Below, piece by piece: positions 1-64,000 of a stretch of 64,000 nucleotides of DNA. Numbering within the stretch: position 1 is the stretch's first letter; the number at the start of each line of letters is the position of its first letter. The DNA is from a virus, in IMG/VR virus record IMGVR_UViG_3300027763_000027, positions 107,917-171,916 of that record. One strand, 5' to 3'. Under the pieces are notes generated by a model, which was given only the letters and a program-made list of their open reading frames with translations, was not told the DNA's origin and ran no database searches. The position numbers were made by a program, and so were the translations under genes.

Positions 1-1
1 T

Positions 2-472
2 TATTGGAGATACAACCGCAAAGAATTGTTGAAGCGTCTTACTCGTTCTGGTGTTGGTTGTCAGAATGAACGCACAGATTATATTTGGGATTTTGCAAAA
101 GATTTCTGGCAGAATCCCAAAGACTTTGTTTGCTATAACAAGAAGCACTATATCAAGGTTCGTGATAGTCTTGTTGAGCGTATTCGTGGATTGAGCTATG
201 CTAAAGTTAGCTTTGCTCTTGAGATGATTAATCCCAATCACACCAAAGTTGTATGCGGTGATGTTCACCATCTTCGATTCTATGGTATGGAGAATTTAAA
301 ATATACAAAGTCAAAGGTTGGTGCGTTAAAATATAAAGCGATGGAAAAGCATTGGATTGATAATTGCGATAAATTAGGTGTGCCATCTTATATTGTTCGT
401 TGCCTTATGTGGGACGATATTCAAAAACAAGCCGATAGTGATTATTGGGGATATGTTCTCAAGCCATTTTAA
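2..472 (+). CDS. Unknown protein, start cut off by window edge
   Basis: The frame is open from base 2, so the start lies upstream; 156 residues are visible. The protein is rich in Trp, Tyr and Lys, with a basic first part (KELLKRLTRSG) and no signal peptide or membrane segment. I do not recognise the family. Its stop is one base before the next start, so it belongs to the tight forward run of small genes that continues to about 3650. Confidence 0.7.
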   Translation, partial: YWRYNRKELLKRLTRSGVGCQNERTDYIWDFAKDFWQNPKDFVCYNKKHYIKVRDSLVERIRGLSYAKVSFALEMINPNHTKVVCGDVHHLRFYGMENLKYTKSKVGALKYKAMEKHWIDNCDKLGVPSYIVRCLMWDDIQKQADSDYWGYVLKPF

Positions 473-473
473 T

Positions 474-671
474 ATGAAAGCATCATCTTATTTTACTGAT
501 GGAGAGATTGAATTAGCTATGGGAATCCTTGGAGATTTATTATCTAATAAAGATTTTTTAGATGAAATTTCAATATCTCACGATGCTACCGATAAGTATT
601 ATAAATTAGTAGACAAGATAGATGTTTATTTTAATGATTTTAATTTACATAACGAAACTCCACAAGAATGA
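474..671 (+). CDS. Small acidic hypothetical protein
   Basis: 65 aa starting MKASSYFTDGEIEL. The ATG right after the previous stop is preferred to upstream starts that would overlap the preceding gene deeply. Helical, acidic, no known motif. Its end overlaps the next start by four bases (ATGA), so the two are translationally coupled. Confidence 0.65.
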   Translation: MKASSYFTDGEIELAMGILGDLLSNKDFLDEISISHDATDKYYKLVDKIDVYFNDFNLHNETPQE

Positions 672-898
672 ACCTAGAAGATTTAATTGATCGTAAAATT
701 CTTTACTTGAATTACCCTATCAATAAGTATTTAATTCAAGAGGGAAAAGTAACAGAAATTTCTCCCGCCAAAAAATGTATTAAAATAAATGCTGATTGGC
801 ATTTGAAGGATAACATTCGTATCATAGAATTATTTAGCGAAGATGAAAGGCCAAAGTTAGGATTTGGTTTGACAAAAAATGAAAAACAAGCAAAATAA
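668..898 (+). CDS. Small hypothetical protein, possibly beta-barrel
   Basis: 76 aa; alternating hydrophobic and charged residues (GKVTEISPAKKCIKIN-ADW) suggest a small SH3- or KOW-like barrel, but this is only a resemblance. ATGA overlap with the upstream gene. Confidence 0.65.
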   Translation: MNLEDLIDRKILYLNYPINKYLIQEGKVTEISPAKKCIKINADWHLKDNIRIIELFSEDERPKLGFGLTKNEKQAK

Positions 899-902
899 AG
901 AT

Positions 903-1043
903 ATGGAAAAAGCAATTAAACTTTTAGAGGAGCTTGTTAATCAAGCTGACGAAGATTGTCCTCAAGATTGTAGAACAATGCACTTCACTAATGCTCTTGA
1001 GGAAGCTAGTGAATTTATAATGGAGTATAAAAACACAAAATGA
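903..1043 (+). CDS. Small hypothetical helical protein
   Basis: 46 aa from ATG 903 (MEKAIKLLEELVNQADEDC). An alternative in-frame ATG at 879 would add 8 residues but overlap the preceding gene. Helical, two Cys close together (DEDCPQDC). It ends in an overlap with the next start, as its neighbours do. Function unknown. Confidence 0.5.
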   Translation: MEKAIKLLEELVNQADEDCPQDCRTMHFTNALEEASEFIMEYKNTK

Positions 1044-1249
1044 AAATGGGACGAGTTTGTTTGGATTTAAATTATATTGTAGATATGGACAATCAAGAAA
1101 TGGTTGAACGAGCTATTGAATGTCTTTATGAAGATTTGATGCAAGGCGTAAAATATGGTAACATCACTAACTGGATTGATGTTATCGAAGATAAAAACGC
1201 AAAAAAAAATATGATTCCAGAGTTCTTATTGGAGAAAGAGAATGACTAA
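1040..1249 (+). CDS. Small hypothetical protein
   Basis: 69 aa, MKMGRVCLDLNYIVDMDN. Overlaps the previous gene by four bases; a second ATG at 1046 is equally possible as start. No recognised motif. Reads into the next gene by an 8-base overlap. Confidence 0.6.
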   Translation: MKMGRVCLDLNYIVDMDNQEMVERAIECLYEDLMQGVKYGNITNWIDVIEDKNAKKNMIPEFLLEKEND

Positions 1250-1433
1250 TCCAAGATCAAAGATTCTATCAGACCTTAAAAGAGCATATCTCAAAGAACA
1301 TTCTATAACTCTTGTGGATAGGATTCTTGGTTATTTAAATAATCTAACAGATTTTCAACTTTGTCAATTATATTCTGAAAAGTATGAAACTAACCCAAAA
1401 TATATAGCAGAGCAGTTTGAGTTTAAATTTTAA
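1242..1433 (+). CDS. Small hypothetical protein
   Basis: 63 aa, basic and helical (SKILSDLKRAYLKEHSITL). Preceded by GGAGAAAGAG inside the upstream gene, a plausible ribosome binding site. Function not recognised. Confidence 0.6.
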   Translation: MTNPRSKILSDLKRAYLKEHSITLVDRILGYLNNLTDFQLCQLYSEKYETNPKYIAEQFEFKF

Positions 1434-1451
1434 TATTTAATTAGAATTACT

Positions 1452-2192
1452 ATGATTTATATAGCGTATAGGGGAAGATTAGGCAATAGATTAATTCAAT
1501 ATTGTTTAGCGAGAATACTTTCCAAAAAATTCAACGAACAAATTTCGCATCCCGAAATAAAATTTTTCAAACCACGATATATAACAAATTATAAAATTCA
1601 TAAAAAAAATATTTTAGTTGATGATAATAATTTTTTAGAGATTTTACAATTAGAAAATTTAGAACCAGCAAATCTTGTTTTAAGTGGATATTTTCAAGAT
1701 AAGTTGTTTTTATCAGAATATCGTAAAGAAATATTACAATTAATTAAATTTACTTGGGAAGAAAAAGAGGGTATATTTATACATTATAGGCTAGGGGATT
1801 GTTTGACCAACAATAACGGAAGTATAAGGCTAATTCCAGCCCAAGAATATTATATGTATTGTTTAGATGAAATTTTAAAAACCTCAAATCAACAAGTTTA
1901 TATATCTAGCGATTCGCCAAACCACGATAGAGTTACAAGTTTAAGCAAAAAATATAAAGCAAATATAATTAATTTTGAAAACCCGATAATCGCTATGTTT
2001 TATGGTTCTCAATTTAAAAATAAAATTTTAAGTTTAGGAACTTTTAGTTGGTGGATTGGTTTCTTGGGTAATCAAAACAATATATATTATCCCGATGGTA
2101 AAGAATGTGGATATAACAGAAATATATTTAACCTAGAAGAATGGAAGTCTGTAAAAAGAAAAAAATATTTATTGAAAAAAGAACAAAATTAG
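1452..2192 (+). CDS. GT11-like alpha-1,2-fucosyltransferase
   Basis: 246 aa, slightly shorter than typical GT11 enzymes. Seen: a glycine motif near the N-terminus (GRLGNRLIQY, residues 8-17), SGYFQD at 78-83, the nucleotide-sugar motif HYRLGD at 111-116 (HxRxGD in the family), ISSDS at 151-155 and SLGTFSWW at 194-201. These fall in the family order. GT11 enzymes move fucose from GDP-fucose to a sugar acceptor in the cytoplasm. In a phage it could modify host surface glycans or decorate virion proteins; the Thr-rich virion linkers encoded later in the window are possible acceptors (inference). No signal peptide. Confidence 0.8.
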   Translation: MIYIAYRGRLGNRLIQYCLARILSKKFNEQISHPEIKFFKPRYITNYKIHKKNILVDDNNFLEILQLENLEPANLVLSGYFQDKLFLSEYRKEILQLIKFTWEEKEGIFIHYRLGDCLTNNNGSIRLIPAQEYYMYCLDEILKTSNQQVYISSDSPNHDRVTSLSKKYKANIINFENPIIAMFYGSQFKNKILSLGTFSWWIGFLGNQNNIYYPDGKECGYNRNIFNLEEWKSVKRKKYLLKKEQN

Positions 2193-2207
2193 AATATTAT
2201 ATATTAT

Positions 2208-2396
2208 ATGGAAGAAGAAGTTAAAGCGATTCGCACAATAAAAGAGTTTATCTCTTGGTATGAAGCAAAAGAAAATATTAATACTGAACAGAGTTTGCAG
2301 GGAGATTTAGAGCTTCACAAGTTTTATATTAAATTTAAATACATTCTTGAACAAGAAAAAGAAGAAAACAAAAGAATGGGTAATTTTTTAGGATAA
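2208..2396 (+). CDS. Small hypothetical helical protein
   Basis: 62 aa, MEEEVKAIRTIKEFISWYEA, highly charged and helical. Lies 15 bases after the fucosyltransferase-like gene and likely shares its transcript. Function unknown. Confidence 0.55.
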   Translation: MEEEVKAIRTIKEFISWYEAKENINTEQSLQGDLELHKFYIKFKYILEQEKEENKRMGNFLG

Positions 2397-2400
2397 ATCC

Positions 2401-2583
2401 TTGAAAGATCAAACCACATTAGTTAGCAGAGTAAATAAAGAGCTTCAAGAGCTAGAGAATGATATTACAGCTTTAGTTGAATGGCACGATAACAACTATA
2501 AAGATATTTCTGGAATCAAATGGCAAGAATTAGACGAGGCTCAACTCCTTGTTCAAAAAATTAAAAAATATATAAAAAAATAA
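2401..2583 (+). CDS. Small coiled-coil hypothetical protein, TTG start
   Basis: 60 aa with a TTG start; no in-frame ATG is available near the N-terminus, and AGGAT about 7 bases upstream supports TTG. Heptad-like helical composition (VNKELQELENDITALVEW). Followed directly by a promoter for the next gene. Confidence 0.55.
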   Translation: MKDQTTLVSRVNKELQELENDITALVEWHDNNYKDISGIKWQELDEAQLLVQKIKKYIKK

Positions 2584-2586
2584 TAC

Positions 2587-2615
2587 TTGCTTCTGTATTA
2601 AAATACAAGTATAAG
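2587..2615 (+). promoter_or_regulatory. Class 1 promoter for 2623 gene
   Basis: TTGCTT (2587-2592), 17-nt gap, TATAAG (2610-2615), then 7 nt to the ATG; predicts a nearly leaderless message. Confidence 0.5.
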
Positions 2616-2622
2616 TTTATAT

Positions 2623-2919
2623 ATGGCAACCGCAAAAATTACTAAAACAAGGAAATCAATAAAATCATTTATTGAAATGAATTATAGTGATTATGCAGAC
2701 AAGATTCTTCTTGCAGATGGATTCGATAATTGTCTCATAGGTTTTACGCCTAATGATAAAGGGAATCCAGTAGCAGTTTATGATAAGTGGAAAATGATTA
2801 AACAATTATCTAAAGACTTGAAAAGTGATGATGGTGAAGCTCTTGAGTATTTTGAATTTAATATTGAAGGTGCTTATGTGGGAGAATTTACTCCTAAATA
2901 TTTGGATAAATATGAATAA
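2623..2919 (+). CDS. Phage hypothetical protein with GAYVGE motif
   Basis: 98 aa. The segments CLIGFTPNDKGNPVAVYDKW and EALEYFEFNIEGAYVGE resemble a small protein seen in many tailed phages whose role is unknown. Own promoter directly upstream. Its last codons overlap the start of the next gene. Confidence 0.7.
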   Translation: MATAKITKTRKSIKSFIEMNYSDYADKILLADGFDNCLIGFTPNDKGNPVAVYDKWKMIKQLSKDLKSDDGEALEYFEFNIEGAYVGEFTPKYLDKYE

Positions 2920-3241
2920 AAAAATTAATTGGGTTAATCTAGTTTCTTCTTACGCATTATTTTCTTTTGGTTATAGTGCGGTTATTTATATTATCTGGAA
3001 TTATCTTTTCGCACCAGTTTTTGATAATTTGACTTTATCTTATTTACAAATTATTGGTGCTTATACGATTTGTAGAATTTTATTTGGTAATACTAACACA
3101 AATTATATTAGTAATTTTTATAGTCCACCAACTCCAGACCTAGATAAGATTGATGGCTACTTAAAAGAAATACAAGCAGATTTAGACAAAGAAGCAGACG
3201 AAGTTGAAAGACAATACGAAGATTTAGATAAAAAAGATTAG
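2912..3241 (+). CDS. Small membrane protein with acidic tail
   Basis: 109 aa from ATG 2912, which overlaps the previous stop by 8 bases. Two hydrophobic segments (about residues 8-30 and 38-53) are followed by a Pro-containing linker and an acidic, coiled-coil-like tail (DLDKEADEVERQYEDLDKK). Topology would place the tail in the cytoplasm or periplasm; function unknown. Confidence 0.6.
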   Translation: MNKKINWVNLVSSYALFSFGYSAVIYIIWNYLFAPVFDNLTLSYLQIIGAYTICRILFGNTNTNYISNFYSPPTPDLDKIDGYLKEIQADLDKEADEVERQYEDLDKKD

Positions 3242-3242
3242 T

Positions 3243-3656
3243 ATGAACTTCAATAAGATTATTGAGGTTACTTATGCCTTGATTAATAAGCATAATGCAG
3301 ATTTAAGATGCCGACATTTTTCTTTTATTCTTGACCGCAATCGTATTATTAGTATTGGAATGAACTCTACCAAGACTCATCCAATGAATTTAAAATACAA
3401 TTATGTAAATAAAAATAAAGAAAAGATTAGCAATATTGTTGGAACTCATAGCGAATTAAATGCAGTTATTAAACTTGGAGAGGAAGATTGTTCTAAATTA
3501 ACCCTAGTTAATACTAGAATCAATAGAAATAATGTCTTAGATAATTCTTCTCCTTGCTCTGGATGTGCTGATATGATTAATCAGTTAAATTTTAAAAATG
3601 TATATTTTAGTAATCTTAAAGGTGGATTTGATAAATTTAATTTGACAAATAGTTAA
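3243..3656 (+). CDS. Cytidine/dCMP deaminase-like protein
   Basis: 137 aa. The two zinc motifs of the deaminase fold are present: HSE at residues 69-71 (HAE in the family; His ligand and catalytic Glu) and PCSGC at 104-108 (PCxxC). Phage members usually deaminate dCMP or cytidine for pyrimidine supply; the exact substrate cannot be told. The N-terminal part is divergent. It starts one base after the preceding stop. Confidence 0.75.
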   Translation: MNFNKIIEVTYALINKHNADLRCRHFSFILDRNRIISIGMNSTKTHPMNLKYNYVNKNKEKISNIVGTHSELNAVIKLGEEDCSKLTLVNTRINRNNVLDNSSPCSGCADMINQLNFKNVYFSNLKGGFDKFNLTNS

Positions 3657-3678
3657 AATATATATAATATTAATCATT

Positions 3679-3855
3679 ATGGCAAACAGACCCAAAACAT
3701 ACTTTGTTAAAATGACAGACAACATTAATGGAACATTTACCATTAGTGAGGCAAAGGTTCTTGATAAGGTTAATCAACACACTCGTCATTGGCGTTCCTT
3801 TGATAAGCGTAAATTGACTAGCAAGCTCCGAGTTGCTGACATTCTTACAAAGTAA
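3679..3855 (+). CDS. Small basic hypothetical protein
   Basis: 58 aa, MANRPKTYFVKMTDNINGTF, with a basic C-terminal half (RHWRSFDKRKLTSKLRVADI). A TTGACA box at the end of the preceding gene and TATAAT about 10 nt before the ATG give it its own promoter. Codon pattern favours this strand over the antisense frame. Possibly nucleic-acid binding, on charge alone. Confidence 0.65.
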   Translation: MANRPKTYFVKMTDNINGTFTISEAKVLDKVNQHTRHWRSFDKRKLTSKLRVADILTK

Positions 3856-3874
3856 TACTATTATAGGATACATT

Positions 3875-3897
3875 CATAGGGATTAAATGCCCCTATG
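3875..3897 (+). terminator. Hairpin, possible weak terminator
   Basis: Perfect 7-bp stem CATAGGG/CCCTATG with a 9-nt loop, 20 bases after the preceding stop. No T-run follows, so it may act in mRNA stability rather than termination. A class 2 GTGTAATC motif (3899-3906) follows at once. Confidence 0.35.
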
Positions 3898-4020
3898 GGT
3901 GTAATCTATATTATTATGAAGTCTATAAATCATAAGGAATTATTTAGTCGCTAGAAGAAGTTAATCTAGCTTGACATTTTAATCAATTTAAATTAATCTC
4001 AAATAAGTCGAGGACAAGTT

Positions 4021-4488
4021 ATGAAAATACTATGTAGAATATCCGTTTTGTTGTTAGCCTCTTGTATATTATTCAAGAGCGAAATAACATCATCTTCAAA
4101 GAAACCTATTATCTTTAATAAAGATCAAATGGTTGATAATTTTATTAAAACTAATACTCCCAAGAAAGAAATCAAGGTTCGCTTAACTGCTTATTGGGCA
4201 AGAGGTTCTGATACGGATTCTTGGAGTGCAAAGAGACAAAGCTCTACTGGTGCGACTCTTAAACCTAATAAGAGCGTTGCAGTAGACCCTAGAATTATAC
4301 CTTACTTCTCAAGACTTTATATTCCTAATCTTGGATTTAGATTTGCTCACGATACTGGCACAGATGTTATTAGAAAGAAAGCTAGTCACGGCAAGTATCC
4401 AGTTGTTGATATTTTCTTTATGACAGAAAAAGAAGCTATGAGGTTTGTTAATAATAATCCTAAAATAGTTAAAGTTGCTGTATATTAA
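4021..4488 (+). CDS. Exported 3D-domain murein enzyme
   Basis: 155 aa. An N-terminal hydrophobic stretch ending LLASC (residues 11-15) looks like a lipoprotein or secretion signal. The rest is a 3D domain: TAYWA at 56-60, VDP at 88-90, DTG at 111-113 and VDIFF at 129-133 supply the three conserved aspartates. The domain is a double-psi barrel found in MltA-type lytic transglycosylases and Rpf-like wall enzymes, so peptidoglycan cleavage is likely. AGGA about 10 nt upstream supports the start. It could serve in lysis or in wall penetration. Confidence 0.8.
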   Translation: MKILCRISVLLLASCILFKSEITSSSKKPIIFNKDQMVDNFIKTNTPKKEIKVRLTAYWARGSDTDSWSAKRQSSTGATLKPNKSVAVDPRIIPYFSRLYIPNLGFRFAHDTGTDVIRKKASHGKYPVVDIFFMTEKEAMRFVNNNPKIVKVAVY

Positions 4489-4489
4489 A

Positions 4490-4864
4490 ATGATTATTGA
4501 TGATAGCGTAACTTTTTTTGGTGTTTATTTTTATAACTGCACATTAAACTTAAATACCATAAAAGCATTACAAAAGATAATGGATAATTACAAATACAAC
4601 AATTTAATTCTTTGTCAAAAAGATCAGTTTGGTGGGTATCTTTTGACTCATAATGTATTTAATGATAAGAAAATGAGAGATGTGCAAAGTCATTATTTTA
4701 AAACAAAAGATTCTTTAAAGCAATCATATAAAGATATGCTTAATAAATTTTCTAATATAGAAAAAACTTTTTATTTGATTTGTTCTGAATATAATGATAT
4801 AAATGAAACAGAAGGTTTATTATCAAAATGGAGAGAAGGAATCCAAGAAGCGTGTAATACATAA
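4490..4864 (+). CDS. Hypothetical protein
   Basis: 124 aa, MIIDDSVTFFGVYFYNC. ATG 4490 directly follows the preceding stop and is preferred over a TTG 15 bases upstream. Mixed alpha/beta composition, no recognised motif. Confidence 0.6.
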   Translation: MIIDDSVTFFGVYFYNCTLNLNTIKALQKIMDNYKYNNLILCQKDQFGGYLLTHNVFNDKKMRDVQSHYFKTKDSLKQSYKDMLNKFSNIEKTFYLICSEYNDINETEGLLSKWREGIQEACNT

Positions 4865-4865
4865 T

Positions 4866-5075
4866 ATGCCTTCTAAAGAGAAAAAAATGACACTTTTAAC
4901 AGATCATTTAGAAAGTTTAAATTATTGGAGAGATCAATTATTGGGTTTAGAGAAATCGTATTATAGTAAAGACCCCGAAAAAGAAAGAACTTGCCGTAAT
5001 ATGATTAATAAATATTTAGATGATGTTTTAGATCATAATAAAAAAATCAAGGAAAAGTCTAAAAACAAGGTGTAA
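4866..5075 (+). CDS. Small basic helical protein
   Basis: 69 aa from ATG 4866, one base after the previous stop. Charged throughout, helical, with a Lys-rich end (KKIKEKSKNKV). Function unknown. Confidence 0.6.
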   Translation: MPSKEKKMTLLTDHLESLNYWRDQLLGLEKSYYSKDPEKERTCRNMINKYLDDVLDHNKKIKEKSKNKV

Positions 5076-5094
5076 TAGTTGATAGAACAAATTT

Positions 5095-5157
5095 ATGGAA
5101 ATCGCAATTTTATCAGCTTGTTTTATTTTAGGTGGAATTTTTGGAGTCCGTATATGA
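5095..5157 (+). CDS. 20-aa single-membrane-segment microprotein
   Basis: Almost entirely one hydrophobic helix (residues 2-18, AILSACFILGGIFGV). The stop overlaps the next ATG (ATGA), which suggests genuine translation coupled to the following gene. One of nine such microproteins in the window. Confidence 0.4.
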   Translation: MEIAILSACFILGGIFGVRI

Positions 5158-5384
5158 ACTGGCTTACCGACCTTTATTGGAATATTCGTCTTAAAATTGA
5201 AGATAAAATTTATGAATGGCAATCTAATCGTGAATTAGCTAGACTTGAAAAAGAAGATGTTGCTTTTGCTGATGAAGATAATAACGAAATTATAGCTAGT
5301 TGGGAAGATGAAGAAGTAGAAGTTAAACCAAAGAAAAAGAAAGCCAAAAAGAAAAGTGTTAAGAAAGTTAAAAAAAGTAATTAA
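5154..5384 (+). CDS. Small protein with acidic core and Lys-rich tail
   Basis: 76 aa from ATG 5154 (MNWLTDLYWNIRLKIEDKIY). An acidic stretch is followed by a poly-lysine-like tail ending KKVKKSN. The start is set by the ATGA overlap with the microprotein upstream. A Cys-rich open frame continues beyond the stop in the +1 frame. Confidence 0.6.
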   Translation: MNWLTDLYWNIRLKIEDKIYEWQSNRELARLEKEDVAFADEDNNEIIASWEDEEVEVKPKKKKAKKKSVKKVKKSN

Positions 5385-5385
5385 T

Positions 5386-5502
5386 TTTATTTTAAACCTC
5401 AAATTAGAGTGTGGTTGTAGAGGTTGTAAGCCAAGGTATAAAGCACCAGTCAAGAAAAAATGCGATGGAAAATGTGTTTCTTGTAAATGTAAAAAAGATT
5501 AA
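5386..5502 (+). other. Orphan Cys-rich open frame without usual start
   Basis: Reading in the +1 frame relative to the preceding gene gives LECGCRGCKPRYKAPV, then KKKCDGKCVSCKCKKD and a stop at 5500-5502: seven Cys in about 35 residues. No ATG, GTG or TTG opens it. It is in frame with a +1 shift at the A-run near 5371-5376, so it may be a frameshift product, a gene broken by an indel, or a sequencing error. Confidence 0.35.
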
Positions 5503-5522
5503 AAGATTCATTTAAAATTTTC

Positions 5523-5551
5523 TTGCTTTTTTATTAAATTCTTTGTATAAA
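5523..5551 (+). promoter_or_regulatory. Class 1 promoter for 5560 gene
   Basis: TTGCTT (5523-5528), 17-nt gap, TATAAA (5546-5551), 8 nt to ATG. Confidence 0.5.
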
Positions 5552-5559
5552 AGAGGACT

Positions 5560-5757
5560 ATGGCATTAACAAAACAAGACTTAAAAGAAATCAGAGCATT
5601 TCAAGCTAATCTAAAAAACTCTGGTATGAATCCTTGGGGTAATCTCAAGCGTGGTAAAGATATGAAAGTGACAAATATGGGCAGACCCAAGAGGGCTATC
5701 TACAATAAAGAAGATGTGAACGAACAGCCCAAAGAAGAAAAGTTTAAAAATAAATAA
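5560..5757 (+). CDS. Small basic hypothetical protein
   Basis: 65 aa, MALTKQDLKEIRAFQANLKN, basic with a GRPKRA segment that could touch nucleic acid. AGAGGA lies just before the ATG but sits inside the predicted promoter leader. Function unknown. Confidence 0.6.
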   Translation: MALTKQDLKEIRAFQANLKNSGMNPWGNLKRGKDMKVTNMGRPKRAIYNKEDVNEQPKEEKFKNK

Positions 5758-5763
5758 TATATA

Positions 5764-5792
5764 TTGACATTATCTCAAATATATACTAATAT
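5764..5792 (+). promoter_or_regulatory. Class 1 promoter for 5800 gene
   Basis: TTGACA (5764-5769), 17-nt gap, TAATAT (5787-5792), 7 nt to ATG. Confidence 0.6.
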
Positions 5793-5799
5793 TAACATT

Positions 5800-5961
5800 A
5801 TGAATACAACTCAAACTCAATATACTTGGCAAGTCAAAGCTACGACTGGTCAGCTTGTTGTTGCTCCCAAGAGTTACCCAACTCTCCGTGGTGCAAAGAT
5901 CGCTAGTAAGCGATTTGCCAACAAGACTGGTGGTGCGGTAGTTTCTGTCTCGGTCAAGTAA
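5800..5961 (+). CDS. Small basic hypothetical protein
   Basis: 53 aa starting MNTTQTQYTWQVKATTGQL. A TTG at 5764 would give a longer reading, but it is the -35 box of a promoter whose -10 ends 7 nt before ATG 5800, so the ATG is chosen. Basic beta-rich protein (AKIASKRFANKTGGAVVSV). Unknown role. Confidence 0.65.
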   Translation: MNTTQTQYTWQVKATTGQLVVAPKSYPTLRGAKIASKRFANKTGGAVVSVSVK

Positions 5962-5969
5962 TGTAATGG

Positions 5970-5999
5970 TAGGATAGATGGTTCAATCCCACTATCCTA
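5970..5999 (+). other. tRNA 3'-end-like hairpin
   Basis: TAGGATAG and CTATCCTA form an 8-bp stem around a loop containing GGTTCAATCCC, which matches a tRNA T-arm. No D-arm or anticodon arm is present. It may be a decayed tRNA end or a terminator-like hairpin after the 5800 gene. Confidence 0.35.
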
Positions 6000-6011
6000 T
6001 CATATAATTTT

Positions 6012-6164
6012 ATGTGGACTCCAGTAGAAATTTTTCTTTTAACATTACTTTTGAATCATTCGCCAACAAAAAGCGAAAGACTTTCAGTAAAAGAAGTTAT
6101 TCAAAATCGTGAAGCTCAATTAGTAATAGAAAGCGTATCGTTAAGAAATGACTTTCAGTATTAA
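6012..6164 (+). CDS. Small protein with hydrophobic N-terminus
   Basis: 50 aa, MWTPVEIFLLTLLLNHSP, one hydrophobic segment followed by a charged tail. Overlaps the next gene by 17 bases, an arrangement also seen in paired lysis genes, though nothing else supports that role. Confidence 0.5.
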   Translation: MWTPVEIFLLTLLLNHSPTKSERLSVKEVIQNREAQLVIESVSLRNDFQY

Positions 6165-6372
6165 AAGAATAATAGGTTTTGTATTATATTGTTTATTTTG
6201 GATACTTTTGGCATACTTGTTTATTGGTTGTGTAAATACATCCTATAAGACGATTCCTAGTGCGATGAGTGAAGATGCTCAAGATTATCCTACAAAATAT
6301 AATATGATGGATAGTCAAGATGGTCGCAGAAATCCTAATGCTCAAGTAAATATTTTTGGTGCGACCTATTGA
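6148..6372 (+). CDS. Small putative lipoprotein
   Basis: 74 aa. Hydrophobic residues 8-27 end in LFIGC, a good lipobox, so Cys28 would be lipidated and the polar remainder exported. Overlap with the preceding small membrane protein recalls Rz/Rz1 spanin pairs, but the tail is not proline-rich. Its stop lies in the -35 box of the next promoter. Confidence 0.6.
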   Translation: MTFSIKRIIGFVLYCLFWILLAYLFIGCVNTSYKTIPSAMSEDAQDYPTKYNMMDSQDGRRNPNAQVNIFGATY

Positions 6373-6396
6373 CGATTTTTAAATTTGCAGTATATT
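6369..6396 (+). promoter_or_regulatory. Class 1 leaderless promoter for 6403 gene
   Basis: TTGACG (6369-6374), 16-nt gap, TATATT (6391-6396), 6 nt to ATG. Confidence 0.65.
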
Positions 6397-6402
6397 GAAT
6401 AT

Positions 6403-6564
6403 ATGAGCAAAACTAAAACGAAGAAAACTAATATAGTAAGAATTGAAATCAACAGAGGTATGGCAGAAGTTGTGTCTAAACCAGCAGGGGTAGTTGTTGA
6501 GATTGCTGACTTTGACAATGAAGATCATATTGAAACATACGGAGTTAGGCAAGTTATCAAATGA
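6403..6564 (+). CDS. Small hypothetical protein
   Basis: 53 aa, MSKTKTKKTNIVRIEINRG; basic start, beta-rich middle (AEVVSKPAGVVVEIADFD). Own leaderless promoter, and ATGA overlap with the next gene. Function unknown. Confidence 0.65.
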   Translation: MSKTKTKKTNIVRIEINRGMAEVVSKPAGVVVEIADFDNEDHIETYGVRQVIK

Positions 6565-7103
6565 AAAAGAAATTCAAGAACGCATTAAAGTTTTACAATA
6601 GTCTTTCGGGAGATGAGAGAGAAGTTGTTACTCGTAATTATGTTGAGATGAGTAAAATGGATTTAATTGAGCTTGTCTTTCAAAATAGACCTTATTATGA
6701 TGATCTTGAGAAGATTGTAAATTCTCATAGAAAAGAGTTGGCTCATATTCAAAAAGAAATACTTGCAACCAAGAAAGATCAAAAGAAGAAGTTAGCAGAA
6801 TTTAAAAGTGGCGTAAGATATAAAGTAACAATCTATACTATCACAGATGATATTAGTAACAAACACGGCTCAAGCTCCCAGCATATTCTTGAATCTTATG
6901 CAGACGAAGCAGAGAATGATGCTCACGGATGCGTTACAAGAGAAGAAGATGAGGAATATCTGACAGATGCAGAATTAGACGATTGGGCTGAATTTAACGG
7001 AGCAAAAGAAGAATTAGCAGAGTGGAGAAAAGAAAGAGAGTTAGAACAATTTGATATGAAAGGTGAGGAAGTTGTCAAGAGAAAGTCTAGAAGGTGTTCC
7101 TAG
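6561..7103 (+). CDS. Hypothetical protein, paralogue of 7283 gene
   Basis: 180 aa. The N-terminal 60 residues (KKFKNALKFYNSLSGDERE) resemble the 7283 gene product, sharing a KKFKN start, a central DLI-L-F-P stretch and a final EL motif. The C-terminal part is strongly acidic and coiled. No known domain. Coupled to 6403 by an ATGA overlap. Confidence 0.65.
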   Translation: MKKKFKNALKFYNSLSGDEREVVTRNYVEMSKMDLIELVFQNRPYYDDLEKIVNSHRKELAHIQKEILATKKDQKKKLAEFKSGVRYKVTIYTITDDISNKHGSSSQHILESYADEAENDAHGCVTREEDEEYLTDAELDDWAEFNGAKEELAEWRKERELEQFDMKGEEVVKRKSRRCS

Positions 7104-7104
7104 A

Positions 7105-7314
7105 ATGAAGAAAATTAAAAAAGATAAATACACCTTTCAGTATGAATATGCTGATGAAATTGGCAGAGAAACGAATCATAAGATTACTTTTAATGCAACA
7201 ACTATTGATGAAATTTGCTGTAAGTTAAGAGATTTTCTTAAAGGATGCGGATTTTCATTTGACGAAATAGGAGTAATAGATTATGACAAAGAAGATGAAG
7301 ATGAAAAAGTTTAA
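7105..7314 (+). CDS. Small hypothetical protein
   Basis: 69 aa from ATG 7105, right after the preceding stop; an upstream GTG would overlap. Alternating pattern (KYTFQYEYADEIGRE) then a helix with a CC pair (IDEICCKLRDFLKGCGF). Unknown role. Confidence 0.6.
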   Translation: MKKIKKDKYTFQYEYADEIGRETNHKITFNATTIDEICCKLRDFLKGCGFSFDEIGVIDYDKEDEDEKV

Positions 7315-7558
7315 AAATATCAAAGAGTTTCTTGAGACTTGTTCCGAGGGTGAAAAAGAGTATGTCTATGATTTGTATAATAATGCTTCAGTAGCAGATT
7401 TAATTGATTTACTTTTTGAACATTTGCCAGCAGATGAGACTATAAAAGAAATTGAAGAATACAGAGAAGAACTAGAATGGGACGATAACGAAGCTAAAAA
7501 ATCAAATAAACTCAATAGAAAGTGCGATTGTGACTTTGTTGGATGCCAAGGTTGTTAA
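7283..7558 (+). CDS. Hypothetical protein with Cys-rich C-terminus
   Basis: 91 aa; starts at 7283 or at later in-frame ATGs (7295, 7301). Its first two-thirds resemble the 6561 product and it ends CDCDFVGCQGC, a possible metal site. Overlaps the preceding gene by 32 bases. Unknown role. Confidence 0.6.
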   Translation: MTKKMKMKKFKNIKEFLETCSEGEKEYVYDLYNNASVADLIDLLFEHLPADETIKEIEEYREELEWDDNEAKKSNKLNRKCDCDFVGCQGC

Positions 7559-7792
7559 ATGAAAAAACAGATTCCACAGATTAAATATAGCAATCTTAAA
7601 TCTATTACATCTTATGTTGCAGATTTACAAGGAGACGAGAAAGCATTTAAAATACTAAAGAATGTTGGCAAGAAGGTTATCACAGAAGAAGAATATATTA
7701 TGATTGGTTTTAGGCATATATTCTCAAATTCAAAAAATAATAAATTTGAATTGACTTCTCTTAATAAAAAGTTAAAATCTAAAAAGAGATGA
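7559..7792 (+). CDS. Small hypothetical protein, paralogue of 7789 gene
   Basis: 77 aa, basic. GKKVITEEEYIMIGFRH matches GRRVITEDEFINIGFNYA in the next gene, so the pair arose by tandem duplication. ATGA overlap links them. Confidence 0.6.
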   Translation: MKKQIPQIKYSNLKSITSYVADLQGDEKAFKILKNVGKKVITEEEYIMIGFRHIFSNSKNNKFELTSLNKKLKSKKR

Positions 7793-8031
7793 AAAATAAA
7801 ACAATATCTAAAAACGACCCTTACCATCTTAAAGTAGGTAAATTCAAGAAAAAGAATGTATTTGATACTCAAGTAGATATGGGAGATCGTATGAGAGATT
7901 TTTTCCTTGGCTTGGGCAGAAGGGTAATTACAGAAGATGAGTTTATTAATATTGGTTTTAACTATGCACTAATTAAAGGCTTGGGCGAAGCGAAAAAAAC
8001 TAATAAAAAATCAAAGAAAGGTCGAAATTAA
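7789..8031 (+). CDS. Small basic hypothetical protein
   Basis: 80 aa, basic tail (KKTNKKSKKGRN). Shares the VITE(E/D)E(Y/F)-IGF signature with the preceding gene. Unknown role. Confidence 0.6.
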   Translation: MKNKTISKNDPYHLKVGKFKKKNVFDTQVDMGDRMRDFFLGLGRRVITEDEFINIGFNYALIKGLGEAKKTNKKSKKGRN

Positions 8032-8054
8032 AGGCGAAATGATTTTTTTATATT

Positions 8055-8477
8055 ATGGATAAAGAATTAGCTTTAATTTGGGAAAATTTAAAACAATTTG
8101 GCTATTTTTCTCCTTATATTTATCTAAAAAGTGCTGGACATAAAGGTTTAGGAGTTTTTGCGAAAACTGATATTCCGCAAGGTGTTATTATAGAATATTG
8201 TCATTCTTTTGTTTTAAATAATGCAATTAAAGATATGCAAGATAATAAATTAAATCAATATATTTATACTTTTCATTCGGGCAAAAGGGGAATTATACCA
8301 ATGGGATTTGGTATGATATATAATAGTGCTGATAGTCAAGAAGAAGCAAATGCAGAATATGTTGCTTTTGATCAAGAAAATCTTGTAATTTATAAAGCTA
8401 AAAAAAATATTGACAAAGATGCTGAAATTCTGTTATGGTGGGGAGAGGATTATTACAACTATTGGTGCAAAAAATAA
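8055..8477 (+). CDS. SET-domain protein
   Basis: 140 aa, about the size of a bare SET domain. Seen: GLGVFA at 31-36 (SAM-site GxG region), IPQGVIIEY at 40-48, a central FGMIYNSAD-EEANAEY region at 85-102 in the position of the family's N-HS motif, and EILLWWGEDYY at 124-134 (usual E-x-x-x-x-YG-Y). SET enzymes methylate lysines. The His of NHS is replaced here, so activity is uncertain. Possible targets are host or phage proteins (inference). Confidence 0.75.
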   Translation: MDKELALIWENLKQFGYFSPYIYLKSAGHKGLGVFAKTDIPQGVIIEYCHSFVLNNAIKDMQDNKLNQYIYTFHSGKRGIIPMGFGMIYNSADSQEEANAEYVAFDQENLVIYKAKKNIDKDAEILLWWGEDYYNYWCKK

Positions 8478-8482
8478 ATAAA

Positions 8483-8818
8483 ATGACATTTAATAACTAT
8501 CAAGCCAATGCTGGTCGAACTGCTTTTTATCCAAGAGATTTAGCGGGTGATGGGTTATACTATACTACTTTAGGGCTTGTTGGTGAAGCTGGTGAGATTG
8601 CTAATAAAGTTAAGAAGGTAATGAGAGATAACAATGGAAACCTCTCAAAAGAAAATAAAGCTAGTATTGCTGATGAACTTGGTGATGTGCTTTGGTATTG
8701 TGCGAGTTTAGCAGATGAACTTGGTATGAATCTTGAAGATATTGCAGGAAATAATATAATTAAACTTGCAGATAGATTAAAAAGAGGTAAAATAAAAGGA
8801 AGTGGAGATAAAAGGTAA
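8483..8818 (+). CDS. MazG-like nucleotide pyrophosphohydrolase
   Basis: 111 aa from ATG 8483. GLVGEAGEIANKVKK (about residues 31-45) and ELGDVLWY carry the ExxE and ExxD metal motifs of the all-alpha NTP pyrophosphatase family. Phage MazG proteins hydrolyse (d)NTPs or alarmones; the substrate here is not predictable. Overlap with the preceding SET gene is avoided by choosing the internal ATG. Confidence 0.8.
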   Translation: MTFNNYQANAGRTAFYPRDLAGDGLYYTTLGLVGEAGEIANKVKKVMRDNNGNLSKENKASIADELGDVLWYCASLADELGMNLEDIAGNNIIKLADRLKRGKIKGSGDKR

Positions 8819-8821
8819 CAA

Positions 8822-9001
8822 ATGATAATTTCTAATAAAGAATTGACTTGTGTTAATTGTGGCAGAGTTGTTACACCAGAGCAAATGAAAAAAGATGAAG
8901 TGCGTATGCACAGATATAAAGATGACTTTTATTGTGAGCTATGCTATGGAGACATAAGGGAGCAAATATATAAATCTATGAATGAGGGAGAAAATCTATG
9001 A
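8822..9001 (+). CDS. Small zinc-ribbon protein
   Basis: 59 aa. CVNCGR near the N-terminus and YCELCYGD near the C-terminus form a CxxC...CxxC zinc site. ATGA overlap with the next gene. Could bind DNA, RNA or protein. Confidence 0.65.
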   Translation: MIISNKELTCVNCGRVVTPEQMKKDEVRMHRYKDDFYCELCYGDIREQIYKSMNEGENL

Positions 9002-9303
9002 CTCAATTTATTAACGCTAACCCATTAGATTATGACGCAAAGTATCCTCAAAGCGTTGATACTAGCGTAAATGAAGATGCTAAAATGTTTCTTATGGAAC
9101 GAAATGAAGGCAAAGAGGTAGCGTTTCAGATTGAAGATGGAACTCAATACTATGGTAAGATTAGCTATGTGCCAAATAGTGAGCATTATTGTGTTGTTGT
9201 CGATAAGAATGGAACTCCTTGGGAATGGTATGTTAGGGAAGAAGCTGTAAGATTTGTAGAAAATACTATCAAAGAAAGCCTTTGGCAAAATCCTTTAGTA
9301 TAA
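8998..9303 (+). CDS. Hypothetical protein
   Basis: 101 aa; a beta-rich central part (EVAFQIEDGTQYYGKISYV, then HYCVVVDKNGTPW) suggests a small barrel. GAGGGAG upstream provides a good ribosome site. No family recognised. Confidence 0.65.
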   Translation: MTQFINANPLDYDAKYPQSVDTSVNEDAKMFLMERNEGKEVAFQIEDGTQYYGKISYVPNSEHYCVVVDKNGTPWEWYVREEAVRFVENTIKESLWQNPLV

Positions 9304-9374
9304 TGAATTTGATAGTGCCATTATTAGCGGTATCGCTTGTGGGATGGTTTGTTTATCTATTAAATCAAAGATAA
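9303..9374 (+). CDS. 23-aa single-membrane-segment microprotein
   Basis: MNLIVPLLAVSLVGWFVYLL and three more residues: one transmembrane helix. The ATG shares its A with the preceding stop, and the next gene begins one base after its own stop. Confidence 0.45.
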   Translation: MNLIVPLLAVSLVGWFVYLLNQR

Positions 9375-9375
9375 T

Positions 9376-9546
9376 ATGTTCCTTATAATTAATGATAATC
9401 TGACTTATACTGACCTAAACCTCACTATTAGCCTTGATCTTGCAATATTCTTATGCAGTTTCTTGGCACTATTCTTTTTGAACTGCTTTATTTTACTTGA
9501 AATAAAGGCTATTAGAAGGTATATTAAAAAGAGAGGTGAAAAGTAA
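9376..9546 (+). CDS. Small membrane protein
   Basis: 56 aa; a hydrophobic helix at about 17-42 (LDLAIFLCSFLALFFLNCF) and a basic cytoplasmic-type tail (RRYIKKRGEK). Part of a three-gene run of small membrane proteins. Confidence 0.55.
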   Translation: MFLIINDNLTYTDLNLTISLDLAIFLCSFLALFFLNCFILLEIKAIRRYIKKRGEK

Positions 9547-9550
9547 GATT

Positions 9551-9748
9551 ATGTCTTTATTAGGTATATATTTTGATATAGAAGGGTATGTATTCAAGCC
9601 CTTTTACCTACTACTAGGGGTATTATACTTTATTGTATTAATAACTTTATTAGGAACTTTGTATGTTGTGCTATACTTAAGAAATACTCTAGAGAATGTG
9701 TTAAATAACATAGAAAACAATAGAAAGAAGTATAATAAGTTAAAATAG
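9551..9748 (+). CDS. Small membrane protein
   Basis: 65 aa from ATG 9551; GAGGTG about 12 nt upstream could serve it, while a GTG at 9536 would overlap the previous gene. Residues 17-47 are strongly hydrophobic, then a polar Asn/Lys tail. Holin-like size, but no lysis neighbour. Confidence 0.55.
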   Translation: MSLLGIYFDIEGYVFKPFYLLLGVLYFIVLITLLGTLYVVLYLRNTLENVLNNIENNRKKYNKLK

Positions 9749-9835
9749 TATTGGTTATCCCGAAAATATATATTTACAAGCAAGTCAAGCATAAAATTAT
9801 AAAAATATCTATTATTTATATAGTATATTACTTAA

Positions 9836-10258
9836 ATGAACCTAGATTTAGAGCAACAATTAAGTAAATATTATGAAACTATAAAGAATCCCTCTTATAG
9901 ACTAGATAACTGGATAATAGCTAATAATGAACTATATAATATACTATATAATAACTTAACTATAAGTAATATAATATCAGTTAGTCAAACTACAATTAAT
10001 GAATTAGTAATAGTATTTGATACTAAAAAAGAATACTATGTATTCAAATACAATAATAACTATATATGTTTGAAGATTAGTCCAACAGAATATGGATTAA
10101 TAACTCAAGATTATCAATTATTAGCAGTAGAACAAAATGCACTATATACTCTAATAAATAATAAAGAAACGGCAAGATTCAAAGAGCTATGCAAGTTATT
10201 GAAGTGGAAGATAAGCAAAAGAGCAAAGGATGATTTAAATTATTTTAAGAATATTTAA
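9836..10258 (+). CDS. Hypothetical protein
   Basis: 140 aa, Asn/Tyr-rich, very AT-rich codons. Mixed alpha/beta. The 87-base gap upstream holds an AT-rich stretch with TATATT about 12 nt before the ATG. Function unknown. Confidence 0.6.
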   Translation: MNLDLEQQLSKYYETIKNPSYRLDNWIIANNELYNILYNNLTISNIISVSQTTINELVIVFDTKKEYYVFKYNNNYICLKISPTEYGLITQDYQLLAVEQNALYTLINNKETARFKELCKLLKWKISKRAKDDLNYFKNI

Positions 10259-10277
10259 ATTAATTTAAAAAATTTTA

Positions 10278-10306
10278 TTGACTTTTGATTATATTTGTTT
10301 TATTAT
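10278..10306 (+). promoter_or_regulatory. Promoter of structured leader RNA
   Basis: TTGACT (10278-10283), 17-nt gap, TATTAT (10301-10306). The expected start, about 10312-10314, coincides with the first hairpin of the RNA downstream. Confidence 0.55.
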
Positions 10307-10310
10307 TAAA

Positions 10311-10380
10311 TACTTGGAAGCCGTGACCCAAGGAAGCATAGGTTGGTGGTTATCCTAAGCTCATAAAAAACCACATTAAC
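10311..10380 (+). ncRNA. Structured RNA leader with H-type pseudoknot
   Basis: Three paired elements are visible. CTTGG/CCAAG (10313-10317 with 10328-10332) forms a first hairpin. AGCATAGG/CCTAAGCT (10335-10342 with 10354-10361, one A-A mismatch) forms a second. GTGGTT in the second loop (10346-10351) pairs with AACCAC at 10369-10374 across an A-rich linker. This pseudoknot layout recalls small riboswitches such as preQ1-I, but I do not see that family's full consensus. It lies about 30 nt before the 10410 start. Confidence 0.5.
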
Positions 10381-10409
10381 TAAAAGCAAATAACCAAATA
10401 CTAAATAAT

Positions 10410-10487
10410 ATGCCCGAAATAACACAAACAACACTACTCTTATTAAGCGGATTAGCAATCCTTCATTGGATGCAATTTGCCAAATAA
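10410..10487 (+). CDS. 25-aa single-membrane-segment microprotein
   Basis: MPEITQTTLLLLSGLAILHW and five more residues: one hydrophobic helix. First gene after the structured leader; the next ATG follows the stop directly. Confidence 0.45.
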   Translation: MPEITQTTLLLLSGLAILHWMQFAK

Positions 10488-10724
10488 ATGATATCAAATA
10501 ATCAAATAAGAGCTTTGTCAGAGGACGAGCTAACTTATCTTTTTTATTGCTGTAAAACTGAATGGGATAGTCTAAATATGGGTTATGATTTTGATTGGTA
10601 TGTGCTTAAAGCATTTAGAAATAATATGATACATAATTTATTAAATAAACATAGTGCGAACTTGACAGATGAAAATAAAGGTATTATACTACAAATACTA
10701 AATAAATTGGAGGCAAATATATGA
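10488..10724 (+). CDS. Small hypothetical protein
   Basis: 78 aa, MISNNQIRALSEDELTYLFY, helical and acidic. ATGA overlap with the following gene, whose Shine-Dalgarno GGAGG lies in its last codons. Confidence 0.6.
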   Translation: MISNNQIRALSEDELTYLFYCCKTEWDSLNMGYDFDWYVLKAFRNNMIHNLLNKHSANLTDENKGIILQILNKLEANI

Positions 10725-10957
10725 ATCATTTAATAGCTTGGGCAATTCTTGTAACAGCTTTCAGTTCGGGGCTATATCCAATTTATAAATTTGTTAGATC
10801 TAAATATGTATCCTATGATACAAATCCGATTCGCTATTGGTCAAATAGAAAGCAAAGAGTAAAGAAAAGATATAAGACTCTTAGAAGGTATAAAGCTAAA
10901 AAGCGAAATAGCTATCTTGCAGTTATAAATAAATATAAATTGACATCTCGTAAATAA
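10721..10957 (+). CDS. Small membrane-anchored basic protein
   Basis: 78 aa; an N-terminal hydrophobic helix (residues 3-25) followed by a very basic tail rich in Arg, Lys and Tyr (KQRVKKRYKTLRRYKAKKR). It could tether nucleic acid or ribosomes to the membrane, but this is inference from charge. Confidence 0.6.
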   Translation: MNHLIAWAILVTAFSSGLYPIYKFVRSKYVSYDTNPIRYWSNRKQRVKKRYKTLRRYKAKKRNSYLAVINKYKLTSRK

Positions 10958-10967
10958 AGGTTATATA
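10940..10967 (+). promoter_or_regulatory. Class 1 promoter for 10975 gene
   Basis: TTGACA (10940-10945), 16-nt gap, TATATA (10962-10967), 7 nt to ATG. Confidence 0.6.
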
Positions 10968-10974
10968 TAGTTAT

Positions 10975-11526
10975 ATGATTAATTTTAATATCCCATCGGA
11001 AGATCCCATTGTTCATTGGCCTAATCTAAAAGTAAAAGATCAAAATGTTTTAGATCTTGGGTGTGGAAGGCATGGATCTGGTTGGGATTTAATTGATGAT
11101 AATGGGATGCCAGCTGGAGCTTCGGGTGCAACACCTTTTTATTTTTTAAATAATTGTCAAGCAAATAAAGTAGTAGGCGTGGATTTATCTAAAAGAGACA
11201 TAGATTTTTATAATAAAATAAATTCTTCACCAAATATAATTTTTATAGAGCAAGATCTAAGCGTTCCTAATGCAGATGAAATAATTAAAAATATAATCAA
11301 AGAACACCAAATAACATATATTAAATCTGATATAGAAGGATATGAATTATTCTTTTTAAATTTCAAAAAAGAAGATTATCAAACAATAAATGGTATTGCG
11401 ATTGAATATCATAACTTAGAGGGAAAGAGTTTATTACTATCACATTTTATTTCAATGGGATTTACTCTTGATGCCGAAGGAATTTATAATGATCAAGTTG
11501 GGGTTTTAGTCTTAAATAAGAATTGA
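10975..11526 (+). CDS. FkbM-like SAM methyltransferase
   Basis: 183 aa. VLDLGCGRHGSG at 25-36 is the SAM-binding motif I; VVGVDLS at 67-72 fits motif II; KSDIEGYE at 117-124 matches the K-D-EG-E signature of FkbM methyltransferases. Those enzymes usually O-methylate sugars or polyketides. Together with the GT11-like, sulfotransferase and second FkbM genes it suggests glycan tailoring. Transcribed alone from its own promoter. Confidence 0.75.
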   Translation: MINFNIPSEDPIVHWPNLKVKDQNVLDLGCGRHGSGWDLIDDNGMPAGASGATPFYFLNNCQANKVVGVDLSKRDIDFYNKINSSPNIIFIEQDLSVPNADEIIKNIIKEHQITYIKSDIEGYELFFLNFKKEDYQTINGIAIEYHNLEGKSLLLSHFISMGFTLDAEGIYNDQVGVLVLNKN

Positions 11527-11550
11527 CTATACTTAAATAAAGGTTATATT
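11523..11550 (+). promoter_or_regulatory. Class 1 leaderless promoter for 11557 gene
   Basis: TTGACT (11523-11528) overlaps the preceding stop; 16-nt gap, TATATT (11545-11550), 6 nt to ATG. Confidence 0.65.
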
Positions 11551-11556
11551 AATTAT

Positions 11557-11739
11557 ATGAGCCAATATACAGATGAAAATTTTAAAAGAGAAGATTGGGA
11601 ATTAATTCAAGATGCTATTGTAGATCAAATCTCGTACCTTAAGCATAAGCAATCTTGGGGGTACGAGGAGCAGGTTGAGCGTCTAGAAGCCTTGCTGGAA
11701 AAAGCTAGAATTAGTAGATTAGTTGCAAATAAGGGATAA
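11557..11739 (+). CDS. Small helical hypothetical protein
   Basis: 60 aa, acidic start then a Glu/Leu-rich helix (EEQVERLEALLEKARISRLV). Own leaderless promoter. Unknown role. Confidence 0.6.
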   Translation: MSQYTDENFKREDWELIQDAIVDQISYLKHKQSWGYEEQVERLEALLEKARISRLVANKG

Positions 11740-11746
11740 TCAAATA

Positions 11747-11818
11747 ATGAATTACTATTATATTTTTGGTGTTATCCTAGTAGTATATATTTTAAATATT
11801 TTCTTAAACAGGGATTGA
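11747..11818 (+). CDS. 23-aa single-membrane-segment microprotein
   Basis: MNYYYIFGVILVVYILNIFL and three more residues. One hydrophobic helix. Its stop lies within the -35 box of the promoter for 11849. Confidence 0.4.
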   Translation: MNYYYIFGVILVVYILNIFLNRD

Positions 11819-11842
11819 CAAAGTTTAAGTTTAGATTATATT
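11815..11842 (+). promoter_or_regulatory. Class 1 leaderless promoter for 11849 gene
   Basis: TTGACA (11815-11820), 16-nt gap, TATATT (11837-11842), 6 nt to ATG. Confidence 0.7.
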
Positions 11843-11848
11843 GGATGT

Positions 11849-12367
11849 ATGAGCAAAACATCTAAATCTAAAAAAATCAAAATGCCAAAGATGACAGACA
11901 TCATGGCACAAATTAAAGCAGAGCAAATCAAAAAAGGAGATAGAGTAAAGTATCATTCTAATCTATTATTTGATACTCTAGCACAAACAAAAGTATCTTC
12001 TATTGAAGTATCTTTTGAAGGTTGCGGAGACTCTGGACAAATCGAATCAGTAGATTATACAGATGCTAATGGCAAGGGCATAGACGAAGCATATCTTGAT
12101 AAGGTTATTGTTAAAGGTTCAGCTAAAACATCCTATCACAAATGGGACGAAAAGACAAAAAAGCTAGTCAAGACAGAAGCCACAGAAGGAAATGTCAGAG
12201 AGATTATCGAAGAGATATGTTATGATAAGTTAGGTGCAAGCCACGGAGGTTGGGAGATTAACGAAGGTAGCTATGGAACATTCTACTTTGATGTCTCTAC
12301 TCGCAAGGTGCGTCTCGAATACAACGAGAGGATAGAGGAGGTTCGGACTAGTGAGGAGAGTTTCTAA
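11849..12367 (+). CDS. DUF6878-like protein
   Basis: 172 aa. The segments FEGCGDSGQIESVDY (57-70) and HGGWEINEGSYGTFYFDV (about 135-152) match what I know of DUF6878, a family of unknown function in phages and bacteria. Basic Lys-rich N-terminus. Overlaps the next gene by one base, and that partner (DUF6915-like) also occurs on mobile DNA. Confidence 0.65.
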   Translation: MSKTSKSKKIKMPKMTDIMAQIKAEQIKKGDRVKYHSNLLFDTLAQTKVSSIEVSFEGCGDSGQIESVDYTDANGKGIDEAYLDKVIVKGSAKTSYHKWDEKTKKLVKTEATEGNVREIIEEICYDKLGASHGGWEINEGSYGTFYFDVSTRKVRLEYNERIEEVRTSEESF

Positions 12368-12717
12368 TGGCTAATCCATACCATCATTCTGTCTCTTCGT
12401 CAAAGAAGTGGGGTGGAACTCCAGAAGATTATCAGAAGATTCACGACTGGTTCGATGAATCAAAGATGATGATGGCAGACTTTAGACATCGTGCTTTGCG
12501 ACATCACGCCGAGGGTATCTTTATGTGTGAGAGGATATTTGGTCACACCATTACTTTAAGTAATGGAAAAAAGATTCCTACTCGTTGGGTTGGCGAACAG
12601 CATGTAGCAGAGGACTTGGGATTTATTCCATCTATGCAAGATTGGCTTAAACATATTATGCCAGAACCTTGGATGGGTAAGACAAAGAAACTTGACATAG
12701 AAAAGCAATTAGTATAA
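12367..12717 (+). CDS. DUF6915-like protein
   Basis: 116 aa. The opening PYHHSVSSSKKWGGTPEDY and the segment DFRHRALRHHAEGIFMCE closely resemble DUF6915, a His-rich family of unknown function. Many conserved His could bind metal. Translationally coupled to the preceding DUF6878-like gene. Confidence 0.7.
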   Translation: MANPYHHSVSSSKKWGGTPEDYQKIHDWFDESKMMMADFRHRALRHHAEGIFMCERIFGHTITLSNGKKIPTRWVGEQHVAEDLGFIPSMQDWLKHIMPEPWMGKTKKLDIEKQLV

Positions 12718-12727
12718 TATATTGTAT

Positions 12728-13384
12728 ATGAAAAAATTAAACTTAAGTTTATTTCTAATACTATTTGTTTCTAGTGTTTTTTCTCAAACACCTTACGATA
12801 GAGTTGCTATTGAGAAAACTATTAAACCTAACAAAGCAACAAAAAATATATATTTATTTGTTAATCCTCTTGTTCAAGATCCCCACCAGTGCCAAACCAC
12901 CTGTGTTTCAATGCTGTTAGGTTATGGTGGAATTAATATAACCCCAGCCAGTATCGAAATGGCATCTACTGGCAAGTTAGACGGAACTCCTACTATGTGG
13001 AAAATAGTAGAAACATTATTAAGGGAATGGAATATTCCATTAAAGGTTTCTAGATATGAGGCCAAGTATTCTAGCGTAGACCATATTGTTGAGTTCTTTA
13101 AGGAGTTGTTAGATCGTAATACGCCGTGCTATTTCTTGGCTAATTATCACGCAATCGTTGTTCAAGGTTACGACCAAGGTACGAGAAAAATATATTGCAT
13201 TGACCCTAGCCGTTCGAACTCTATTGTTCTCGTATTTACCTACCAAGAGTTTATGAATTATATTCGTAACTCAATAGAGTACAAAAAGAATAAAGGTATA
13301 TTAATCGCACACCAATCAACTAAATTAAACAATTTCTTTTATCTAGAAAATAATATCTTTATATTTAAAGGAGCTTTAAGATAA
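12728..13384 (+). CDS. Exported C39-like cysteine peptidase
   Basis: 218 aa from ATG 12728. Residues 1-20 form a signal peptide (hydrophobic 5-19, then SQ). The mature part shows a papain-fold triad in order: DPHQCQTTC at 51-59 with the likely nucleophile Cys, His141 in ANYHAIVVQGY, and Asp159 in CIDPS. C39-like enzymes cleave leader or wall peptides; in a phage it may act on cell-wall cross-links or envelope proteins. A TTGACA...TATAAT promoter lies in the end of the preceding gene. Confidence 0.7.
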   Translation: MKKLNLSLFLILFVSSVFSQTPYDRVAIEKTIKPNKATKNIYLFVNPLVQDPHQCQTTCVSMLLGYGGINITPASIEMASTGKLDGTPTMWKIVETLLREWNIPLKVSRYEAKYSSVDHIVEFFKELLDRNTPCYFLANYHAIVVQGYDQGTRKIYCIDPSRSNSIVLVFTYQEFMNYIRNSIEYKKNKGILIAHQSTKLNNFFYLENNIFIFKGALR

Positions 13385-13405
13385 TTTGGTGAGGTGGTTT
13401 GGTCA

Positions 13406-13449
13406 TCGGTAGTTGCTTCCGTTAATAGCAAATCGTTTGGGAATACCGA
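13406..13449 (+). ncRNA. Nested hairpin in leader of 13473 gene
   Basis: TCGGTA/TACCGA (13406-13411 with 13444-13449) encloses TTGCT/AGCAA (13413-13417 with 13427-13431). It sits between the peptidase stop and the next gene and could be a terminator-like or leader structure. Covariation is needed to judge it. Confidence 0.35.
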
Positions 13450-13458
13450 ATAATTCTC

Positions 13459-13466
13459 GTGTAATA
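13459..13466 (+). promoter_or_regulatory. Class 2 GTGTAATA motif before 13473 gene
   Basis: GTGTAATA, exactly 6 nt before the ATG, with no TTGAC box upstream. Confidence 0.45.
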
Positions 13467-13472
13467 ACTATT

Positions 13473-13769
13473 ATGAATGATTTTAATATTTTAAACGAGA
13501 TAAATGAATGTTTGATAATAGCAAACCAATTTCAGTTTGGACATAATACTTTTTCTAGAAATGTTAGATCTTATCTTTTGTACAAAAAAATAAGTTCTTT
13601 ATATAGAAAAGTAGATAATTTTGAACTAGCAACTTATTATAGTTCACAAGCGGAAACTGCATTATCTCTAATAGAAGATGGTGAATACAAAAACAAGCTA
13701 GCTCAAGTTGTATCAGACGATTTTCCTCCTTCATTATTTTTAAAAGAAGTAACTAATTCTACTGAATAA
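13473..13769 (+). CDS. Helical hypothetical protein
   Basis: 98 aa from ATG 13473; an in-frame TTG at 13413 would run through the hairpin and is not chosen. TPR-like helical content (RNVRSYLLYKKISSLYRKV). Function unknown. Confidence 0.55.
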   Translation: MNDFNILNEINECLIIANQFQFGHNTFSRNVRSYLLYKKISSLYRKVDNFELATYYSSQAETALSLIEDGEYKNKLAQVVSDDFPPSLFLKEVTNSTE

Positions 13770-13815
13770 ATTTTTTTGTTCTACTATTTGTTGTATTTGT
13801 GTTATAATAGATAGT

Positions 13816-13950
13816 ATGAGTAAAAAAGAAATGGAGAAAAATCTTAATTATGGTGATTGCAATAATATTTTCTGTTTTTTCAGTGATGTTCTTGAGAGCG
13901 CACTTCAGAGTGTAGAAAAAAGTATTGACCTAATCGTAAAAAAAGATTAA
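13816..13950 (+). CDS. Small hypothetical protein upstream of structured RNA
   Basis: 44 aa, MSKKEMEKNLNYGDCNNIFC. TATAAT ends 7 nt before the ATG, so it also appears leaderless, though the -35 is poor. It is followed 10 bases later by a multi-hairpin RNA and may be co-transcribed with it. Confidence 0.5.
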   Translation: MSKKEMEKNLNYGDCNNIFCFFSDVLESALQSVEKSIDLIVKKD

Positions 13951-13960
13951 AATATAAACA

Positions 13961-14122
13961 GTAGAAGGCACACTCTCATTTGCGAGAGGGTGCAAAGAAA
14001 GAGAGCGAGGCGCCCTATATTTCTTTCGTTCCTTCTACGTTGATTTCCGCACAGAAATCAAGGATTGGCTGTTGAGGTGATTGCGGGATTAACCTCAACC
14101 ATATATCCCTTGAGCGTTTTTT
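13961..14122 (+). ncRNA. Multi-hairpin structured RNA with terminator-like end
   Basis: GTAGAAGG/CCTTCTAC (13961-13968 with 14031-14038) closes a junction holding CACTCTC/GAGAG-GTG (13971-13977 with 13984-13992) and AAAGAAA/TTTCTTT (13994-14000 with 14020-14026). Then come TTGATTTC/GAAATCAA (14040-14047 with 14054-14061) and GTTGAGGT/ACCTCAAC (14071-14078 with 14092-14099), the latter extended by GGAT/ATCC and followed by T6. Five helices of 7-8 bp in 160 non-coding bases are far beyond chance. I do not recognise the RNA family. Confidence 0.6.
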
Positions 14123-14147
14123 GGTGTCGCAGAAACCATTTATTTTC

Positions 14148-14155
14148 GTGTAATT
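14148..14155 (+). promoter_or_regulatory. Class 2 GTGTAATT motif before 14162 gene
   Basis: GTGTAATT, 6 nt before the ATG, the same spacing as at 13459. Confidence 0.4.
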
Positions 14156-14161
14156 TGAGAT

Positions 14162-14362
14162 ATGAAATACAAACAATTAAAAGAATACTTGAATACCCTA
14201 ACTGAAGAACAATTAAACCAAGATGTGGTGGTTGTAGAAAAAACAGATTATGCTCCTTTAGTTTCTTATATAGATTCAGCTTTTGTGGTAGAAGATGGAG
14301 ATACTTTATCTTACGAAAATCTTTTAAATAAAGTAGTATTGTACGTTCCTAGATTGAATTAA
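14162..14362 (+). CDS. Small acidic hypothetical protein
   Basis: 66 aa, MKYKQLKEYLNTLTEEQLNQ then a beta-rich acidic part. This opening resembles small phage proteins of unknown role. It follows the structured RNA and could be regulated by it. Confidence 0.6.
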   Translation: MKYKQLKEYLNTLTEEQLNQDVVVVEKTDYAPLVSYIDSAFVVEDGDTLSYENLLNKVVLYVPRLN

Positions 14363-14395
14363 TCATGTATATTATGAGTTATTTATAAATAATCA

Positions 14396-14423
14396 TTGAC
14401 TAAATAATAATTTAAGTTATATT
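14396..14423 (+). promoter_or_regulatory. Class 1 leaderless promoter for 14430 gene
   Basis: TTGACT (14396-14401), 16-nt gap, TATATT (14418-14423), 6 nt to ATG. The spacer is nearly the same as in the 14908 promoter. Confidence 0.7.
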
Positions 14424-14429
14424 TGGTAG

Positions 14430-14681
14430 ATGACCACATATAAATACATAGCAGACTATATAAATAAACCTACTATATTTTGTTATATTGTAGATTGTGT
14501 GATAAATAACAATCCTTATTTGTTTGGTGGCGAGTATAATAAAAAATTACTAAACAAGAAAGTATGGATGGCTAAACAAGTATTTCCTCATTGTGAACCA
14601 ACTCAATATACTTATTTCAAAACATTCAAAGAAGCAAAAGATACATTAAATAGATGGGGCGCAAAGTGGGAAAGGGTTTGA
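14430..14681 (+). CDS. Small hypothetical protein
   Basis: 83 aa, Tyr/Asn-rich, ends FKEAKDTLNRWGAKWERV, an amphipathic helix. Transcribed from its own leaderless promoter. Unknown role. Confidence 0.6.
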   Translation: MTTYKYIADYINKPTIFCYIVDCVINNNPYLFGGEYNKKLLNKKVWMAKQVFPHCEPTQYTYFKTFKEAKDTLNRWGAKWERV

Positions 14682-14698
14682 CAAAATAATAATTCAAT

Positions 14699-14899
14699 AT
14701 GAAAATACTTAATCAACAAGATAATATAGATTATTCTTCTTATACTATAGAAGATAATAATAACATATATAGTGTTGTTAAACCATGTAAAGGAACTTGG
14801 GTAGCTTTTGCAGGAGTAAAATTATCTGTAAGAGATTCAGAAGGAAATATTGTTCGAGATAAGAATATTATTGAAAATATTAACAATTTAATATTTTAA
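14699..14899 (+). CDS. Small hypothetical protein
   Basis: 66 aa, beta-rich (NNIYSVVKPCKGTWVAFAGV). A TTGACA box lies 15 nt before the ATG but no -10 fits, so expression probably comes from upstream, or the promoter is a decayed copy. Confidence 0.55.
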   Translation: MKILNQQDNIDYSSYTIEDNNNIYSVVKPCKGTWVAFAGVKLSVRDSEGNIVRDKNIIENINNLIF

Positions 14900-14907
14900 A
14901 AAAGAAA

Positions 14908-14935
14908 TTGACTAAATAATAATTTAGATTATATT
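14908..14935 (+). promoter_or_regulatory. Class 1 leaderless promoter for 14942 gene
   Basis: TTGACT (14908-14913), 16-nt gap, TATATT (14930-14935), 6 nt to ATG. Confidence 0.7.
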
Positions 14936-14941
14936 CTATTT

Positions 14942-15202
14942 ATGACTAAAACATTCAAAATAGGTGAGTATGCAGTAGGAGGAAAGATCAAAGTATCTAT
15001 TCCTAAAACCTTAACTAATATAAAGATAGATGTTATTGATTCTAATTTTGGCACAGGTCAATTAGTTAATCAGTATATCTATTATAGCTTTGATAGGATT
15101 AGAATTGAAAGAGATTTGTTTCAAATAGTAAGTGGTTACTGGTCAGATCAAATACTAGCATGGATTAATAAAAGTTGGCAAAGTCAATTAGCCAAAATAT
15201 AA
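14942..15202 (+). CDS. Hypothetical protein
   Basis: 86 aa, beta-rich start (FKIGEYAVGGKIKVSIPKTL) and a C-terminal amphipathic helix. The sequence around residues 36-70 alternates basic and hydrophobic residues. Unknown role. Confidence 0.6.
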   Translation: MTKTFKIGEYAVGGKIKVSIPKTLTNIKIDVIDSNFGTGQLVNQYIYYSFDRIRIERDLFQIVSGYWSDQILAWINKSWQSQLAKI

Positions 15203-15203
15203 T

Positions 15204-15231
15204 TTGACAATAAATATAAAAGGAGTATATT
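15204..15231 (+). promoter_or_regulatory. Class 1 leaderless promoter for 15238 gene
   Basis: TTGACA (15204-15209), 16-nt gap, TATATT (15226-15231), 6 nt to ATG. An AGGAG inside the spacer would not be transcribed. Confidence 0.65.
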
Positions 15232-15237
15232 AAAACT

Positions 15238-15474
15238 ATGAACAACACCGAAAAACCCCTAAAGAAATTCACGATTCGTATGCAACGCAACCAAATCGCA
15301 GAAGTGGACATCGAGGTGGAGGCCACATCAGATGAGGAAGCGGTTGATAAGGCAACAGAGATGGCTGAAAATTGCACTGATGCTAATGGCTTTGCCCTTG
15401 AGTGGGATGAGGTTGATTATAACTTCGAAGCTATTGATGTCGAGGAAGAAGAGGAGGACGAAGATGAAGTCTAG
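15238..15474 (+). CDS. Small acidic protein
   Basis: 78 aa. KKFTIRMQRNQIAEVDIEVE then a helix and a poly-acidic tail (EEEEEDEDEV). The pattern resembles DpnD/PcfM-like small proteins with the A-T-S-EEA-DKA helix, but I cannot be certain. Overlaps the next gene by 11 bases. Confidence 0.6.
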   Translation: MNNTEKPLKKFTIRMQRNQIAEVDIEVEATSDEEAVDKATEMAENCTDANGFALEWDEVDYNFEAIDVEEEEEDEDEV

Positions 15475-15619
15475 TGAACAAATTACTAAAGAAATCAGTG
15501 ATAGGATTGTAGAATACAAAGCTCTTATGATTGAGCATGATAATAATCAAAGTGCAGTAGATGAATTAGAAAGTGCAATTCATGAACTAGATCATCTATT
15601 AAGGTGGATTAATGAGTAA
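15464..15619 (+). CDS. Small helical hypothetical protein
   Basis: 51 aa from ATG 15464 (MKSSEQITKEISDRIVEYKA), coiled-coil-like. Upstream starts would run antiparallel to the clear coding signal of the preceding gene. Shine-Dalgarno GGAGG lies 9 nt upstream. Confidence 0.6.
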   Translation: MKSSEQITKEISDRIVEYKALMIEHDNNQSAVDELESAIHELDHLLRWINE

Positions 15620-15692
15620 TACTCCTTTATTTTTCGCTATTGTATTAAGCATTGTTTTTGCTATTTATATATATTTTAGCTACAATGAATAA
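15612..15692 (+). CDS. 26-aa single-membrane-segment microprotein
   Basis: MSNTPLFFAIVLSIVFAIYI and six more residues; one hydrophobic helix. It overlaps both neighbours by 8 bases, part of a run of three overlapping tiny genes. Confidence 0.45.
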   Translation: MSNTPLFFAIVLSIVFAIYIYFSYNE

Positions 15693-15762
15693 GATAATTA
15701 ATTATATTATATGGATAGCTTTTGGCCTTATTATATTTGGCTTATTAAGATTATTTTTATGA
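15685..15762 (+). CDS. 25-aa single-membrane-segment microprotein
   Basis: MNKIINYIIWIAFGLIIFGL and five more residues. One hydrophobic helix with a basic end; ATGA overlap with the next gene. Confidence 0.45.
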   Translation: MNKIINYIIWIAFGLIIFGLLRLFL

Positions 15763-15884
15763 GCTTTGCACGAGATATACTAACAAATAAACCTGTAATA
15801 TGCTTTGATGAATTGCTACTAGCTAAATATGAAATAGATAATAGTGTAATAAGAGATAGTGAAGATACTAAAGAGTCTAGTTAA
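15759..15884 (+). CDS. Small hypothetical protein
   Basis: 41 aa, MSFARDILTNKPVICFDELL then a charged tail. Last of the overlapping tiny-gene run. Unknown role. Confidence 0.45.
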   Translation: MSFARDILTNKPVICFDELLLAKYEIDNSVIRDSEDTKESS

Positions 15885-15944
15885 TATAGTTTTGTTTTTC
15901 TTATTATTTCCTCTGATATTATTAAGTGATATGATAAATGATGA

Positions 15945-15972
15945 TTGACATAATTTTAATTTGGGTTATAGT
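15945..15972 (+). promoter_or_regulatory. Class 1 leaderless promoter for 15979 gene
   Basis: TTGACA (15945-15950), 16-nt gap, TATAGT (15967-15972), 6 nt to ATG. Confidence 0.7.
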
Positions 15973-15978
15973 TGGTTT

Positions 15979-16353
15979 ATGAAATTCGAAGTAAAAGATA
16001 CTACTCCAACTAATACAATTAAGCTTCATTATCCTCATATCTTATTAAAGATTATTTTTGGATTTCACGACTTTAATCTTGAAGCTAAAGCGTTTGTTAG
16101 ATTAAACTCTATTCAGCGTGATGAAGTTGGGAAACTTATCATATCTAAAGAAGATAAAAATGATATTATATCTAAAGTCAAGAAAAAAATGTCAAAAAAG
16201 TTTAATGGCACTTTTCCTAAAGCATTAAAGTATTGTTCTATATATTCTAATAAAATACAAGATTATAGCACCCCTAATGGCACTCGTTATTTAGAAAGCT
16301 GGATTATATCTAAAACATATAATGATAAGAATCAATTAGTAGAGTGTTTTTGA
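15979..16353 (+). CDS. Hypothetical protein
   Basis: 124 aa from ATG 15979; a TTG at 15961 falls inside the promoter spacer and is rejected. Basic middle (IISKVKKKMSKKFNGTF). Unknown role. Confidence 0.6.
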   Translation: MKFEVKDTTPTNTIKLHYPHILLKIIFGFHDFNLEAKAFVRLNSIQRDEVGKLIISKEDKNDIISKVKKKMSKKFNGTFPKALKYCSIYSNKIQDYSTPNGTRYLESWIISKTYNDKNQLVECF

Positions 16354-16354
16354 T

Positions 16355-16382
16355 TTGACATATATTTAATTTACTATATTAT
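16355..16382 (+). promoter_or_regulatory. Class 1 leaderless promoter for 16389 gene
   Basis: TTGACA (16355-16360), 16-nt gap, TATTAT (16377-16382), 6 nt to ATG. Confidence 0.7.
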
Positions 16383-16388
16383 TAGCCT

Positions 16389-16841
16389 ATGAAGCTAATT
16401 AATACCACCTCATATTGTTCTGAAAAGTTAAAAGAAATTATCAAATGGTGTATGCCAGAAGGCGTATTCCTTAAAGACATTAGAAAGATAGATTTTGGTA
16501 ATACTAAATTAAATTGGCATGGCAGGGCTTGGGGAAGCATGAGAGTGCATATTGGTGTGCCACGATACGGCAAGTATATTCGTCCTTATAATACAGGAGG
16601 CAGAAGAGGCTATTTAAGTGTTGAAACATATAGCTGGGAAGAAGGTTTAATTGAATTAATTGCTCATGAATTAAGACATATATATCAATGGAAAAAAGGT
16701 AAGTATTATCATGGTATTAAAAAGATAAGAAAATATAACATGGGTACACGAGCTAAATTATGTGAAGTAGATGCTAGTTTATATGCTAAGAGAAAAGTAA
16801 GAGAGTATAGAAAAAGTAATTTTAAATTAAATTTGGTTTGA
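16389..16841 (+). CDS. Putative zinc metallopeptidase
   Basis: 150 aa. LIAHELRHIYQW at 90-101 carries HExxH (HELRH, 93-97) in a helix, and CEVDASLYA near residue 127 offers the downstream acidic ligand typical of SprT-like or gluzincin proteins. Basic, no signal peptide, so it would act in the cytoplasm. Family assignment is uncertain. Confidence 0.65.
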   Translation: MKLINTTSYCSEKLKEIIKWCMPEGVFLKDIRKIDFGNTKLNWHGRAWGSMRVHIGVPRYGKYIRPYNTGGRRGYLSVETYSWEEGLIELIAHELRHIYQWKKGKYYHGIKKIRKYNMGTRAKLCEVDASLYAKRKVREYRKSNFKLNLV

Positions 16842-16844
16842 CAT

Positions 16845-16919
16845 AAGTAGTTGATTATTATATAGTTACGTGGGCGGGCTCCCCGCGCGCGCAAGTCGTT
16901 GATAGGTAAGCATTTACAC
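16845..16919. repeat. Triple-dyad repeat, copy 1
   Basis: A degenerate TTGATTATTA half, a GC dyad (GCGGGCTCCCCGC) and a second half with AAGTCGTTGAT then TTTACA. First of the island repeats, between the metallopeptidase and DUF932 genes. Confidence 0.6.
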
Positions 16920-16991
16920 AACAACAGTAAAAAACTTTAACAGGATTGGCAAGTGTCTGATAATCAGAATCTTATGATACGAAAAAAGTTC

Positions 16992-17019
16992 TTGTCATAG
17001 TTTAAAAGTGTGGTATGAT
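16992..17019 (+). promoter_or_regulatory. Class 1 leaderless promoter for DUF932 gene
   Basis: TTGTCA (16992-16997), 16-nt gap, TATGAT (17014-17019), 6 nt to ATG. Confidence 0.7.
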
Positions 17020-17025
17020 TAACAT

Positions 17026-17883
17026 ATGGCTAGAACAACAAAACCCGCTCAAAGTGTATACGATTTCGATGTACACCAAGAGCCACTCCTCACAACAGAC
17101 GGCAAGAGGACAGGATACTTCGGGATGGTACGCCGTGATACCCCCGAACCCATGACGCTCGGAGTTTGCACCGAGCAGTATGGTGTGGTGAAGAATGCAG
17201 ACCTCGTAACGATGGTCGAAGAGTCGCTAGCGCAGAACAGTATGCTCGCCAATCACAACTCCAAAAAGTTTGTGGTTCGTGATGGATCCCGTTTCTATGC
17301 TAGCTATGACTTCCCTGAGTTCAAAACTCAGTTGAAGCCAGTTGGCAAACGTGCGGTTGGTGATGTGCTTGGTTTGAGATTGACTGTTAACAACAGTTAT
17401 GATCGCTCCAGTCGCGTTTCCCTCTCGCTTGGCTTCCTCCGTTTGGTTTGTTTGAACGGAATGAAGTCGTTGACCAAAGAGTTCAGCATGACGAAGAGAC
17501 ACACTCTCGCCGTGAATCTGGATTTTATTGGTGATGCATTGGCAAACGCACTCTCCAGTGTTGATACCTCTGTAGCAATCTTCAACAGGTTGGCGCAGAA
17601 GGCAATCACTGATGAGCAGGGTTTGACATTGCTCACTAAGCTGGAAGAGAAGGCTGTCATCTCTGCTAAGGTGCGCGAAGGCATCGAAGCAGTTTGGCGG
17701 AATCCTTCTTACGAGGAGGATCATGATCGCAACCTGTACAACTTGTACAACGCCACTACGCAGTTTTTAACTCGTAATGTCGCTGACGAGCGGTACGAGT
17801 ATAGCGAGAGGGTCAGCACCGACTTGCTCAAAGTCTTCAGCGGAAAAACCCGCGACGAAGAGCTCCTGAAGCTGGTCGCCTAA
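17026..17883 (+). CDS. DUF932 phage/plasmid-like protein
   Basis: 285 aa, close to the family's usual length. GYFGMVRRDTPEPMTLGVCT, then the central LGLRLTVNNSYDRSSRVSLS and FLRLVCLNGM segments match DUF932, a widespread family on phages and plasmids with unknown biochemical role, often beside anti-restriction genes (an ArdC-like gene lies 5 kb on). GC content and codon choice (many C/G-ending codons) differ clearly from the AT-rich genes upstream, which suggests recent transfer. Own promoter and own terminator: a self-contained cassette. Confidence 0.85.
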   Translation: MARTTKPAQSVYDFDVHQEPLLTTDGKRTGYFGMVRRDTPEPMTLGVCTEQYGVVKNADLVTMVEESLAQNSMLANHNSKKFVVRDGSRFYASYDFPEFKTQLKPVGKRAVGDVLGLRLTVNNSYDRSSRVSLSLGFLRLVCLNGMKSLTKEFSMTKRHTLAVNLDFIGDALANALSSVDTSVAIFNRLAQKAITDEQGLTLLTKLEEKAVISAKVREGIEAVWRNPSYEEDHDRNLYNLYNATTQFLTRNVADERYEYSERVSTDLLKVFSGKTRDEELLKLVA

Positions 17884-17906
17884 ACTAAAACGAAACTTTA
17901 ACAGAG

Positions 17907-17942
17907 GCGGAGGGCAAAACCCTCCGCTTCTTTTTGCTTTTT
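17907..17942 (+). terminator. Intrinsic terminator after DUF932 gene
   Basis: Perfect 8-bp stem GCGGAGGG/CCCTCCGC (17907-17914 with 17920-17927), 5-nt loop, followed by a T-rich tract. Confidence 0.9.
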
Positions 17943-17951
17943 TATTGACAT

Positions 17952-18031
17952 GCATAAGTCGTTATCTATCAAGTATTTACAGCGCGAGGGACCCTGCGTT
18001 TGTAACTCGTTATCTATCAGAGGCTTACAAC
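17952..18031. repeat. Triple-dyad repeat, copy 2
   Basis: ATAAGTCGTTATCTATCAAG...TTTACA, then a dyad around GAGGGACCCTG, then GTAACTCGTTATCTATCAGA...CTTACA. The two outer halves are near-direct copies. It ends 3 bases before the next gene's -35 box. Confidence 0.7.
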
Positions 18032-18033
18032 AC

Positions 18034-18061
18034 TTGACATTTATATTATTTATGTTATAGT
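18034..18061 (+). promoter_or_regulatory. Class 1 leaderless promoter for 18068 gene
   Basis: TTGACA (18034-18039), 16-nt gap, TATAGT (18056-18061), 6 nt to ATG. Confidence 0.7.
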
Positions 18062-18067
18062 TATGAG

Positions 18068-18409
18068 ATGAAAGCAAAGCATAAAGTATATTATAACTTA
18101 CATAAGAAGTGTCTTTCTATTATGCTTCGTGGAAAAGTATTAGAGCATAGCACAGAATTTTTTTTGCGTGATGTTGAGTTTAGAGTGAGTCAAGCAGGGC
18201 GCTCCAGGGTTCTAAAGGAACAAAGAAAGAATGTACACGCCTTTGTATGTGGGACTCCAGATGATGGTTGGCCTATTGACCAAAATGAAAGAAAGGTAAC
18301 CTATAATCCTTATAAGTATAACAGCTTTGTTTATTCTGATACCTTTGAACCAGTATATAAAGCAAAATGGGTTGGAGTTATTAATAGAGATATTTTTGTC
18401 TTGAATTAA
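18068..18409 (+). CDS. Hypothetical protein
   Basis: 113 aa, basic. VYYNLHKKCLSIMLRGKVLE opens it, and a later stretch (RVLKEQRKNVHAFVCG) resembles a short conserved phage protein of unknown role. Followed directly by another class 1 promoter. Confidence 0.65.
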   Translation: MKAKHKVYYNLHKKCLSIMLRGKVLEHSTEFFLRDVEFRVSQAGRSRVLKEQRKNVHAFVCGTPDDGWPIDQNERKVTYNPYKYNSFVYSDTFEPVYKAKWVGVINRDIFVLN

Positions 18410-18428
18410 TCTAAAAGTATAGTAAGAT
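18401..18428 (+). promoter_or_regulatory. Class 1 leaderless promoter for 18435 gene
   Basis: TTGAAT (18401-18406), inside the preceding gene's end; 16-nt gap, TAAGAT (18423-18428), 6 nt to ATG. Confidence 0.6.
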
Positions 18429-18434
18429 TATCTA

Positions 18435-18590
18435 ATGGAAATCACTAAAGCCAAGAAACTAAAGGAGGGCGGTTACGCACTATACGCAACTGACCCTAAA
18501 ACTAAAACCGAAACCCAAGTTGGATATATTGGAGAAGGTCTGACTTTGGAAGCGTGGCTTCCTAAAGGAGTAAAAATTGAAAACTCTTGA
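18435..18590 (+). CDS. Small hypothetical protein
   Basis: 51 aa, MEITKAKKLKEGGYALYATD, beta-rich. Leaderless promoter upstream. Its last codons carry AAAGGAG, the ribosome site of the next gene's TTG start. Confidence 0.65.
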   Translation: MEITKAKKLKEGGYALYATDPKTKTETQVGYIGEGLTLEAWLPKGVKIENS

Positions 18591-18963
18591 AGAAACATTT
18601 ACTAGCAGAGGCTTTAAGTTCACGATGGTTGGTCGTGATGGCGATGTTGCTATCTATAAAAAGCGACTCGATGAACCAGACAGCGAAGCTTTTAACTATG
18701 AAGTGATTGCTATTAAGCGTCACAATGGATATGAGATTGCAGGTGTCAAGATGCCTCCTGCTGAAATGTATCCGTCCGATAGTCAATGGGGCGATTGGGC
18801 TTATACTTGTATTGATCGTGAAGATGCAGACAAGCGATTCGTTCAACTAAAAGAAAAACTATCAGCTTATGTTGCAACATCAACTTTAGCTAATGGTGAG
18901 AAGCGTGGTCGTGGCCGTCCTCGCAAAATTGATTTGACAAAAACAGAACTTGTGGTATCATAA
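18577..18963 (+). CDS. Protein with C-terminal AT-hook, TTG start
   Basis: 128 aa starting at TTG 18577, supported by AAAGGAG about 7 nt upstream and by the 14-base overlap with the previous gene. Residues 1-100 form an unrecognised mixed domain (GRDGDVAIYKKRLDEPDSEA). RGRGRPRK at 110-117 is a classical AT-hook, a minor-groove DNA binder, so the protein probably acts on DNA. Confidence 0.7.
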   Translation: MKTLEETFTSRGFKFTMVGRDGDVAIYKKRLDEPDSEAFNYEVIAIKRHNGYEIAGVKMPPAEMYPSDSQWGDWAYTCIDREDADKRFVQLKEKLSAYVATSTLANGEKRGRGRPRKIDLTKTELVVS

Positions 18964-18967
18964 CAAA

Positions 18968-19204
18968 ATGACATATAAATGTGCAGTAAGCGGTGAAGCA
19001 CTTTCACCAGAGAGAGTTGAGGCTCTGCAAGTCCTCGGCGTTCCAGAGAGTCAATGGACAAAGAAAGAACATAGTCAAACAAAAAAACTACGAGCTGTAT
19101 ATGCTGGTGACGATGGCAGTAATGACATTGTTATTTGTGATGCAGTAGATGGTGGCTCGATGTTTGATAACGCAGTAGCGTTGGAGGTAGAAAATGAATC
19201 TTAA
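18968..19204 (+). CDS. Hypothetical protein
   Basis: 78 aa from ATG 18968, four bases after the preceding stop. CAVSGEALSPERVEALQVLG suggests a helix after a Cys; no second metal motif. Ends in an 11-base overlap with the next gene. Confidence 0.65.
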   Translation: MTYKCAVSGEALSPERVEALQVLGVPESQWTKKEHSQTKKLRAVYAGDDGSNDIVICDAVDGGSMFDNAVALEVENES

Positions 19205-19352
19205 GTATATCGTTTTGCGAGACGGAATTCGTGTGAGTGAAGATATGCACACGAAGATTGAAGATGCTGAACACGAAGCGGAGTTTTGGCGTAAAGTCAT
19301 TCGCTCGTGGCCTGATGGAACGAAAGTTACCATCAAGAAAATCGGCGGATAA
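19194..19352 (+). CDS. Small hypothetical protein
   Basis: 52 aa, MNLKYIVLRDGIRVSEDMHT, then helix and beta end (VTIKKIGG). TTGGAGG lies 8 nt upstream in the overlapped gene. Last of the 18435-19352 operon. Confidence 0.65.
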   Translation: MNLKYIVLRDGIRVSEDMHTKIEDAEHEAEFWRKVIRSWPDGTKVTIKKIGG

Positions 19353-19391
19353 CTTCGGAGGCTGACATTGAGCTACGGCTTAGTGTTGATT

Positions 19392-19482
19392 GCTAGGGTC
19401 GTCTAACTGGTTAAGACCCCACACTTATAATGTGGTCGCTCTAGATTTGGGCAAAATGTAGGTTCGAATCCTACCCCTAGTA
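19392..19482 (+). tRNA. tRNA with UAU anticodon and long variable arm
   Basis: Acceptor GCTAGGG pairs with CCCTAGT (one G-U), D stem GTCT/AGAC, anticodon stem CCACA/TGTGG around CTTATAA (anticodon TAT, reading AUA, Ile), T stem GTAGG/CCTAC around TTCGAAT, discriminator A. No CCA is encoded. The 22-nt variable region with a GCTC/GGGC stem is class II, which is unexpected for isoleucine. Confidence 0.8.
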
Positions 19483-19524
19483 TGTATTATATGTAAGTAC
19501 TTAATGTTCAACCAATTATTTTTA

Positions 19525-19552
19525 TTGACTATTTTTCTGATTCTTGTATATT
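19525..19552 (+). promoter_or_regulatory. Class 1 leaderless promoter for 19559 gene
   Basis: TTGACT (19525-19530), 16-nt gap, TATATT (19547-19552), 6 nt to ATG. Confidence 0.7.
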
Positions 19553-19558
19553 AAACCT

Positions 19559-19762
19559 ATGACAAACAAAACAGCACCATTCTATGTGATGAATGTGTTC
19601 GGTCAAGACCGAGCCGTTATCCTAAACACCTCAATCCGTATGTGTACGCCTAAAGAGACTTGTTCTCTTAAAGAATTGGAGAACATCTCCAAGGCTTTTG
19701 GAGTAGAGTTCTTTCAAGTACCAAAACCTTCTAGCTTCCCAGCGAAAGTAGTAGCTTCGTGA
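19559..19762 (+). CDS. Small hypothetical protein
   Basis: 67 aa from ATG 19559; the TTG at 19544 lies in the promoter. MTNKTAPFYVMNVFGQDRAV, then basic/Pro-rich end. Sits between tRNA genes. Unknown role. Confidence 0.6.
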   Translation: MTNKTAPFYVMNVFGQDRAVILNTSIRMCTPKETCSLKELENISKAFGVEFFQVPKPSSFPAKVVAS

Positions 19763-19767
19763 AAGAT

Positions 19768-19843
19768 GGGCTTGTAGCTCAATGGTTAGAGCAGAGCACT
19801 CATAATGCTTTGGTTGGGGGTTCAAGTCCCTCCGAGCCCACCA
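19768..19843 (+). tRNA. tRNA with CAU anticodon (Met or Ile2)
   Basis: Acceptor GGGCTTG/CGAGCCC, D stem GCTC/GAGC, anticodon loop CTCATAA (CAT), T-arm GGGGG-TTCAAGT-CCCTC, discriminator A, and CCA encoded (19841-19843). Elongator Met or lysidine-modified Ile cannot be told apart here. Confidence 0.9.
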
Positions 19844-19863
19844 CTTCTCCTTGTGCGGATTGG

Positions 19864-19956
19864 ATGCTCAACTCTTATAGTAAGCATGCTGAGATAACTC
19901 AAGAAGATGTAGAATGGTATTTAAAAAACAAAAGCATTGACAACAAACAAAGATAG
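19864..19956 (+). CDS. Possible 30-aa protein
   Basis: MLNSYSKHAEITQEDVEWYL and ten more residues. It begins 20 bases after the tRNA; a longer in-frame reading would run through the tRNA and is rejected. Low support. Confidence 0.3.
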   Translation: MLNSYSKHAEITQEDVEWYLKNKSIDNKQR

Positions 19957-19964
19957 GATAAACT
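19937..19964 (+). promoter_or_regulatory. Class 1 leaderless promoter for 19971 gene
   Basis: TTGACA (19937-19942), 16-nt gap, TAAACT (19959-19964), 6 nt to ATG. Confidence 0.65.
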
Positions 19965-19970
19965 AAAACT

Positions 19971-20357
19971 ATGAAACTTATTAAACAAAACCTCGGTGCC
20001 CATTGGGTCATCGGAATCAAAGGCAACAAGGACGAGATTGAGCAGTTCCACAATCGAGTCTATAACTGGGGCGGAACAAACGGAGAGCTTCAATGGATGA
20101 GCAACGATTTTGCTTATTTTTGGATTACTCTAGAAAAGTTGGAACGAGTAATGTTTAAGTATGTTATGAATGGCATCACAGATAAACTTGGTAAGAAGTT
20201 TCGTGGTGCAAAAGGTGGATTAAAAGGAGTCGTATCTAATCGTGTCAAGAATACTATTGATAATATTCCAAACGAAACATTTGTTCGCACAGCACAAGTC
20301 GAGGATATATATTCTCTTGGAACAATCTCTGCGGAAAAATTAGATACTGATAGCTAA
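19971..20357 (+). CDS. YNW-GTNG family protein, copy 1
   Basis: 128 aa. Shares VYNWGGTNGELQWM and YSLGTISAEK with the minus-strand gene at 27766-28185 (IYNWEGTNGKLHDM, YSLGTISAEK), plus a KGGL segment between. The family is not one I recognise. The two copies lie at opposite ends of the island on opposite strands. Confidence 0.7.
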   Translation: MKLIKQNLGAHWVIGIKGNKDEIEQFHNRVYNWGGTNGELQWMSNDFAYFWITLEKLERVMFKYVMNGITDKLGKKFRGAKGGLKGVVSNRVKNTIDNIPNETFVRTAQVEDIYSLGTISAEKLDTDS

Positions 20358-20363
20358 ACAATC

Positions 20364-20436
20364 CGCCTAGTAGCCCAATGGCAGAGGCAAACGACTTAAA
20401 ATCGTTCAAGTGTCAGTTCGAGTCTGACCTAGGCGA
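20364..20436 (+). tRNA. tRNA with UAA anticodon (Leu) and short variable loop
   Basis: Acceptor CGCCTAG/CTAGGCG, D arm GCC/GGC, anticodon stem AACGA/TCGTT around CTTAAAA (anticodon TAA, reading UUA, Leu), 5-nt variable loop CAAGT, T-arm GTCAG-TTCGAGT-CTGAC, discriminator A. Bacterial tRNA-Leu is normally class II with a long arm, so this class I form is odd. Confidence 0.8.
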
Positions 20437-20445
20437 AAATCTTTT

Positions 20446-20519
20446 GCTTTCATAGCTCAATTGGATAGAGCAACGGATTTCTAATCCGTAGGTTGCAGGT
20501 TCAATCCCTGCTGAAAGCG
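20446..20519 (+). tRNA. tRNA-Arg (UCU anticodon)
   Basis: Acceptor GCTTTCA/TGAAAGC, D stem GCTC/GAGC, anticodon stem ACGGA/TCCGT around TTTCTAA (TCT, reading AGA), T-arm GCAGG-TTCAATC-CCTGC, discriminator G, no CCA. AGA is a favoured Arg codon in the AT-rich genes here. Confidence 0.9.
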
Positions 20520-20526
20520 TGTAATA
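20519..20526 (+). promoter_or_regulatory. Class 2 GTGTAATA motif before 20534 gene
   Basis: GTGTAATA beginning at the tRNA-Arg discriminator base, 7 nt before the ATG. Confidence 0.4.
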
Positions 20527-20533
20527 ATATATT

Positions 20534-21172
20534 ATGATAAGAATACATCCAGTATATTCTTTACGTTTATTAAGGCGTTTAAATGTTCCTATTAATACAA
20601 TTATAGATGTTGGCGTACAATATTCTACTCCATGTCTTAAAAATACTTTTCCAGATAAATTACATATTCTATTTGAGCCTGCTGCTAATTATTGGAATAA
20701 AATAGAAGAATCTTATAAAGATATAAAATATATTCTATATAAAATAGCTTTATTTAAAGAAGATAAAAAAGTTAATTTGAAAAAAAATGGAGAGCTTTAT
20801 AGAATCACAGATAATAATGAAATCGGGTTAATAGAAGTGCAAGCTAATAAACTAGACACAATACTTAAGGATACAAACTTCGAAAAGCCTTATCTTCTTA
20901 AACTAGATGTAGACGGAGCAGAACTTGAAATATTAGAAGGCGCACAAGAAACATTAAAAGATTGCTCTACAATATTCATAGAAGCTCACCCAAGAGATTA
21001 TTTAGAAAGATGTAATGCAATAGAAAAATATGGTTTTAAATTATTTGATATCGTAGACTTTCGTTATCATGATAATAGACTAGCTCAATTTGATTTGATA
21101 TTTATAAAAAAAGATCTTCTACCACATAAAAAACAAAAATTTGATATAACTAAATGGAAAGCGCTAAGATAG
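20534..21172 (+). CDS. FkbM-family methyltransferase
   Basis: 212 aa, normal length. NTIIDVGVQYS at 21-31 is motif I, EPAANYW at 48-54 follows motif II, and KLDVDGAELEILEGA from 123 is the FkbM signature. Such enzymes O-methylate sugars on glycans. AT-rich codon use resembles the 10975 methyltransferase and the GT11-like gene rather than the GC-richer island genes. Confidence 0.85.
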   Translation: MIRIHPVYSLRLLRRLNVPINTIIDVGVQYSTPCLKNTFPDKLHILFEPAANYWNKIEESYKDIKYILYKIALFKEDKKVNLKKNGELYRITDNNEIGLIEVQANKLDTILKDTNFEKPYLLKLDVDGAELEILEGAQETLKDCSTIFIEAHPRDYLERCNAIEKYGFKLFDIVDFRYHDNRLAQFDLIFIKKDLLPHKKQKFDITKWKALR

Positions 21173-21292
21173 CGCACAATAGAAGGATTCATCAAAATAG
21201 TAATTACACATCTAAAATAACTTTTACCAAATATCTAACAGGATAATATAAATACTTGAAATATTTCCTAAATGCCTGTAATATAAGTTGAT

Positions 21293-21454
21293 ATGAAACA
21301 TCAAAATAGATTAAGTAAAATACTTGAAAAAAGAATCTTACAAGACGAAGATCCCAAAATGATAGATCAAATAGATAAATTCTTAAATAATCTAGAAGTT
21401 GTTTTTGTTAAATGGGCTAAAGCTCATCCCAATTGGAAAGAATCAGAAGAATAA
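21293..21454 (+). CDS. Small helical hypothetical protein
   Basis: 53 aa, MKHQNRLSKILEKRILQDED, helical, ends KAHPNWKESEE. A TTGAAA-17-TAATAT promoter ends 8 nt before the ATG. The 120 bases before it show no other feature. Confidence 0.55.
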   Translation: MKHQNRLSKILEKRILQDEDPKMIDQIDKFLNNLEVVFVKWAKAHPNWKESEE

Positions 21455-21462
21455 TTAATTAC

Positions 21463-21541
21463 TGTAACTGGTTTAGCATAAAGTAGTTACAAAAGATCCC
21501 TCCCTGCCGTCGTAAGTCGTTGACCATCAACGAGATTTAAC
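21463..21541. repeat. Triple-dyad repeat, copy 3
   Basis: A degenerate left half (GTAACTGGTTTAGCATAAAG), a middle with CCCTCCCTGC, and a clear right half GTAAGTCGTTGACCATCAAC then GATTTAA, just before the 21587 gene promoter. Confidence 0.6.
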
Positions 21542-21553
21542 TAAAGATTTTTC

Positions 21554-21581
21554 TTGTGAAAAAACAAAGCTGTGGTATATT
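21554..21581 (+). promoter_or_regulatory. Class 1 leaderless promoter for 21587 gene
   Basis: TTGTGA (21554-21559), 16-nt gap, TATATT (21576-21581), 5 nt to ATG. Confidence 0.65.
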
Positions 21582-21586
21582 TAAGT

Positions 21587-21853
21587 ATGAACAAAATCAA
21601 ATTAGCAATCATATACGCAACCTCATATCTGAAACACTTCGTCCTTTTCCTTTTTGGGCAAAGGTATTTAATCGAATACAAACCCTACGGCAAGAATGAT
21701 GTCTATACTTACATCATCGGCAAGCCTTCTTCTCATACCATCAGCAAGGCAGGGAACAAGCTATTCACTAGCTTCTGCTTTTCTGGTCGTATGGATTCTG
21801 GCGTGAAGCAATTTCGCTACGATAGAATTACTGGCGGTCTCTCACCAGTCTAA
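21587..21853 (+). CDS. Hypothetical protein, possibly membrane-associated
   Basis: 88 aa from ATG 21587. Hydrophobic N-terminal part (LAIIYATSYLKHFVLFLFG) then a beta-rich basic domain. A terminator follows, so this is a self-contained promoter-gene-terminator unit like the DUF932 cassette. Confidence 0.65.
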   Translation: MNKIKLAIIYATSYLKHFVLFLFGQRYLIEYKPYGKNDVYTYIIGKPSSHTISKAGNKLFTSFCFSGRMDSGVKQFRYDRITGGLSPV

Positions 21854-21909
21854 CAACAGAGAGATTAGAGGGTTTATTATTCTGTTCCCTCTATCCTTCA
21901 TATAGAAAG

Positions 21910-21937
21910 GGCGAGGCCTAAAAACCTCGCCTTTTTT
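21910..21937 (+). terminator. Intrinsic terminator after 21587 gene
   Basis: Perfect 7-bp stem GGCGAGG/CCTCGCC (21910-21916 with 21925-21931), 8-nt loop, then six T. Confidence 0.9.
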
Positions 21938-21938
21938 A

Positions 21939-21966
21939 TTGCACATAAACAAAGTTATGTTAAGAT
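21939..21966 (+). promoter_or_regulatory. Promoter of the large structured RNA
   Basis: TTGCAC (21939-21944), 16-nt gap, TAAGAT (21961-21966). The closing stem of the RNA starts 5 nt later, so the start site falls at or within its first bases. Confidence 0.65.
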
Positions 21967-21970
21967 AGTT

Positions 21971-22193
21971 TTAGTTCTTCGATATCAGAGAAGGTTGACC
22001 GCAAGGTTGCAGTTCTGGAAAGTTTCTAATGGAAACATTAGTTATATATAACGGAATGCCAATACTTCTCGAGCGAGTCTGACTAACTCCATAAGAGGAT
22101 GAACCTGCCAACGCCCAGAGTCTGAGGCAAATTAAAAGAGCAGGGTATTTCCTTTACGAATCATGAGCGTAAAGGGTCGAAGAACTAATTTTT
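21971..22193 (+). ncRNA. About 220-nt structured non-coding RNA
   Basis: TTAGTTCTTCGA and TCGAAGAACTAA (21971-21982 with 22177-22188) form a perfect 12-bp closing stem followed by T5. Inside are GAGAAG/CTTCTC (21988-21993 with 22065-22070) enclosing two GNRA-capped hairpins (GACC-GCAA-GGTT at 21997-22008; CTAATG-GAAA-CATTAG at 22026-22041), then CCTGC/GCAGG (22104-22108 with 22140-22144) around GCC/GGC, and CCTTTACG/CGTAAAGG (22151-22158 with 22168-22175). No long open frame. It does not show the conserved boxes of RNase P, tmRNA, SRP or 6S RNA that I know. Own promoter and U-tract make it an independent gene. Confidence 0.75.
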
Positions 22194-22364
22194 ATTACGC
22201 CATTTTTCTCTATGATGGCAAACCCAATTTAACAGAGCTTTTTCAAAACCAATATCGTGTCCTGCTTTTTCGCTTTCGATCCATTTGTGTTTTAATATCT
22301 CTTCGCGTTCTTCCATAAACTTTTTATACAACGCAGAAGATTCAAGTAAACCAGATACCCTCAT
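22185..22364 (-). CDS. Small conserved-looking hypothetical protein
   Basis: 59 aa. LYKKFMEEREEILKHKWIES and the following GHDIGFEKALLNWVCHHREKW form a continuous helical pattern I associate with a short conserved bacterial/phage protein of unknown function. Its 3' end overlaps the 3' closing stem of the structured RNA by four bases, so convergent transcription is expected. TTGATT-16-TAATAT lies 5-6 nt before its ATG. Confidence 0.65.
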   Translation of the reverse strand: MRVSGLLESSALYKKFMEEREEILKHKWIESEKAGHDIGFEKALLNWVCHHREKWRNKN

Positions 22365-22370
22365 AACTTA

Positions 22371-22378
22371 TATTACAC
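22371..22378 (-). promoter_or_regulatory. Class 2 GTGTAATA motif before 22364 gene
   Basis: Reverse strand GTGTAATA, 6 nt before the ATG. A TTGATT box 16 nt further up also fits class 1, so the two classes may overlap here. Confidence 0.4.
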
Positions 22379-22407
22379 TATATTGATTTAAAATCAAATA
22401 TTTTATC

Positions 22408-22479
22408 TCTTTGATAGTTAAGCACTTACAACGCAAGAGTCCCTGTCTTTATAAGTTGTTGATAATGAGAGAGTTATTA
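22408..22479. repeat. Triple-dyad repeat, copy 4
   Basis: TTTGATAGTTAAGCACTTAC, a middle GCAAGAGTCCCTG, then ATAAGTTGTTGATAATGAGA. It lies between two minus-strand genes and its right half reaches the stop of the 22477 gene. Confidence 0.65.
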
Positions 22480-22611
22480 CTCTCCCATATCACGAGCATG
22501 GTCAGCATCAAGCTCTGCCTGAGTTTCTAAGGCTCGTTCCATAGCTTGATCGTCCCACATTTCTTTTGCCCAGATTTTTAGTGTTTTTTCGTCATCGAAT
22601 ATGTTCATCAT
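22477..22611 (-). CDS. Small acidic hypothetical protein
   Basis: 44 aa, MMNIFDDEKTLKIWAKEMWD. AAGGAGGT five nt before the ATG is a perfect Shine-Dalgarno site, and a 21-nt leader separates the -10 box from the ATG, unlike the leaderless genes around it. Unknown role. Confidence 0.65.
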   Translation of the reverse strand: MMNIFDDEKTLKIWAKEMWDDQAMERALETQAELDADHARDMGE

Positions 22612-22632
22612 ATTTACCTCCTTTCTTTCTAT

Positions 22633-22660
22633 AGATTATCATATTTTTGTTTTATGTCAA
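22633..22660 (-). promoter_or_regulatory. Minus-strand promoter with SD leader
   Basis: Reverse strand TTGACA (22655-22660), 16-nt gap, TAATCT (22633-22638), then a 21-nt leader holding AAGGAGGT. Confidence 0.6.
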
Positions 22661-22671
22661 CATTTTTATTC

Positions 22672-22744
22672 TGTTGATTATCAATGACTTGTGAAGGCAA
22701 CCTCCCTCGTGCTATAAGTTGTTGATGGTGAATGAGATTTATTA
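22672..22744. repeat. Triple-dyad repeat, copy 5
   Basis: TGTTGATTATCAATGACTTG, a middle with CCTCCCTCG, then ATAAGTTGTTGATGGTGAAT and GATTTATT. It separates the divergent 22611 and 22780 promoters. Confidence 0.65.
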
Positions 22745-22745
22745 G

Positions 22746-22773
22746 TAGACAAAAAAACAATTTCTGATATATT
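22746..22773 (+). promoter_or_regulatory. Class 1 leaderless promoter for ArdC-like gene
   Basis: TAGACA (22746-22751), 16-nt gap, TATATT (22768-22773), 6 nt to ATG. Confidence 0.65.
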
Positions 22774-22779
22774 TAAGCT

Positions 22780-23619
22780 ATGAAAGTAAATGAAATCATC
22801 ACCGAAAAATTCATCGAAGCCCTCAACAAAGGTGTCATCCCTTGGCAGAAACCTTGGAAAGTTTTTGATCTCTGCAATGGAGTTTCAAAAAAGAATTATA
22901 GGGGGATTAATCAATTTTTGCTACGGATGCTCGCTTCTGATGATTTCTTTTTTACATTCAATCAGATTAAGGAGCTAGGTGGGAGAATCAAAAAGGGTGC
23001 AAAGTCTCACATGGTAGTTTATTACAAATTGCTCAAAACTGAAAGCAACAATGAAACCAAAACTTTTCCAATGATGAGATTCTATAAAGTTTTTGGGTTG
23101 AGTGATATTGAGGGCATGAAGTGGAAACAGCCCGAAGTTAAGAAGTTGGATTTTTCACCAGTAGAAGAAGCAGAAAAGTTGATCAACAAGTGCATCATTC
23201 AGATTAAACATGGTGGCAGTCGTGCCTGTTATTATCCGCAGGAGCATAAAATTGATCTTCCTCCAAAAGAAAACTTCACCAGCGTTGAGGAGTATTATTC
23301 CACAGCGTTCCATGAGATTGGTCACGCTATGCACAAGGCTACAAGCGATGAAGTGAAGAATGGATTTGGTTCACAGAATTATAGCAAAGAAGAATTGACA
23401 GCAGAAATTTTTGCGAGTCTCTGCCTTAACTTCTGCGGAATTGATTCAGAAAAATGTTTCAACAATTCTGCGAGCTATCTTTCGAGCTGGCTTCAAGTAT
23501 TAAAGAAAGACATGAACTTTATTATTTCAGCTTCTAGCAAAGCACAAAAAAGATTTGACGCTTTTATTGGTAGAAAAGAAAGCGAAGAGATTCCACAAGA
23601 AGAAGCTGTAACTGCTTAA
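22780..23619 (+). CDS. ArdC-like anti-restriction protein
   Basis: 279 aa, typical ArdC length. The N-terminal part (EIITEKFIEALNKGVIPWQK, NYRGINQFLL, FFTFNQIKELGG) matches the ssDNA-binding ArdC N-terminal domain; the C-terminal part carries HEIGH at 178-182 plus a downstream Glu in KEELTAEIFAS, a zinc metallopeptidase site. ArdC proteins protect incoming DNA from host restriction. Its repeat-flanked position fits a mobile defence-evasion cassette. GC is higher than in the left arm. Confidence 0.85.
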   Translation: MKVNEIITEKFIEALNKGVIPWQKPWKVFDLCNGVSKKNYRGINQFLLRMLASDDFFFTFNQIKELGGRIKKGAKSHMVVYYKLLKTESNNETKTFPMMRFYKVFGLSDIEGMKWKQPEVKKLDFSPVEEAEKLINKCIIQIKHGGSRACYYPQEHKIDLPPKENFTSVEEYYSTAFHEIGHAMHKATSDEVKNGFGSQNYSKEELTAEIFASLCLNFCGIDSEKCFNNSASYLSSWLQVLKKDMNFIISASSKAQKRFDAFIGRKESEEIPQEEAVTA

Positions 23620-23685
23620 GTATTAACTACTTACGCAAGCGGGGTCCCTGCCTTCGTAAGTCATTGATAGTCAATGAGATTTAAC
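23617..23685. repeat. Triple-dyad repeat, copy 6
   Basis: TAAGTATTAACTACTTACGC, a dyad around GGGGTCCCTG, then GTAAGTCATTGATAGTCAAT and GATTTAA. It begins at the ArdC stop codon. Confidence 0.7.
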
Positions 23686-23697
23686 TGTAAAAAAAAC

Positions 23698-23725
23698 TTG
23701 TCACAAGAAAAAAAAGTGTTAATCT
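23698..23725 (+). promoter_or_regulatory. Class 1 leaderless promoter for Gp88-like gene
   Basis: TTGTCA (23698-23703), 16-nt gap, TAATCT (23720-23725), 6 nt to ATG. Confidence 0.7.
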
Positions 23726-23731
23726 AATTCT

Positions 23732-24367
23732 ATGTTCAAAAACAAAAAACAAGCCGAAGAGATTGTAGGTACACTCTCAAAACCCTCGAAGATGCCTGGA
23801 TATGCTTATTCAACGCCCGCAAAGCGTTGTCTTATCGGGCAGAAAATGCGGAATGTTGTAGGAAGCATTTGTGCTTTTTGCTATGCTCTTAAAGGGCGTT
23901 ATGTTTTTCCTAATGTTCAGAAAGCCATGGAAAAGCGTTTCGCTTCTCTTACTAACGATTTGTGGGTAGATGCTATGACATACTTAATCGGCAAAGTTAA
24001 GAATCCACATTTCAGGTGGCACGATTCAGGAGACTTGCAAGGTGTGTGGCATATTGAAAAGATCGTGAAGATTGCAAAGAATCTTCCTCACATTTCTTTT
24101 TGGCTTCCAACTCGTGAATATGCTTTCGTTTCAACTTATATCGAACAAGGTGGAGAAGTGCCTAGTAATCTTACCATCCGTTTGTCTGCTCTTATGATGG
24201 ATGGCCCCGCACCCGTAGGAATTGCACAACGCCTTGGCTTGTGTGTTAGTGGTGCAAGCAAGTTAGGAAACTTTAACTGCCCATCTTCCAAACAAGGCAA
24301 CAAGTGCGGTGATTGTCGCAAGTGTTGGGATAAAAATGAGTTTGCAATCGACTATAAAAAGCATTAA
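23732..24367 (+). CDS. Gp88-like phage protein
   Basis: 211 aa. ICAFCYALKGRY (46-57), FRWHDSGDLQ (94-103), FWLPTREY and a C-terminal NCPSSKQGNKCGDCRKCW cluster match the Gp88-type family known from mycobacteriophages and other phages. The Cys pairs suggest metal or iron-sulfur binding; the biochemical role is not known to me. Own promoter; followed by two small overlapping genes. Confidence 0.8.
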   Translation: MFKNKKQAEEIVGTLSKPSKMPGYAYSTPAKRCLIGQKMRNVVGSICAFCYALKGRYVFPNVQKAMEKRFASLTNDLWVDAMTYLIGKVKNPHFRWHDSGDLQGVWHIEKIVKIAKNLPHISFWLPTREYAFVSTYIEQGGEVPSNLTIRLSALMMDGPAPVGIAQRLGLCVSGASKLGNFNCPSSKQGNKCGDCRKCWDKNEFAIDYKKH

Positions 24368-24376
24368 GATGTCTAG

Positions 24377-24442
24377 ATGACATTATTTTTAATCTTATTT
24401 ACCTTATTTACCATCGTACTTATTAAAAAATCATATGAATAA
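24377..24442 (+). CDS. 21-aa single-membrane-segment microprotein
   Basis: MTLFLILFTLFTIVLIKKSY and a final Glu. One hydrophobic helix; 8-base overlap with the next gene. Confidence 0.4.
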   Translation: MTLFLILFTLFTIVLIKKSYE

Positions 24443-24587
24443 AATCGAAAAATTACTAAACGAAAACCTAGAATCTTTTTATCCTTGGAACGATTCTGAT
24501 AATCCTCCACTCGACACAAACAAAAGCTTTGTGCAAAAGCAGAGAGAGATTGACGAAGTGTTTGAAGGTTGGCGAGCGAGTATGTAA
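24435..24587 (+). CDS. Small hypothetical protein
   Basis: 50 aa, MNKIEKLLNENLESFYPWND, acidic, ends EVFEGWRASM. Overlaps the microprotein upstream; both probably use the Gp88-like gene's promoter. Unknown role. Confidence 0.55.
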   Translation: MNKIEKLLNENLESFYPWNDSDNPPLDTNKSFVQKQREIDEVFEGWRASM

Positions 24588-24600
24588 AAAACTTGCTGGT

Positions 24601-24675
24601 GTAAGTCTTTGATTATCAAGGATTTACATCGGCAGAGACCCTGCGGTTGCAAGTCGTTGACTATCAATAACTTAG
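24601..24675. repeat. Triple-dyad repeat, copy 7
   Basis: GTAAGTCTTTGATTATCAAG then TTTACA; a dyad GCAGAGACCCTGC; then AAGTCGTTGACTATCAATAA. It lies between convergent genes and its right end touches the 24672 stop. Confidence 0.7.
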
Positions 24676-24767
24676 CGACGCTCTATAATTGATCTTATTA
24701 AAGCATAAATTAATTGCAAAAAAACCAATCCAAAGTATGCATAAACACAGATTAAAAAAGTTTGCAT
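24672..24767 (-). CDS. 31-aa single-membrane-segment microprotein
   Basis: MQTFLICVYAYFGLVFLQLI then a short basic end (RSIIERR). One hydrophobic helix. It starts two bases after the upstream stop; GGAG precedes the ATG. Confidence 0.45.
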   Translation of the reverse strand: MQTFLICVYAYFGLVFLQLIYALIRSIIERR

Positions 24768-24769
24768 AA

Positions 24770-25033
24770 TTATTCTCCACAAAGATTTTCGTCACCAGCC
24801 CAACCGAAATCTTCCATCTGGAAGCACCCGCCATTGTAATCCTCGTCAGTGCCGTGGCCAGCAGAAGCCATAGCAGAGTCGAAGTCGCCATCCATAGAAT
24901 CGTCTGGCTCGTTAGAGGTTTCGGATTTGATAGCGCGATCATCCTCGCGCATTTCGTTAAGGATGTCGCGCACATCCTGCGAGCCCAACATATGTTGAGC
25001 CATCCATTCCTTGAGAGACGCTTTGTAGTCCAT
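24770..25033 (-). CDS. Acidic hypothetical protein
   Basis: 87 aa, MDYKASLKEWMAQHMLGSQD; very acidic and Gly/Asp-rich C-terminal half, no Lys there. GGAGG about 10 nt upstream, inside the end of the 25035 gene, supports the start. Acidity suggests a DNA mimic or a binding partner, which is inference only. Confidence 0.65.
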   Translation of the reverse strand: MDYKASLKEWMAQHMLGSQDVRDILNEMREDDRAIKSETSNEPDDSMDGDFDSAMASAGHGTDEDYNGGCFQMEDFGWAGDENLCGE

Positions 25034-25034
25034 A

Positions 25035-25199
25035 TTATTTTACCTCCACAATAGTTTCGACCGAATCGTAAACCCCACTCAACGCATCGAGCATCGAGTT
25101 AACCACATCATTGGAATTGATGTAGTCAAAGAACGCATTTGCGTCCGCATAAACTTCCTCGCAGGTTTCCGTCGCTAGGGATGTGATTTGATTTGTCAT
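25035..25199 (-). CDS. Small acidic hypothetical protein
   Basis: 54 aa, MTNQITSLATETCEEVYADA, helical and acidic. First gene of a minus-strand operon (25199 to 24672) with a leaderless promoter. Confidence 0.65.
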   Translation of the reverse strand: MTNQITSLATETCEEVYADANAFFDYINSNDVVNSMLDALSGVYDSVETIVEVK

Positions 25200-25205
25200 A
25201 GATTA

Positions 25206-25233
25206 AATGTATCACAGATTTGATTTAGCGCAA
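25206..25233 (-). promoter_or_regulatory. Class 1 leaderless promoter for 25199 gene
   Basis: Reverse strand TTGCGC (25228-25233), 16-nt gap, TACATT (25206-25211), 6 nt to ATG. Confidence 0.6.
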
Positions 25234-25327
25234 GATTTATTTTGTGAAAAAGGAAATAGAAGAATATCTAATAGCAAATAGCCTCGATCTTTTGGCTTCA
25301 TTCAGTTTTTGTCGCAAGATCAGCATT

Positions 25328-25404
25328 CGTAAGTTGTTGATAGTCAAAGGTTTACGCGCGCCCCCTCCCTGCGCTCGTAAGTCGTTGATGCTTAGAGGCT
25401 TACA
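25328..25404. repeat. Triple-dyad repeat, copy 8
   Basis: CGTAAGTTGTTGATAGTCAA then GGTTTAC; a GC-rich middle with CCCTCCCTGCG; then GTAAGTCGTTGATGCTTAGA and GCTTACA. It lies in the gap between two minus-strand operons. Confidence 0.75.
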
Positions 25405-25537
25405 AGAGGTCTCTGAGATTCAAACAACTCGCAGAAAGATAGTAGAAAAATCTTTCACGCAGAAAGTTTTTTGCATAACCATTTTTCACGGCAAGTCTAT
25501 AAGTTTTTTTATTTAGTTTGAAAAGGATTTTTTTCAT

Positions 25538-25801
25538 TTAGTCTCCTTTATATTTCGAGGATTCGTTGAAACTTCCTATGAAGTTCATCGTTCCATTTTT
25601 GCGTTCTTCGCATTGTTTGAGAAGTTCGGGAGTCATTTCGACTTCGGTCACTTCATCATAAAAAGCTAGGACACTTCCAACACCAGAGATTCTGGAAAGG
25701 CATTTTTTGTTAGAGGTTGAATTGAGCATTTCGCAGATTGCGATATGGTTTTCGATTTGGTAGTATTTTCCTACTACGAGGTTTTCTATTATGTTTTTCA
25801 T
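25538..25801 (-). CDS. Hypothetical protein
   Basis: 87 aa from ATG 25801 (MKNIIENLVVGKYYQIENHI). Mixed alpha/beta; ends SFNESSKYKGD. A promoter fits 8 nt upstream. Unknown role. Confidence 0.65.
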   Translation of the reverse strand: MKNIIENLVVGKYYQIENHIAICEMLNSTSNKKCLSRISGVGSVLAFYDEVTEVEMTPELLKQCEERKNGTMNFIGSFNESSKYKGD

Positions 25802-25809
25802 ATACTTAT

Positions 25810-25837
25810 AATCTATCACACTTTCCTATTTTGTCAA
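25810..25837 (-). promoter_or_regulatory. Class 1 promoter for 25801 gene
   Basis: Reverse strand TTGACA (25832-25837), 16-nt gap, TAGATT (25810-25815), 8 nt to ATG. Confidence 0.6.
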
Positions 25838-25849
25838 ACTTTTTTTCTC

Positions 25850-25872
25850 TTTGATTATTAACGATTTAGCGA
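25850..25872. repeat. Single half of the island repeat
   Basis: TTTGATTATTAACGATTTAG, one outer half only, overlapping the 3' end of the 25866 gene. Confidence 0.45.
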
Positions 25873-26084
25873 TACCAGACAAGAGAATCTGTATCGACAT
25901 TATACAATCCGCTACGAAGATAAATGGTTGTCCATTTACCTTTGTCCTCACCTTCGAGGATTTCAGCAGTTGCAGTCATAGTTTTCCAACCGATTGTAGA
26001 AGGGAAAACCTTTACGAGTAGTCTTTCGTGACCATATCGAAAAGTATTTTCATCTGTAGTTAGTTCTTTATTTATTGTTATCAT
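25866..26084 (-). CDS. Small beta-rich protein, paralogue of 26638 gene
   Basis: 72 aa from ATG 26084 (MITINKELTTDENTFRYGHE). The stretch ATAEILEGEDKGKWTTIYLR aligns with AVVTFLEGKDKDKVGTINLN of the 26638 product. Small SH3-like barrel is plausible. About 40-nt leader from its promoter. Confidence 0.65.
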   Translation of the reverse strand: MITINKELTTDENTFRYGHERLLVKVFPSTIGWKTMTATAEILEGEDKGKWTTIYLRSGLYNVDTDSLVWYR

Positions 26085-26128
26085 TTTATTTTTTCTTTCT
26101 TTGTTATTTCTTATCTTGTTATAAGTAT

Positions 26129-26156
26129 AGTTTAGCATATTTCAGAGAAAACGCAA
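26129..26156 (-). promoter_or_regulatory. Minus-strand promoter for 26084 gene
   Basis: Reverse strand TTGCGT (26151-26156), 16-nt gap, TAAACT (26129-26134), with a leader of about 44 nt. Confidence 0.5.
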
Positions 26157-26176
26157 CAAAAATCTTCATTTAAATT

Positions 26177-26247
26177 TCATTGATCATCAACGAGTTACAA
26201 CGCAAGGGCCCCTGCGTCTGTAAGTCATTGTCTTCTAACAACTTACA
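26177..26247. repeat. Triple-dyad repeat, copy 9
   Basis: TCATTGATCATCAACGAGTT then ACA; a dyad GCAAGGGCCCCTGCG; then GTAAGTCATTGTCTTCTAAC and AACTTACA. Ends just before the 26261 gene's stop. Confidence 0.75.
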
Positions 26248-26260
26248 TCAGCTAATTTTG

Positions 26261-26458
26261 TCAAACACCAAACTTGTTACGATATTGATTATATAGGTTT
26301 TGATATTCTTCGCCCCATTCTGATTCACCAGCTTGGGCGATAGCTTCTTCTATCTCTTCGAGTTGTTTTTGACCCCTACGATAGTAGTATGAGTCTTCAC
26401 TCATTTGGTAAGTCCAATCGTGATTCTTTAAGAGTTCTTCGAATTGTTGAATGTTCAT
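26261..26458 (-). CDS. Small conserved-looking phage protein
   Basis: 65 aa, IQQFEELLKNHDWTYQMSED then YYYRRGQKQLEEIEEAIAQA. The LL-HDW-(Y/F)-MSDD pattern resembles short proteins found in many phages and bacteria, function unknown. Confidence 0.7.
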   Translation of the reverse strand: MNIQQFEELLKNHDWTYQMSEDSYYYRRGQKQLEEIEEAIAQAGESEWGEEYQNLYNQYRNKFGV

Positions 26459-26462
26459 TTAT

Positions 26463-26636
26463 TTATTTTCCATTAAGTTTTGCCTTTAGTAAGGCGTGAG
26501 CTTTAGCCTTTTCAGGATTATTCTTTTTCCATTCAGACCATCGCTTTTTGCGATTAGCCCAAAGAGCTTGATTTTTTTCTTTACGTTGAATTTCCCATTC
26601 TTGGGAAGTTAGTTCTTTTTTATTATCTTTATTCAT
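26463..26636 (-). CDS. Small basic helical protein
   Basis: 57 aa, MNKDNKKELTSQEWEIQRKE, Lys/Trp-rich (NRKKRWSEWKKNNPEKAKAH). It starts one base after the upstream stop and ends four bases before the next start, so it belongs to the 26913-26261 operon. Unknown role. Confidence 0.65.
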   Translation of the reverse strand: MNKDNKKELTSQEWEIQRKEKNQALWANRKKRWSEWKKNNPEKAKAHALLKAKLNGK

Positions 26637-26637
26637 T

Positions 26638-26913
26638 TTATTTACTTTCTTTCTGTACTAGTGAAGCATTGTTAAGGTTGATAGTTCCAACCTTATCTTT
26701 ATCTTTACCTTCTAGGAAGGTTACAACTGCAGTATTTGCAGAAGTTTTGTAAGAAACTTTTACTAGAGTTCCTTCGTAAAGGTATATTTCACCAAAGTAA
26801 GTTGGTGTATTGTTAGAGTTAGTTATGATGGATTCATTACTATCCATATTTTTTCGCATATTTTCACGCATTTGTTTTCGTTGAAAATTCCAATTTATCA
26901 TTCTATGTGTCAT
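26638..26913 (-). CDS. Beta-rich protein, paralogue of 25866 gene
   Basis: 91 aa; basic start (RKQMRENMRKNMDS), then a beta-rich domain with VTFLEGKDKDKVGTINLN resembling the 25866 product. First gene of a three-gene operon. Confidence 0.6.
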   Translation of the reverse strand: MTHRMINWNFQRKQMRENMRKNMDSNESIITNSNNTPTYFGEIYLYEGTLVKVSYKTSANTAVVTFLEGKDKDKVGTINLNNASLVQKESK

Positions 26914-26962
26914 TTTATTTTTTTCTTTCTTTGTTATTTGTTATCTTTTATCTTATGTATAT

Positions 26963-26990
26963 AGTTTACCAGAAAATCCTCAAAAGTCAA
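26963..26990 (-). promoter_or_regulatory. Minus-strand promoter for 26913 gene
   Basis: Reverse strand TTGACT (26985-26990), 16-nt gap, TAAACT (26963-26968), leader of about 49 nt. Confidence 0.55.
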
Positions 26991-27012
26991 ATTATTTTTT
27001 TCATTTATTTTT

Positions 27013-27034
27013 CGTTGATTATTAAGCACTTAGG
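27013..27034. repeat. Single half of the island repeat
   Basis: CGTTGATTATTAAGCACTTA, one outer half, overlapping the end of the 27022 microprotein gene. Confidence 0.45.
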
Positions 27035-27108
27035 ATTGAGTAAAAGATTCCTGCCATAAAAATTGCCCAAATTAGGATTGCTGTTGCGAAGATTCCTTCT
27101 TTGTTCAT
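27022..27108 (-). CDS. 28-aa single-membrane-segment microprotein
   Basis: MNKEGIFATAILIWAIFMAG then IFYSILSA. One hydrophobic helix; ATGA overlap with the upstream gene indicates coupled translation. Confidence 0.5.
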   Translation of the reverse strand: MNKEGIFATAILIWAIFMAGIFYSILSA

Positions 27109-27263
27109 TTTTGTGTTTCCTCGTGAGCTACTTCGACTTTGTGTTCGTATTTTGCGAAACTTTCATCGAGTCTTTTTTGGGATTCTTCAACGGCTTTTTT
27201 GAGGTCAGCCGAGGCTTTGTCTAAATTTCCGAGGAGGATTTCTAATTTTGTTTTTCTTTTCAT
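27105..27263 (-). CDS. Small coiled-coil protein
   Basis: 52 aa, LLGNLDKASADLKKAVEESQ, heptad-like. The similar opening (LLANLDKA) in the 28227 gene suggests that the two are paralogues. Own leaderless promoter. Confidence 0.65.
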   Translation of the reverse strand: MKRKTKLEILLGNLDKASADLKKAVEESQKRLDESFAKYEHKVEVAHEETQK

Positions 27264-27269
27264 ACCTAT

Positions 27270-27297
27270 AATTTATCACATTTTAGAAATTTTGCAA
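27270..27297 (-). promoter_or_regulatory. Class 1 leaderless promoter for 27263 gene
   Basis: Reverse strand TTGCAA (27292-27297), 16-nt gap, TAAATT (27270-27275), 6 nt to ATG. Confidence 0.65.
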
Positions 27298-27317
27298 GAT
27301 ATTTTTTCATTTAAATT

Positions 27318-27388
27318 TCATTGTCCATCAACGAGTTACAACGCAAGGGAGCGCCCCGTCCTAAGTCGTTGTTACTCAGCTACTTACA
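27318..27388. repeat. Triple-dyad repeat, copy 10
   Basis: TCATTGTCCATCAACGAGTT then ACA; a middle GCAAGGGAGCGCCCCG; then TAAGTCGTTGTTACTCAGCT and ACTTACA. The last bases form the stop region of the SleB-like gene. Confidence 0.7.
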
Positions 27389-27761
27389 ACTTATAGAACT
27401 TGTGGTTGCGTATTGTAGCCACTAGCCTTGCGTCCCTAGCCCACCTAGGAGCGACGCTGATAGCGTGGTAATGGTTTGCACCCTTTACAATGTCTGGCAT
27501 CTGTTTATGGATGACTAGGTCAGCAAGGTATAGAGCGTTCTTACCTTGTGCCGTTGCTAGTAGTTTCTTCTTTGTTGCCTCACTTACTCCACCATTCCAG
27601 AAGCTGAATTGTTTGGGTGATAAGCATACTTGTTTAGCTGATTGCTTACGCTCTACCATTCGTGTTTGTATGACGCTAGCAACGCCCGCCATTCCTTCGA
27701 ATGTCTCGCCCCTAGCTTCGCCTAGGAGCGTAAGTGCTACGATGAATAGTTCTGCTGTCAT
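27384..27761 (-). CDS. SleB-like cell wall hydrolase
   Basis: 125 aa, the size of one Hydrolase_2 (SleB) domain. GEARGE at 14-19 holds the catalytic Glu, VIQTRMVER follows, and ANHYHA at 95-100 with VAPRWA is the C-terminal signature. These enzymes are lytic transglycosylases acting on peptidoglycan. No signal peptide, so export would need a holin or it acts within the virion. GC-rich codons match the island. Confidence 0.85.
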   Translation of the reverse strand: MTAELFIVALTLLGEARGETFEGMAGVASVIQTRMVERKQSAKQVCLSPKQFSFWNGGVSEATKKKLLATAQGKNALYLADLVIHKQMPDIVKGANHYHAISVAPRWARDARLVATIRNHKFYKL

Positions 27762-27765
27762 AGGA

Positions 27766-28185
27766 TTAATCCCTTCCGTTACTTACTGCACCGCAGTAAT
27801 CGCTAGGTTTCTCTGCACTGATAGTGCCGAGGCTATACCCCTCGGAGCTACTCGCACCCCAAAGGAAGCAGGTCTGCACCATATCATCTATAATGCTCTG
27901 TGCCTTGTCTGTTGCGAGATCAAGGAGTCCACCTTTTCGACCCTTTGCGTTAATCTTGTTCACGAATGCGTGAAGGGCAACCTTAACAAGAGCCTTCTTC
28001 ACATCATCTGGATGAGCGTAGAAGTAAAACGCTTTGCCGTTGCCCATATCGTGCAACTTGCCGTTAGTTCCTTCCCAATTATAGATGCTATTGAAGAAGT
28101 GATTGATTTGTTTGATACTTCCTTCGAGAAGGTAAGCATTGTTTTCGCCGAAGGTTTGGTAACTGATTTTGAGGTTTTGTTTCAT
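27766..28185 (-). CDS. YNW-GTNG family protein, copy 2
   Basis: 139 aa from ATG 28185 (MKQNLKISYQTFGENNAYLL), the start that lines up with copy 1 at 19971 (MKLIKQNL). Shared motifs: YNW-GTNG-L, KGGL and YSLGTISAEK. Four bases separate its stop from the hydrolase start, so both form one operon. Confidence 0.7.
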   Translation of the reverse strand: MKQNLKISYQTFGENNAYLLEGSIKQINHFFNSIYNWEGTNGKLHDMGNGKAFYFYAHPDDVKKALVKVALHAFVNKINAKGRKGGLLDLATDKAQSIIDDMVQTCFLWGASSSEGYSLGTISAEKPSDYCGAVSNGRD

Positions 28186-28226
28186 AGGTTCTATATTGCC
28201 TTTCTGGATTGGTTTCGTCAAGTAAT

Positions 28227-28400
28227 TTATTCGATGATATGAGAGATATTCGTTACAGCGAGAAACGCTTGTTTCTCCTTCTGTAACTTCTCGTATTCGC
28301 TGGCTACTTTGCCAAGTTGGATTACTGCTTGGTTATGGTTGCTCATAGCTTTATCTAGGTTAGCTAGGAGTCTTTCGAACTTATTCATTTTTTTCTTCAT
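28227..28400 (-). CDS. Small coiled-coil protein
   Basis: 57 aa, MKKKMNKFERLLANLDKAMS, helical heptads (SEYEKLQKEKQAFL). Resembles the 27105 product at its start. Leaderless promoter directly upstream; heads the operon with copy 2 and the hydrolase. Confidence 0.65.
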   Translation of the reverse strand: MKKKMNKFERLLANLDKAMSNHNQAVIQLGKVASEYEKLQKEKQAFLAVTNISHIIE

Positions 28401-28406
28401 ACCTTT

Positions 28407-28434
28407 AATCTATCACAGAATAGGAATATCACAA
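28407..28434 (-). promoter_or_regulatory. Class 1 leaderless promoter for 28400 gene
   Basis: Reverse strand TTGTGA (28429-28434), 16-nt gap, TAGATT (28407-28412), 6 nt to ATG. Confidence 0.65.
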
Positions 28435-28455
28435 GATATTTCTTCAGTTAAATTT

Positions 28456-28478
28456 CATTGAATATCAACGACTTACAT
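28456..28478. repeat. Single half of the island repeat, right boundary
   Basis: TCATTGAATATCAACGACTT then ACA. Rightmost copy; none is seen between here and 64000. Confidence 0.5.
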
Positions 28479-28747
28479 ATGGCGTACCCCCATTAATTAA
28501 ATCAGACACAAGAAAGACACCCCCATTTTTGAAAAATTATAAGCGAGAGCGTTTGGAATAGCGTCGTGGGGGTATAAAAATCATTCTCCCCATACTAATA
28601 AAAGTATTCTTCTATATAGGTATACCCTACCCTTTTTTTAAAATCTATTTAAATTCAAGCTTAGAGTATATCTTTACAAGGCAAAAAAATCATCGGGGCT
28701 ATTTATTCTTATAACTCTTTTTGTATATATAAAAATCCTATACTATA

Positions 28748-28755
28748 GTGTAATA
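28748..28755 (+). promoter_or_regulatory. Class 2 GTGTAATA motif before 28765 gene
   Basis: TATAGTGTAATA with GTGTAATA at 28748-28755, 9 nt before the ATG. Confidence 0.5.
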
Positions 28756-28764
28756 ACAATTACT

Positions 28765-28986
28765 ATGAAAATTAATTTAAAAACAATATTATTAACAGTT
28801 ATGCTAGGTAGTTTATACTACTTCTTATCTCACAATAAAAACAATAAAACAGAAATCAAAATCAAACAAAAAGAACAAATAACAATTATTGATAAAAAAC
28901 CTTCAAAATTACCCGCGCCCAAGGTTTATATTTCTTGTGCGCCCCAGAATAGACTAGGGGTAACAAATAACTGGAGGAGCAGATAA
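28765..28986 (+). CDS. Small membrane-anchored protein
   Basis: 73 aa; hydrophobic residues 6-22 (KTILLTVMLGSLYYFL), then a Lys-rich polar tail with a CAPQNR segment. Signal-anchor topology. First gene after the island. Confidence 0.6.
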   Translation: MKINLKTILLTVMLGSLYYFLSHNKNNKTEIKIKQKEQITIIDKKPSKLPAPKVYISCAPQNRLGVTNNWRSR

Positions 28987-28987
28987 T

Positions 28988-29461
28988 ATGATAGCTTCAA
29001 TTCAAGAAATAACCAAACCATTTCAAGAGGCGAATATTAGACCAAGAAATTTTGTAATAGCAGACAAAGAATACTTTTGCCCAACAAGAGAAACAGTAAC
29101 TAATCTAATATATCCAGCTTATGTTTGGTGGTTAAAATCTTTAAAATTAACTAAATGGACTCATAAATGGGATTGTGATAACTTTGCAGACGCTTTTAAG
29201 TTGTTTGGTTGTGGATACCACTATCAAAACATCCAAGATGATGCAGAAGGAATAGCTATTGGAGTTATTAATTATATGGCAAATAGCCGCGCAGAGAATG
29301 GCACAGCAGGAGGCCATGCCATAAATCTTATATATACCGACGATGGCAAGAAAGATGATGGCTCCAATAATATAGGAATGATATTCCTAGAACCTCAAAA
29401 TGGTAAACTTTATAACCTAAAAGCAGAAGAATTTAATAGCATTTGGACAGTTTATATTTGA
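28988..29461 (+). CDS. Predicted papain-fold cysteine hydrolase
   Basis: 157 aa. KWDCDNFADAF with Cys63, GGHAIN with His110, and FLEPQNGK with Glu135 give an ordered Cys-His-acid triad like that of NlpC/P60- or transglutaminase-like proteins found in phages. Likely an amidase or peptidase on cell-wall peptides. GGAGGAG upstream marks the start. Confidence 0.65.
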   Translation: MIASIQEITKPFQEANIRPRNFVIADKEYFCPTRETVTNLIYPAYVWWLKSLKLTKWTHKWDCDNFADAFKLFGCGYHYQNIQDDAEGIAIGVINYMANSRAENGTAGGHAINLIYTDDGKKDDGSNNIGMIFLEPQNGKLYNLKAEEFNSIWTVYI

Positions 29462-29492
29462 CAAATACAAATATTTAATATAATATAAATGC

Positions 29493-29681
29493 ATGAAACT
29501 TTTATTATCTTATTTATTTTATTATTTAGGGGATATTATAAGCAGAACAACTATGGTTTGGGGCAAAGGCTTTGGTTACCATACTTATAGTAAACTAATG
29601 AATTTAAGTCTTACTCTAGATAAAGAAGGCAAAATCTGGAAATACGTTAAACCAAAAACTAAAAAAAGAAAAAAGAAATGA
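29493..29681 (+). CDS. Small hypothetical protein, possibly membrane-associated
   Basis: 62 aa; hydrophobic start (MKLLLSYLFYYLGDIIS) and a Lys/Arg-rich end (KPKTKKRKKK). ATGA overlap with the next gene. Confidence 0.55.
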   Translation: MKLLLSYLFYYLGDIISRTTMVWGKGFGYHTYSKLMNLSLTLDKEGKIWKYVKPKTKKRKKK

Positions 29682-29959
29682 ATTGGATTAAAATATTAAA
29701 TTTTATTGACGGAGTTTTTGAAGAAGAAGAAGAACAACCAGTGCTAGGAACTCTTTATAAAATCAAAGGAGAAGATTTGGCATTTAGATATATTAGATAC
29801 TCCCAAGAACCATTCTCAACAAAACCAATTTATCACTTTAAACATCATCAACTAAAAGAGCATAAATTTAATAATCTTTCCAAAATAGAAAGAAAAGCTA
29901 ACAGTGAAGAGATTAGAATATATAACTTAATCAAATCTCACGTAAATAACATATGTTAA
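29678..29959 (+). CDS. Hypothetical protein
   Basis: 93 aa with an acidic run near residues 14-19 (FEEEEEQ), then a basic His-rich half. Overlaps the sulfotransferase-like gene by 7 bases. Unknown role. Confidence 0.55.
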   Translation: MNWIKILNFIDGVFEEEEEQPVLGTLYKIKGEDLAFRYIRYSQEPFSTKPIYHFKHHQLKEHKFNNLSKIERKANSEEIRIYNLIKSHVNNIC

Positions 29960-30642
29960 TTTCTCATAGATATAAATTTCTATTTGTTTCTATTCCCAAA
30001 ACTGGAACAGTAGCTATGCAAAAGGCTTTGCATCCATATGGAGACGTTTTTCATACTACAAACGCTCCTTCACCTTTATATGTTCATGGTAAAGCTAAGG
30101 ATTTAAAAAAATATTTTATTGAAAATGGATGGAATTGGGATGAATATTTTAAATTTGGTTTTGTCAGAAACCCTTGGGATTCACTTGTTTCTCAATATTT
30201 TTATAAAATTAATTTTGCTGAGAGAGAAAAAACTAATGTACCACATAATAAATTGTTTATGTTATATTGTAAAAGATTTAAATATTTATGCAAAGATTTT
30301 AATTCAGCGGTAATATCTAATATGCTTACGACTACTAATCAAAAAAACTGGGCATTTGATGACGAAAACAAAAATTTATTAAATTTTATTGGAAGATTTG
30401 AAAATATAGATCAAGACTTTAAAATAGCTTGTGAAAAAATAAATTTACCCCAAATTGAACTTAAGCGTTTTAATCGAACAACCCATGAAAATTATAAAAA
30501 ATACTATACAGAAGAAACAATAAAAATTATTGAAAAAAAGTTCAAAGAAGATATTCGAATATTTAATTATAAATTTGATGGTTTTACAGAAATTATGTCT
30601 AGCGAAGATTATAATAAAAGGATTTCCAGCATTAATCAATGA
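29953..30642 (+). CDS. Sulfotransferase family protein
   Basis: 229 aa. FVSIPKTGT at 11-19 is the 5'-phosphosulfate loop and FVRNPWDSLVSQYF at 70-83 contains the 3'-phosphate-binding RxxxxS element. The family moves sulfate from PAPS to carbohydrates or proteins. Sugar sulfation on virion or host surface glycans is the likely role, in line with the GT11-like and FkbM genes. Cytoplasmic, no signal. Confidence 0.8.
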   Translation: MLISHRYKFLFVSIPKTGTVAMQKALHPYGDVFHTTNAPSPLYVHGKAKDLKKYFIENGWNWDEYFKFGFVRNPWDSLVSQYFYKINFAEREKTNVPHNKLFMLYCKRFKYLCKDFNSAVISNMLTTTNQKNWAFDDENKNLLNFIGRFENIDQDFKIACEKINLPQIELKRFNRTTHENYKKYYTEETIKIIEKKFKEDIRIFNYKFDGFTEIMSSEDYNKRISSINQ

Positions 30643-30902
30643 TCTCATTTATTACATATATAGTATTAACATATTATTCAATTAATTTTGTATTATGGTT
30701 GTATAATGTTAATAAACCAGAATATCAAATAAACGATTATTCTCTTATTAAAATAGCCCCTATTAATAATATTAAAAAAAAAGAAATTATATCAGAAGAT
30801 ATTCAAGAATCCAAGATAGCAGACAATACAAAATTTACTAATAAAATTTATAAAAAACATCTGAGTGTTCGTGTAAACTATACACAACATGATCTGGTTT
30901 AA
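30639..30902 (+). CDS. Small membrane-anchored protein
   Basis: 87 aa; hydrophobic residues 2-22 then a Lys/Ile-rich polar tail. ATGA overlap with the sulfotransferase-like gene and a 14-base overlap with the next membrane protein, which suggests that the two act together. Confidence 0.55.
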   Translation: MISFITYIVLTYYSINFVLWLYNVNKPEYQINDYSLIKIAPINNIKKKEIISEDIQESKIADNTKFTNKIYKKHLSVRVNYTQHDLV

Positions 30903-31863
30903 TACATTACTAGGACTAAGTGCTCTTTTTGTAGCTGGTTGCGGAGCATTTTTCTCTGTCAAAGGAATAGGATTACTATTCTCTGGTAGTTTTTGGGCAA
31001 CAGTCTTAATGGCAAGCAGTCTAGAATTTGGGAAAATCATGGCGACCAGTTTCTTGTATAGATATTGGAATAGAATAAATAAATTAATTAAAATATATTT
31101 AACTTCAGCAGTTGTTATCTTAATGGGTATTACTAGTTTAGGAGTATTTGGCTTTTTGAGCCAAGCCTTTTATTCAACTAAAAGTAATAATGACGCTATA
31201 GAGTCTCAAATAAATCTTCTAGAAAATAAAAAACAATCACTTAATACTCAAATCAACTCTAATAACGAAAGGATCAAAACCCTAACAGATACAAGAAAAA
31301 ATCAAGAAGTTAATTTAACAAAAGCGCTAGATCAATCGACCACAACAACAATAACTAAATCTGGAGGTTTATTTAATAAAGATACTCAAGAAAAGGTAAT
31401 AGATAAAAAATCTGTAGAGCTAAAAACTCAATCATTAAACTCTATGCAATCTAGCATATCTTCTTTAGAAAATAATATAGAAAAAATTAATATTAATAAT
31501 AATACTTTAATAAACGATATTAATATTATAGACAATTCTCTCATCGACCTGCAAAAACAATCAAGTAAATCAGACATAGGGACATACAAGTTCATAGCAG
31601 AAGCTTTTAATGTAAAAATAGAAACAGTAGTAAAGTGGTTTATATTGTTTATAGTTTCAGTTTTTGACCCATTAGCTGTATGTTTAATTTTAGCTTACAA
31701 CATAGCTTCAAATAAGAGATATGGAATCGAAATAGAAGAAAAAATTATAGAGAAAATAATAGAAAAACCAGTAGAAATAGTAAAAGATATATACCATCAG
31801 TACAAAAGGGGTACAAAAAAACCCCACAACTCAGACCTAGCAGACCCAAGTATTAAATATTAA
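30889..31863 (+). CDS. Membrane protein with long coiled coil
   Basis: 324 aa. Three or so hydrophobic segments at residues 2-95 (including WATVLMASSLEFGKIMATSF and AVVILMGITSLGVFGFL), a soluble Gln/Asn/Lys coiled coil at about 100-225, another membrane helix at about 245-270 (FILFIVSVFDPLAVCLILAY) and a basic tail. A TM-coil-TM plan like this occurs in some marine phages; function unknown, perhaps envelope remodelling. Confidence 0.65.
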   Translation: MIWFNTLLGLSALFVAGCGAFFSVKGIGLLFSGSFWATVLMASSLEFGKIMATSFLYRYWNRINKLIKIYLTSAVVILMGITSLGVFGFLSQAFYSTKSNNDAIESQINLLENKKQSLNTQINSNNERIKTLTDTRKNQEVNLTKALDQSTTTTITKSGGLFNKDTQEKVIDKKSVELKTQSLNSMQSSISSLENNIEKININNNTLINDINIIDNSLIDLQKQSSKSDIGTYKFIAEAFNVKIETVVKWFILFIVSVFDPLAVCLILAYNIASNKRYGIEIEEKIIEKIIEKPVEIVKDIYHQYKRGTKKPHNSDLADPSIKY

Positions 31864-32141
31864 ACTAAAGCGTAACCTTTTTTAAAATTTAATTTTAAAG
31901 AAAAAGAATTAACGGCTTGCCCGTGGTCAAATCTTTTAATAAAATCTGCACCGACTTTTGGCATCAAAGCAATATATTCTTGATTCTTCATTTTAACAAC
32001 TACATGAGAAGGAAGAACGGAAACACTGTTTATTTTTCCTTTCATTTCTTTTTTAATAGCTCTAGCTATGGCGCAATTTTGAGGATTAGCTTTTTCACCC
32101 TCAAATATATTTCTTTCTGTTATATTTATATTTTTATTCAT
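31860..32141 (-). CDS. Hypothetical protein, minus strand
   Basis: 93 aa. The stop overlaps the end of the forward 30889 gene, so transcription converges. It starts inside the stop region of the 32138 gene (ATGA). Unknown role. Confidence 0.6.
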   Translation of the reverse strand: MNKNINITERNIFEGEKANPQNCAIARAIKKEMKGKINSVSVLPSHVVVKMKNQEYIALMPKVGADFIKRFDHGQAVNSFSLKLNFKKGYALV

Positions 32142-32776
32142 TTATTTTCCTTTATTTTATAATCATAATTATCACTATCTTCAGTAACCCATTTGGGGCT
32201 ATTTTCAGCAGTATAAATATGAGAATTTATTTTTCTTTGCAACAATAATTCATTTGGTTTTGTTGCGAAGCTTGGATCGAACACCCTAATCCTATTATTA
32301 GGTTGTATTGCAAAATTACCATTATCGAGTTTTATAACATGACCAGCTTTATGTTGATCTGCTCTTTGACTAAATCCAAAATTTAATTCATTATAATCGC
32401 TATGAGCCCAGTCGAGAGTAAATAAATAACGGCCCATATATTCTTTACCACTTCTACCAGTATATTTAATTATTTTATTTTCTAGCAAATAAAAATTTGT
32501 TACAGATATATGATAACTAAAGCTATCCCAAAGCTCTAATTCAGCAAGCTCCATATCTGGAGCATCTTCTATAGAACAAAAAGCACTTATAGGCGCATGC
32601 CACCAAATACCACCATCTTCCATAAGAAAATTAAAAAGTGGGACTTGGCTAGGTAAACTTGTAACTCCAAAAATTAAACATTTATATTTTTTATCGAAAC
32701 TATCTTCTTGATTTCTTAAATAATTTCCTCTTACAAAGGCTTCAATTGGAGGAATATTTGCGTTTAGATATGCCAC
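32138..32776 (-). CDS. Phage hypothetical protein (MAYLNANIPP start)
   Basis: 212 aa. The opening AYLNANIPPIEAFVRGNYL is of a type I associate with marine phage hypothetical proteins. Middle part is rich in Trp, His and Tyr (GGIWWHAPISAFC). With its 31860 partner it forms the only minus-strand pair in the structural half, inserted between forward genes. Confidence 0.65.
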   Translation of the reverse strand: MAYLNANIPPIEAFVRGNYLRNQEDSFDKKYKCLIFGVTSLPSQVPLFNFLMEDGGIWWHAPISAFCSIEDAPDMELAELELWDSFSYHISVTNFYLLENKIIKYTGRSGKEYMGRYLFTLDWAHSDYNELNFGFSQRADQHKAGHVIKLDNGNFAIQPNNRIRVFDPSFATKPNELLLQRKINSHIYTAENSPKWVTEDSDNYDYKIKENK

Positions 32777-32809
32777 AGCTAATTTATTTACACATAATAT
32801 TAAATTATA

Positions 32810-32817
32810 GTGTAAAT
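32810..32817 (+). promoter_or_regulatory. Class 2 motif before PhoH-like gene
   Basis: TATAGTGTAAAT directly abuts ATG 32818, a slightly degenerate class 2 motif (GTGTAAAT). Confidence 0.45.
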
Positions 32818-33552
32818 ATGAATGTAAGCTACATGTCTAAAAAGCATAAACAAAAAGAAGATAAGTCCGCTCCCGTTCCTCAAAGAGATAAAATTGAAGG
32901 TTTCTTAAATATTCGAGAATTACAATGGACAGATAATCAGAAAACATTCATACAACTTCTTCAAGATAAGAGCACTAAAATAGTCCTTTGCAAAGGTCCA
33001 GCTGGTACAGCTAAAAGTTTACTGAGCGTTTATGCTGCTTTAAATGCTATTAATAGTAAGAAAATAGGCGAAATATTCTATGTTCGTAATCCCGTAGAGA
33101 GCTCTTCTCATAATCTCGGATTTCTTAAAGGTGACCTTCATAGTAAACTTGATCCTTATTTGCAACCCCTTATGGATAAACTTCACGAACTACTACCTAA
33201 AGGACAAGTAGACATGCTTTTGAAACAAGAAAGAGTAAAAGGATTACCAGTCGGATTCTTAAGAGGATTAAGTATCAACGCAAGTTATATAATATGCGAC
33301 GAAGCCCAAAACTTAAGCGTAAATGATCTTTTACTTATTAAAACTAGAATGGGTAAATTTAGTAAGCTTATATTAATAGGAGATATACGTCAATCTGATA
33401 TTAAGAATAGTGGTTTTGAAAAAATTTACAACCTTTTTGATGATAAAATAAGTCGAGAAAAAGGCATACATACATTTAAATTTCGAACAGAGGATATCAT
33501 GAGAAATGATATTCTAGCTTATATTATAGAAAAATTCGAAGAACTTAAATAA
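32818..33552 (+). CDS. phoH: PhoH-like ATPase
   Basis: 244 aa from ATG 32818; ATG 32833 (MSKKHKQKED) is an alternative, and an upstream TTG would overlap the minus-strand gene and its promoter. Walker A GPAGTAKS at 60-67, YVRNPVE at 88-94, Walker B-like ICDEAQN at 159-165, and a sensor GDIRQSD. PhoH-type ATPases are frequent in phages; the role is probably RNA metabolism but unproven. Confidence 0.9.
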   Translation: MNVSYMSKKHKQKEDKSAPVPQRDKIEGFLNIRELQWTDNQKTFIQLLQDKSTKIVLCKGPAGTAKSLLSVYAALNAINSKKIGEIFYVRNPVESSSHNLGFLKGDLHSKLDPYLQPLMDKLHELLPKGQVDMLLKQERVKGLPVGFLRGLSINASYIICDEAQNLSVNDLLLIKTRMGKFSKLILIGDIRQSDIKNSGFEKIYNLFDDKISREKGIHTFKFRTEDIMRNDILAYIIEKFEELK

Positions 33553-33587
33553 TTGAAATTTTAATTAATTTAAAGTATAATTATATT

Positions 33588-34037
33588 ATGCTTAAAGTAT
33601 ATTGTTCTCAATGTGGTTCGCCTACATCTTATTCCGCTGTTAAACCTAAATTTTGTAGTGGATGTGGGCGCTCTTTCGATGGTACGGTAGTTAATAAAAT
33701 ACAAAATCAACAACCAGTTATAATAAAACAAGAACCTATTAAAAAAAATATACCAAAAATTCAACCAAGAGCACAAATTGAAAATTATGATGATGGGGAT
33801 GATTATGAAGGCCAAGAAGTCAATTATGTTCCAGAAATTTCAAGGTTGGATTGCGAAATAACCGAATCAAAACCAAAGGGAACTAAAATTAAAGATTTAG
33901 CTGGAACATTAAAAGATTCAGAAAGATCAATAGAACCTAATTCTATTATTAAAAGTAAAAAAATGTCAAAATCTGAAAAAAAGAAAGCGGCATTAAGTAT
34001 CTTGAAAGAGGGAGCATCTATTCGCGTCAAGAAATAA
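33588..34037 (+). CDS. Zinc-ribbon protein
   Basis: 149 aa. Residues 5-25 hold CSQCG and CSGCG (two CxxC pairs, 16-17 residues apart). The rest is low complexity with an acidic middle and a Lys-rich end (KSKKMSKSEKKKAALSILKE). It lies directly before the sigma-like gene and could be a transcription partner (inference from position). Confidence 0.65.
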   Translation: MLKVYCSQCGSPTSYSAVKPKFCSGCGRSFDGTVVNKIQNQQPVIIKQEPIKKNIPKIQPRAQIENYDDGDDYEGQEVNYVPEISRLDCEITESKPKGTKIKDLAGTLKDSERSIEPNSIIKSKKMSKSEKKKAALSILKEGASIRVKK

Positions 34038-34051
34038 TTGAGACATAAATA

Positions 34052-34735
34052 ATGGCGAATAAAAAATTAATTTTTGAGAATCATATTAATCAAATTGACA
34101 ATGAGATCTTAAAAAGAAAAAATAAATGGAATCTACAGAGCATTTCATGGATGGACTTTAGCGATGTTTCTCAAATATTAAGAATACATATATATAAAAA
34201 ATGGCATTTATATAATTCATCTAAACCATTAGCTCCATGGATAAATAGAATTATAAGTAATCAAATTAAAAACTTAATAAGAAATACTTATACAAATTAC
34301 GCTCGCCCTTGCCTTAGATGTGCTGCTTCAGATGGCGACGAAGGTTGCAGTATATATGTTAAACAATGTGTTAATTGCCCACTTTATGCGAATTGGATAA
34401 AATCGAAAAAGAATGCTCATGATACTAAATTACCAGTATCTATAGAAAATCATTTAAATGAAGTACATGAAATCAAAAATGAAATTTTAGATTTAGAAAA
34501 AACAGCAACAAATATTCATGAAAAAATGAAAAAAATACTTAAGCCAATCGAATGGAAAGTATACAATTATTTATATATAGAACATAAAAACGAAGAGCAA
34601 ACAGCGAAATTAATGGGCTACAGAACAAGCGAAAAGAATAGAGTAGCTGGATACAAGCAGATTAAAAATATAAAAAAGAATATTATATCTAAAGTTAAAG
34701 TTCATTTATATTCTGGAGACATAGACATAACATGA
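34052..34735 (+). CDS. Sigma-70-like factor with Cys-rich insert
   Basis: 227 aa. Residues 33-80 (ISWMDFSDVSQILRIHIYKK ... LAPWINRIISNQIKNLIRNTY) resemble sigma region 2. A metal-like cluster follows with Cys at 87, 90, 99, 106 and 109. The C-terminal part (EEQTAKLMGYRTSEKNRVAG) looks like a region 4 helix-turn-helix. Such phage factors direct late transcription (T4 gp55 type). Position before the head genes and the recurring GTGTAATA motif fit that role. Assignment rests on pattern only. Confidence 0.6.
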   Translation: MANKKLIFENHINQIDNEILKRKNKWNLQSISWMDFSDVSQILRIHIYKKWHLYNSSKPLAPWINRIISNQIKNLIRNTYTNYARPCLRCAASDGDEGCSIYVKQCVNCPLYANWIKSKKNAHDTKLPVSIENHLNEVHEIKNEILDLEKTATNIHEKMKKILKPIEWKVYNYLYIEHKNEEQTAKLMGYRTSEKNRVAGYKQIKNIKKNIISKVKVHLYSGDIDIT

Positions 34736-35826
34736 GCGAAGACGTACTAATCCTAACAGAAGAACAGCAATTAAAATTATTAAATGAATGGAATAATCGC
34801 ACGGATAATCCACCATCATTAGTAGAATTAGTTCAATTAGCTTTTGGTAGAGACGACCTAGATGGCAGAAGTAAAGAAGGAAAAGCTGTTAAAAACTTTC
34901 TAGCTAGTAGACAAATCAAACCTAAAAAAAGTCACGAATATCAAGCTAAAGGGCTCCTAGAATTACCACAAGAACAAAAAGAATATATAAGTAACAATTG
35001 CAATACAATGACAGGATTAGAAATGGCAAAAATTTTATTCAAGAATGATAATCTTACTAATTTGTCTCAAGAGACAAGAAGCATTCTAGAATACATGAAA
35101 AATATACCTAGCAATATAAAATTCAATAATACAGAAAATGAAAACGCAGCAACAGAAGGTTATAAACCACCCCGCAGCGAAGAAAGAATGATAGCAAAAG
35201 TTAATAAATATGTTCTAGATGGAATTGACAAAAATAAACTTACTCATAAACATAAAAAAGAAATTAATTCTCTAATTGGTTATATGAATACTCACAGATT
35301 CATTCATCAAACAAATATTTATGATAACGAAGGAGATAGAGAGCTTTTCGAAAGTAGTTTCGTCAGATATACTTACGATAAAGGCGATCTTTCTCAAGAA
35401 GAGGTAGATCAATATATAGTGCTTTGCACAGAAGTTGTTATATCGTCAAATATTCAACAGACAATTAATGTTTTGCAAAATCAAATAGAATTATCAATGC
35501 AAGAAGATGGAAAAATACCCATGGCACTTGTAGAAGCGAGTAGTACTGCTCGTAAAGAATATAATGATTGTGTTAATCGTCAACAAAAATTAAATAATGA
35601 TCTCAAAGTTAAGCGCAGTGATAAGTTAAGCAAGCAAGTAAAAGAAACTGCATCAGTTATCAACCTTGTCCAAATGTGGAAAGAGGAAGAGAGTAGAGCA
35701 AAACTACTTAAAATGGCTGACATGAGAAAACAAACCATAGAAAAAGAAATAGACCGTTTATCTACAATGGATGAAGTAAAATGTAAAATACTAGGGATCT
35801 CAAAAGATGAGATTTTAAATGGATGA
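34732..35826 (+). CDS. Packaging-cluster protein, possible small terminase
   Basis: 364 aa, helical. The N-terminal 60 residues (LTEEQQLKLLNEWNNRTDNP, LVQLAFGRDDLDG) could form a DNA-binding domain; the C-terminal part is a long charged coiled coil (KVKRSDKLSKQVKETASVIN). ATGA overlaps tie it to the sigma-like gene before and the nuclease after. Small terminase is a guess from gene order. Confidence 0.4.
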   Translation: MSEDVLILTEEQQLKLLNEWNNRTDNPPSLVELVQLAFGRDDLDGRSKEGKAVKNFLASRQIKPKKSHEYQAKGLLELPQEQKEYISNNCNTMTGLEMAKILFKNDNLTNLSQETRSILEYMKNIPSNIKFNNTENENAATEGYKPPRSEERMIAKVNKYVLDGIDKNKLTHKHKKEINSLIGYMNTHRFIHQTNIYDNEGDRELFESSFVRYTYDKGDLSQEEVDQYIVLCTEVVISSNIQQTINVLQNQIELSMQEDGKIPMALVEASSTARKEYNDCVNRQQKLNNDLKVKRSDKLSKQVKETASVINLVQMWKEEESRAKLLKMADMRKQTIEKEIDRLSTMDEVKCKILGISKDEILNG

Positions 35827-36758
35827 GCGTAATATGCAAAGTAGATGGTAAGGAATTTAAAGACGAAAAGAGTCTTCATCTTTCGTTAAAAAGCTATGGT
35901 TTAAATAAAGTAAAATATTATCAAAAATATTTTGAGCGTAGAGATCTGCTTACTAAAGAGCTTATTAATTTTAAAACAAAAGAGCAATATTTTAATAGCG
36001 ATTTTAATGACAAAAATAATATGAAAAAATGGTTGAAAGAACAGTCAATAGAGAAAGCCCAAGAGTATTGTAAGTCTTTACTAATAAAAAGAAAAGAAGA
36101 TAAGAAGCTCACCTACTCTCCATCGCAAGTAGAACTAAGAACTATAATGGCGCCTTCTATTATTTTTTACAATAAAATATTTAATGATTATTATGACGTC
36201 TGTTCTTCGATAGGTTTAGAAAATAAATACATACATCCAAAAAATATTATACATCAATTTAAAAATAAATTGATTTCAAGAGATACAATATACGTAGACA
36301 CAAGAGAACAAAGTTGGTTAAAATTTGATATTCCATTTGAAATAAAAACCTTGCCATTTGGCGATTATTCTTGTAGTAACGATAATTGCAATTGCTTTAT
36401 AGAAAGAAAAAGCTTAAGTGATTTTATAAGCACTTTAAGTGTTAAAAATTTTGATAGATTTAAAAATGAAATTAAAAAAGCTAAAGAAAATAATTCTTAT
36501 ATTATAGTAATGATAGAGGAAACGCTAACAAATGCTTTAAGTTTTCCTTATTTGCCTCATATAAGTAAAAATATTAAAGCAACACCAGAATATATATTTC
36601 ATAATGTTAGACAATTAATTCAAGAACATGATAATTTGCAATTTTTATTTGTTGACGGCAGAAAAGAAATGACAAAAATTATAGAAATAATATTCGCTAG
36701 TAAATGTTTTTACAAAAAAATAGATTTACAATTAGCATATGATATGAAACTACTATGA
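35823..36758 (+). CDS. ERCC4-type nuclease
   Basis: 311 aa. An N-terminal helical region (1-150) precedes an ERCC4 nuclease domain: VDTREQ at 158-163, LPFGDY at 177-182 and FIERKSLSDFISTLS at 192-206 supply the conserved D-RE, GDY and ERK-x-x-D motifs. These nucleases cut branched DNA. ATGA overlaps with both neighbours place it in the packaging operon, so clearing branches from replicating DNA before packaging is plausible. Confidence 0.85.
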   Translation: MSVICKVDGKEFKDEKSLHLSLKSYGLNKVKYYQKYFERRDLLTKELINFKTKEQYFNSDFNDKNNMKKWLKEQSIEKAQEYCKSLLIKRKEDKKLTYSPSQVELRTIMAPSIIFYNKIFNDYYDVCSSIGLENKYIHPKNIIHQFKNKLISRDTIYVDTREQSWLKFDIPFEIKTLPFGDYSCSNDNCNCFIERKSLSDFISTLSVKNFDRFKNEIKKAKENNSYIIVMIEETLTNALSFPYLPHISKNIKATPEYIFHNVRQLIQEHDNLQFLFVDGRKEMTKIIEIIFASKCFYKKIDLQLAYDMKLL

Positions 36759-38599
36759 TATATTGTCCAGATAAATATATAAGAGAAGTTAAAGATGTTA
36801 ATGCCGAATTAGCGGAACTAAAGGGTTATCTTAATGATAAAGAAGCGAAAATTAGTTTAGCTAAATTTCTTAGAGCTAATATCGGATTTTCTACTGAACT
36901 TATTAGCGGAGTCAAACTCGCTCCTTATCAAGAAATTCATTTAAAGGCTTTATTAAATAGAAATTTTAATATGTGCGTTTTTGGTCGAGGTTGTGGCAAA
37001 TCATTTATAGCTGCAGTATTTTGCTTTCTTCAATGTATATTCGAACCAAATACAAAAATTCTTATAGCTGGACCAACATTTAGAACTGCAAGGTTTATAT
37101 TTAATAATTTAGAAAAAATTGTAGAAAGTAAAGGGGCGGAATTATTATCTCAATGTTTTGGAGCAAAAGCTAAACGAAACGATCAATTTGAATGGCAAAT
37201 TAACGGAGGAAGCATTGTGGCAATCCCGCTTAATGGTGAAAAAATTCGAGGCTTTCGAGCCAACATTCTTGTTTTGGATGAGTTTCTTTTGCTACCAGAA
37301 GAAATTATTAAAAACGTTCTTATGCCATTTTTAGTTGCCCCACAAAATATGAAAGAGCGAATGCAAATTAGAGAACTTGAAGATAAACTTATATCAGATG
37401 GATTAATGAAAGAGGAAGATAGAATGGTATTTCAAAATACTAGCAAAATGATAGCTTTGTCTTCTGCAAGTTATACTTTTGAAAATCTTTATAAAACATA
37501 CATGGAATGGTCGGAAAAAATAAATAGCAAAGAAAGAGGAGAGGCAACCTACTTCGTAAGTCAATTGAGTTACGAAGCTCTTCCAGAAGAAATGATTGAT
37601 AAAACAATTATTGAAGAAGCTCAAGCTGGTGGTTCTAGCCATAGTGGATTTTTGCGAGAATACTGCGCACAGTTTACAGATGGAAGTGATAGTTATTTTA
37701 ATGCAAAAAAAATGGAAGAATGTACTTTAAAAAAAGGAGAATCTCCCCACACGTTAATGAAAGGCGATCCAAAGAAAAAATACATATTAGGAATTGATCC
37801 TAATATGAGTGATAGTCCTAATGCTGATTATTTTGCTATGGCAGTTATGGAGCTAGATGAAGAAAAAAATCATGGAGTTTTAGTTCACACTTATGCTGGA
37901 CTAGGCACTTTAAAAAATCATGTTAATTATCTTTATTATATAATTAAAAATTTTAATATTGTATTTATGATTCTTGATAATGCAGGATCAGACACATTCT
38001 TGGCTGCATGTAACGAGTCAGAATTTTTCAAAAAAGATAAAATTAATATTAAATTATTAGATATGGATTCTGAATTAGAAGGAGATGAATATAATTTAAT
38101 GTTAAGAAATTGCAAAAATCAATACAATTTAGATAATAGAAGAATAGCATTTAATCAAGTATTTACTAGTAATTTTATTAGAAAAGCAAATGAATACCTG
38201 CAAGCTTGTATAGATTATAAAAAAGTATGGTTTGCTAGTAGAACTTCTTCTGATGAAAGTTTTTTTAATCACGCAATATCTTTAAACATACCCATTGATT
38301 TAATGAAAACAGAAGATAAAAAAGATTGGACTTTATTAGATTTTATTGAAAATCAAGATGATTTTATTTATCAAACAAAAAAACAATGCGTATTAATTGA
38401 ACACTCTGCTACTAGTAGGGGTAATCAAAATTTTGATTTACCCCAACATTTAAAAAGAAGTTCTTCTGCAAATAAAGCTAGAAAAGATAATTATTCTGCA
38501 TTTATGTTAGCAAATTGGGCCGTTAAATGCTATAATGATATGATGGCAACACCTAAAATAGAAGAAGTATCTACTTTTTTGCCTAGAATGATAAGTTAA
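36755..38599 (+). CDS. terL: Terminase large subunit
   Basis: 614 aa. Walker A GRGCGKS at 77-83, Walker B ILVLDEF at 171-177, and the RNase H-like nuclease with LGIDPN at 345-350 and a later MILDNAGSDT Asp. The ATPase pumps DNA into the prohead and the nuclease cuts concatemers. Length and order (nuclease, terminase, portal) fit a tailed phage. Confidence 0.93.
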   Translation: MIYCPDKYIREVKDVNAELAELKGYLNDKEAKISLAKFLRANIGFSTELISGVKLAPYQEIHLKALLNRNFNMCVFGRGCGKSFIAAVFCFLQCIFEPNTKILIAGPTFRTARFIFNNLEKIVESKGAELLSQCFGAKAKRNDQFEWQINGGSIVAIPLNGEKIRGFRANILVLDEFLLLPEEIIKNVLMPFLVAPQNMKERMQIRELEDKLISDGLMKEEDRMVFQNTSKMIALSSASYTFENLYKTYMEWSEKINSKERGEATYFVSQLSYEALPEEMIDKTIIEEAQAGGSSHSGFLREYCAQFTDGSDSYFNAKKMEECTLKKGESPHTLMKGDPKKKYILGIDPNMSDSPNADYFAMAVMELDEEKNHGVLVHTYAGLGTLKNHVNYLYYIIKNFNIVFMILDNAGSDTFLAACNESEFFKKDKINIKLLDMDSELEGDEYNLMLRNCKNQYNLDNRRIAFNQVFTSNFIRKANEYLQACIDYKKVWFASRTSSDESFFNHAISLNIPIDLMKTEDKKDWTLLDFIENQDDFIYQTKKQCVLIEHSATSRGNQNFDLPQHLKRSSSANKARKDNYSAFMLANWAVKCYNDMMATPKIEEVSTFLPRMIS

Positions 38600-38600
38600 C

Positions 38601-38608
38601 GTGTAATA
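38601..38608 (+). promoter_or_regulatory. Class 2 GTGTAATA motif before portal gene
   Basis: GTGTAATA starting one base after the terminase stop, 12 nt before the portal ATG; no TTGAC box. Confidence 0.5.
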
Positions 38609-38620
38609 GAATTAAGTAAA

Positions 38621-40528
38621 ATGGCTAAAAAATCTCAAAATAAATCAAAAAGTAAGAAAAACGAGGAAATCCAACCATTAATGGTTTCTAACGCTTCGTA
38701 TCAAGAGGTCGTGGCTTCTTCACAAGATACGAGGTCGAGAAGAAATTTAGCAGCTAATATTACTAGGACAGATAGATACAAAAATATTGACGATGGGTTA
38801 ATACCTTTCAGATATTCAACTGGAGTTAAAGCTAACTCTAATATGAATGTAAGAGATGCTGTTATTTTATGTCAAAAGGCTTATTATAATTTTGCTATAT
38901 TTAGAAATACTGTTGATTTAATGACCGAGTTTTCTTGTAGTAATATTTATTTTAAAAATGGTAGTCAAAAAAGTAGGGATTTTTTTAGTGCGTTATTTTC
39001 TAAAATTAACATCTCAGAAATGCAAGATAAATTTTTTAGAGAGTATTATCGTAGCGGTAATGTTTTTATATATCGTTTTGATACAAAAGTGCAAGATGAA
39101 GATATTGTTAAAATTACCCAAACATTTGGTTTAAACTCAAAAGCTAGCGTTTTACTTCCTTCAAAATATATTATTTTAAATCCAGCCGATATTCAAATCG
39201 GAGGAAGTATTAATTTTTCCGTAGGAAGATATTATAAACTACTTAGTGATTATGAATTAGAAAGATTAAAAAGCCCAAAGACAGATGAAGATCGAGAAGT
39301 ATTAAATAGTTTACCACCAGAAACCCAAAAATTAATAAATCAAAAAACAGTTGGAGTATTAACTTTACCATTAGATAGAGAAAGATTAGCGGCAGTTTTT
39401 TATAAAAAACAAGATTACGAGCCATTTGCTGTTCCCATGGGTTTTCCAGTATTAGATGATATTAATTGGAAAGCAGAAATGAAAAAAATGGATATGGCAT
39501 TAACACGCACAATGCAACAAGCAATACTTTTAATTACAATGGGTGATACTCCAAGCAACGGAGGAATCAATCAAAAGAATCTAGAGGCGATGCAAAAACT
39601 TTTTGAAAATCAAAGTGTTGGTAGAGTTTTAATTGCGGATTATACAACAAAAGCACAATTTGTTATTCCTGATATTGGAAATCTTATTGGACCACAAAAA
39701 TACGAAGTTGTGGATAGGGATATTCAGATGGGTTTAAATAATATTCTTATTGGTAGCGAAAAATTTGCTAATCAAACGATTAAAGTACAAGTATTTATTC
39801 AAAGATTAAAACAAGCAAGAGAAACTTTTATTAATGAATTTCTAGTTCCAGAAATTCGCAGGATGAGTAAAGATCTTGGTTTTAAAAATTATCCAACTCC
39901 TCACTTTGAAGATATTGATATTAAAGATGATATTCAGTATTCTAGAATTTATACAAGGCTAGTAGAACTTGGGATATTAACTCCAGAAGAAGGAATTCAA
40001 GCCATAGATACTGGAGTACTTCCATCTGCTGAAGATTCAGCTTTATCTCAACAAAAATTTAGAGAATTAAAAGACCAAGGACTTTATCAACCTTTAATTG
40101 GTGGAAGCGCTCAAGCTGGTTCAGCAGGAAGACCAGCTGGAAGTACTGGAATTCCTCAACAAACTAAAAATATAAAGCCAATTGGAGAAGGTAAACAATC
40201 AAAAGCAACATTTTTTGATTTAGATAAAATTAAAAATAATTTTTTACTGGCTTCTAAATTACAAGAAAAAATAGAAGCAAGTCTTAAAGAAAAACATTCT
40301 TTACGTAAACTTTCCAAACAACAAAAAGAAGTAGCATTTGAAATTTCTAAAATTATTGTATCAAATGAAAATCCAGAAACTTGGCAAAATGTAATTGAAG
40401 AATACATTAAAAATCCAAAAGATAAAAATATAGAAAAAATTCATGAAATACAAAGCATAGCGGTAGATCATTCTGTAGATAGTTATATTGCTAGTATTCT
40501 TTATCATAGCAAAAATATAAAGGGATAA
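38621..40528 (+). CDS. Portal protein
   Basis: 635 aa directly after the large terminase. Lys-rich start, then the portal-like core (LCQKAYYNFAIFRNTVDLMT, FREYYRSGNVFIYRF, LITMGDTPSNGG) and a C-terminal extension with a Gly/Ala-rich linker (GGSAQAGSAGRPAGSTG) and helical tail. The portal forms the dodecameric DNA channel at one vertex. Assignment from position, size and pattern. Confidence 0.8.
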   Translation: MAKKSQNKSKSKKNEEIQPLMVSNASYQEVVASSQDTRSRRNLAANITRTDRYKNIDDGLIPFRYSTGVKANSNMNVRDAVILCQKAYYNFAIFRNTVDLMTEFSCSNIYFKNGSQKSRDFFSALFSKINISEMQDKFFREYYRSGNVFIYRFDTKVQDEDIVKITQTFGLNSKASVLLPSKYIILNPADIQIGGSINFSVGRYYKLLSDYELERLKSPKTDEDREVLNSLPPETQKLINQKTVGVLTLPLDRERLAAVFYKKQDYEPFAVPMGFPVLDDINWKAEMKKMDMALTRTMQQAILLITMGDTPSNGGINQKNLEAMQKLFENQSVGRVLIADYTTKAQFVIPDIGNLIGPQKYEVVDRDIQMGLNNILIGSEKFANQTIKVQVFIQRLKQARETFINEFLVPEIRRMSKDLGFKNYPTPHFEDIDIKDDIQYSRIYTRLVELGILTPEEGIQAIDTGVLPSAEDSALSQQKFRELKDQGLYQPLIGGSAQAGSAGRPAGSTGIPQQTKNIKPIGEGKQSKATFFDLDKIKNNFLLASKLQEKIEASLKEKHSLRKLSKQQKEVAFEISKIIVSNENPETWQNVIEEYIKNPKDKNIEKIHEIQSIAVDHSVDSYIASILYHSKNIKG

Positions 40529-40532
40529 CTTT

Positions 40533-41207
40533 ATGGCTCAAAATTTAATAAGATTAAAGCAATTAAATACAACTGAATTAAGTGGATTTTTTGCGTCAAC
40601 GATAACAAACACAGGTGCTTTTGTAGATTCATTGGGTTTATTACCGTATCAGTTTCCAAGTTCAACAGGAATAAGAAGACATGTGCCCTTAGATTTATTT
40701 AGCACAACCAGCGTAATACCAGTCTCTGGAACAATAAATTATTTTCCTTTCCTAATCAAGAAAAAAACTACTGATCCCGTAGCTTGCGTTGAGATGACTG
40801 TATATTCGACATTTAATCCAAAAGTAACTATAGGTATTTACGATGGACGCAATGGTTTTGAAAATGCAAATTTAATTGCTTCTGGATCTATAACTGGAAA
40901 TATTTCTAATACTGGAATTTATAGAACCACACTAAACGGAACTTTCAATCAAGGTCCATACATAATTGCTTCTATCTTAGAAAGCGGAGCAGGGTCTACT
41001 TTTAGAGGGCCTTCCTCTCATGGATTTAGAGAGCATTTTGGTATAAATACTGGATCTAGCACATTATTTGGAGGAACAGCTAACACGGTTCTTACTAATT
41101 CATTAGGCCAAACTGGAGCTTCTATTTTACCACAAAATATAGGATCTGGGGTTTGGTATGCAACAGCAGCTAACGTATTAAGTCCATTAGTATTTTTAGA
41201 ATATTAA
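40533..41207 (+). CDS. Beta-rich virion protein, unknown
   Basis: 224 aa. N-terminus LIRLKQLNTTELSGFFASTI resembles short anchoring segments of phage tail-fibre proteins; the remainder is Gly/Ser/Thr-rich beta (YSTFNPKVTIGIYDGRNGFE). AAAGGGA precedes the ATG. Could be a capsid decoration or small fibre. Confidence 0.55.
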   Translation: MAQNLIRLKQLNTTELSGFFASTITNTGAFVDSLGLLPYQFPSSTGIRRHVPLDLFSTTSVIPVSGTINYFPFLIKKKTTDPVACVEMTVYSTFNPKVTIGIYDGRNGFENANLIASGSITGNISNTGIYRTTLNGTFNQGPYIIASILESGAGSTFRGPSSHGFREHFGINTGSSTLFGGTANTVLTNSLGQTGASILPQNIGSGVWYATAANVLSPLVFLEY

Positions 41208-41248
41208 TTATCAGATATTAAAATTAATTTAAAATCTCATTTCTATAC

Positions 41249-41256
41249 GTGTATTA
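41249..41256 (+). promoter_or_regulatory. Class 2 motif before 41267 gene
   Basis: TACGTGTATTA with GTGTATTA at 41249-41256, 10 nt before the ATG. The GTG would otherwise be taken as a start codon. Confidence 0.45.
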
Positions 41257-41266
41257 TATATATAGA

Positions 41267-41764
41267 ATGAATTATAATTCTGAACAATATGGCTTTGAGC
41301 AAATCAAAGTCAGAAAAACGTATAAACCAAAAGTCCGTAAAAATAAAGGTTCAGAAAAATCATTAGTGTTTTCTAAAAAAATTATATCAGCCTTGGAGGA
41401 TAAAATCAATCTTCATAATAAAAACAATAATAAACAACTTAAATTAGTTGATTTAAAAAAAGCCTATAAAAGCGGATTCAATGGAAATAAAAATTTAAAC
41501 AAAGAAACTTTAGCTCATGTTAATATGACATTAAGAATTTCAAGGGGTGAAATTAGTGATATTATTAATAATTTTAAATCTAGCTCTTTTGAAATAATTG
41601 GCTCACAATTTATTGTTAAAGGCGATTTAATTCCTAATGAAAATGACTACAAACAAGCAGAAGAAGATATTAAAACTTATAATTTAGAAGACTTTGATTT
41701 TCAAAGTCATGAAGAATTATATCTCGAAGACGAGGAAGATCGTGTAACATATGGATTAATATAA
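41267..41764 (+). CDS. Hypothetical head-module protein
   Basis: 165 aa from ATG 41267 (MNYNSEQYGFEQIKVRKTYK). Basic first half, acidic tail (LEDEEDRVTYGLI). Its middle (LNKETLAHVNMTLRISRGEI) could be helical. Lies between the small virion protein and protease genes; role unknown. Confidence 0.55.
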   Translation: MNYNSEQYGFEQIKVRKTYKPKVRKNKGSEKSLVFSKKIISALEDKINLHNKNNNKQLKLVDLKKAYKSGFNGNKNLNKETLAHVNMTLRISRGEISDIINNFKSSSFEIIGSQFIVKGDLIPNENDYKQAEEDIKTYNLEDFDFQSHEELYLEDEEDRVTYGLI

Positions 41765-41766
41765 TT

Positions 41767-43311
41767 ATGAAGAATAAAACTAAATTTTCAACCATTTTTT
41801 CTAATTTAAAAATTAGACCAGTAGTAAGCGAAGAAAAAGATAAATATTTATCTATAGCTTCTTTAGATAAATTAAGGAAATTCTTACCAGATATTAATAC
41901 AGAAGATAATATCGATCTTCTTCCTATTGCATTTGACGCGTGCGTAGTAAATCGTGTTAATAAAAACGGCGATGTTATGGATGGAATAACCGCCGCTAAA
42001 GTTACTAAAAATTTCGTTAATAAACCAATTAATGTTGAGCATAATAGAAATCAAGTTATTGGATGCATACTTACTGCTAGTTTTAGTAAATTTGGATCTA
42101 ATGAGAGTTTAGATACAGAAGAAGTAAAAGATATAAAAGCTCCATTTAATATTACTTTAGGTGGAGTTATATGGAAAGTAGTAAATAAAGATTTAGCAGA
42201 ACAAATAGAAGAGAGCAATGATCCTACTAGTGAAAATTATATGAGTATAAGTGCTAGTTGGGAATTAGGATTTAATGATTATAATTTAATTGTATTAGAA
42301 AATGGCGAAAAGAATATTGAAAATGGACAAATTATATCTGACGCTAAACAAATTGAAAAATATCAAAATTCATTAAGAGGATTTGGTGGATCTGGAAAAA
42401 TTGATGAGAATAAAATGGTATATAGACAAGTTTTGGGTAAAGTTGTTCCCCTTGGAGTTGGATTAACTCTTAATCCAGCTGCAGACGTACAAGGAATAGC
42501 TATCCAATCAGAAGATAATAATATTATCGAAAAAGACGAAGAAGTAGAAGCTGGCATAATCACTCAAGAACCAGGCTCTACAGAAAATAATATTTCCCAA
42601 GAGGAAAATTTAAATGTAAAAAAAGAGAGGATATTTATGAAAATAACAAAAATCGAAGATATTACAGACGCTCTTCTTAAAGAGGTAACGGCTAGTTCTG
42701 TTACTGAATTTATTGCTGAAGAGATTAAAAAAGCTAATGATGCATTCGTAGCTGAAAAAAGCGAAAAAGAAAATGAGCTTAAAGCTGCTAATGAGAAAAT
42801 TGCTAATGTAACTGCAGAACACGAAGTAGTTAAAAAGCAAGTAGAGGAAGTGAGTCAAAAGCTAGCTTCTCTCGAAGCCGAAAAAGAAGCAAAAGCTAAA
42901 GAAGAAATATTCACAATGCGTATGGCTACCCTAGACGAAGAATATGATCTATCAGATGAAGATCGTCAAGTCCTAGCCGCAGACATTAAAGATTTAAGCG
43001 AAGAAGCTTTTTCTGCATATAAAAATAAAATGGCAATTCTTATGAAAGAAAAAAACAAGAAGTCTAAAGAAGAAAAAATGCAAAAAGAAAAAGAAATGAA
43101 AGCTTCACTACCAGTAGAAGAAGTTAAAGCTTCTGAAGAAGTAGTAGCACCACAAATTTCTACAACCCAGGAGGTTGTCGAACAAGCTGTTGATAATGGA
43201 TCAAAAGCTTCCACAGAAATTCCAAATTCAGTTCCAGCCAGTCAACCAAGCGTAAAAGAAAAATACGCTTCGGCTTTCGGTTTGGACGGATTTGAATTAA
43301 CAAAAAAATAA
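41767..43311 (+). CDS. Prohead protease fused to scaffold
   Basis: 514 aa. Residues 1-240 look like a phage head maturation protease: VNKPINVEHNRNQVIGCI has the His, and ENYMSISASWELGF the Ser region. Residues from about 290 on are a charged coiled coil (KKANDAFVAEKSEKENELKA, EEVSQKLASLEAEKEAKAKE), a scaffold. A strong internal start at 42637 would make scaffold alone, as in lambda C/Nu3. Confidence 0.7.
   Translation: MKNKTKFSTIFSNLKIRPVVSEEKDKYLSIASLDKLRKFLPDINTEDNIDLLPIAFDACVVNRVNKNGDVMDGITAAKVTKNFVNKPINVEHNRNQVIGCILTASFSKFGSNESLDTEEVKDIKAPFNITLGGVIWKVVNKDLAEQIEESNDPTSENYMSISASWELGFNDYNLIVLENGEKNIENGQIISDAKQIEKYQNSLRGFGGSGKIDENKMVYRQVLGKVVPLGVGLTLNPAADVQGIAIQSEDNNIIEKDEEVEAGIITQEPGSTENNISQEENLNVKKERIFMKITKIEDITDALLKEVTASSVTEFIAEEIKKANDAFVAEKSEKENELKAANEKIANVTAEHEVVKKQVEEVSQKLASLEAEKEAKAKEEIFTMRMATLDEEYDLSDEDRQVLAADIKDLSEEAFSAYKNKMAILMKEKNKKSKEEKMQKEKEMKASLPVEEVKASEEVVAPQISTTQEVVEQAVDNGSKASTEIPNSVPASQPSVKEKYASAFGLDGFELTKK
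42637..43311 (+). CDS. Internal-start scaffold protein
   Basis: 224 aa in the same frame as the protease gene. ATG 42637 (MKITKIEDITDALLKEVTAS) is preceded by AAAGAGAGGATATTT, a good Shine-Dalgarno at proper distance. The encoded coiled-coil part would be made in excess over the fused protease, then degraded on maturation (by analogy with known heads). Confidence 0.55.
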   Translation: MKITKIEDITDALLKEVTASSVTEFIAEEIKKANDAFVAEKSEKENELKAANEKIANVTAEHEVVKKQVEEVSQKLASLEAEKEAKAKEEIFTMRMATLDEEYDLSDEDRQVLAADIKDLSEEAFSAYKNKMAILMKEKNKKSKEEKMQKEKEMKASLPVEEVKASEEVVAPQISTTQEVVEQAVDNGSKASTEIPNSVPASQPSVKEKYASAFGLDGFELTKK

Positions 43312-43327
43312 ATAAGGAGAAAAAAAT

Positions 43328-43879
43328 ATGGCACACGATCTAAGACCATTCAGAGATTATGACGAACACGATGTCATTAATCTTTTCGCTTACAGCGGAG
43401 ACAGTACACAAGTTGTAAAAGGTCTCGTTGTTAAGCTAGAAGCAGGATTTAATCCTGGCACAGCAGTAAATAGCACTCCAAACACCGCCCTAGGCAGTGT
43501 TGGAGCCTCTTATGCTAATACCGTTTCTGAAAGATACGGTATCTCAAGCAGAGTATCTACTGCAACATCAGGCAGCAACGTTCTAGGATTAACTCTTATG
43601 GACGTTCGTGAATTTGATGAAAACGGTGAAAAACTAGTTTTCAATCCTCGTAAAGCAGCAGAAATCGGCGCAGTAGTAAGTGGACAAGCTGTACCAGTTC
43701 TTACAAAAGGACTTGTTATGTACAGTGGCACCAACGCTACCGCTGGTCACCTAGCTTACGTAGGTGCAACCGCTGGAGAATTAGCCTCTGCAGCAACTCT
43801 ACCTGGTTCCACAGTTAAAGTTGGCAGATGGTTGAGCACAGCCGTCAACAATGTTGCTCTACTCAAAATTGAGCTCTAA
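43328..43879 (+). CDS. Head decoration protein candidate
   Basis: 183 aa. Ala/Gly/Val-rich beta protein directly before the major capsid gene (VGLTLMDV-like core, VSGQAVPVLTKGLVMYSGTN). AAGGAGA is 6 nt before the ATG. Codons are more GC-rich and regular than neighbours, typical of strongly expressed virion genes. Confidence 0.65.
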   Translation: MAHDLRPFRDYDEHDVINLFAYSGDSTQVVKGLVVKLEAGFNPGTAVNSTPNTALGSVGASYANTVSERYGISSRVSTATSGSNVLGLTLMDVREFDENGEKLVFNPRKAAEIGAVVSGQAVPVLTKGLVMYSGTNATAGHLAYVGATAGELASAATLPGSTVKVGRWLSTAVNNVALLKIEL

Positions 43880-43902
43880 TCTTATAAAGGAGAAAATTTA
43901 AA

Positions 43903-44964
43903 ATGAAATTAAGATTAAAAAATACCCCAGAACAAGTTGAACTTGTAAAAGCAATGGGCAGCAGAGAAGGTTCTGTAGCTAAAGAAGCTACCGAAGCTTT
44001 TGCAGCTTTCATTGGACCAGTAGTAAACAAAGTTCTAATGCAAGCAGCCACTGCTTCTGCAGTTTATACTGATCTTCCATATGATGAAGATGACTCTCCC
44101 TCTATCCCACTAGATCTATATGCTGGTGAGGGCGAAGGATATGTTACCACTTTCAGCCAAAGCGTCGCTGGTGGTCTTCCTACTTCAACAGTAGAAGGAT
44201 TCAGCGAAATGAAAGTTTCTACCTATCGTTTAGATAGCGCAGTAAGCTTTTTGAAACGCTATGCTCGTCGTGGCCGTCTTGATGTTGTTAGCAAAGCCGT
44301 AGAACGCATGAGCAATGAAGTTCTTGTAAAACAAGAGCGCAATGCTTGGGCAGTAGTTCTAAAAGCTCTTGCCGCTGCTACTGCAAACATTGAAGCAGTA
44401 ACTGGTCTAGGAGCAACTCCTGGAGCAGCCTTCCAACTTAGCCATCTAAATAAACTCGTAACAAGAGTTAAAAGAATTAATAGTTCTTATGCTGGCGGTT
44501 CTACAACCGATTCCTACGGATTAACCGATATCTTTGTCAGCCCAGAAGTCAAAGAAGCAATCCGTGGTTTTGCCTACCAACCAATGACAACTGGTAATAC
44601 CAATCTTGCTGATGGTGTCCGTGAAGAAATTTATCGCGGCGCTGGAACCCAAGAGATTTATGGTATCACAATCCATGAGTTAGTTGAACTTGGTTTAGGT
44701 AAAAAATACGGAGTTCTATTTGATGAATTCGCAGGCAGCACCTTTGATAGTTCAACTGATGACGTTGTTATCGGTTTAGATCTTACAAAAGATGCCTTCG
44801 TTCGTCCTGTAGCTCGTCAAGCAGAATCAGGTGGAACATTCACCGCTCTTCCAGATGACCAATTCCTATCTCGCTCAGAAAAGATTGGATTCTATGGCTT
44901 CCTAGAAGAGGGCCGTGTTTGTATCGATTCACGCGCTATTGCTGGTCTAACTCTCAAAGCCTAA
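43903..44964 (+). CDS. Major capsid protein (HK97-fold candidate)
   Basis: 353 aa. N-arm with charged helix, then an E-loop-like region (EGEGYVTTFSQSVAGGLPTS) and P-domain helix (LSHLNKLVTRVKRINSSYAG) and C-terminal A-domain. AAAGGAG precedes the ATG. Strong codon bias and a terminator right after the gene suggest very high expression. Assigned by position, size and composition. Confidence 0.8.
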   Translation: MKLRLKNTPEQVELVKAMGSREGSVAKEATEAFAAFIGPVVNKVLMQAATASAVYTDLPYDEDDSPSIPLDLYAGEGEGYVTTFSQSVAGGLPTSTVEGFSEMKVSTYRLDSAVSFLKRYARRGRLDVVSKAVERMSNEVLVKQERNAWAVVLKALAAATANIEAVTGLGATPGAAFQLSHLNKLVTRVKRINSSYAGGSTTDSYGLTDIFVSPEVKEAIRGFAYQPMTTGNTNLADGVREEIYRGAGTQEIYGITIHELVELGLGKKYGVLFDEFAGSTFDSSTDDVVIGLDLTKDAFVRPVARQAESGGTFTALPDDQFLSRSEKIGFYGFLEEGRVCIDSRAIAGLTLKA

Positions 44965-44989
44965 AGCTTAGAGTAGTTCAATTGAAAAG

Positions 44990-45025
44990 CCCAAGGGTTC
45001 ATCCCCTTGGGTTTTTCTTTTTTTA
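44990..45025 (+). terminator. Strong intrinsic terminator after capsid gene
   Basis: Perfect stem CCCAAGGG/CCCTTGGG (44990-44997 with 45004-45011), 6-nt loop, then a long T-rich tract. Confidence 0.92.
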
Positions 45026-45068
45026 GATATATTCATGTTTTTTCAATATAATAGATTAGGAGATAATC

Positions 45069-45407
45069 ATGCCTAAAAAATCAAAATTAGATACATTAAG
45101 TCAAGTTCATGGTAAAGTCGAAAAACCAATTACCCTAGACCAAGTATGGGGAGATACTGGTAGAAATAAATATGGGACACTTGATCCGAAGGAATACGAC
45201 CAAAAGTTAAACGAATATAATAAGAGCGATTTACAAGCTCATGCAGTTAAAGTTGGATTAGTGCCAATAGATAATAGAGAAACTTTAATTAAAAGACTAA
45301 AACAAGAATTCGCTAGACACATCTCTCAGTTTAAAGCTAGACCAGACGTTAATAATTTAAAAGGTAATTCAAAAAAAGCAAAAGATATTTTGTCAGAAGG
45401 TCGTTGA
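45069..45407 (+). CDS. SAP-like domain head protein
   Basis: 112 aa. YNKSDLQAHAVKVGLVPIDN followed by RETLIKRLKQEF resembles a SAP or Rho-N-like helix-extended-helix DNA-binding motif. Small proteins of this kind sit after the capsid gene in several phages. TTAGGAGA before the ATG. Confidence 0.6.
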   Translation: MPKKSKLDTLSQVHGKVEKPITLDQVWGDTGRNKYGTLDPKEYDQKLNEYNKSDLQAHAVKVGLVPIDNRETLIKRLKQEFARHISQFKARPDVNNLKGNSKKAKDILSEGR

Positions 45408-45441
45408 TTTTTTAAAAATATTTCTTAAATATTATGCTTAC

Positions 45442-45449
45442 GTGTAATA
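45442..45449 (+). promoter_or_regulatory. Class 2 GTGTAATA motif before 45456 gene
   Basis: TTACGTGTAATA with GTGTAATA at 45442-45449, 6 nt before the ATG. Confidence 0.5.
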
Positions 45450-45455
45450 TTTTAG

Positions 45456-46841
45456 ATGGCTACGATTTATAATATCAATTATACAAAAGGCGACACTCTA
45501 AATATCCCTTTAATAGCTAAATATAACTCTGGCGATATTATTGATTTATCTTCATATTCCTTAAGAGGATCTGTTAAGTATAGATATTCTTCTACTAGTT
45601 CTATATTAGATTTTAATATTATCATAACAAATGCAGAGCAAGGATTTTTTACTTTATATGGAGCAGCACAAGATTCTTCAAATTTTCCAATAGTAGAAGC
45701 TTTATATGACATAGAACTTTTTAATGAAAATGATATTTTTGTAACTAAAATATATCAAGGTAAATTTAATATATTTCCAGAGGTAACATCTAGTACACTT
45801 ACTCCAATTGAAGGAGGAGGTAGTGGAAGCGGAACGCTTGCACCAACAGTTGCACCAACAGTAGCTCCAACAGTAGCTCCAACAGCACCGCCAACAACTG
45901 CTCCAACAGTAGCTCCAACAGCACCGCCAACAACTGCTCCAACAGTAGCTCCAACAGCACCGCCAACAACTGCTCCAACAGTAGCTCCAACAGCACCGCC
46001 AACAACTGCACCAACAGTTGGACCAACAACTGCTCCAACAACTGCTCCAACAGTTGGACCAACAACTGCTCCAACAACTGCTCCAACAGTTGGACCAACA
46101 ACTGCTCCAACAACTGCTCCAACAGTTGGACCAACAACTGCTCCAACAACTGCTCCAACAGTTGGACCAACAACTGCTCCAACAACTGCTCCAACAGTTG
46201 GACCAACAACTGCTCCAACAACTGCTCCAACAGTTGGACCAACAACTGCTCCAACAACTGCTCCAACAGTTGGACCAACAACTGCTCCAACAGTAGCTCC
46301 AACAGCACCGCCAACAACTGCACCAACAGTTGCACCAACAACTGCTCCAACAGTAGCTCCAACAGCACCGCCAACAACTGCTCCAACAGTAGCTCCAACA
46401 GCACCGCCAACAACTGCTCCAACAACTGCTCCAACAATTGCACCAACAACTGCTCCAACAGTATCTACTTATAAAATATTTTATGGTACAGTATCTGGTC
46501 CATCAACTAACGTACCACTTTTAAATGATTCTCAAATTAATTCTTTACAAAACTCTGTAATATCTCCTGATTTAATAGGAAATTATCAAGGAATTTATAA
46601 CTGCCCAGCATTAGCAAATGGTTATAAATACATCTGCTATCCAGAAATTTTACCAACAATTTCTACAAGTATAGATTACGACAGTACTTCTCCATCTCCA
46701 TTTGATGCAGTTGTATTTAATGATTTTAATGGCTTGAATTATTATATTGTAAGTGTAACCGTAAATAGTATTCTAGTCAATTATAGGGTATATAGAACCG
46801 CTAGTAGATCAAATAATTTGCTCAGAATACAAGTAACATAA
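45456..46841 (+). CDS. Virion adhesin with long Pro/Thr linker
   Basis: 461 aa in three parts. Residues 1-120 resemble the BppU-type N-terminal baseplate domain (YTKGDTLNIPLIAKYNSGDI). Residues about 128-330 are an uninterrupted Ala-Pro-Thr tract of VAPT, APPT, TAPT and VGPT units. Residues 335-461 form a beta-rich end domain. It probably projects a receptor-binding tip from the baseplate; the linker Thr could be glycosylated (inference). Confidence 0.65.
   Translation: MATIYNINYTKGDTLNIPLIAKYNSGDIIDLSSYSLRGSVKYRYSSTSSILDFNIIITNAEQGFFTLYGAAQDSSNFPIVEALYDIELFNENDIFVTKIYQGKFNIFPEVTSSTLTPIEGGGSGSGTLAPTVAPTVAPTVAPTAPPTTAPTVAPTAPPTTAPTVAPTAPPTTAPTVAPTAPPTTAPTVGPTTAPTTAPTVGPTTAPTTAPTVGPTTAPTTAPTVGPTTAPTTAPTVGPTTAPTTAPTVGPTTAPTTAPTVGPTTAPTTAPTVGPTTAPTVAPTAPPTTAPTVAPTTAPTVAPTAPPTTAPTVAPTAPPTTAPTTAPTIAPTTAPTVSTYKIFYGTVSGPSTNVPLLNDSQINSLQNSVISPDLIGNYQGIYNCPALANGYKYICYPEILPTISTSIDYDSTSPSPFDAVVFNDFNGLNYYIVSVTVNSILVNYRVYRTASRSNNLLRIQVT
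45838..46470. repeat. Ala-Pro-Thr coding repeat array
   Basis: About 630 bp of near-identical 12-, 15- and 30-bp units such as CCAACAACTGCTCCAACAGT. Eight or so consecutive copies of the GGACCAACAACTGCT unit are almost perfect, which suggests recent expansion by slippage or recombination. Confidence 0.9.
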
Positions 46842-46845
46842 TAAA

Positions 46846-49800
46846 ATGAGCAAAATACCTAATAGCATTAATGTAGGTCAGCAAATTGCTCCAAATTATA
46901 CAGATGATACATTTGCTTTATTTGATCCAATTTATGGAATCGGAGGATTAAGAGAAGTAGCAAGTTTAACAGAAAGAAACAACATATCTGCAGAAAGACT
47001 TAGAATTGGAATGTTAGTTTATGTTACTAGTGAAAATAAATTTTATCGTTTAGTTAGTTTTTCAGAAAATCAAAATCCACCTTATGATATTATAACTAAT
47101 TGGGAAAATGTAATATTTTTAAATAATAGTGAACAAACTATTAGTGGAACCAAGACTTTCGCTTCTCGTCCAAATGTAAATGGAACAGGGTTTGTTTTAA
47201 GTGGCGAGACTTTAACTTTACCAACTACAGTTGCTTATACAACTGGAGATCAAACTTTAAGTGGAACCAAGACTTTTGCTTCTCGTCCAAATGTAAATGG
47301 AACAGGATTTTTGTTAAGTGGCGAAGTTTTAACTTTACCAACTACAATTGTTTATACAACTGGAGCTCAAACTTTAAGTGGAACCAAGACTTTTGCTTCT
47401 CGTCCAAATGTAAATGGAACAGGGTTTGTTTTAAGTGGCGAGACTTTAACTTTACCAACTACAGTTGCTTATACAACTGGAGATCAAACTTTAAGTGGAA
47501 CCAAGACTTTTGCTTCTCGTCCAAATGTAAATGGAACAGGATTTTTGTTAAATGGAGAAGTTATTGGATTAATAAATGGAATTCAAACTTTTAGTGGAGC
47601 AAAAACGTTTAATGTTCGTCCAAATGTAAATGGAACAGGATTTTTGTTAAGTGGCGAAGTTTTAACTTTACCAACTACAATTGTTTATACAACTGGAGCT
47701 CAAACTTTAAGTGGAAATAAAACTTTTTCAAATCAAATAGTTTTTGGAAATGAAAATGGCAGAGGTGGTTTTATTTCTGGAAGTACGAACGGTGGAGATT
47801 CTAGTTTAGTCATAAACGCAGATGGTCCTGAAGCAAAATATATATATTTAAATGCTAGTCCAGCATCAATGAGACTTGGAGAAGATGGAATACATTTCAA
47901 TGCAGGTAATGAAGATTTAAGCATTAATGGGGCTGATTCAGTTTTAATATATGGAAATGGTGATGTATATGCTCCTAATATGTCAGCATATTTTAAAAAT
48001 GCAAATATTAATAATTTATTAAATATTACTGATACTGGAAATTACCAAGTTGGTTATATTTCTGGATATACTCAAGAAAATGGTGAGGTAACTCGTTTAT
48101 ATATTACAGCAAATGGCGGATTAGAAAAAAATTTAATTTTAAGCGCAGAAGGTCAATCATTAACAATTGGAAGAGATGGAGGTTTAAATTATGGAAATAA
48201 TACTTTCGTTATTAATGGTAATGGTGAAGATTTAACAATTCAAAACGCAGATGTATACGTACAGAGAAACGCTTATGCTAGTAATTTAGTTTACAATGTT
48301 GGTGATCAAATTATAAGCGGAAATAAAACATTTCTTGATAATATATTAATCAATAATCTTACAGTAACAGGAACAAGAACAATAGCAAATACTGAAGAAA
48401 ATAATATAGATAGTAATTATTTATTATTAAATATAACAGGCGGAATAACAAACGGAGGAATATATTTTGTAACTGGAGCAGGATTCTCTGGAGTAAATAG
48501 CTCTGGACCAATAATTGCTTATGATGCTAATATTAATAAATTCAGAATCGGAACAGGAATTAGATCAACAAATATTAATTCATTAAAAACAATAGCAGCC
48601 GTAGAAGATGTTGTAACTCTTGCTGGTAATCAAACTATTTCTGGAGTTAAAAGTTTCAGTGATCAAATAAAATTTTTAAGAGAAGGAGCAGCATACCCAT
48701 TTAATCCAACAATTTCTGGAGGAGCTAGTATTGATAACGAACCAACTTTAGATATTGATGCTTTTAAATTAAATTTACGCGCTGGTTATAACAAATCAGA
48801 ATATATTGAATTGGGTGGTGAAGAAGGTAGATTAAATATCAATACAGTAGCAGACACTAGTACTTTTAATCTTGGAACCGTACACAACGCTTCATCAAAT
48901 CTATCTTACAACATAAGTTCTCCATCTATTAATTTATATGGTCAAGTTAATGGTCAAACTGGAACTTTCCAAAAACTTTATGCAGACAATCTAGTATACA
49001 ATACTGGTAATCAAACTGTTAGTGGATTTAAAAATTTTCCAGATGGCATTACAAGTATTACTGAGGATGGATACCCTGCTTCGACAACTTTAGGCTATGG
49101 TGGAATAACTATATTTAATGGAGACGGTAATAATACTGTATTAGATAACGGTAGTTTAAGATGTCAAACTGAAGCTTTTACAATAAAAACTGAAGATTAT
49201 GATCCTTTATATTTAGGAACAAATAACCAAAACAGATTAACGATAACTCCAGATGGAAATATTGGTATAGGCACAGATGATCCATCTGAAAAATTAGAAG
49301 TAGTTGGGAATATAAAAGCAGACAATTTAGTTTACAATGTTGGTGATCAAATTATTAGCGGAAATAAAAACTTTACTAATGGTTTAAATATTAACAATAA
49401 CCCTTTATTCTATTCACAACCAAGTGGATTTTTTAGTGGAGTCGCAGTAACTGGAAGTGGTGATGGAGGATATTTTATTGGTAAAACTAAAATTTCACAA
49501 AATACTTTAATCTTAAAAGACGAAAGTTTTGGAAAAAATCATGTAACAAAACAATCAATAAGAAATTGGCAATCAGTTGCAATATCTGCAGATGGAAAAT
49601 ATCAAACAGCAGTTACAAATATTGCTGGTTCCATTTATATTTCCAATGATTACGGAGATACTTGGCAAGAAAAGGGACCAGTTCTAAGTTGGTTTAGGAT
49701 TGCAATGAGTAGCTGTGGTAAATACCAAACAGCATCTACTTATAATTCGCCTTTTGGAGATCTTTATATTTCTGATAATTATGGACATACATGGACACAA

Positions 49801-52458
49801 ATTTTAACAAATGTAACATCTATTCAAAAAATTGCAATGTCTAGTGATGGTAAAATTCAAATTTTTGTAAGATATACTACAAGCGAATATAGCATATCTA
49901 GAGATTATGGAAAAACTTGGACAAACGGAACAGTAAATAGCACAAGTGGAGTAAAAGGAGTTGCAATAAGTAGCGATGGAAAATATATAACTATAGTTGG
50001 TGCGGGTAGCATGGATAGAATTTATACTTCTAGTAATTACGGATTAAATTGGACGACAATAGGATCAATCGGAACATGGAATTCAGTTACTATGAGTGCG
50101 GATGGAAAATTTCAAGCTGCTGTGGCAGGTGGAACAGGATACGTTTATATTTCAAACGATTACGGAAATACTTGGACTAGAAAAAATAACGCAGGATCTA
50201 GGCCTTGGTTGTCAATTTCTATGTCTAGTGATGGCAAATATATAGCTGCAACAACTAATGGTACTTACAATTATGTTTCTTATGATTATGGTGAAAATTG
50301 GATAGTTAGTTATATAAATAATCGAATAGGAGGATCTTATTATACTTGTAATGACATTGCGGTTAGCAGTAACGGTAAGTATATACTTACAGCTGCTCAA
50401 GGTCAATATATTTATGTTTCTAAAACTGAAGAAAAAGTAGATGGAAATCTTTATACAGATAATGTTTATGGTAATAATTTAGTTTATAGAAGCAGCAATC
50501 AAACTATTAGTGGAGTTAAGACTTTTGCTGATCGTCCAACAGTAAATGGAACGGGAATACTTTTAAGTGGCGAAATGATATTACCAAGCAATATTGTCTA
50601 TACTACTGGCTATCAAATTATAAGTGGCATGAAATCATTTAATGATCAATTAAATGCCATAAATGGATTCACTTCACAATCAGTATCTTATTTTAACAAT
50701 ACTGTTATATTAGGAGAACAAGATACTTTTAATAATATTGATGTGATATTATATGATGCTAACAATAATGAATATTATCAAAAAATTAATGCAGTTGAGC
50801 ATTTGTTTAATTTACAATCATTTAATGGTCAAACTGGATTCGCAATTGATATAACTGGCGGCGAAATATTTCATTATAATAGTGGATATCAAAACAAAAT
50901 ATCAAATATTTACTTTAAATCTGGAGCAATTGATTTAAATAATAATAATTTAATAAATGCTCGTAATTTAGTTTATAATACTGGAAATCAAACTATAAGC
51001 GGCGAAAAAACTTTCAAAACTCGCCCAACCGTAAATGGAAGTGGAGTGTTTTTAATAGGTGATAGTTTAGCGAATTTGCCTTCATCGTCAGATACAATAA
51101 ATGTTAAAACTGGAAATTTTTATCAACTTAATACTGATAATCTTGTCGTAAGTGGAACAGCTACTTTTAATAATATTAATTTATCAGAAATCGATAGCGT
51201 TTATGTTTCTGGAGCAGATGTAGTCATAGACTATTCTGGTAATGACTTTTTCAAAATTACCCCAACTGGCATTTTATCAAATTTACCAATTGTTTTTGGA
51301 AATAATAATGTTAATAGTGGAGCCAGTAGTAATTCTATTTTTGGAGGTTATTTTAATACGATAGGAAGAACAAACAGAGATAGTTTCATTATACATGCGG
51401 GTGCAAATAGTATAACTTCAAATTCTGGATCGTGGAATACTATTAATGGAGGAAAAAACAACGACATAACTTCTGGAAGTAATAATTATATTTTTGGGGG
51501 CCTTGCTAATGAAATAAAAGGAGAAAATTCATATATAATGGGTGGAGAGTTTAATTTTATTTCTGGATCATTTCAAAAATTATTTACATATGGAGGAACT
51601 GCTATTGGAGATTATTCATCTTTAATTGGTGGAACTTTCAATACGATCCATGGAGGACAACAAAATTTAATTTTAGGTGGAAATTATAATGATATATTTA
51701 CAAGTGCAACAACAGGAATTAATACTATAATAAATAGTTGGAGATCAGCTATCCAGGAGTCATCTAAAACAAATCTAATTATAAATGGAGCATATAATAA
51801 CGCTTCTGGAGATTATAATTCAATTATAAACGGATTTTATAATAAAAATTATGGAAGGTATAATAATGTTCTTAATGGCTATGATAATACAATAAGCGGC
51901 GCATATTCTACAATAATTAATGGAAAAAACAACATTCTTAATGGTAGCAGTTCGACTGTATTGTGCGGTTCAGATAATACTATATCCAAAGATGGTTCCG
52001 CAGTGATAGGAAATAAAAATTATATTGATCATAGTGGAGCTGTTCTCATTTCAGATTCTACTTCTAGAGGAAAATATTCAAAAGACACTAATTCATTATC
52101 TATAGATTTTGCTAACGGGGTTTATTTAGAAAATCAAGTTTCTATTTATGATTTAAGGCTTAGAAATAAAAAATATACAGATTATAGTTATCGAAGTAGT
52201 GATTTTGTATTTTCTACTTATATGAATATCGTGAACAGTACTTCGCCCGTTAATGCTATATTAACATTTGTAGAAGATACTAAAAACTTTTTTGTTAAAA
52301 ATATAAATTCTGGGGTACTAAATATAACTTCTAATTATTTAATTGATGGCCAACCCTCAATTACTTTATATAAAAATGAAAGTGCAGAATTTATGGGGAT
52401 TATGCGAAACGATTATACTGGTTGGGTAATAATTGGTGGAAATCAAGGAATAAATTAA
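46846..52458 (+). CDS. Giant tail fibre with propeller and YadA-like roll
   Basis: 1870 aa. The N-terminal 70 residues look like a fibre anchor. Then come SG-KTF-RP-VNGTG repeats (about 95-300), several beta-helix-like stretches, a seven-blade Asp-box propeller (about 908-1196; SNDYGDTW-type motifs), more KTF repeats, and a C-terminal region rich in N-I-GG-N (SIFGGYFNTIG, YIMGGEFNFISG) like the YadA left-handed roll. Likely a trimeric receptor-binding fibre outside the cell. Confidence 0.75.
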   Translation: MSKIPNSINVGQQIAPNYTDDTFALFDPIYGIGGLREVASLTERNNISAERLRIGMLVYVTSENKFYRLVSFSENQNPPYDIITNWENVIFLNNSEQTISGTKTFASRPNVNGTGFVLSGETLTLPTTVAYTTGDQTLSGTKTFASRPNVNGTGFLLSGEVLTLPTTIVYTTGAQTLSGTKTFASRPNVNGTGFVLSGETLTLPTTVAYTTGDQTLSGTKTFASRPNVNGTGFLLNGEVIGLINGIQTFSGAKTFNVRPNVNGTGFLLSGEVLTLPTTIVYTTGAQTLSGNKTFSNQIVFGNENGRGGFISGSTNGGDSSLVINADGPEAKYIYLNASPASMRLGEDGIHFNAGNEDLSINGADSVLIYGNGDVYAPNMSAYFKNANINNLLNITDTGNYQVGYISGYTQENGEVTRLYITANGGLEKNLILSAEGQSLTIGRDGGLNYGNNTFVINGNGEDLTIQNADVYVQRNAYASNLVYNVGDQIISGNKTFLDNILINNLTVTGTRTIANTEENNIDSNYLLLNITGGITNGGIYFVTGAGFSGVNSSGPIIAYDANINKFRIGTGIRSTNINSLKTIAAVEDVVTLAGNQTISGVKSFSDQIKFLREGAAYPFNPTISGGASIDNEPTLDIDAFKLNLRAGYNKSEYIELGGEEGRLNINTVADTSTFNLGTVHNASSNLSYNISSPSINLYGQVNGQTGTFQKLYADNLVYNTGNQTVSGFKNFPDGITSITEDGYPASTTLGYGGITIFNGDGNNTVLDNGSLRCQTEAFTIKTEDYDPLYLGTNNQNRLTITPDGNIGIGTDDPSEKLEVVGNIKADNLVYNVGDQIISGNKNFTNGLNINNNPLFYSQPSGFFSGVAVTGSGDGGYFIGKTKISQNTLILKDESFGKNHVTKQSIRNWQSVAISADGKYQTAVTNIAGSIYISNDYGDTWQEKGPVLSWFRIAMSSCGKYQTASTYNSPFGDLYISDNYGHTWTQILTNVTSIQKIAMSSDGKIQIFVRYTTSEYSISRDYGKTWTNGTVNSTSGVKGVAISSDGKYITIVGAGSMDRIYTSSNYGLNWTTIGSIGTWNSVTMSADGKFQAAVAGGTGYVYISNDYGNTWTRKNNAGSRPWLSISMSSDGKYIAATTNGTYNYVSYDYGENWIVSYINNRIGGSYYTCNDIAVSSNGKYILTAAQGQYIYVSKTEEKVDGNLYTDNVYGNNLVYRSSNQTISGVKTFADRPTVNGTGILLSGEMILPSNIVYTTGYQIISGMKSFNDQLNAINGFTSQSVSYFNNTVILGEQDTFNNIDVILYDANNNEYYQKINAVEHLFNLQSFNGQTGFAIDITGGEIFHYNSGYQNKISNIYFKSGAIDLNNNNLINARNLVYNTGNQTISGEKTFKTRPTVNGSGVFLIGDSLANLPSSSDTINVKTGNFYQLNTDNLVVSGTATFNNINLSEIDSVYVSGADVVIDYSGNDFFKITPTGILSNLPIVFGNNNVNSGASSNSIFGGYFNTIGRTNRDSFIIHAGANSITSNSGSWNTINGGKNNDITSGSNNYIFGGLANEIKGENSYIMGGEFNFISGSFQKLFTYGGTAIGDYSSLIGGTFNTIHGGQQNLILGGNYNDIFTSATTGINTIINSWRSAIQESSKTNLIINGAYNNASGDYNSIINGFYNKNYGRYNNVLNGYDNTISGAYSTIINGKNNILNGSSSTVLCGSDNTISKDGSAVIGNKNYIDHSGAVLISDSTSRGKYSKDTNSLSIDFANGVYLENQVSIYDLRLRNKKYTDYSYRSSDFVFSTYMNIVNSTSPVNAILTFVEDTKNFFVKNINSGVLNITSNYLIDGQPSITLYKNESAEFMGIMRNDYTGWVIIGGNQGIN
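47131..47740. repeat. 120-bp coding repeats (SG-KTF-RP-VNGTG units)
   Basis: Five and a half units of about 40 codons, several over 95 percent alike by eye, encode SGTKTFASRPNVNGTG followed by LLSGE and LPTT. The same unit recurs singly at about 50500, 51000 and in the 53170 gene near 55140. Confidence 0.85.
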
Positions 52459-52459
52459 T

Positions 52460-53137
52460 ATGGCTTATTTAAATAACAAATTAAATTCTGCAAATTATGT
52501 TACAGTAAAAGTAACGGACGATGCAATTATTAATGGGGATAATTTACTTTTAACTTATTCTTACGCTAAAATTTCAACACCAAACAACAGTGCATTATCT
52601 TCTTCTAATAGACTAGCTATTATTCTGCCCCCAGCGATTTATGATCTGAACAATAGCTTATTTCCATTTTTATATTTAGATACTCAATATGTAGATATTA
52701 TAGGTAGCACAAATGATAAATCTAAGCATCATATTAAAAGTAACTTTGCGGAACCTTATTATGGTACTTTAATACAAGAAGCAAATGACGTTAAATTAAT
52801 TAATCTAACTGTAGAAAATACAAATACGACGTATCAATTAGTTGGTGATACAGCAGATATATCGAGCTATTCTCCTAACGATAATTTGAATCTAACATAT
52901 ATAGAAAATGTAGAATTTAAATCAGATATAAATCATTGTTACCCCATGAGAACTTTTGGTTATTATGATGGCACATATATAAATGTCACAGCAGGAGATT
53001 TTTCATTTGGGTACAAAGGTGGAGCAAATGGAGTTTTTGAAAATTGTAAAGGTGGAAGTTTTTCATTTGGCACGCTTGGCGAAGCAAATGGAGTTTTTAA
53101 AAATTGTCATGGAGGGGATAGATCTTTTAATTTATAA
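52460..53137 (+). CDS. Putative beta-helix virion protein, possibly truncated
   Basis: 225 aa. AIILPPAIYDLNNSLFPFLY and later FENC/FKNC-GG-SF repeats suggest a right-handed beta-helix. The sequence stops in mid-repeat (GGDRSF then NL and stop), so a longer gene may have been shortened. It starts one base after the giant fibre's stop and likely works with it. Confidence 0.55.
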   Translation: MAYLNNKLNSANYVTVKVTDDAIINGDNLLLTYSYAKISTPNNSALSSSNRLAIILPPAIYDLNNSLFPFLYLDTQYVDIIGSTNDKSKHHIKSNFAEPYYGTLIQEANDVKLINLTVENTNTTYQLVGDTADISSYSPNDNLNLTYIENVEFKSDINHCYPMRTFGYYDGTYINVTAGDFSFGYKGGANGVFENCKGGSFSFGTLGEANGVFKNCHGGDRSFNL

Positions 53138-53149
53138 TAATAAATTATA

Positions 53150-53157
53150 GTGTAATA
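53150..53157 (+). promoter_or_regulatory. Class 2 GTGTAATA motif before 53170 gene
   Basis: ATTATAGTGTAATA with GTGTAATA at 53150-53157, 12 nt before the ATG. Confidence 0.5.
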
Positions 53158-53169
53158 TATAAAAATACA

Positions 53170-56100
53170 ATGAGCAATCAAATATTTTATATCTCAGGAA
53201 ACAAAAAATTTTATATAAATGAAAATTCTGGAGTTTTAGTTTTAAATAATTTAAATTTAGATTCTCCAATAGTTTTTAATAATAATCTTTTTCACTCATC
53301 TCAAGCAAGTGGATATCTTACTGGAGTAGGGTATACTGGAAATTATGATGGCGGGTATTTCTTAGGTAAAAGAAAAATATCTCAAAATACAATTAGATTA
53401 ATAGATAGTAGTTTTGGTAGCACTTGGGTCTCCAAAGAGAGTAGTAGGCAATGGACTAGTATATCAATCAGTAGCGATGGCAAATATCAAAGCGCAGTTG
53501 TTTTTCCTGGACAAATTTACGTTTCCTCAGACCATGGAAATACTTGGGTCGCTAAAGAGAGCAGTAGGCAATGGATTAGTATTTCAATCAGTAGCGATGG
53601 CAAATATCAAAGCGCGGTTAGTCTTTCTGAACAAATTTACGTTTCATCAGACTATGGAAACACTTGGGTCGCTAAAGAGAGTAGTAGGCAATGGAGTAGT
53701 ATTTCAATCAGTAGCGATGGCAAATATCAAAGCGCAGTTGTTGGTAATGGACAAATTTACGTTTCATCAGACTATGGAAACACTTGGGTCGCTAAAGATA
53801 GCGCCAGAGGTTGGCGCAATATTTCAATCAGTAGCGATGGCAAATATCAAAGCGCGGTTAGTTTTTCTGAACAAATTTACGTTTCATCAGACTATGGAAA
53901 CACTTGGGTCGCTAAAGAGAGCAGTAGGCAATGGAGTAGTATTTCAATCAGTAGCGATGGCAAATATCAAACTGCTGTAGCAAACAACGAGTTCGTTTAC
54001 ATTTCCTCAGACTATGGAAACACTTGGGTTGCTAAAGGGAGTAGTAGAAGATGGAGTAGTATTTCAATCAGTAGCGATGGCAAATATCAGAGCGCTGTTG
54101 TTGGTAATGGACAAATTTACGTTTCATCAGACTATGGAAACACTTGGGTTGCTAAAGGGAGTAGTAGGCAATGGAGTAGTATTTCAATCAGTAGCGATGG
54201 CAAATATCAAAGCGCAGTTAGTTTTCCTGGACAAATTGACGTTTCTAAAACAGATGAATTAATAGATGGAAATCTTTATGCTAACAACTTAGTTTATAAT
54301 ACTGGCAATCAATTTATTAGTGGAACTAAAATTTTTACTAATCCCATATATTTTACTAGTGGAGATAATTATCCATACCCAGAAGATATTTACAATGGAG
54401 ATGGTCTTGGAAAAGCTGGTGGAAGCATAGATCTTCGTGGAGGTGATGGAGGAGGAGATGGATGGGCAGGATTTGGTGGATCGATTTCTTTAAGAGGATC
54501 AGATGGAAACGATGGCCAAGGAGGAAATGGAGGATCAATTTCTATGAATGGAGCCCAGCACGATGGTTATGCTGGAAGTATAAATACAGATGGTGGATAT
54601 GACCGTCCTGGAGGATCTATAAATACTTCAAATGGTGGTGGATCTATAGATTTAAGAGGTGGAGCTAGGTTAGATTCTATAGGAGGAGATGGGGGGAGTA
54701 TATCCTTAAGAGGAGCTGATGGAAATGATTTTAATGGAGCTGGTCATGGTGGATCTATTACGGCTGATGGAACTGCTGGTGGCGGAGGAGGTAATGGACC
54801 AGCAAACGGTGGTTCATTAAATATGTCTGCTGGAGATTATATTGGAGCACATGGTGGCTCTATTAATACTTCTATTATAGGTGGGTCAATTATTACAAAA
54901 GGTTTTATCAACCATGATACTCCAAATTATACTTTATATTCTGGTGGTTCAATTAATACATCAGCATCAAATAGTTTTTCTGGTGGCTCAATTGATCTTT
55001 CAAGTAATGGTGGAGCAAATTTTTCAATAAAATCAGCAAATCTTCCAAATGAAGCGGATGGTTCAATTTATAACAAAATAAATGATAGATTTTATATTCG
55101 CAAAAGTGGAGTTTGGGAAGAAGTAATAACAAATAATGGCAATCAAACTATAAGTGGAGTTAAAACTTTTGCTTCTCGCCCAACTGTAAATGGTACTGGA
55201 GTTTTATTAAGTGGAGATATTCCGTATGTTCAAACCAATTCATATTTCTATGTTGATGCCACTAGAACAGATTCATATATTGAAAATGGAAATATTTTAT
55301 ATCCATATAAAACTTTAAGTAGCGCTTACAATGCAGCAAAAAATATTGCATCTTTTAATAACCCAACTTATATAACGCTTCTTAGTCCAATAGCTGAAAA
55401 TTTAACTATAGATAAAGGATATATTAATTTAGTAGGAAATAATACAAATAAAAATGATCCAATTAGAATAACTGGCTCATTAGTTTTTGCAGCTACTGGT
55501 ATTGGTTCAACTATAACAGATAATAATTTTTCAATAGCTGGGTTAGGAGTAACGGCCACTTCAAATAATAAATGTATATTATTTTCTGGAAATCACCCTC
55601 AAAGATTGTTTATTCAAGATTGTTGGTTGATAGCAAAAGATAATGGAACTTGTTTATATTCAAATAATACAAATACAACTTCAAGATTGCAAGGAGATAT
55701 ATTAAAACTTAGTCCAGAAGGAGTAAATACAACAGCAATTGATATAGTAAGTGGAACATCTTCGATTTCTTTTGCTGAGACTAGTAGTTCTGCAAGTGTT
55801 TTAGCTTACGTTAGAAATAATAGTACTTTAAATATAAGTAACTCTCAAATAGAAACAGCTGGAGTAAAAGCTTTTCAAGTTGAAAACGCTGCTAGATTAA
55901 CTTTATTAAATAGCGTGCTAACAAATACAGCGAATACTTCGACTGGAATATTTTTAACAAATGCAGGTTCTACAGCAGTAGTAGTTGGTTCAGCAATTTC
56001 TGTTCCAGCAAACGCTAATAGTTATGCTATAAATGGAGTAGCTAATTCTTATCTTTTTTATAAAAATCTTTATTTTAGTATAAATGCTGTTGGCCAAAGC

Positions 56101-57564
56101 ACAGAATCAAAAATTGGAAATAATATTAATAAAAATTTAATTAATTCATATGATCCAGTAGTTTATAGTATAGGTAATCAAACTATTAGTGGGATTAAAT
56201 CTTTTATATCAGGAAATTTTGATGATTTAACTTTAAATAATACATTAGGTGAGGCTAAAATAAAATTTGGAAGAGATGATTGGTATTTAGCATGTAATGG
56301 TGGAGATCCTATTTATTATCTTAATGGACCTAGTCTAATTACATTAGATGCATATAATGGAGGCATTGGCTTAAACGGTCTATTTCTTTCTTTTAACCAA
56401 TATAATCTTGCTACATATTTCGGTGATAAGGGCGAATATGTAGACTTCGGATTGAAAGATAAATCCATAAAATTTTGGGATTATAATTCTAGTCTAGATC
56501 AAGTAGAACCTAATACACAATACAATTTTAAATCTGGAGTTAGTGGCTCTATTCCAGTTGACAGTGAAGTTGTTCATAAAACTGGAGATGAAACTATTTC
56601 TGGAATTAAAACTTTTGCTTCTCCAATATATTTTATTAGTGGAGAGGTTGGTGGTGGCTCAATTACGATGTTTGGAAATCTAGGAGAATACGGATTGTAT
56701 CCTTCTATTGCTGGTTCAATCGATTTAAGTGCAGGAGTAGGTGGCGATGGTGGAAGCATTAACTTGCGAGGTTCACAAGACGCCGATGAAGGTAATAAGT
56801 CATCTGGAGGAAGTATAGACTTAAGCGCAGGAGCTGCAGATGGAAGTCCTGGTGGCTCAATAATATCTATAGGTGGTGCAGGAGGTAGTCCAGGTGGAAC
56901 TTTAAATATGTCAGGGGGCGAGATCGGCGGGGGCGGTTCAATAACTACTTCTAATGAGGGGGGCTCAATAACTACTTCTAATGAGGGGGGCTCAATCAAT
57001 ACCTCAAATGGTGGTGGCAGTATCAATACGGAAGCTGGTGGCGCAATCAACACCTCAAATGGTGGCGCAATCAACACCTCAAGTGCTGGTGGCAGTATCA
57101 GCACCGCAAATGGTGGTGGCAGTATCAATACGGAAGGCCGCGGTTTTATTGAGCTTGGGTCAGGCGATACAAGAACTACTCTGAATGGTAGAGCACTTTA
57201 TACTTCCAACTTTCCACCAGATCATATCGACGGAATAGTGCAGGGGCCGCAGACGATCAATCTTCCCGATACCAGTGGGACTTTGCCCATTGCTTTGATT
57301 AGTGCATCTACGGCACTTAATTTTGGAAGTATTAACGGTAACGGTGCTTTTGCTGATTTAACCATAACACTTGCTGGGGCGGTCACTACTGATGTAGTTT
57401 TTGTTACTTGTTTGAATGGACGAGGAGCTACGGATGGACAACTTATCTTTGAAGCGTTTGTATCCGCTACGGACACGGTTACTGTTAGAGCGCATAATCC
57501 GCATAATAATGCAATCAACCCAGCATCCTATAATTTTAGAGTGGGGATTATCAGAATCTCATGA
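53170..57564 (+). CDS. Giant adhesin with Asp-box propeller and Gly repeats
   Basis: 1464 aa. Residues about 95-360 are seven near-identical 40-aa units with SSDYGNTW Asp-box motifs, i.e. a seven-bladed propeller. Gly/Ser-rich repeats (GGSINTSNGGGSI, SIDLRGG) at about 410-630 and 1170-1330 look like stacked beta-solenoids. Between them lies a KTF-RP-VNGTG unit and a beta-helix (about 690-960). The C-terminal domain (TCLNGRGATDGQLIFEAFVS) is beta-rich. In frame after its TGA another 49 sense codons follow. Confidence 0.7.
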   Translation: MSNQIFYISGNKKFYINENSGVLVLNNLNLDSPIVFNNNLFHSSQASGYLTGVGYTGNYDGGYFLGKRKISQNTIRLIDSSFGSTWVSKESSRQWTSISISSDGKYQSAVVFPGQIYVSSDHGNTWVAKESSRQWISISISSDGKYQSAVSLSEQIYVSSDYGNTWVAKESSRQWSSISISSDGKYQSAVVGNGQIYVSSDYGNTWVAKDSARGWRNISISSDGKYQSAVSFSEQIYVSSDYGNTWVAKESSRQWSSISISSDGKYQTAVANNEFVYISSDYGNTWVAKGSSRRWSSISISSDGKYQSAVVGNGQIYVSSDYGNTWVAKGSSRQWSSISISSDGKYQSAVSFPGQIDVSKTDELIDGNLYANNLVYNTGNQFISGTKIFTNPIYFTSGDNYPYPEDIYNGDGLGKAGGSIDLRGGDGGGDGWAGFGGSISLRGSDGNDGQGGNGGSISMNGAQHDGYAGSINTDGGYDRPGGSINTSNGGGSIDLRGGARLDSIGGDGGSISLRGADGNDFNGAGHGGSITADGTAGGGGGNGPANGGSLNMSAGDYIGAHGGSINTSIIGGSIITKGFINHDTPNYTLYSGGSINTSASNSFSGGSIDLSSNGGANFSIKSANLPNEADGSIYNKINDRFYIRKSGVWEEVITNNGNQTISGVKTFASRPTVNGTGVLLSGDIPYVQTNSYFYVDATRTDSYIENGNILYPYKTLSSAYNAAKNIASFNNPTYITLLSPIAENLTIDKGYINLVGNNTNKNDPIRITGSLVFAATGIGSTITDNNFSIAGLGVTATSNNKCILFSGNHPQRLFIQDCWLIAKDNGTCLYSNNTNTTSRLQGDILKLSPEGVNTTAIDIVSGTSSISFAETSSSASVLAYVRNNSTLNISNSQIETAGVKAFQVENAARLTLLNSVLTNTANTSTGIFLTNAGSTAVVVGSAISVPANANSYAINGVANSYLFYKNLYFSINAVGQSTESKIGNNINKNLINSYDPVVYSIGNQTISGIKSFISGNFDDLTLNNTLGEAKIKFGRDDWYLACNGGDPIYYLNGPSLITLDAYNGGIGLNGLFLSFNQYNLATYFGDKGEYVDFGLKDKSIKFWDYNSSLDQVEPNTQYNFKSGVSGSIPVDSEVVHKTGDETISGIKTFASPIYFISGEVGGGSITMFGNLGEYGLYPSIAGSIDLSAGVGGDGGSINLRGSQDADEGNKSSGGSIDLSAGAADGSPGGSIISIGGAGGSPGGTLNMSGGEIGGGGSITTSNEGGSITTSNEGGSINTSNGGGSINTEAGGAINTSNGGAINTSSAGGSISTANGGGSINTEGRGFIELGSGDTRTTLNGRALYTSNFPPDHIDGIVQGPQTINLPDTSGTLPIALISASTALNFGSINGNGAFADLTITLAGAVTTDVVFVTCLNGRGATDGQLIFEAFVSATDTVTVRAHNPHNNAINPASYNFRVGIIRIS
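53452..54255. repeat. Seven tandem 120-bp propeller-blade repeats
   Basis: Seven units of 40 codons, each W-ISISSDGKYQ...SSDYGNTWVAK. At DNA level most blocks are identical (for example ATTTCAATCAGTAGCGATGG recurs), which points to recent duplication or gene conversion. Confidence 0.9.
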
Positions 57565-57714
57565 GCTACAACCGAGGCACCAACGACTGGCGCGATAAAT
57601 CCTCCAATTGATATTAATTTTGGAGATCAAGTTCAATTGGCTCTTAAAGTACCAAGTTATGCGACTGGCATGAGTGGGGTTATAAATTCAGTAGATGTTA
57701 CTTTCTTTTATTAA
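57565..57714 (+). other. In-frame open extension after the adhesin's TGA
   Basis: 49 sense codons follow the TGA in the same frame (ATTEAPTTGAINPPIDINFG ... VINSVDVTFFY) and end in TAA at 57712-57714. The amino-acid pattern is protein-like and begins with an APT motif like the other linkers. Either TGA readthrough makes a longer product, or this is the tail of a lost gene. Confidence 0.4.
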
Positions 57715-57778
57715 TAGATTAGTATTAAAAATTATATTATAAATAATATTATATATTGAATGTTTTTCACATTATAAT

Positions 57779-57786
57779 GTGTAATC
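57779..57786 (+). promoter_or_regulatory. Class 2 GTGTAATC motif before lysis cassette
   Basis: ATAATGTGTAATC with GTGTAATC at 57779-57786, 12 nt before the holin-like ATG. Confidence 0.4.
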
Positions 57787-57798
57787 TATTATGAAATT

Positions 57799-58080
57799 AT
57801 GCTATCTCATATATTTGGCCCCAATTGGAGATCCAGTATATCTGGAATATTAACTGTTGTAGCTGTATCTACTGCTATGTCGATACACATGGATCCATCA
57901 CTAGTATCTTTTTTACCAAATCACATAGAAAATTATATTGTAGCAATTTCAAGAATTGTAGCTGTTGTTAGCGGAATAATTTTTTCGCTCACAGTAAAAG
58001 ATGCAAAAGTCACAGGAGGCACAGTAGCTTCCACGACTGAAGCAGAAGAAAGAATACATCCACATGGAGATAATATATGA
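57799..58080 (+). CDS. Holin-like membrane protein
   Basis: 93 aa. Two hydrophobic segments (about 15-34, SGILTVVAVSTAMSI; about 47-69, YIVAISRIVAVVSGIIFSLT) and a polar, charged tail (TTEAEERIHPHGDNI). Size, topology and the two lipoprotein genes after it fit a holin that opens the inner membrane at lysis. ATGA overlap with the next gene. Confidence 0.65.
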   Translation: MLSHIFGPNWRSSISGILTVVAVSTAMSIHMDPSLVSFLPNHIENYIVAISRIVAVVSGIIFSLTVKDAKVTGGTVASTTEAEERIHPHGDNI

Positions 58081-58526
58081 ATAAATTACAATTAGCCGCA
58101 GTTGCTCTCTTGAGCGTATTTCTTGGTGCTTGTGCCACAACCCAAACTGGTCAAGTTGATCCAGCGACAAGTGTTTCAAATGCGCTACCATATGTTAAGC
58201 CAGCAGTTATATTAGCTTGTACCGTTGTTCTAGATCAAGCTGTTTCTGGGAATGACAGAATTGAAAAAGCTAAAATGATTAATCATGTTGCCGTTATCGT
58301 AGAAGGATTAACAGTTGGAACTGCGCCAACTCCAGAACAATTACAAAAAGCTTTAACAGATTATCTTCCAGAAGAAAAAACTCATTGGGTAAACTATGTT
58401 AGTATTATAAAAGATATTTATGCTCAACAATTTGCAAGATTAGATGGCAACACTACACTTGCTATTAAGGTACTTAACGCTATTGCATCTGGATGTAAAG
58501 ATGCGACAGCAAGTTACGTAGAGTAA
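58077..58526 (+). CDS. Putative lipoprotein of lysis cassette
   Basis: 149 aa. Residues 1-19 end in FLGAC, a lipobox with Cys19. The mature part is helical (NDRIEKAKMINHVAVIVEGL). Coupled to the holin-like gene by ATGA. Role unknown; perhaps envelope disruption. Confidence 0.65.
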   Translation: MNKLQLAAVALLSVFLGACATTQTGQVDPATSVSNALPYVKPAVILACTVVLDQAVSGNDRIEKAKMINHVAVIVEGLTVGTAPTPEQLQKALTDYLPEEKTHWVNYVSIIKDIYAQQFARLDGNTTLAIKVLNAIASGCKDATASYVE

Positions 58527-58528
58527 TC

Positions 58529-58729
58529 ATGCCAACTGGAATAATCCAAGCTTTACTCTCCGCAGTATCTGGAATATTCGCAGCAATTAATAACGTATTC
58601 GGCGCGAAGAATACAAAAGAAATGAAAGAGCGTCAAGAAGCTCAAAAAGAAGTTGACCATCAAAGTGAAATAGAAAAAGAAATTAAGGAGAAAGACCTTG
58701 AAAAAGTTCGCAAGCGTATTAGTTCTTAA
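58529..58729 (+). CDS. Rz-like spanin candidate
   Basis: 66 aa. Hydrophobic residues 3-25 (TGIIQALLSAVSGIFAAINN) then a charged coiled coil (MKERQEAQKEVDHQSEIEKE). The next, lipoprotein, gene starts inside it in another frame, the classic Rz/Rz1 layout. It would span the periplasm from the inner membrane. Confidence 0.55.
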   Translation: MPTGIIQALLSAVSGIFAAINNVFGAKNTKEMKERQEAQKEVDHQSEIEKEIKEKDLEKVRKRISS

Positions 58730-59111
58730 TTTTTTTTTAATTGGTTGTGCTACAGTAACTCCAAATAAAATAGAAGATGACAAATCTTCTTATGATGCAA
58801 CTACTCCAAAACAATATGATAAAGATAATGGTGGATTAATATCTTTTACTTCAGATGGTGCATTAATCACTAGTCAAGCTCATGATCGTTATAATAATTT
58901 AATATCAATGTATAAAATTAAATTTAAAAAAGAAAAAGCAATAGAATTAAAAATAGACTCTGGCATTAAACCTTATAAAGATACTTTTAATAATGATCTT
59001 TATCTTATTGATAGCGAGCATCTTGTTTATTTTGGAGTTTTGAATAGTTGGTTAAAAGAAAAAGTCCCCCAAGATAATATCATAGATAAAGTAATAGATA
59101 AAGTAAATTAA
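58698..59111 (+). CDS. Putative lipoprotein overlapping spanin candidate, TTG start
   Basis: 137 aa starting at TTG 58698, with AAGGAGA about 8 nt upstream. Residues 1-17 end FFLIGC, a lipobox. Longer than usual Rz1 and not Pro-rich, but the 32-base out-of-frame overlap with the 58529 gene and its outer-membrane-type signal suit an o-spanin. Confidence 0.55.
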   Translation: MKKFASVLVLNFFLIGCATVTPNKIEDDKSSYDATTPKQYDKDNGGLISFTSDGALITSQAHDRYNNLISMYKIKFKKEKAIELKIDSGIKPYKDTFNNDLYLIDSEHLVYFGVLNSWLKEKVPQDNIIDKVIDKVN

Positions 59112-59125
59112 TTTTAATTTAGTAT

Positions 59126-62100
59126 ATGGCAAATAAAATTAAAAACCCTTGGGATATAGATTTTGATAATACTTATAGTAAACAAATTGACCCTTGGAAT
59201 ACAGATTTTGATGATTTTATAATTGGGGGAGGCTATTCAACTGAACCTCAACCTCCAATTGGACCAAGTCAACCTCCAGGAGATCCTCCAATTGGACCAA
59301 GTCAACCTCCAGCAGATCCTCCAATTGGACCAAGTCAACCTCCAGCAGATCCTCCAATTGGACCAAGTCAACCTCCAGGAGATCCTCCAATTGGACCAAG
59401 TCAACCTCCAGCAGATCCTCCAGTTGCTACGAGTGCTCCAGTTGCTACGAGTGCTCCAGTTGCTACGAGTGCTCCAGTTGCTACGAGTGCTCCAGTTGCT
59501 ACATCTGCCCCAACAACAGGAAGTGGATCAGGAACAGGTGCTCCAGTTGCGACTCCATATGTCGGTACGAGAGCTCCATATGCTACAGAAGCTCCATATG
59601 TTCCAAGTCCAAGTCCAGGTCCAAGTCCAGGGCCAAGTCCAGGGCCAAGTCCAGGGCCAAGTCCAGGGCCAAGTCCAGGGCCAAGTCCAGGGCCAAGTCC
59701 AGGTCCAGCTCCATCACCTCCAGTTGAACCTCCAGTTCAACCTCCAGTTGAACCTCCAGTTCAACCTCCAACACCAACTCCAGGAACAAGTGCTCCAGGA
59801 ACAAGTGCTCCAGGAACAAGTGCTCCATCAACAAAAGCTCCAGGAACAAGTGCTCCATCAACAAAAGCTCCATCAACAGCTCCTCCAACATCTCCGCCAA
59901 CAGCTGCCCCAACAAAAGCACCGACAGCACCGCCAACATTCGCACCAACACCATGTATGTGTGAATGGCCATCCAATACATGCACTAACTCAAGAGTAGC
60001 AACCGCATCAATTGTTGGCGATAAGGTATATATTAATAATATATGTTTTAATGATTATTTTGTTAATTGGAGTATTCGTATTAACAATTTAACGCCTAGT
60101 TTAATGGGATTAAGTAGTTCACCTTTAAATTCTGGACAATGTGCAGATCCCCGATGTTTATCATACGCTTTTGAAGGTCTTTATAGTCAAGCTAAAAATT
60201 ATTTAATAGAAGGTGGAAATACAGTAACTGTTGAATTTTCAGTTCGTTGCGGTTGCAATAATAGAATATATACTTTTGTTGATAGCGCAATTTTTTATTT
60301 TTCTCACCCGACAACAGCTGCACCAACAAAAGCACCGACAGCACCGCCAACAGTTGCTCCAACAGTAGCACCAACAGCACCGCCAACAAGTGCTCCAACA
60401 GCTGCTCCAACAAAAGCACCGACAGCACCGCCAACAGTTGCTCCAACAGCTGCTCCAACAAAAGCACCGACAGCACCGCCAACAGTAGCTCCAACAGTAG
60501 CTCCAACAGTTGCACCAACAGTAGCACCGACAGCACCGCCAACAAGTGCTCCAACAGTTGGACCAACAGTAGCACCGACAGGACCGCCAACAAGTGCTCC
60601 AACAGTTGGACCAACAGTAGCACCAACAGTAGCACCGACAGCACCGCCAACAAGTGCTCCAACAGCTGCTCCAACAAAAGCACCGACAGCACCGCCAACA
60701 GTTGCTCCAACAGCTGCTCCAACAAAAGCACCGACAGCACCGCCAACAGCTGCACCACAGAATATTATAACTTTTATTAAAAAAGGAATAATAAAAATTA
60801 ATCACTCTGAAACTAATTTGTTTTCAAGATTTTCTCTTAAAAATTTAATTTCTGGTATTGGTAAGATAGTATTAAATAGAAATATTACAACTACTGCTCC
60901 AACAGCTGCTCCAACAAAAGCACCGACAGCACCGCCAACAAGTGCACCAACAGTAGCACCAACAGTAGCACCAACAGCACCGCCAACAAGTGCACCAACA
61001 GTAGCACCAACAGCACCGCCAACAAGTGCACCAACAGTAGCACCAACAGCACCGCCAACAAGTGCTCCAACAGTTGCACCAACAGTAGCACCAACGGTAG
61101 CTCCAACATCAGCACCAGTAATGATGACATGGGCGCCAGTAGCAATAGTCTCACAAGATTATACTATGGTAACAAAAACAGGAGACACTAGTCTTTATGC
61201 TCTTGTTAAACAAAATGGCATCGAAACTCAATATAATATAAACTCTGGATCTTACGCAAGTACAACTATGCTAGTCAAGTATGATCCATCTGATGAAAGT
61301 CCATCTTTTGTATACTCTGCGCCAAGTGGAAGTAGTTATGTATTAAATTATTTAAAATTAAATAACGGAAATTGGGAAGGAAAAACGGTTGGAAGCATGG
61401 GCTCTAGCGTAGAGAAAGACTCCATAGATCTTCAGTATGATCCAGCAGATAATTTGCCAGCTTGTATCTTATTTGATTCAGATGTGAATGATTTAAATTA
61501 TTATAAATATAATGGTTCTTCTTTCGTTAAAACAACAATACTCGATGGATTAGTAAATAGTAACAATGTAACACAAAATAAAGATACAGTAAAATATGCT
61601 AATTTGAATTTTGATCCAAGTGATAACTATCCAGTTGTATCATATTTACAACAACAATATAGACCAATCGTTGAAACTAATCCAAGTAGATTAGTAGGAT
61701 ATACTTATAGTATATTTAAATATGCAAAATACAATGGATCATCTTGGACAACAGAAACAATAAATACATTTGGTCAAAAACCATTATATACTCTTGATAC
61801 TTCAACTGATAAAAAACATATAAGCACAAAATTTATGAATTCAAAAAATCAACCAGCAGTTTTCTTTGGAGGAAATACTACTGGAATTTTTGCTAATACG
61901 AGAAGAAATAATATTTGGAGATCTGGAGCGCACTATGATTTGGGTGGAAGTATTATATACGAAAAACCACAAATTGAACCTTATCAAAATGCTAATGATG
62001 CTTTTTATTTAAGTTATACAAGAAGAAATAATTCTATGGACAGTGGTTTATACATTGAAGGTGTTCAATATCTTGATTTTGTATTATTTGATAATAGTAG

Positions 62101-64000
62101 CACCAATATACAACAATATAGTTATCCAAAATATACTCTAATAACTGGATCAGGAATAGATATTAATAAAAACACTATATTAAAAGTAGATTCTGATCTT
62201 AATCCTATTGTTTTCTATAAAAAAGATAATATTATTAAATATTCAAAATATACAGGATATAATTTTGATGACCTTACTTATTGGTCTAATAATTATTATA
62301 ATCCAGGTTTTTCTAGCGAAAACACTTTGAAAAATTTAAACAATTCGAGTTCTTACGAATTTGGATTTGACTTTTTAACAAAAAATTTTAAAGCATATGC
62401 AATTAATGATAATGTATTTAGCGAATATAAATATCCATATTCTACAACTACAAGTCAAACAATTAATGCTTTTTTCCCTGTATATTCTTCTAAAATTAAA
62501 ATAAATCCAGTTACAAAACAACCCAATTTAATGTTTGTTGGGGCAAATGTAATGCAATATTCTTACCCAATTAATAATCAAAGAACATCTTGGACAGGAT
62601 TAAAGTTTCCTTCTGGAGATCTCTATTTTAGTGGTAAAAATTTTCCTTGTCTTTTAACTGCAGCTTATAATGGAACATTTGATTTTGATAAAGATACAAA
62701 TCAAGTCCTTATGCATGCTCAGGGTTATGGTAGTGGTGCTAATAGTTCTTATTATGGTTCTTTTATATTTAAAAAAGATTTAATTGGCTCAGGATATACA
62801 TATTATAATACTCCGTATACTGGTTCTTATAATGCGGCAAGTAATTTCAAAGTTAATCCAATCACAAAGCAATATTGTTTAATATTTTCAAATTATGACA
62901 CTACCGCTGATAAAGGTTTAACATATTGCGAGATGAATCCAAATACAAATATTTGGACAAAAACAAATATTGAACCAACCGCAAGACAAACAGCTAGAAT
63001 TAATTTAGACTTTAAAAGCAATGGTTATCCAATAACTGCTTACACAACAATAAGTGGCTCAACTGGATTTCTAAAAATAGCAGAATATGATGGTTCAAAT
63101 TGGACAAAAACGGTAATTCATTCTGGAGCATATAACTTTAGTAATGTATTTTATGAATTTGATTTTAAATATAACTCTGGAGAAAATTACTATGGAGCTA
63201 CATTTATCGATAGCGTCACCTATTCTCCAGATAGAAGTGGATTTTATATAACAAATAAAGGCGGAATAATTAAAAAATACAACTGGAATCAAAGTGGTAT
63301 TAATTCATCAACCAATAGATTGTTTTTTAAAGGATACAAAGGGGAGACGATGCCTTTTATTCTCACACAGAAAAGCTCTTCCCCTTATGCAGATTTTATA
63401 TATCTAAAAAATGAAAATTTTGTAACAGGAGTATTTGTAAGTAATTTGAATATGTTTTCTTCAAACAAGGAAGCGATATTAGTGGATGATACTCAAATAG
63501 CAACAGCTCCTGCACCTGCGCCAACAGCTCCACCCACTGTTGCACCAACAGTAGCACCAACAAGTGCTCCAACAGTTGCACCAACAGTAGCACCAACAGC
63601 ACCGCCAACAAGTGCTCCAACAGTTGCACCAACAGTAGCACCAACAGCACCGCCAACAACTGCACCAACAGTTGCACCAACAAGTGCTCCAACAGTTGCT
63701 CCAACAAAAGCACCGACAGCACCGCCAACAACTGCACCAACAGTTGCACCAACAAGTGCTCCAACAGTTGCTCCAACAAAAGCACCGACAGCACCGCCAA
63801 CAACTGCACCAACAGTTGCACCAACAAGTGCTCCAACAGTTGCTCCAACAAAAGCACCGACAGCACCGCCAACAAGTGCTCCAACAGTTGCACCAACAGT
63901 AGCACCAACGGTAGCTCCAACATCAGCACCAGTAATGATGACATGGGCGCCAGTAGCAATAGTCTCACAAGATTATACTATGGTAACAAAAACAGGAGAC
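59126..64000 (+). CDS. Giant modular adhesin, runs off window end
   Basis: At least 1625 codons with no stop. Start ATG 59126 (MANKIKNPWDIDFDNTYSKQ). Order: an N-terminal acidic tag; Pro-rich tracts of PPIGPSQ, PVATSA, PSPG and PPVEP repeats (about 32-270); a small Cys-rich domain (CMCEWPSNTCTNS to RCGCNN, about 276-385); APT linkers; a short domain; more APT; a large beta-rich domain (about 672-1450) with YDPSD-P-V and YKYNGSSW repeats like a beta-propeller; APT linker; then the same large domain begins again. Probably a receptor-binding or decoration fibre. Confidence 0.75.
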   Translation, partial: MANKIKNPWDIDFDNTYSKQIDPWNTDFDDFIIGGGYSTEPQPPIGPSQPPGDPPIGPSQPPADPPIGPSQPPADPPIGPSQPPGDPPIGPSQPPADPPVATSAPVATSAPVATSAPVATSAPVATSAPTTGSGSGTGAPVATPYVGTRAPYATEAPYVPSPSPGPSPGPSPGPSPGPSPGPSPGPSPGPSPGPAPSPPVEPPVQPPVEPPVQPPTPTPGTSAPGTSAPGTSAPSTKAPGTSAPSTKAPSTAPPTSPPTAAPTKAPTAPPTFAPTPCMCEWPSNTCTNSRVATASIVGDKVYINNICFNDYFVNWSIRINNLTPSLMGLSSSPLNSGQCADPRCLSYAFEGLYSQAKNYLIEGGNTVTVEFSVRCGCNNRIYTFVDSAIFYFSHPTTAAPTKAPTAPPTVAPTVAPTAPPTSAPTAAPTKAPTAPPTVAPTAAPTKAPTAPPTVAPTVAPTVAPTVAPTAPPTSAPTVGPTVAPTGPPTSAPTVGPTVAPTVAPTAPPTSAPTAAPTKAPTAPPTVAPTAAPTKAPTAPPTAAPQNIITFIKKGIIKINHSETNLFSRFSLKNLISGIGKIVLNRNITTTAPTAAPTKAPTAPPTSAPTVAPTVAPTAPPTSAPTVAPTAPPTSAPTVAPTAPPTSAPTVAPTVAPTVAPTSAPVMMTWAPVAIVSQDYTMVTKTGDTSLYALVKQNGIETQYNINSGSYASTTMLVKYDPSDESPSFVYSAPSGSSYVLNYLKLNNGNWEGKTVGSMGSSVEKDSIDLQYDPADNLPACILFDSDVNDLNYYKYNGSSFVKTTILDGLVNSNNVTQNKDTVKYANLNFDPSDNYPVVSYLQQQYRPIVETNPSRLVGYTYSIFKYAKYNGSSWTTETINTFGQKPLYTLDTSTDKKHISTKFMNSKNQPAVFFGGNTTGIFANTRRNNIWRSGAHYDLGGSIIYEKPQIEPYQNANDAFYLSYTRRNNSMDSGLYIEGVQYLDFVLFDNSSTNIQQYSYPKYTLITGSGIDINKNTILKVDSDLNPIVFYKKDNIIKYSKYTGYNFDDLTYWSNNYYNPGFSSENTLKNLNNSSSYEFGFDFLTKNFKAYAINDNVFSEYKYPYSTTTSQTINAFFPVYSSKIKINPVTKQPNLMFVGANVMQYSYPINNQRTSWTGLKFPSGDLYFSGKNFPCLLTAAYNGTFDFDKDTNQVLMHAQGYGSGANSSYYGSFIFKKDLIGSGYTYYNTPYTGSYNAASNFKVNPITKQYCLIFSNYDTTADKGLTYCEMNPNTNIWTKTNIEPTARQTARINLDFKSNGYPITAYTTISGSTGFLKIAEYDGSNWTKTVIHSGAYNFSNVFYEFDFKYNSGENYYGATFIDSVTYSPDRSGFYITNKGGIIKKYNWNQSGINSSTNRLFFKGYKGETMPFILTQKSSSPYADFIYLKNENFVTGVFVSNLNMFSSNKEAILVDDTQIATAPAPAPTAPPTVAPTVAPTSAPTVAPTVAPTAPPTSAPTVAPTVAPTAPPTTAPTVAPTSAPTVAPTKAPTAPPTTAPTVAPTSAPTVAPTKAPTAPPTTAPTVAPTSAPTVAPTKAPTAPPTSAPTVAPTVAPTVAPTSAPVMMTWAPVAIVSQDYTMVTKTGD
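59400..59960. repeat. Pro-rich coding repeats
   Basis: Blocks of different short units in series: CAGTTGCTACGAGTGCTC (x4-5), CCAAGTCCAGGG (x7), GAACCTCCAGTTCAACCTCC, and GGAACAAGTGCTCCA. Each block is homogeneous, as expected from separate local expansions. Confidence 0.85.
60313..60756. repeat. Ala-Pro-Thr linker repeat, second array
   Basis: Units such as GCACCGACAGCACCGCCAAC and AGTGCTCCAACAGTTGG in tandem, the same vocabulary as the array at 45838-46470 in a different gene. Confidence 0.85.
60893..61112. repeat. Ala-Pro-Thr linker repeat, third array
   Basis: ACTGCTCCAACAGCTGCTCC start, then several copies of CACCGCCAACAAGTGCACCA. It leads straight into the large beta-rich domain. Confidence 0.85.
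61046..61186. repeat. 141-bp perfect direct repeat, left copy
   Basis: Identical to 63860-64000, 2814 bp (938 codons) apart and in frame. It spans the end of an APT linker and the start of the large domain (MMTWAPVAIVSQDYTMVTKT). Confidence 0.9.
63511..63927. repeat. Ala-Pro-Thr linker repeat, fourth array
   Basis: Includes three nearly perfect copies of a 75-bp block (CAACTGCACCAACAGTTGCA ... AAAGCACCGACAGCACCGCC). Confidence 0.85.
63860..64000. repeat. 141-bp perfect direct repeat, right copy, cut by window end
   Basis: Identical to 61046-61186 up to the last base of the window; the true repeat probably continues beyond. Confidence 0.9.

What the first reader, a model, noticed from the sequence alone, without database searches (positions are those of the whole stretch)
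13961..14122. Five-helix non-coding RNA with a terminator-like 3' hairpin
Helices of 7-8 bp close at 13961/14038, 13971/13992, 13994/14026, 14040/14061 and 14071/14099. The last can be extended as CAAGGAT/ATCCCTTG before T6, but CAA is also the 3' end of the preceding hairpin, so the two may be mutually exclusive. That is the logic of a riboswitch or attenuator upstream of 14162, or of a small RNA after the 44-aa gene.
Basis: partly seen in the sequence, partly recalled or inferred. Interest (0 to 1): 0.65.

Follow-up and report, generated by a model that had tools for sequence, protein, structure and literature searches.

The report
New structured RNA family in phages
An uncultured phage carries a small RNA gene with its own promoter and an evolutionarily conserved fold (a three-way junction plus a pseudoknot); matching copies occur in at least a dozen other phage contigs but in no entry of Rfam, so it looks like a new phage RNA family whose job is still unknown, and not the riboswitch or terminator first suspected.

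Summary
All five helices are in the sequence, and the region folds better than all but 3 of 200 shuffles. Comparison with other phage contigs changes the reading. The RNA is encoded just behind a sigma70-type promoter (TTGACC-17-TAAAAT, 13925-13953) that keeps its position in the relatives examined. Its 5' half is a three-way junction: 14 of 22 pairs show two-sided changes over 14 sequences, 0/500 shuffles. Its 3' half is a stem, P4-P5 (6 of 13 pairs), plus a probable pseudoknot between 14045-14051 and 14082-14088. The T6 run lies inside an almost invariant 3' block that continues to 14138, so it is not the RNA's 3' end. Downstream genes differ between phages (66-aa gene, tRNA-Asp, other genes), so a riboswitch or attenuator for 14162 is not supported; an independent small RNA is. 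The RNA sits beside a conserved ~44-aa micropeptide gene and a second covarying pseudoknot element (13401-13461) in every record that shows the region. A long form (~370 nt) and a minimal junction-only form (~88 nt) exist. There is no Rfam match. Function and host are unknown.

The parts
13925..13953 (+). sigma70-type promoter TTGACC-17-TAAAAT driving the RNA; relatives have TTGAC-17-TAATAT at the same place; its -10 box overlaps the stop codon of the 44-aa ORF
   Evidence: same arrangement in 9 loci and by eye in L159 and L167
13961..14038 (+). 5' domain: three-way junction. P1 13961-13967/14032-14038, P2 13968-13977/13984-13993, P3 13997-14004/14020-14027; invariant UGC in the P2 loop, near-invariant GUUCC at J3/1
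   Evidence: A10, 14 sequences: 14 of 22 pairs changed on both sides, 44 such cells, 0/500 shuffles; L159, L167, L209, L210, L223 were not used to build the model
14045..14051 (+). pseudoknot strand a, UUCCGCA
   Evidence: pairs with 14082-14088 in all 12 sequences, 6-7 bp; one compensatory change C-G to U-A
14059..14112 (+). P4: C-A-A-G-G-A-U 14059-14065 with A105 U106 / C108 C109 U110 U111 G112 (C107 bulged), plus U66-A101, G67-C100
   Evidence: A11: 3 pairs of this helix changed on both sides, including A-U to G-C in L167, which no RNA pattern had selected
14071..14099 (+). P5 hairpin, variable stem; its loop carries the GCG core of pseudoknot strand b
   Evidence: 3 of its 4 modelled pairs changed on both sides
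14082..14088 (+). pseudoknot strand b, UGCGGGA, in the P5 loop
14113..14138 (+). nearly invariant 3' block AGCGUUUUUUGGUGUCGCNGAAACCA (T6 = 14117-14122); UGGU/ACCA can form a weak terminal hairpin, 6 bp in L104
14139..14146 (+). T-rich tract after which similarity between loci ends; probable 3' end of the RNA
   Evidence: T-rich run after ACCA in the relatives; downstream DNA unrelated. Inference, not mapped
13816..13950 (+). 44-aa micropeptide ORF MSKKEMEKNLNYGDC..., conserved (39-50 aa) beside the RNA
   Evidence: all 12 contigs found with it carry the RNA, including L167, found this way first
13401..13461 (+). second covarying RNA element (E1), pseudoknotted: 13407-13410/13445-13448, hairpin 13413-13417/13427-13431, helix 13439-13444/13453-13458
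   Evidence: once in each of 10 RNA-positive records, in none of 40 other phage records searched
12367..12717 (+). DUF6915 gene, the conserved upstream neighbour of the module

Best explanation
A phage-encoded, independently transcribed, structured non-coding RNA of about 180 nt that acts in trans. RNA polymerase with a housekeeping-type sigma factor starts near 13960. The RNA folds into a 5' three-way junction and a 3' pseudoknotted stem, followed by an almost invariant tail (AGCGUUUUUUGGUGUCGCNGAAACCA) and a T-rich end. Supported by sequence and comparison: conserved promoter, conserved fold on the + strand, single copy, variable downstream genes, linkage to a micropeptide gene and to element E1. 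Inferred: that the junction is a folding and stability module, that the invariant tail and loops are the contact surface for a partner (protein, ribosome or RNA), and that the partner is host or phage expression machinery. It is not a cis-acting riboswitch for 14162.
For: Promoter at constant spacing in the loci examined. Covariation far above shuffles and slid registers in both domains. G-U pairs on the + strand would be A.C on the other, so the RNA is on +. Independent tests: R1 found the junction in L098's record at 72.9 bits and in L167 at 75.3 bits, a contig found through the micropeptide; also in L209/L210/L223 at 30-38 bits. Downstream neighbours differ. In L241 the minimal form is followed by T8 and not by the small gene that follows it in L209/L210/L223.
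Against: No expression data, and the 5' and 3' ends are not mapped. No terminator lies between the micropeptide ORF and the RNA, so it may also be made as a 3' UTR. In L209, L210 and L223 the minimal form lies about 9 bases before an ORF (MTCFICKRK... type), so a leader role there is not excluded. No partner is known, and no antisense match above chance was found in the window.
Confidence: 0.75

Rival explanations
1. Riboswitch or transcription attenuator for the 66-aa gene at 14162, in which helix 4 and the CAAGGAT/ATCCCTTG-T6 hairpin are alternative states.
For: In the window the two helices share CAA and a T6 follows. UUCCGC can pair locally or with the P5 loop, so a conformational switch is formally possible.
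Against: Helix 4 is absent in L104, L106, L167 and the long forms; the T6 is followed by 16 conserved bases; downstream genes are unrelated; the records of the closest relatives of the 66-aa gene show no credible RNA match.
Confidence: 0.05
2. 3' UTR element of the micropeptide mRNA: a stabilising or 3'-end structure with no function of its own.
For: The micropeptide ORF ends inside the RNA promoter with no terminator between. The two always occur together in the records examined.
Against: A promoter-like sequence of conserved spacing lies between them. The minimal form occurs in L209/L210/L223 directly behind its own promoter, and no relative of the micropeptide was noticed there (checked by eye only). 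The invariant tail and pseudoknot are more than a 3' UTR needs.
Confidence: 0.12
3. An RNA that self-assembles into oligomers or cages like GOLLD or ROOL.
For: Phage RNA in a tRNA-bearing region, as described for GOLLD and ROOL (PMC12286853). The P3 tip of the window type carries the self-complementary GGCGCC.
Against: Much smaller (88-370 nt) and no Rfam match. Palindromes in the P3 tip are not commoner than in shuffled tips (14-77% of shuffles as good, except a 12-nt palindrome in L209/L210 that may simply be a hairpin).
Confidence: 0.08

Closest known systems
GOLLD and ROOL RNAs (PMC12286853)
   Same: Non-coding RNAs of phages, often near tRNA islands, with elaborate folds and no known function; [quoted passage not shown]
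   Different: About 180 nt here against more than 600-800 nt; unrelated sequence and fold by Rfam search; linked to a micropeptide gene; here the 5' junction is the most widespread part.
Base-pairing phage sRNAs such as VpdS, PreS, c4 RNA, OOP RNA (reviewed in PMC12197685)
   Same: Small, phage-encoded transcripts.
   Different: The conserved body is mostly a compact fold with covariation; no antisense match above chance to the window's genes; Hfq binding unknown.
Own-promoter lncRNA of Staphylococcus phage K near tRNA genes (PMC9241854)
   Same: Intergenic phage RNA with its own promoter near tRNAs.
   Different: lnc001 is a 635-nt interval (13595-14229) and lnc002 about 1.15 kb, in an unrelated phage; sequences not compared here.

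Membership tests
Any Rfam 15 family | Score at or above a family's gathering threshold | tested here: not met
   Window and 9 relatives: only tRNAs at gathering; permissive scans gave chance hits only
Riboswitch / attenuator | Conserved aptamer in the 5' UTR of a consistent gene or pathway | tested here: not met
   Downstream genes differ, including a tRNA
Riboswitch / attenuator | Conserved mutually exclusive terminator and anti-terminator | tested here: not met
   Helix 4 not conserved; T6 inside the conserved body
Intrinsic terminator at 14122 | Stable hairpin followed at once by a T-run, RNA ending there | tested here: not met
   Consensus scan finds no + strand terminator in 13700-14450; conservation runs 16 bases past T6
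GOLLD / ROOL | Sequence/structure match to the Rfam models, over 600 nt | tested here: not met
GOLLD / ROOL | Homo-oligomeric assembly | not testable with these tools
   needs biophysics
phi29-type packaging RNA | Match to a known RNA model | tested here: not met
   No Rfam match; the RNA lies about 22.6 kb from the terminase gene, whose best match is the ordinary terminase large subunit family phrog_2
phi29-type packaging RNA | Packaging motor that depends on the RNA | not testable with these tools
   needs a packaging assay
Stand-alone phage small RNA gene | Own promoter, no long ORF, conserved secondary structure | tested here: met
   (promoter by sequence only)
Hfq-dependent base-pairing sRNA | Hfq binding and seed pairing with mRNA | not testable with these tools
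   Host unknown; U-rich segment present; no antisense signal in the window

The most novel reading that the evidence does not exclude
The three-way junction is the core of a new, modular class of phage RNA: used alone (~88 nt) in one phage lineage and fused to a pseudoknot 3' domain, with or without a ~170-nt middle insertion, in another, and working there as an RNA-micropeptide module (with element E1 as processing or 3'-end signal) that takes over part of the host's expression machinery.
Probability: 0.25. Interest if true: 0.8.

Novelty: new variant of a known kind. Interest (0 to 1): 0.6.

Why it matters
Few structured phage RNAs are understood, and most were found in isolates. This one comes with a covariance-supported fold, a precise promoter, a minimal natural form, a linked conserved micropeptide and a second linked RNA element, so deletion, probing and pull-down experiments are directly specified. 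If the RNA and micropeptide act together it would be an unusual phage RNA-peptide module.

Tried and rejected
Rfam at gathering and permissive thresholds: nothing but tRNAs. blastn against INPHARED phages with the window region and with the long form: no related RNA, only chance matches or none; a mis-oriented query hit tRNA-Asp genes. Exact 3'-block pattern in GTDB genomes: none; junction model in 198 Flavobacteriales genomes: none, by strict filters, with no positive control in that set. Host: the single bacterial contig with a related terminase is a Flavobacteriales MAG contig, too weak to name a host, and the TTGACA/TATAAT-like promoters do not look like Bacteroidota ones (own knowledge). 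Relaxed pattern GATTGG..CCATATATCC added only chance hits. P3-tip palindrome/dimer idea: not significant. Antisense to window genes: not above chance. Alternative pairing of the tail UCGC with the P5 loop GCG: possible, but without two-sided changes. RNA on the minus strand: it folds well too, but G-U pairs and the promoter favour +.

Full report
WHAT WAS CLAIMED. A five-helix non-coding RNA at 13961-14122 (+) with a terminator-like 3' hairpin, perhaps a riboswitch or attenuator upstream of 14162 or a small RNA after the 44-aa gene.

CHECK OF THE OBSERVATION. The window is part of a 172-kb IMG/VR phage record, and the element occurs there once. All five helices are in the sequence. The + strand folds at -58.2 kcal/mol against -44.4 +/- 4.3 for dinucleotide shuffles, with 3 of 200 shuffles as good. 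The minus strand also folds well, so strand is decided by other evidence below. Rfam 15 gives no match beyond tRNAs.

RELATIVES. The 614-aa terminase gave 318 related viral loci, of which 80 were fetched. Searching whole records with the RNA's DNA showed a 40-nt conserved 3' block in three of them; pattern scans with that block found more. Scanning with the micropeptide alignment returned 12 contigs, including one new one, L167; the other 11 were already known to carry the RNA, and L167 carries it too. Scanning with the neighbouring DUF6915 protein returned 58 loci: of the 14 closest (86-97% identity), the 13 whose downstream DNA is held carry the RNA; L186 is cut off just after the gene. Loci at 82% identity or less do not carry it downstream of the gene (L211, 90%, is also cut off). 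Three distant loci, L209, L210 and L223, carry the 5' junction alone, on the opposite strand (36.8, 38.2 and 30.5 bits), and a pattern scan added L241. No hit was found in GTDB genomes with the exact 3' block, in 198 Flavobacteriales genomes with the junction model, or in isolate phages by blastn.

THREE FORMS. Short form (window, L091, L098/L159, L099, L104, L106, L167): junction, linker, pseudoknotted stem, tail, about 180 nt. Long form (L090, L094, L097, L101; L095 is truncated): the same junction and the same 3' domain, with roughly 170 nt more in between. Minimal form (L209, L210, L223, L241): junction only, then a T-rich run. L167 combines a short-form 3' domain with a long-form P3 tip, which suggests exchange of modules.

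STRUCTURE. In the junction alignment A10 (14 sequences) 95.7% of cells pair, 14 of 22 pairs have changes on both sides and 44 cells do; no shuffle of 500 reached the percentage paired, the number of pairs, the number of cells or the covariation score, and slid registers fall to 40-58% paired. The count of further pair types alone is not unusual. A10 is fitted to the model's structure and so leans towards it; MAFFT alignments made without the structure gave the same result. In the 3' domain (A11, 12 sequences) 99.4% of cells pair and 6 of 13 pairs change on both sides (MAFFT version). L167, which was not selected by any RNA pattern, changes A8-U51 to G8-C51. G-U pairs at several positions would be A.C on the other strand, which places the RNA on +. 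A further pairing between the linker (UUYCGCA, 14045-14051) and the P5 loop (UGCGRRA, 14082-14088) is 6-7 bp in all 12 sequences. It is supported by one compensatory change (C-G to U-A in the L104/L106/L167 clade) and wobble changes; single-sequence shuffles reach it in 0.3-7.6% of cases. I call it probable, not proven.

The fourth helix (14040/14061) is missing in L104, L106, L167 and the long forms, whereas its rival CAAGGAT/ATCCCTTG (P4, with C107 bulged) is conserved with compensatory changes. The T6 at 14117-14122 lies inside an almost invariant block, AGCGUUUUUUGGUGUCGCNGAAACCA (UUUGUU in L104/L106/L167), and similarity ends only after the T-rich tract at about 14139-14146. The consensus scan finds no + strand terminator here.

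TRANSCRIPTION UNIT. TTGACC-17-TAAAAT (13925-13953) precedes P1 by 7 nt. The nine loci listed, plus L159 and L167, have TTGAC and a TAATAT-like box at the same place. L209/L210/L223 also have a TTGAC-type promoter there. The promoter overlaps the end of the 44-aa ORF. Promoter assignment rests on sequence only.

CONTEXT. Upstream in the window: DUF6915 gene, a C39-type peptidase gene, element E1, a 118-aa ORF, then the 44-aa ORF. E1 is a second covarying element with a pseudoknot (6 of 15 pairs changed on both sides; its P1 varies only G-C/G-U), found once in each of 10 RNA-positive records and in none of 40 other phage records. Downstream the genes differ: the 66-aa gene in the window, tRNA-Asp in L159, a different small gene in L104/L106/L167, others in L091, L099 and L097. 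This is the main argument against a cis-regulatory role for 14162. In addition, the records holding the closest relatives of the 66-aa gene (L002, L003) have no junction match, and at most chance-level scores for the 3' domain.

MECHANISM. Shown by sequence and comparison: conserved fold, conserved promoter-like sequence, single copy, linkage to a micropeptide and to E1. Inferred: transcription by sigma70-type polymerase, action in trans, and the invariant tail and loops as contact surface for a conserved partner. The micropeptide may be that partner or may only share the locus.

LIMITS. All relatives are metagenomic and most are fragments, so absence in a record is weak evidence. Sequences in the alignments are related, and shuffles do not correct for that; the slid-register controls do. 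Host unknown. No expression data.

NOVELTY. A new RNA family by Rfam 15, of the broad kind 'phage-encoded structured non-coding RNA'. I did not find it in the papers searched, but these cover open-access text only.

Noticed in passing
window 13401-13461: Second covarying structured element (E1): hairpin plus pseudoknotted helix, often followed by a T-rich run; in long-form phages (L084, L094, L101) it lies directly before a tRNA gene (tRNA-Asn). No Rfam match.
   Followed up: partly
window 13816-13950: Micropeptide MSKKEMEKNLNYGDC... conserved in 39-50 aa versions; conserved N-terminal half, variable C-terminal half; no Pfam or PHROG match.
   Followed up: partly
L209, L210, L223 (minus strand, near 2550-3130); L241: Minimal junction-only RNA followed by a T-rich run; in L209/L210/L223 it lies about 9 bases before a cysteine-containing small ORF (MTCFICKRK... 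or MKCFVCNRK...), which L241 lacks at that place.
   Followed up: partly
L090, L094, L097, L101: Long form with about 170 nt inserted between the junction and the 3' domain; the insert has its own conserved stretches (e.g. ACTAACCGAATCA) and may be a further structured domain.
   Followed up: no
window 14396-14423 and 14908-14940: Near-identical TTGACTAAATAATAATTTAR.TTATATT promoter-like sequences before two small genes (14430 and 14942).
   Followed up: no
window 8055-8477: 140-aa protein with a SET domain (PF00856, E 4.9e-8), a protein methyltransferase-type fold in a phage.
   Followed up: no
window 22780-23619: ArdC-like protein: ArdcN plus MPTase-PolyVal domains, anti-restriction type.
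   Followed up: no
window 45456-46841 and 53170-57564: Long repetitive structural-type proteins: (APTTAPTV)n repeats and repeated KESSRQW.SISISSDGKYQSAV units.
   Followed up: no
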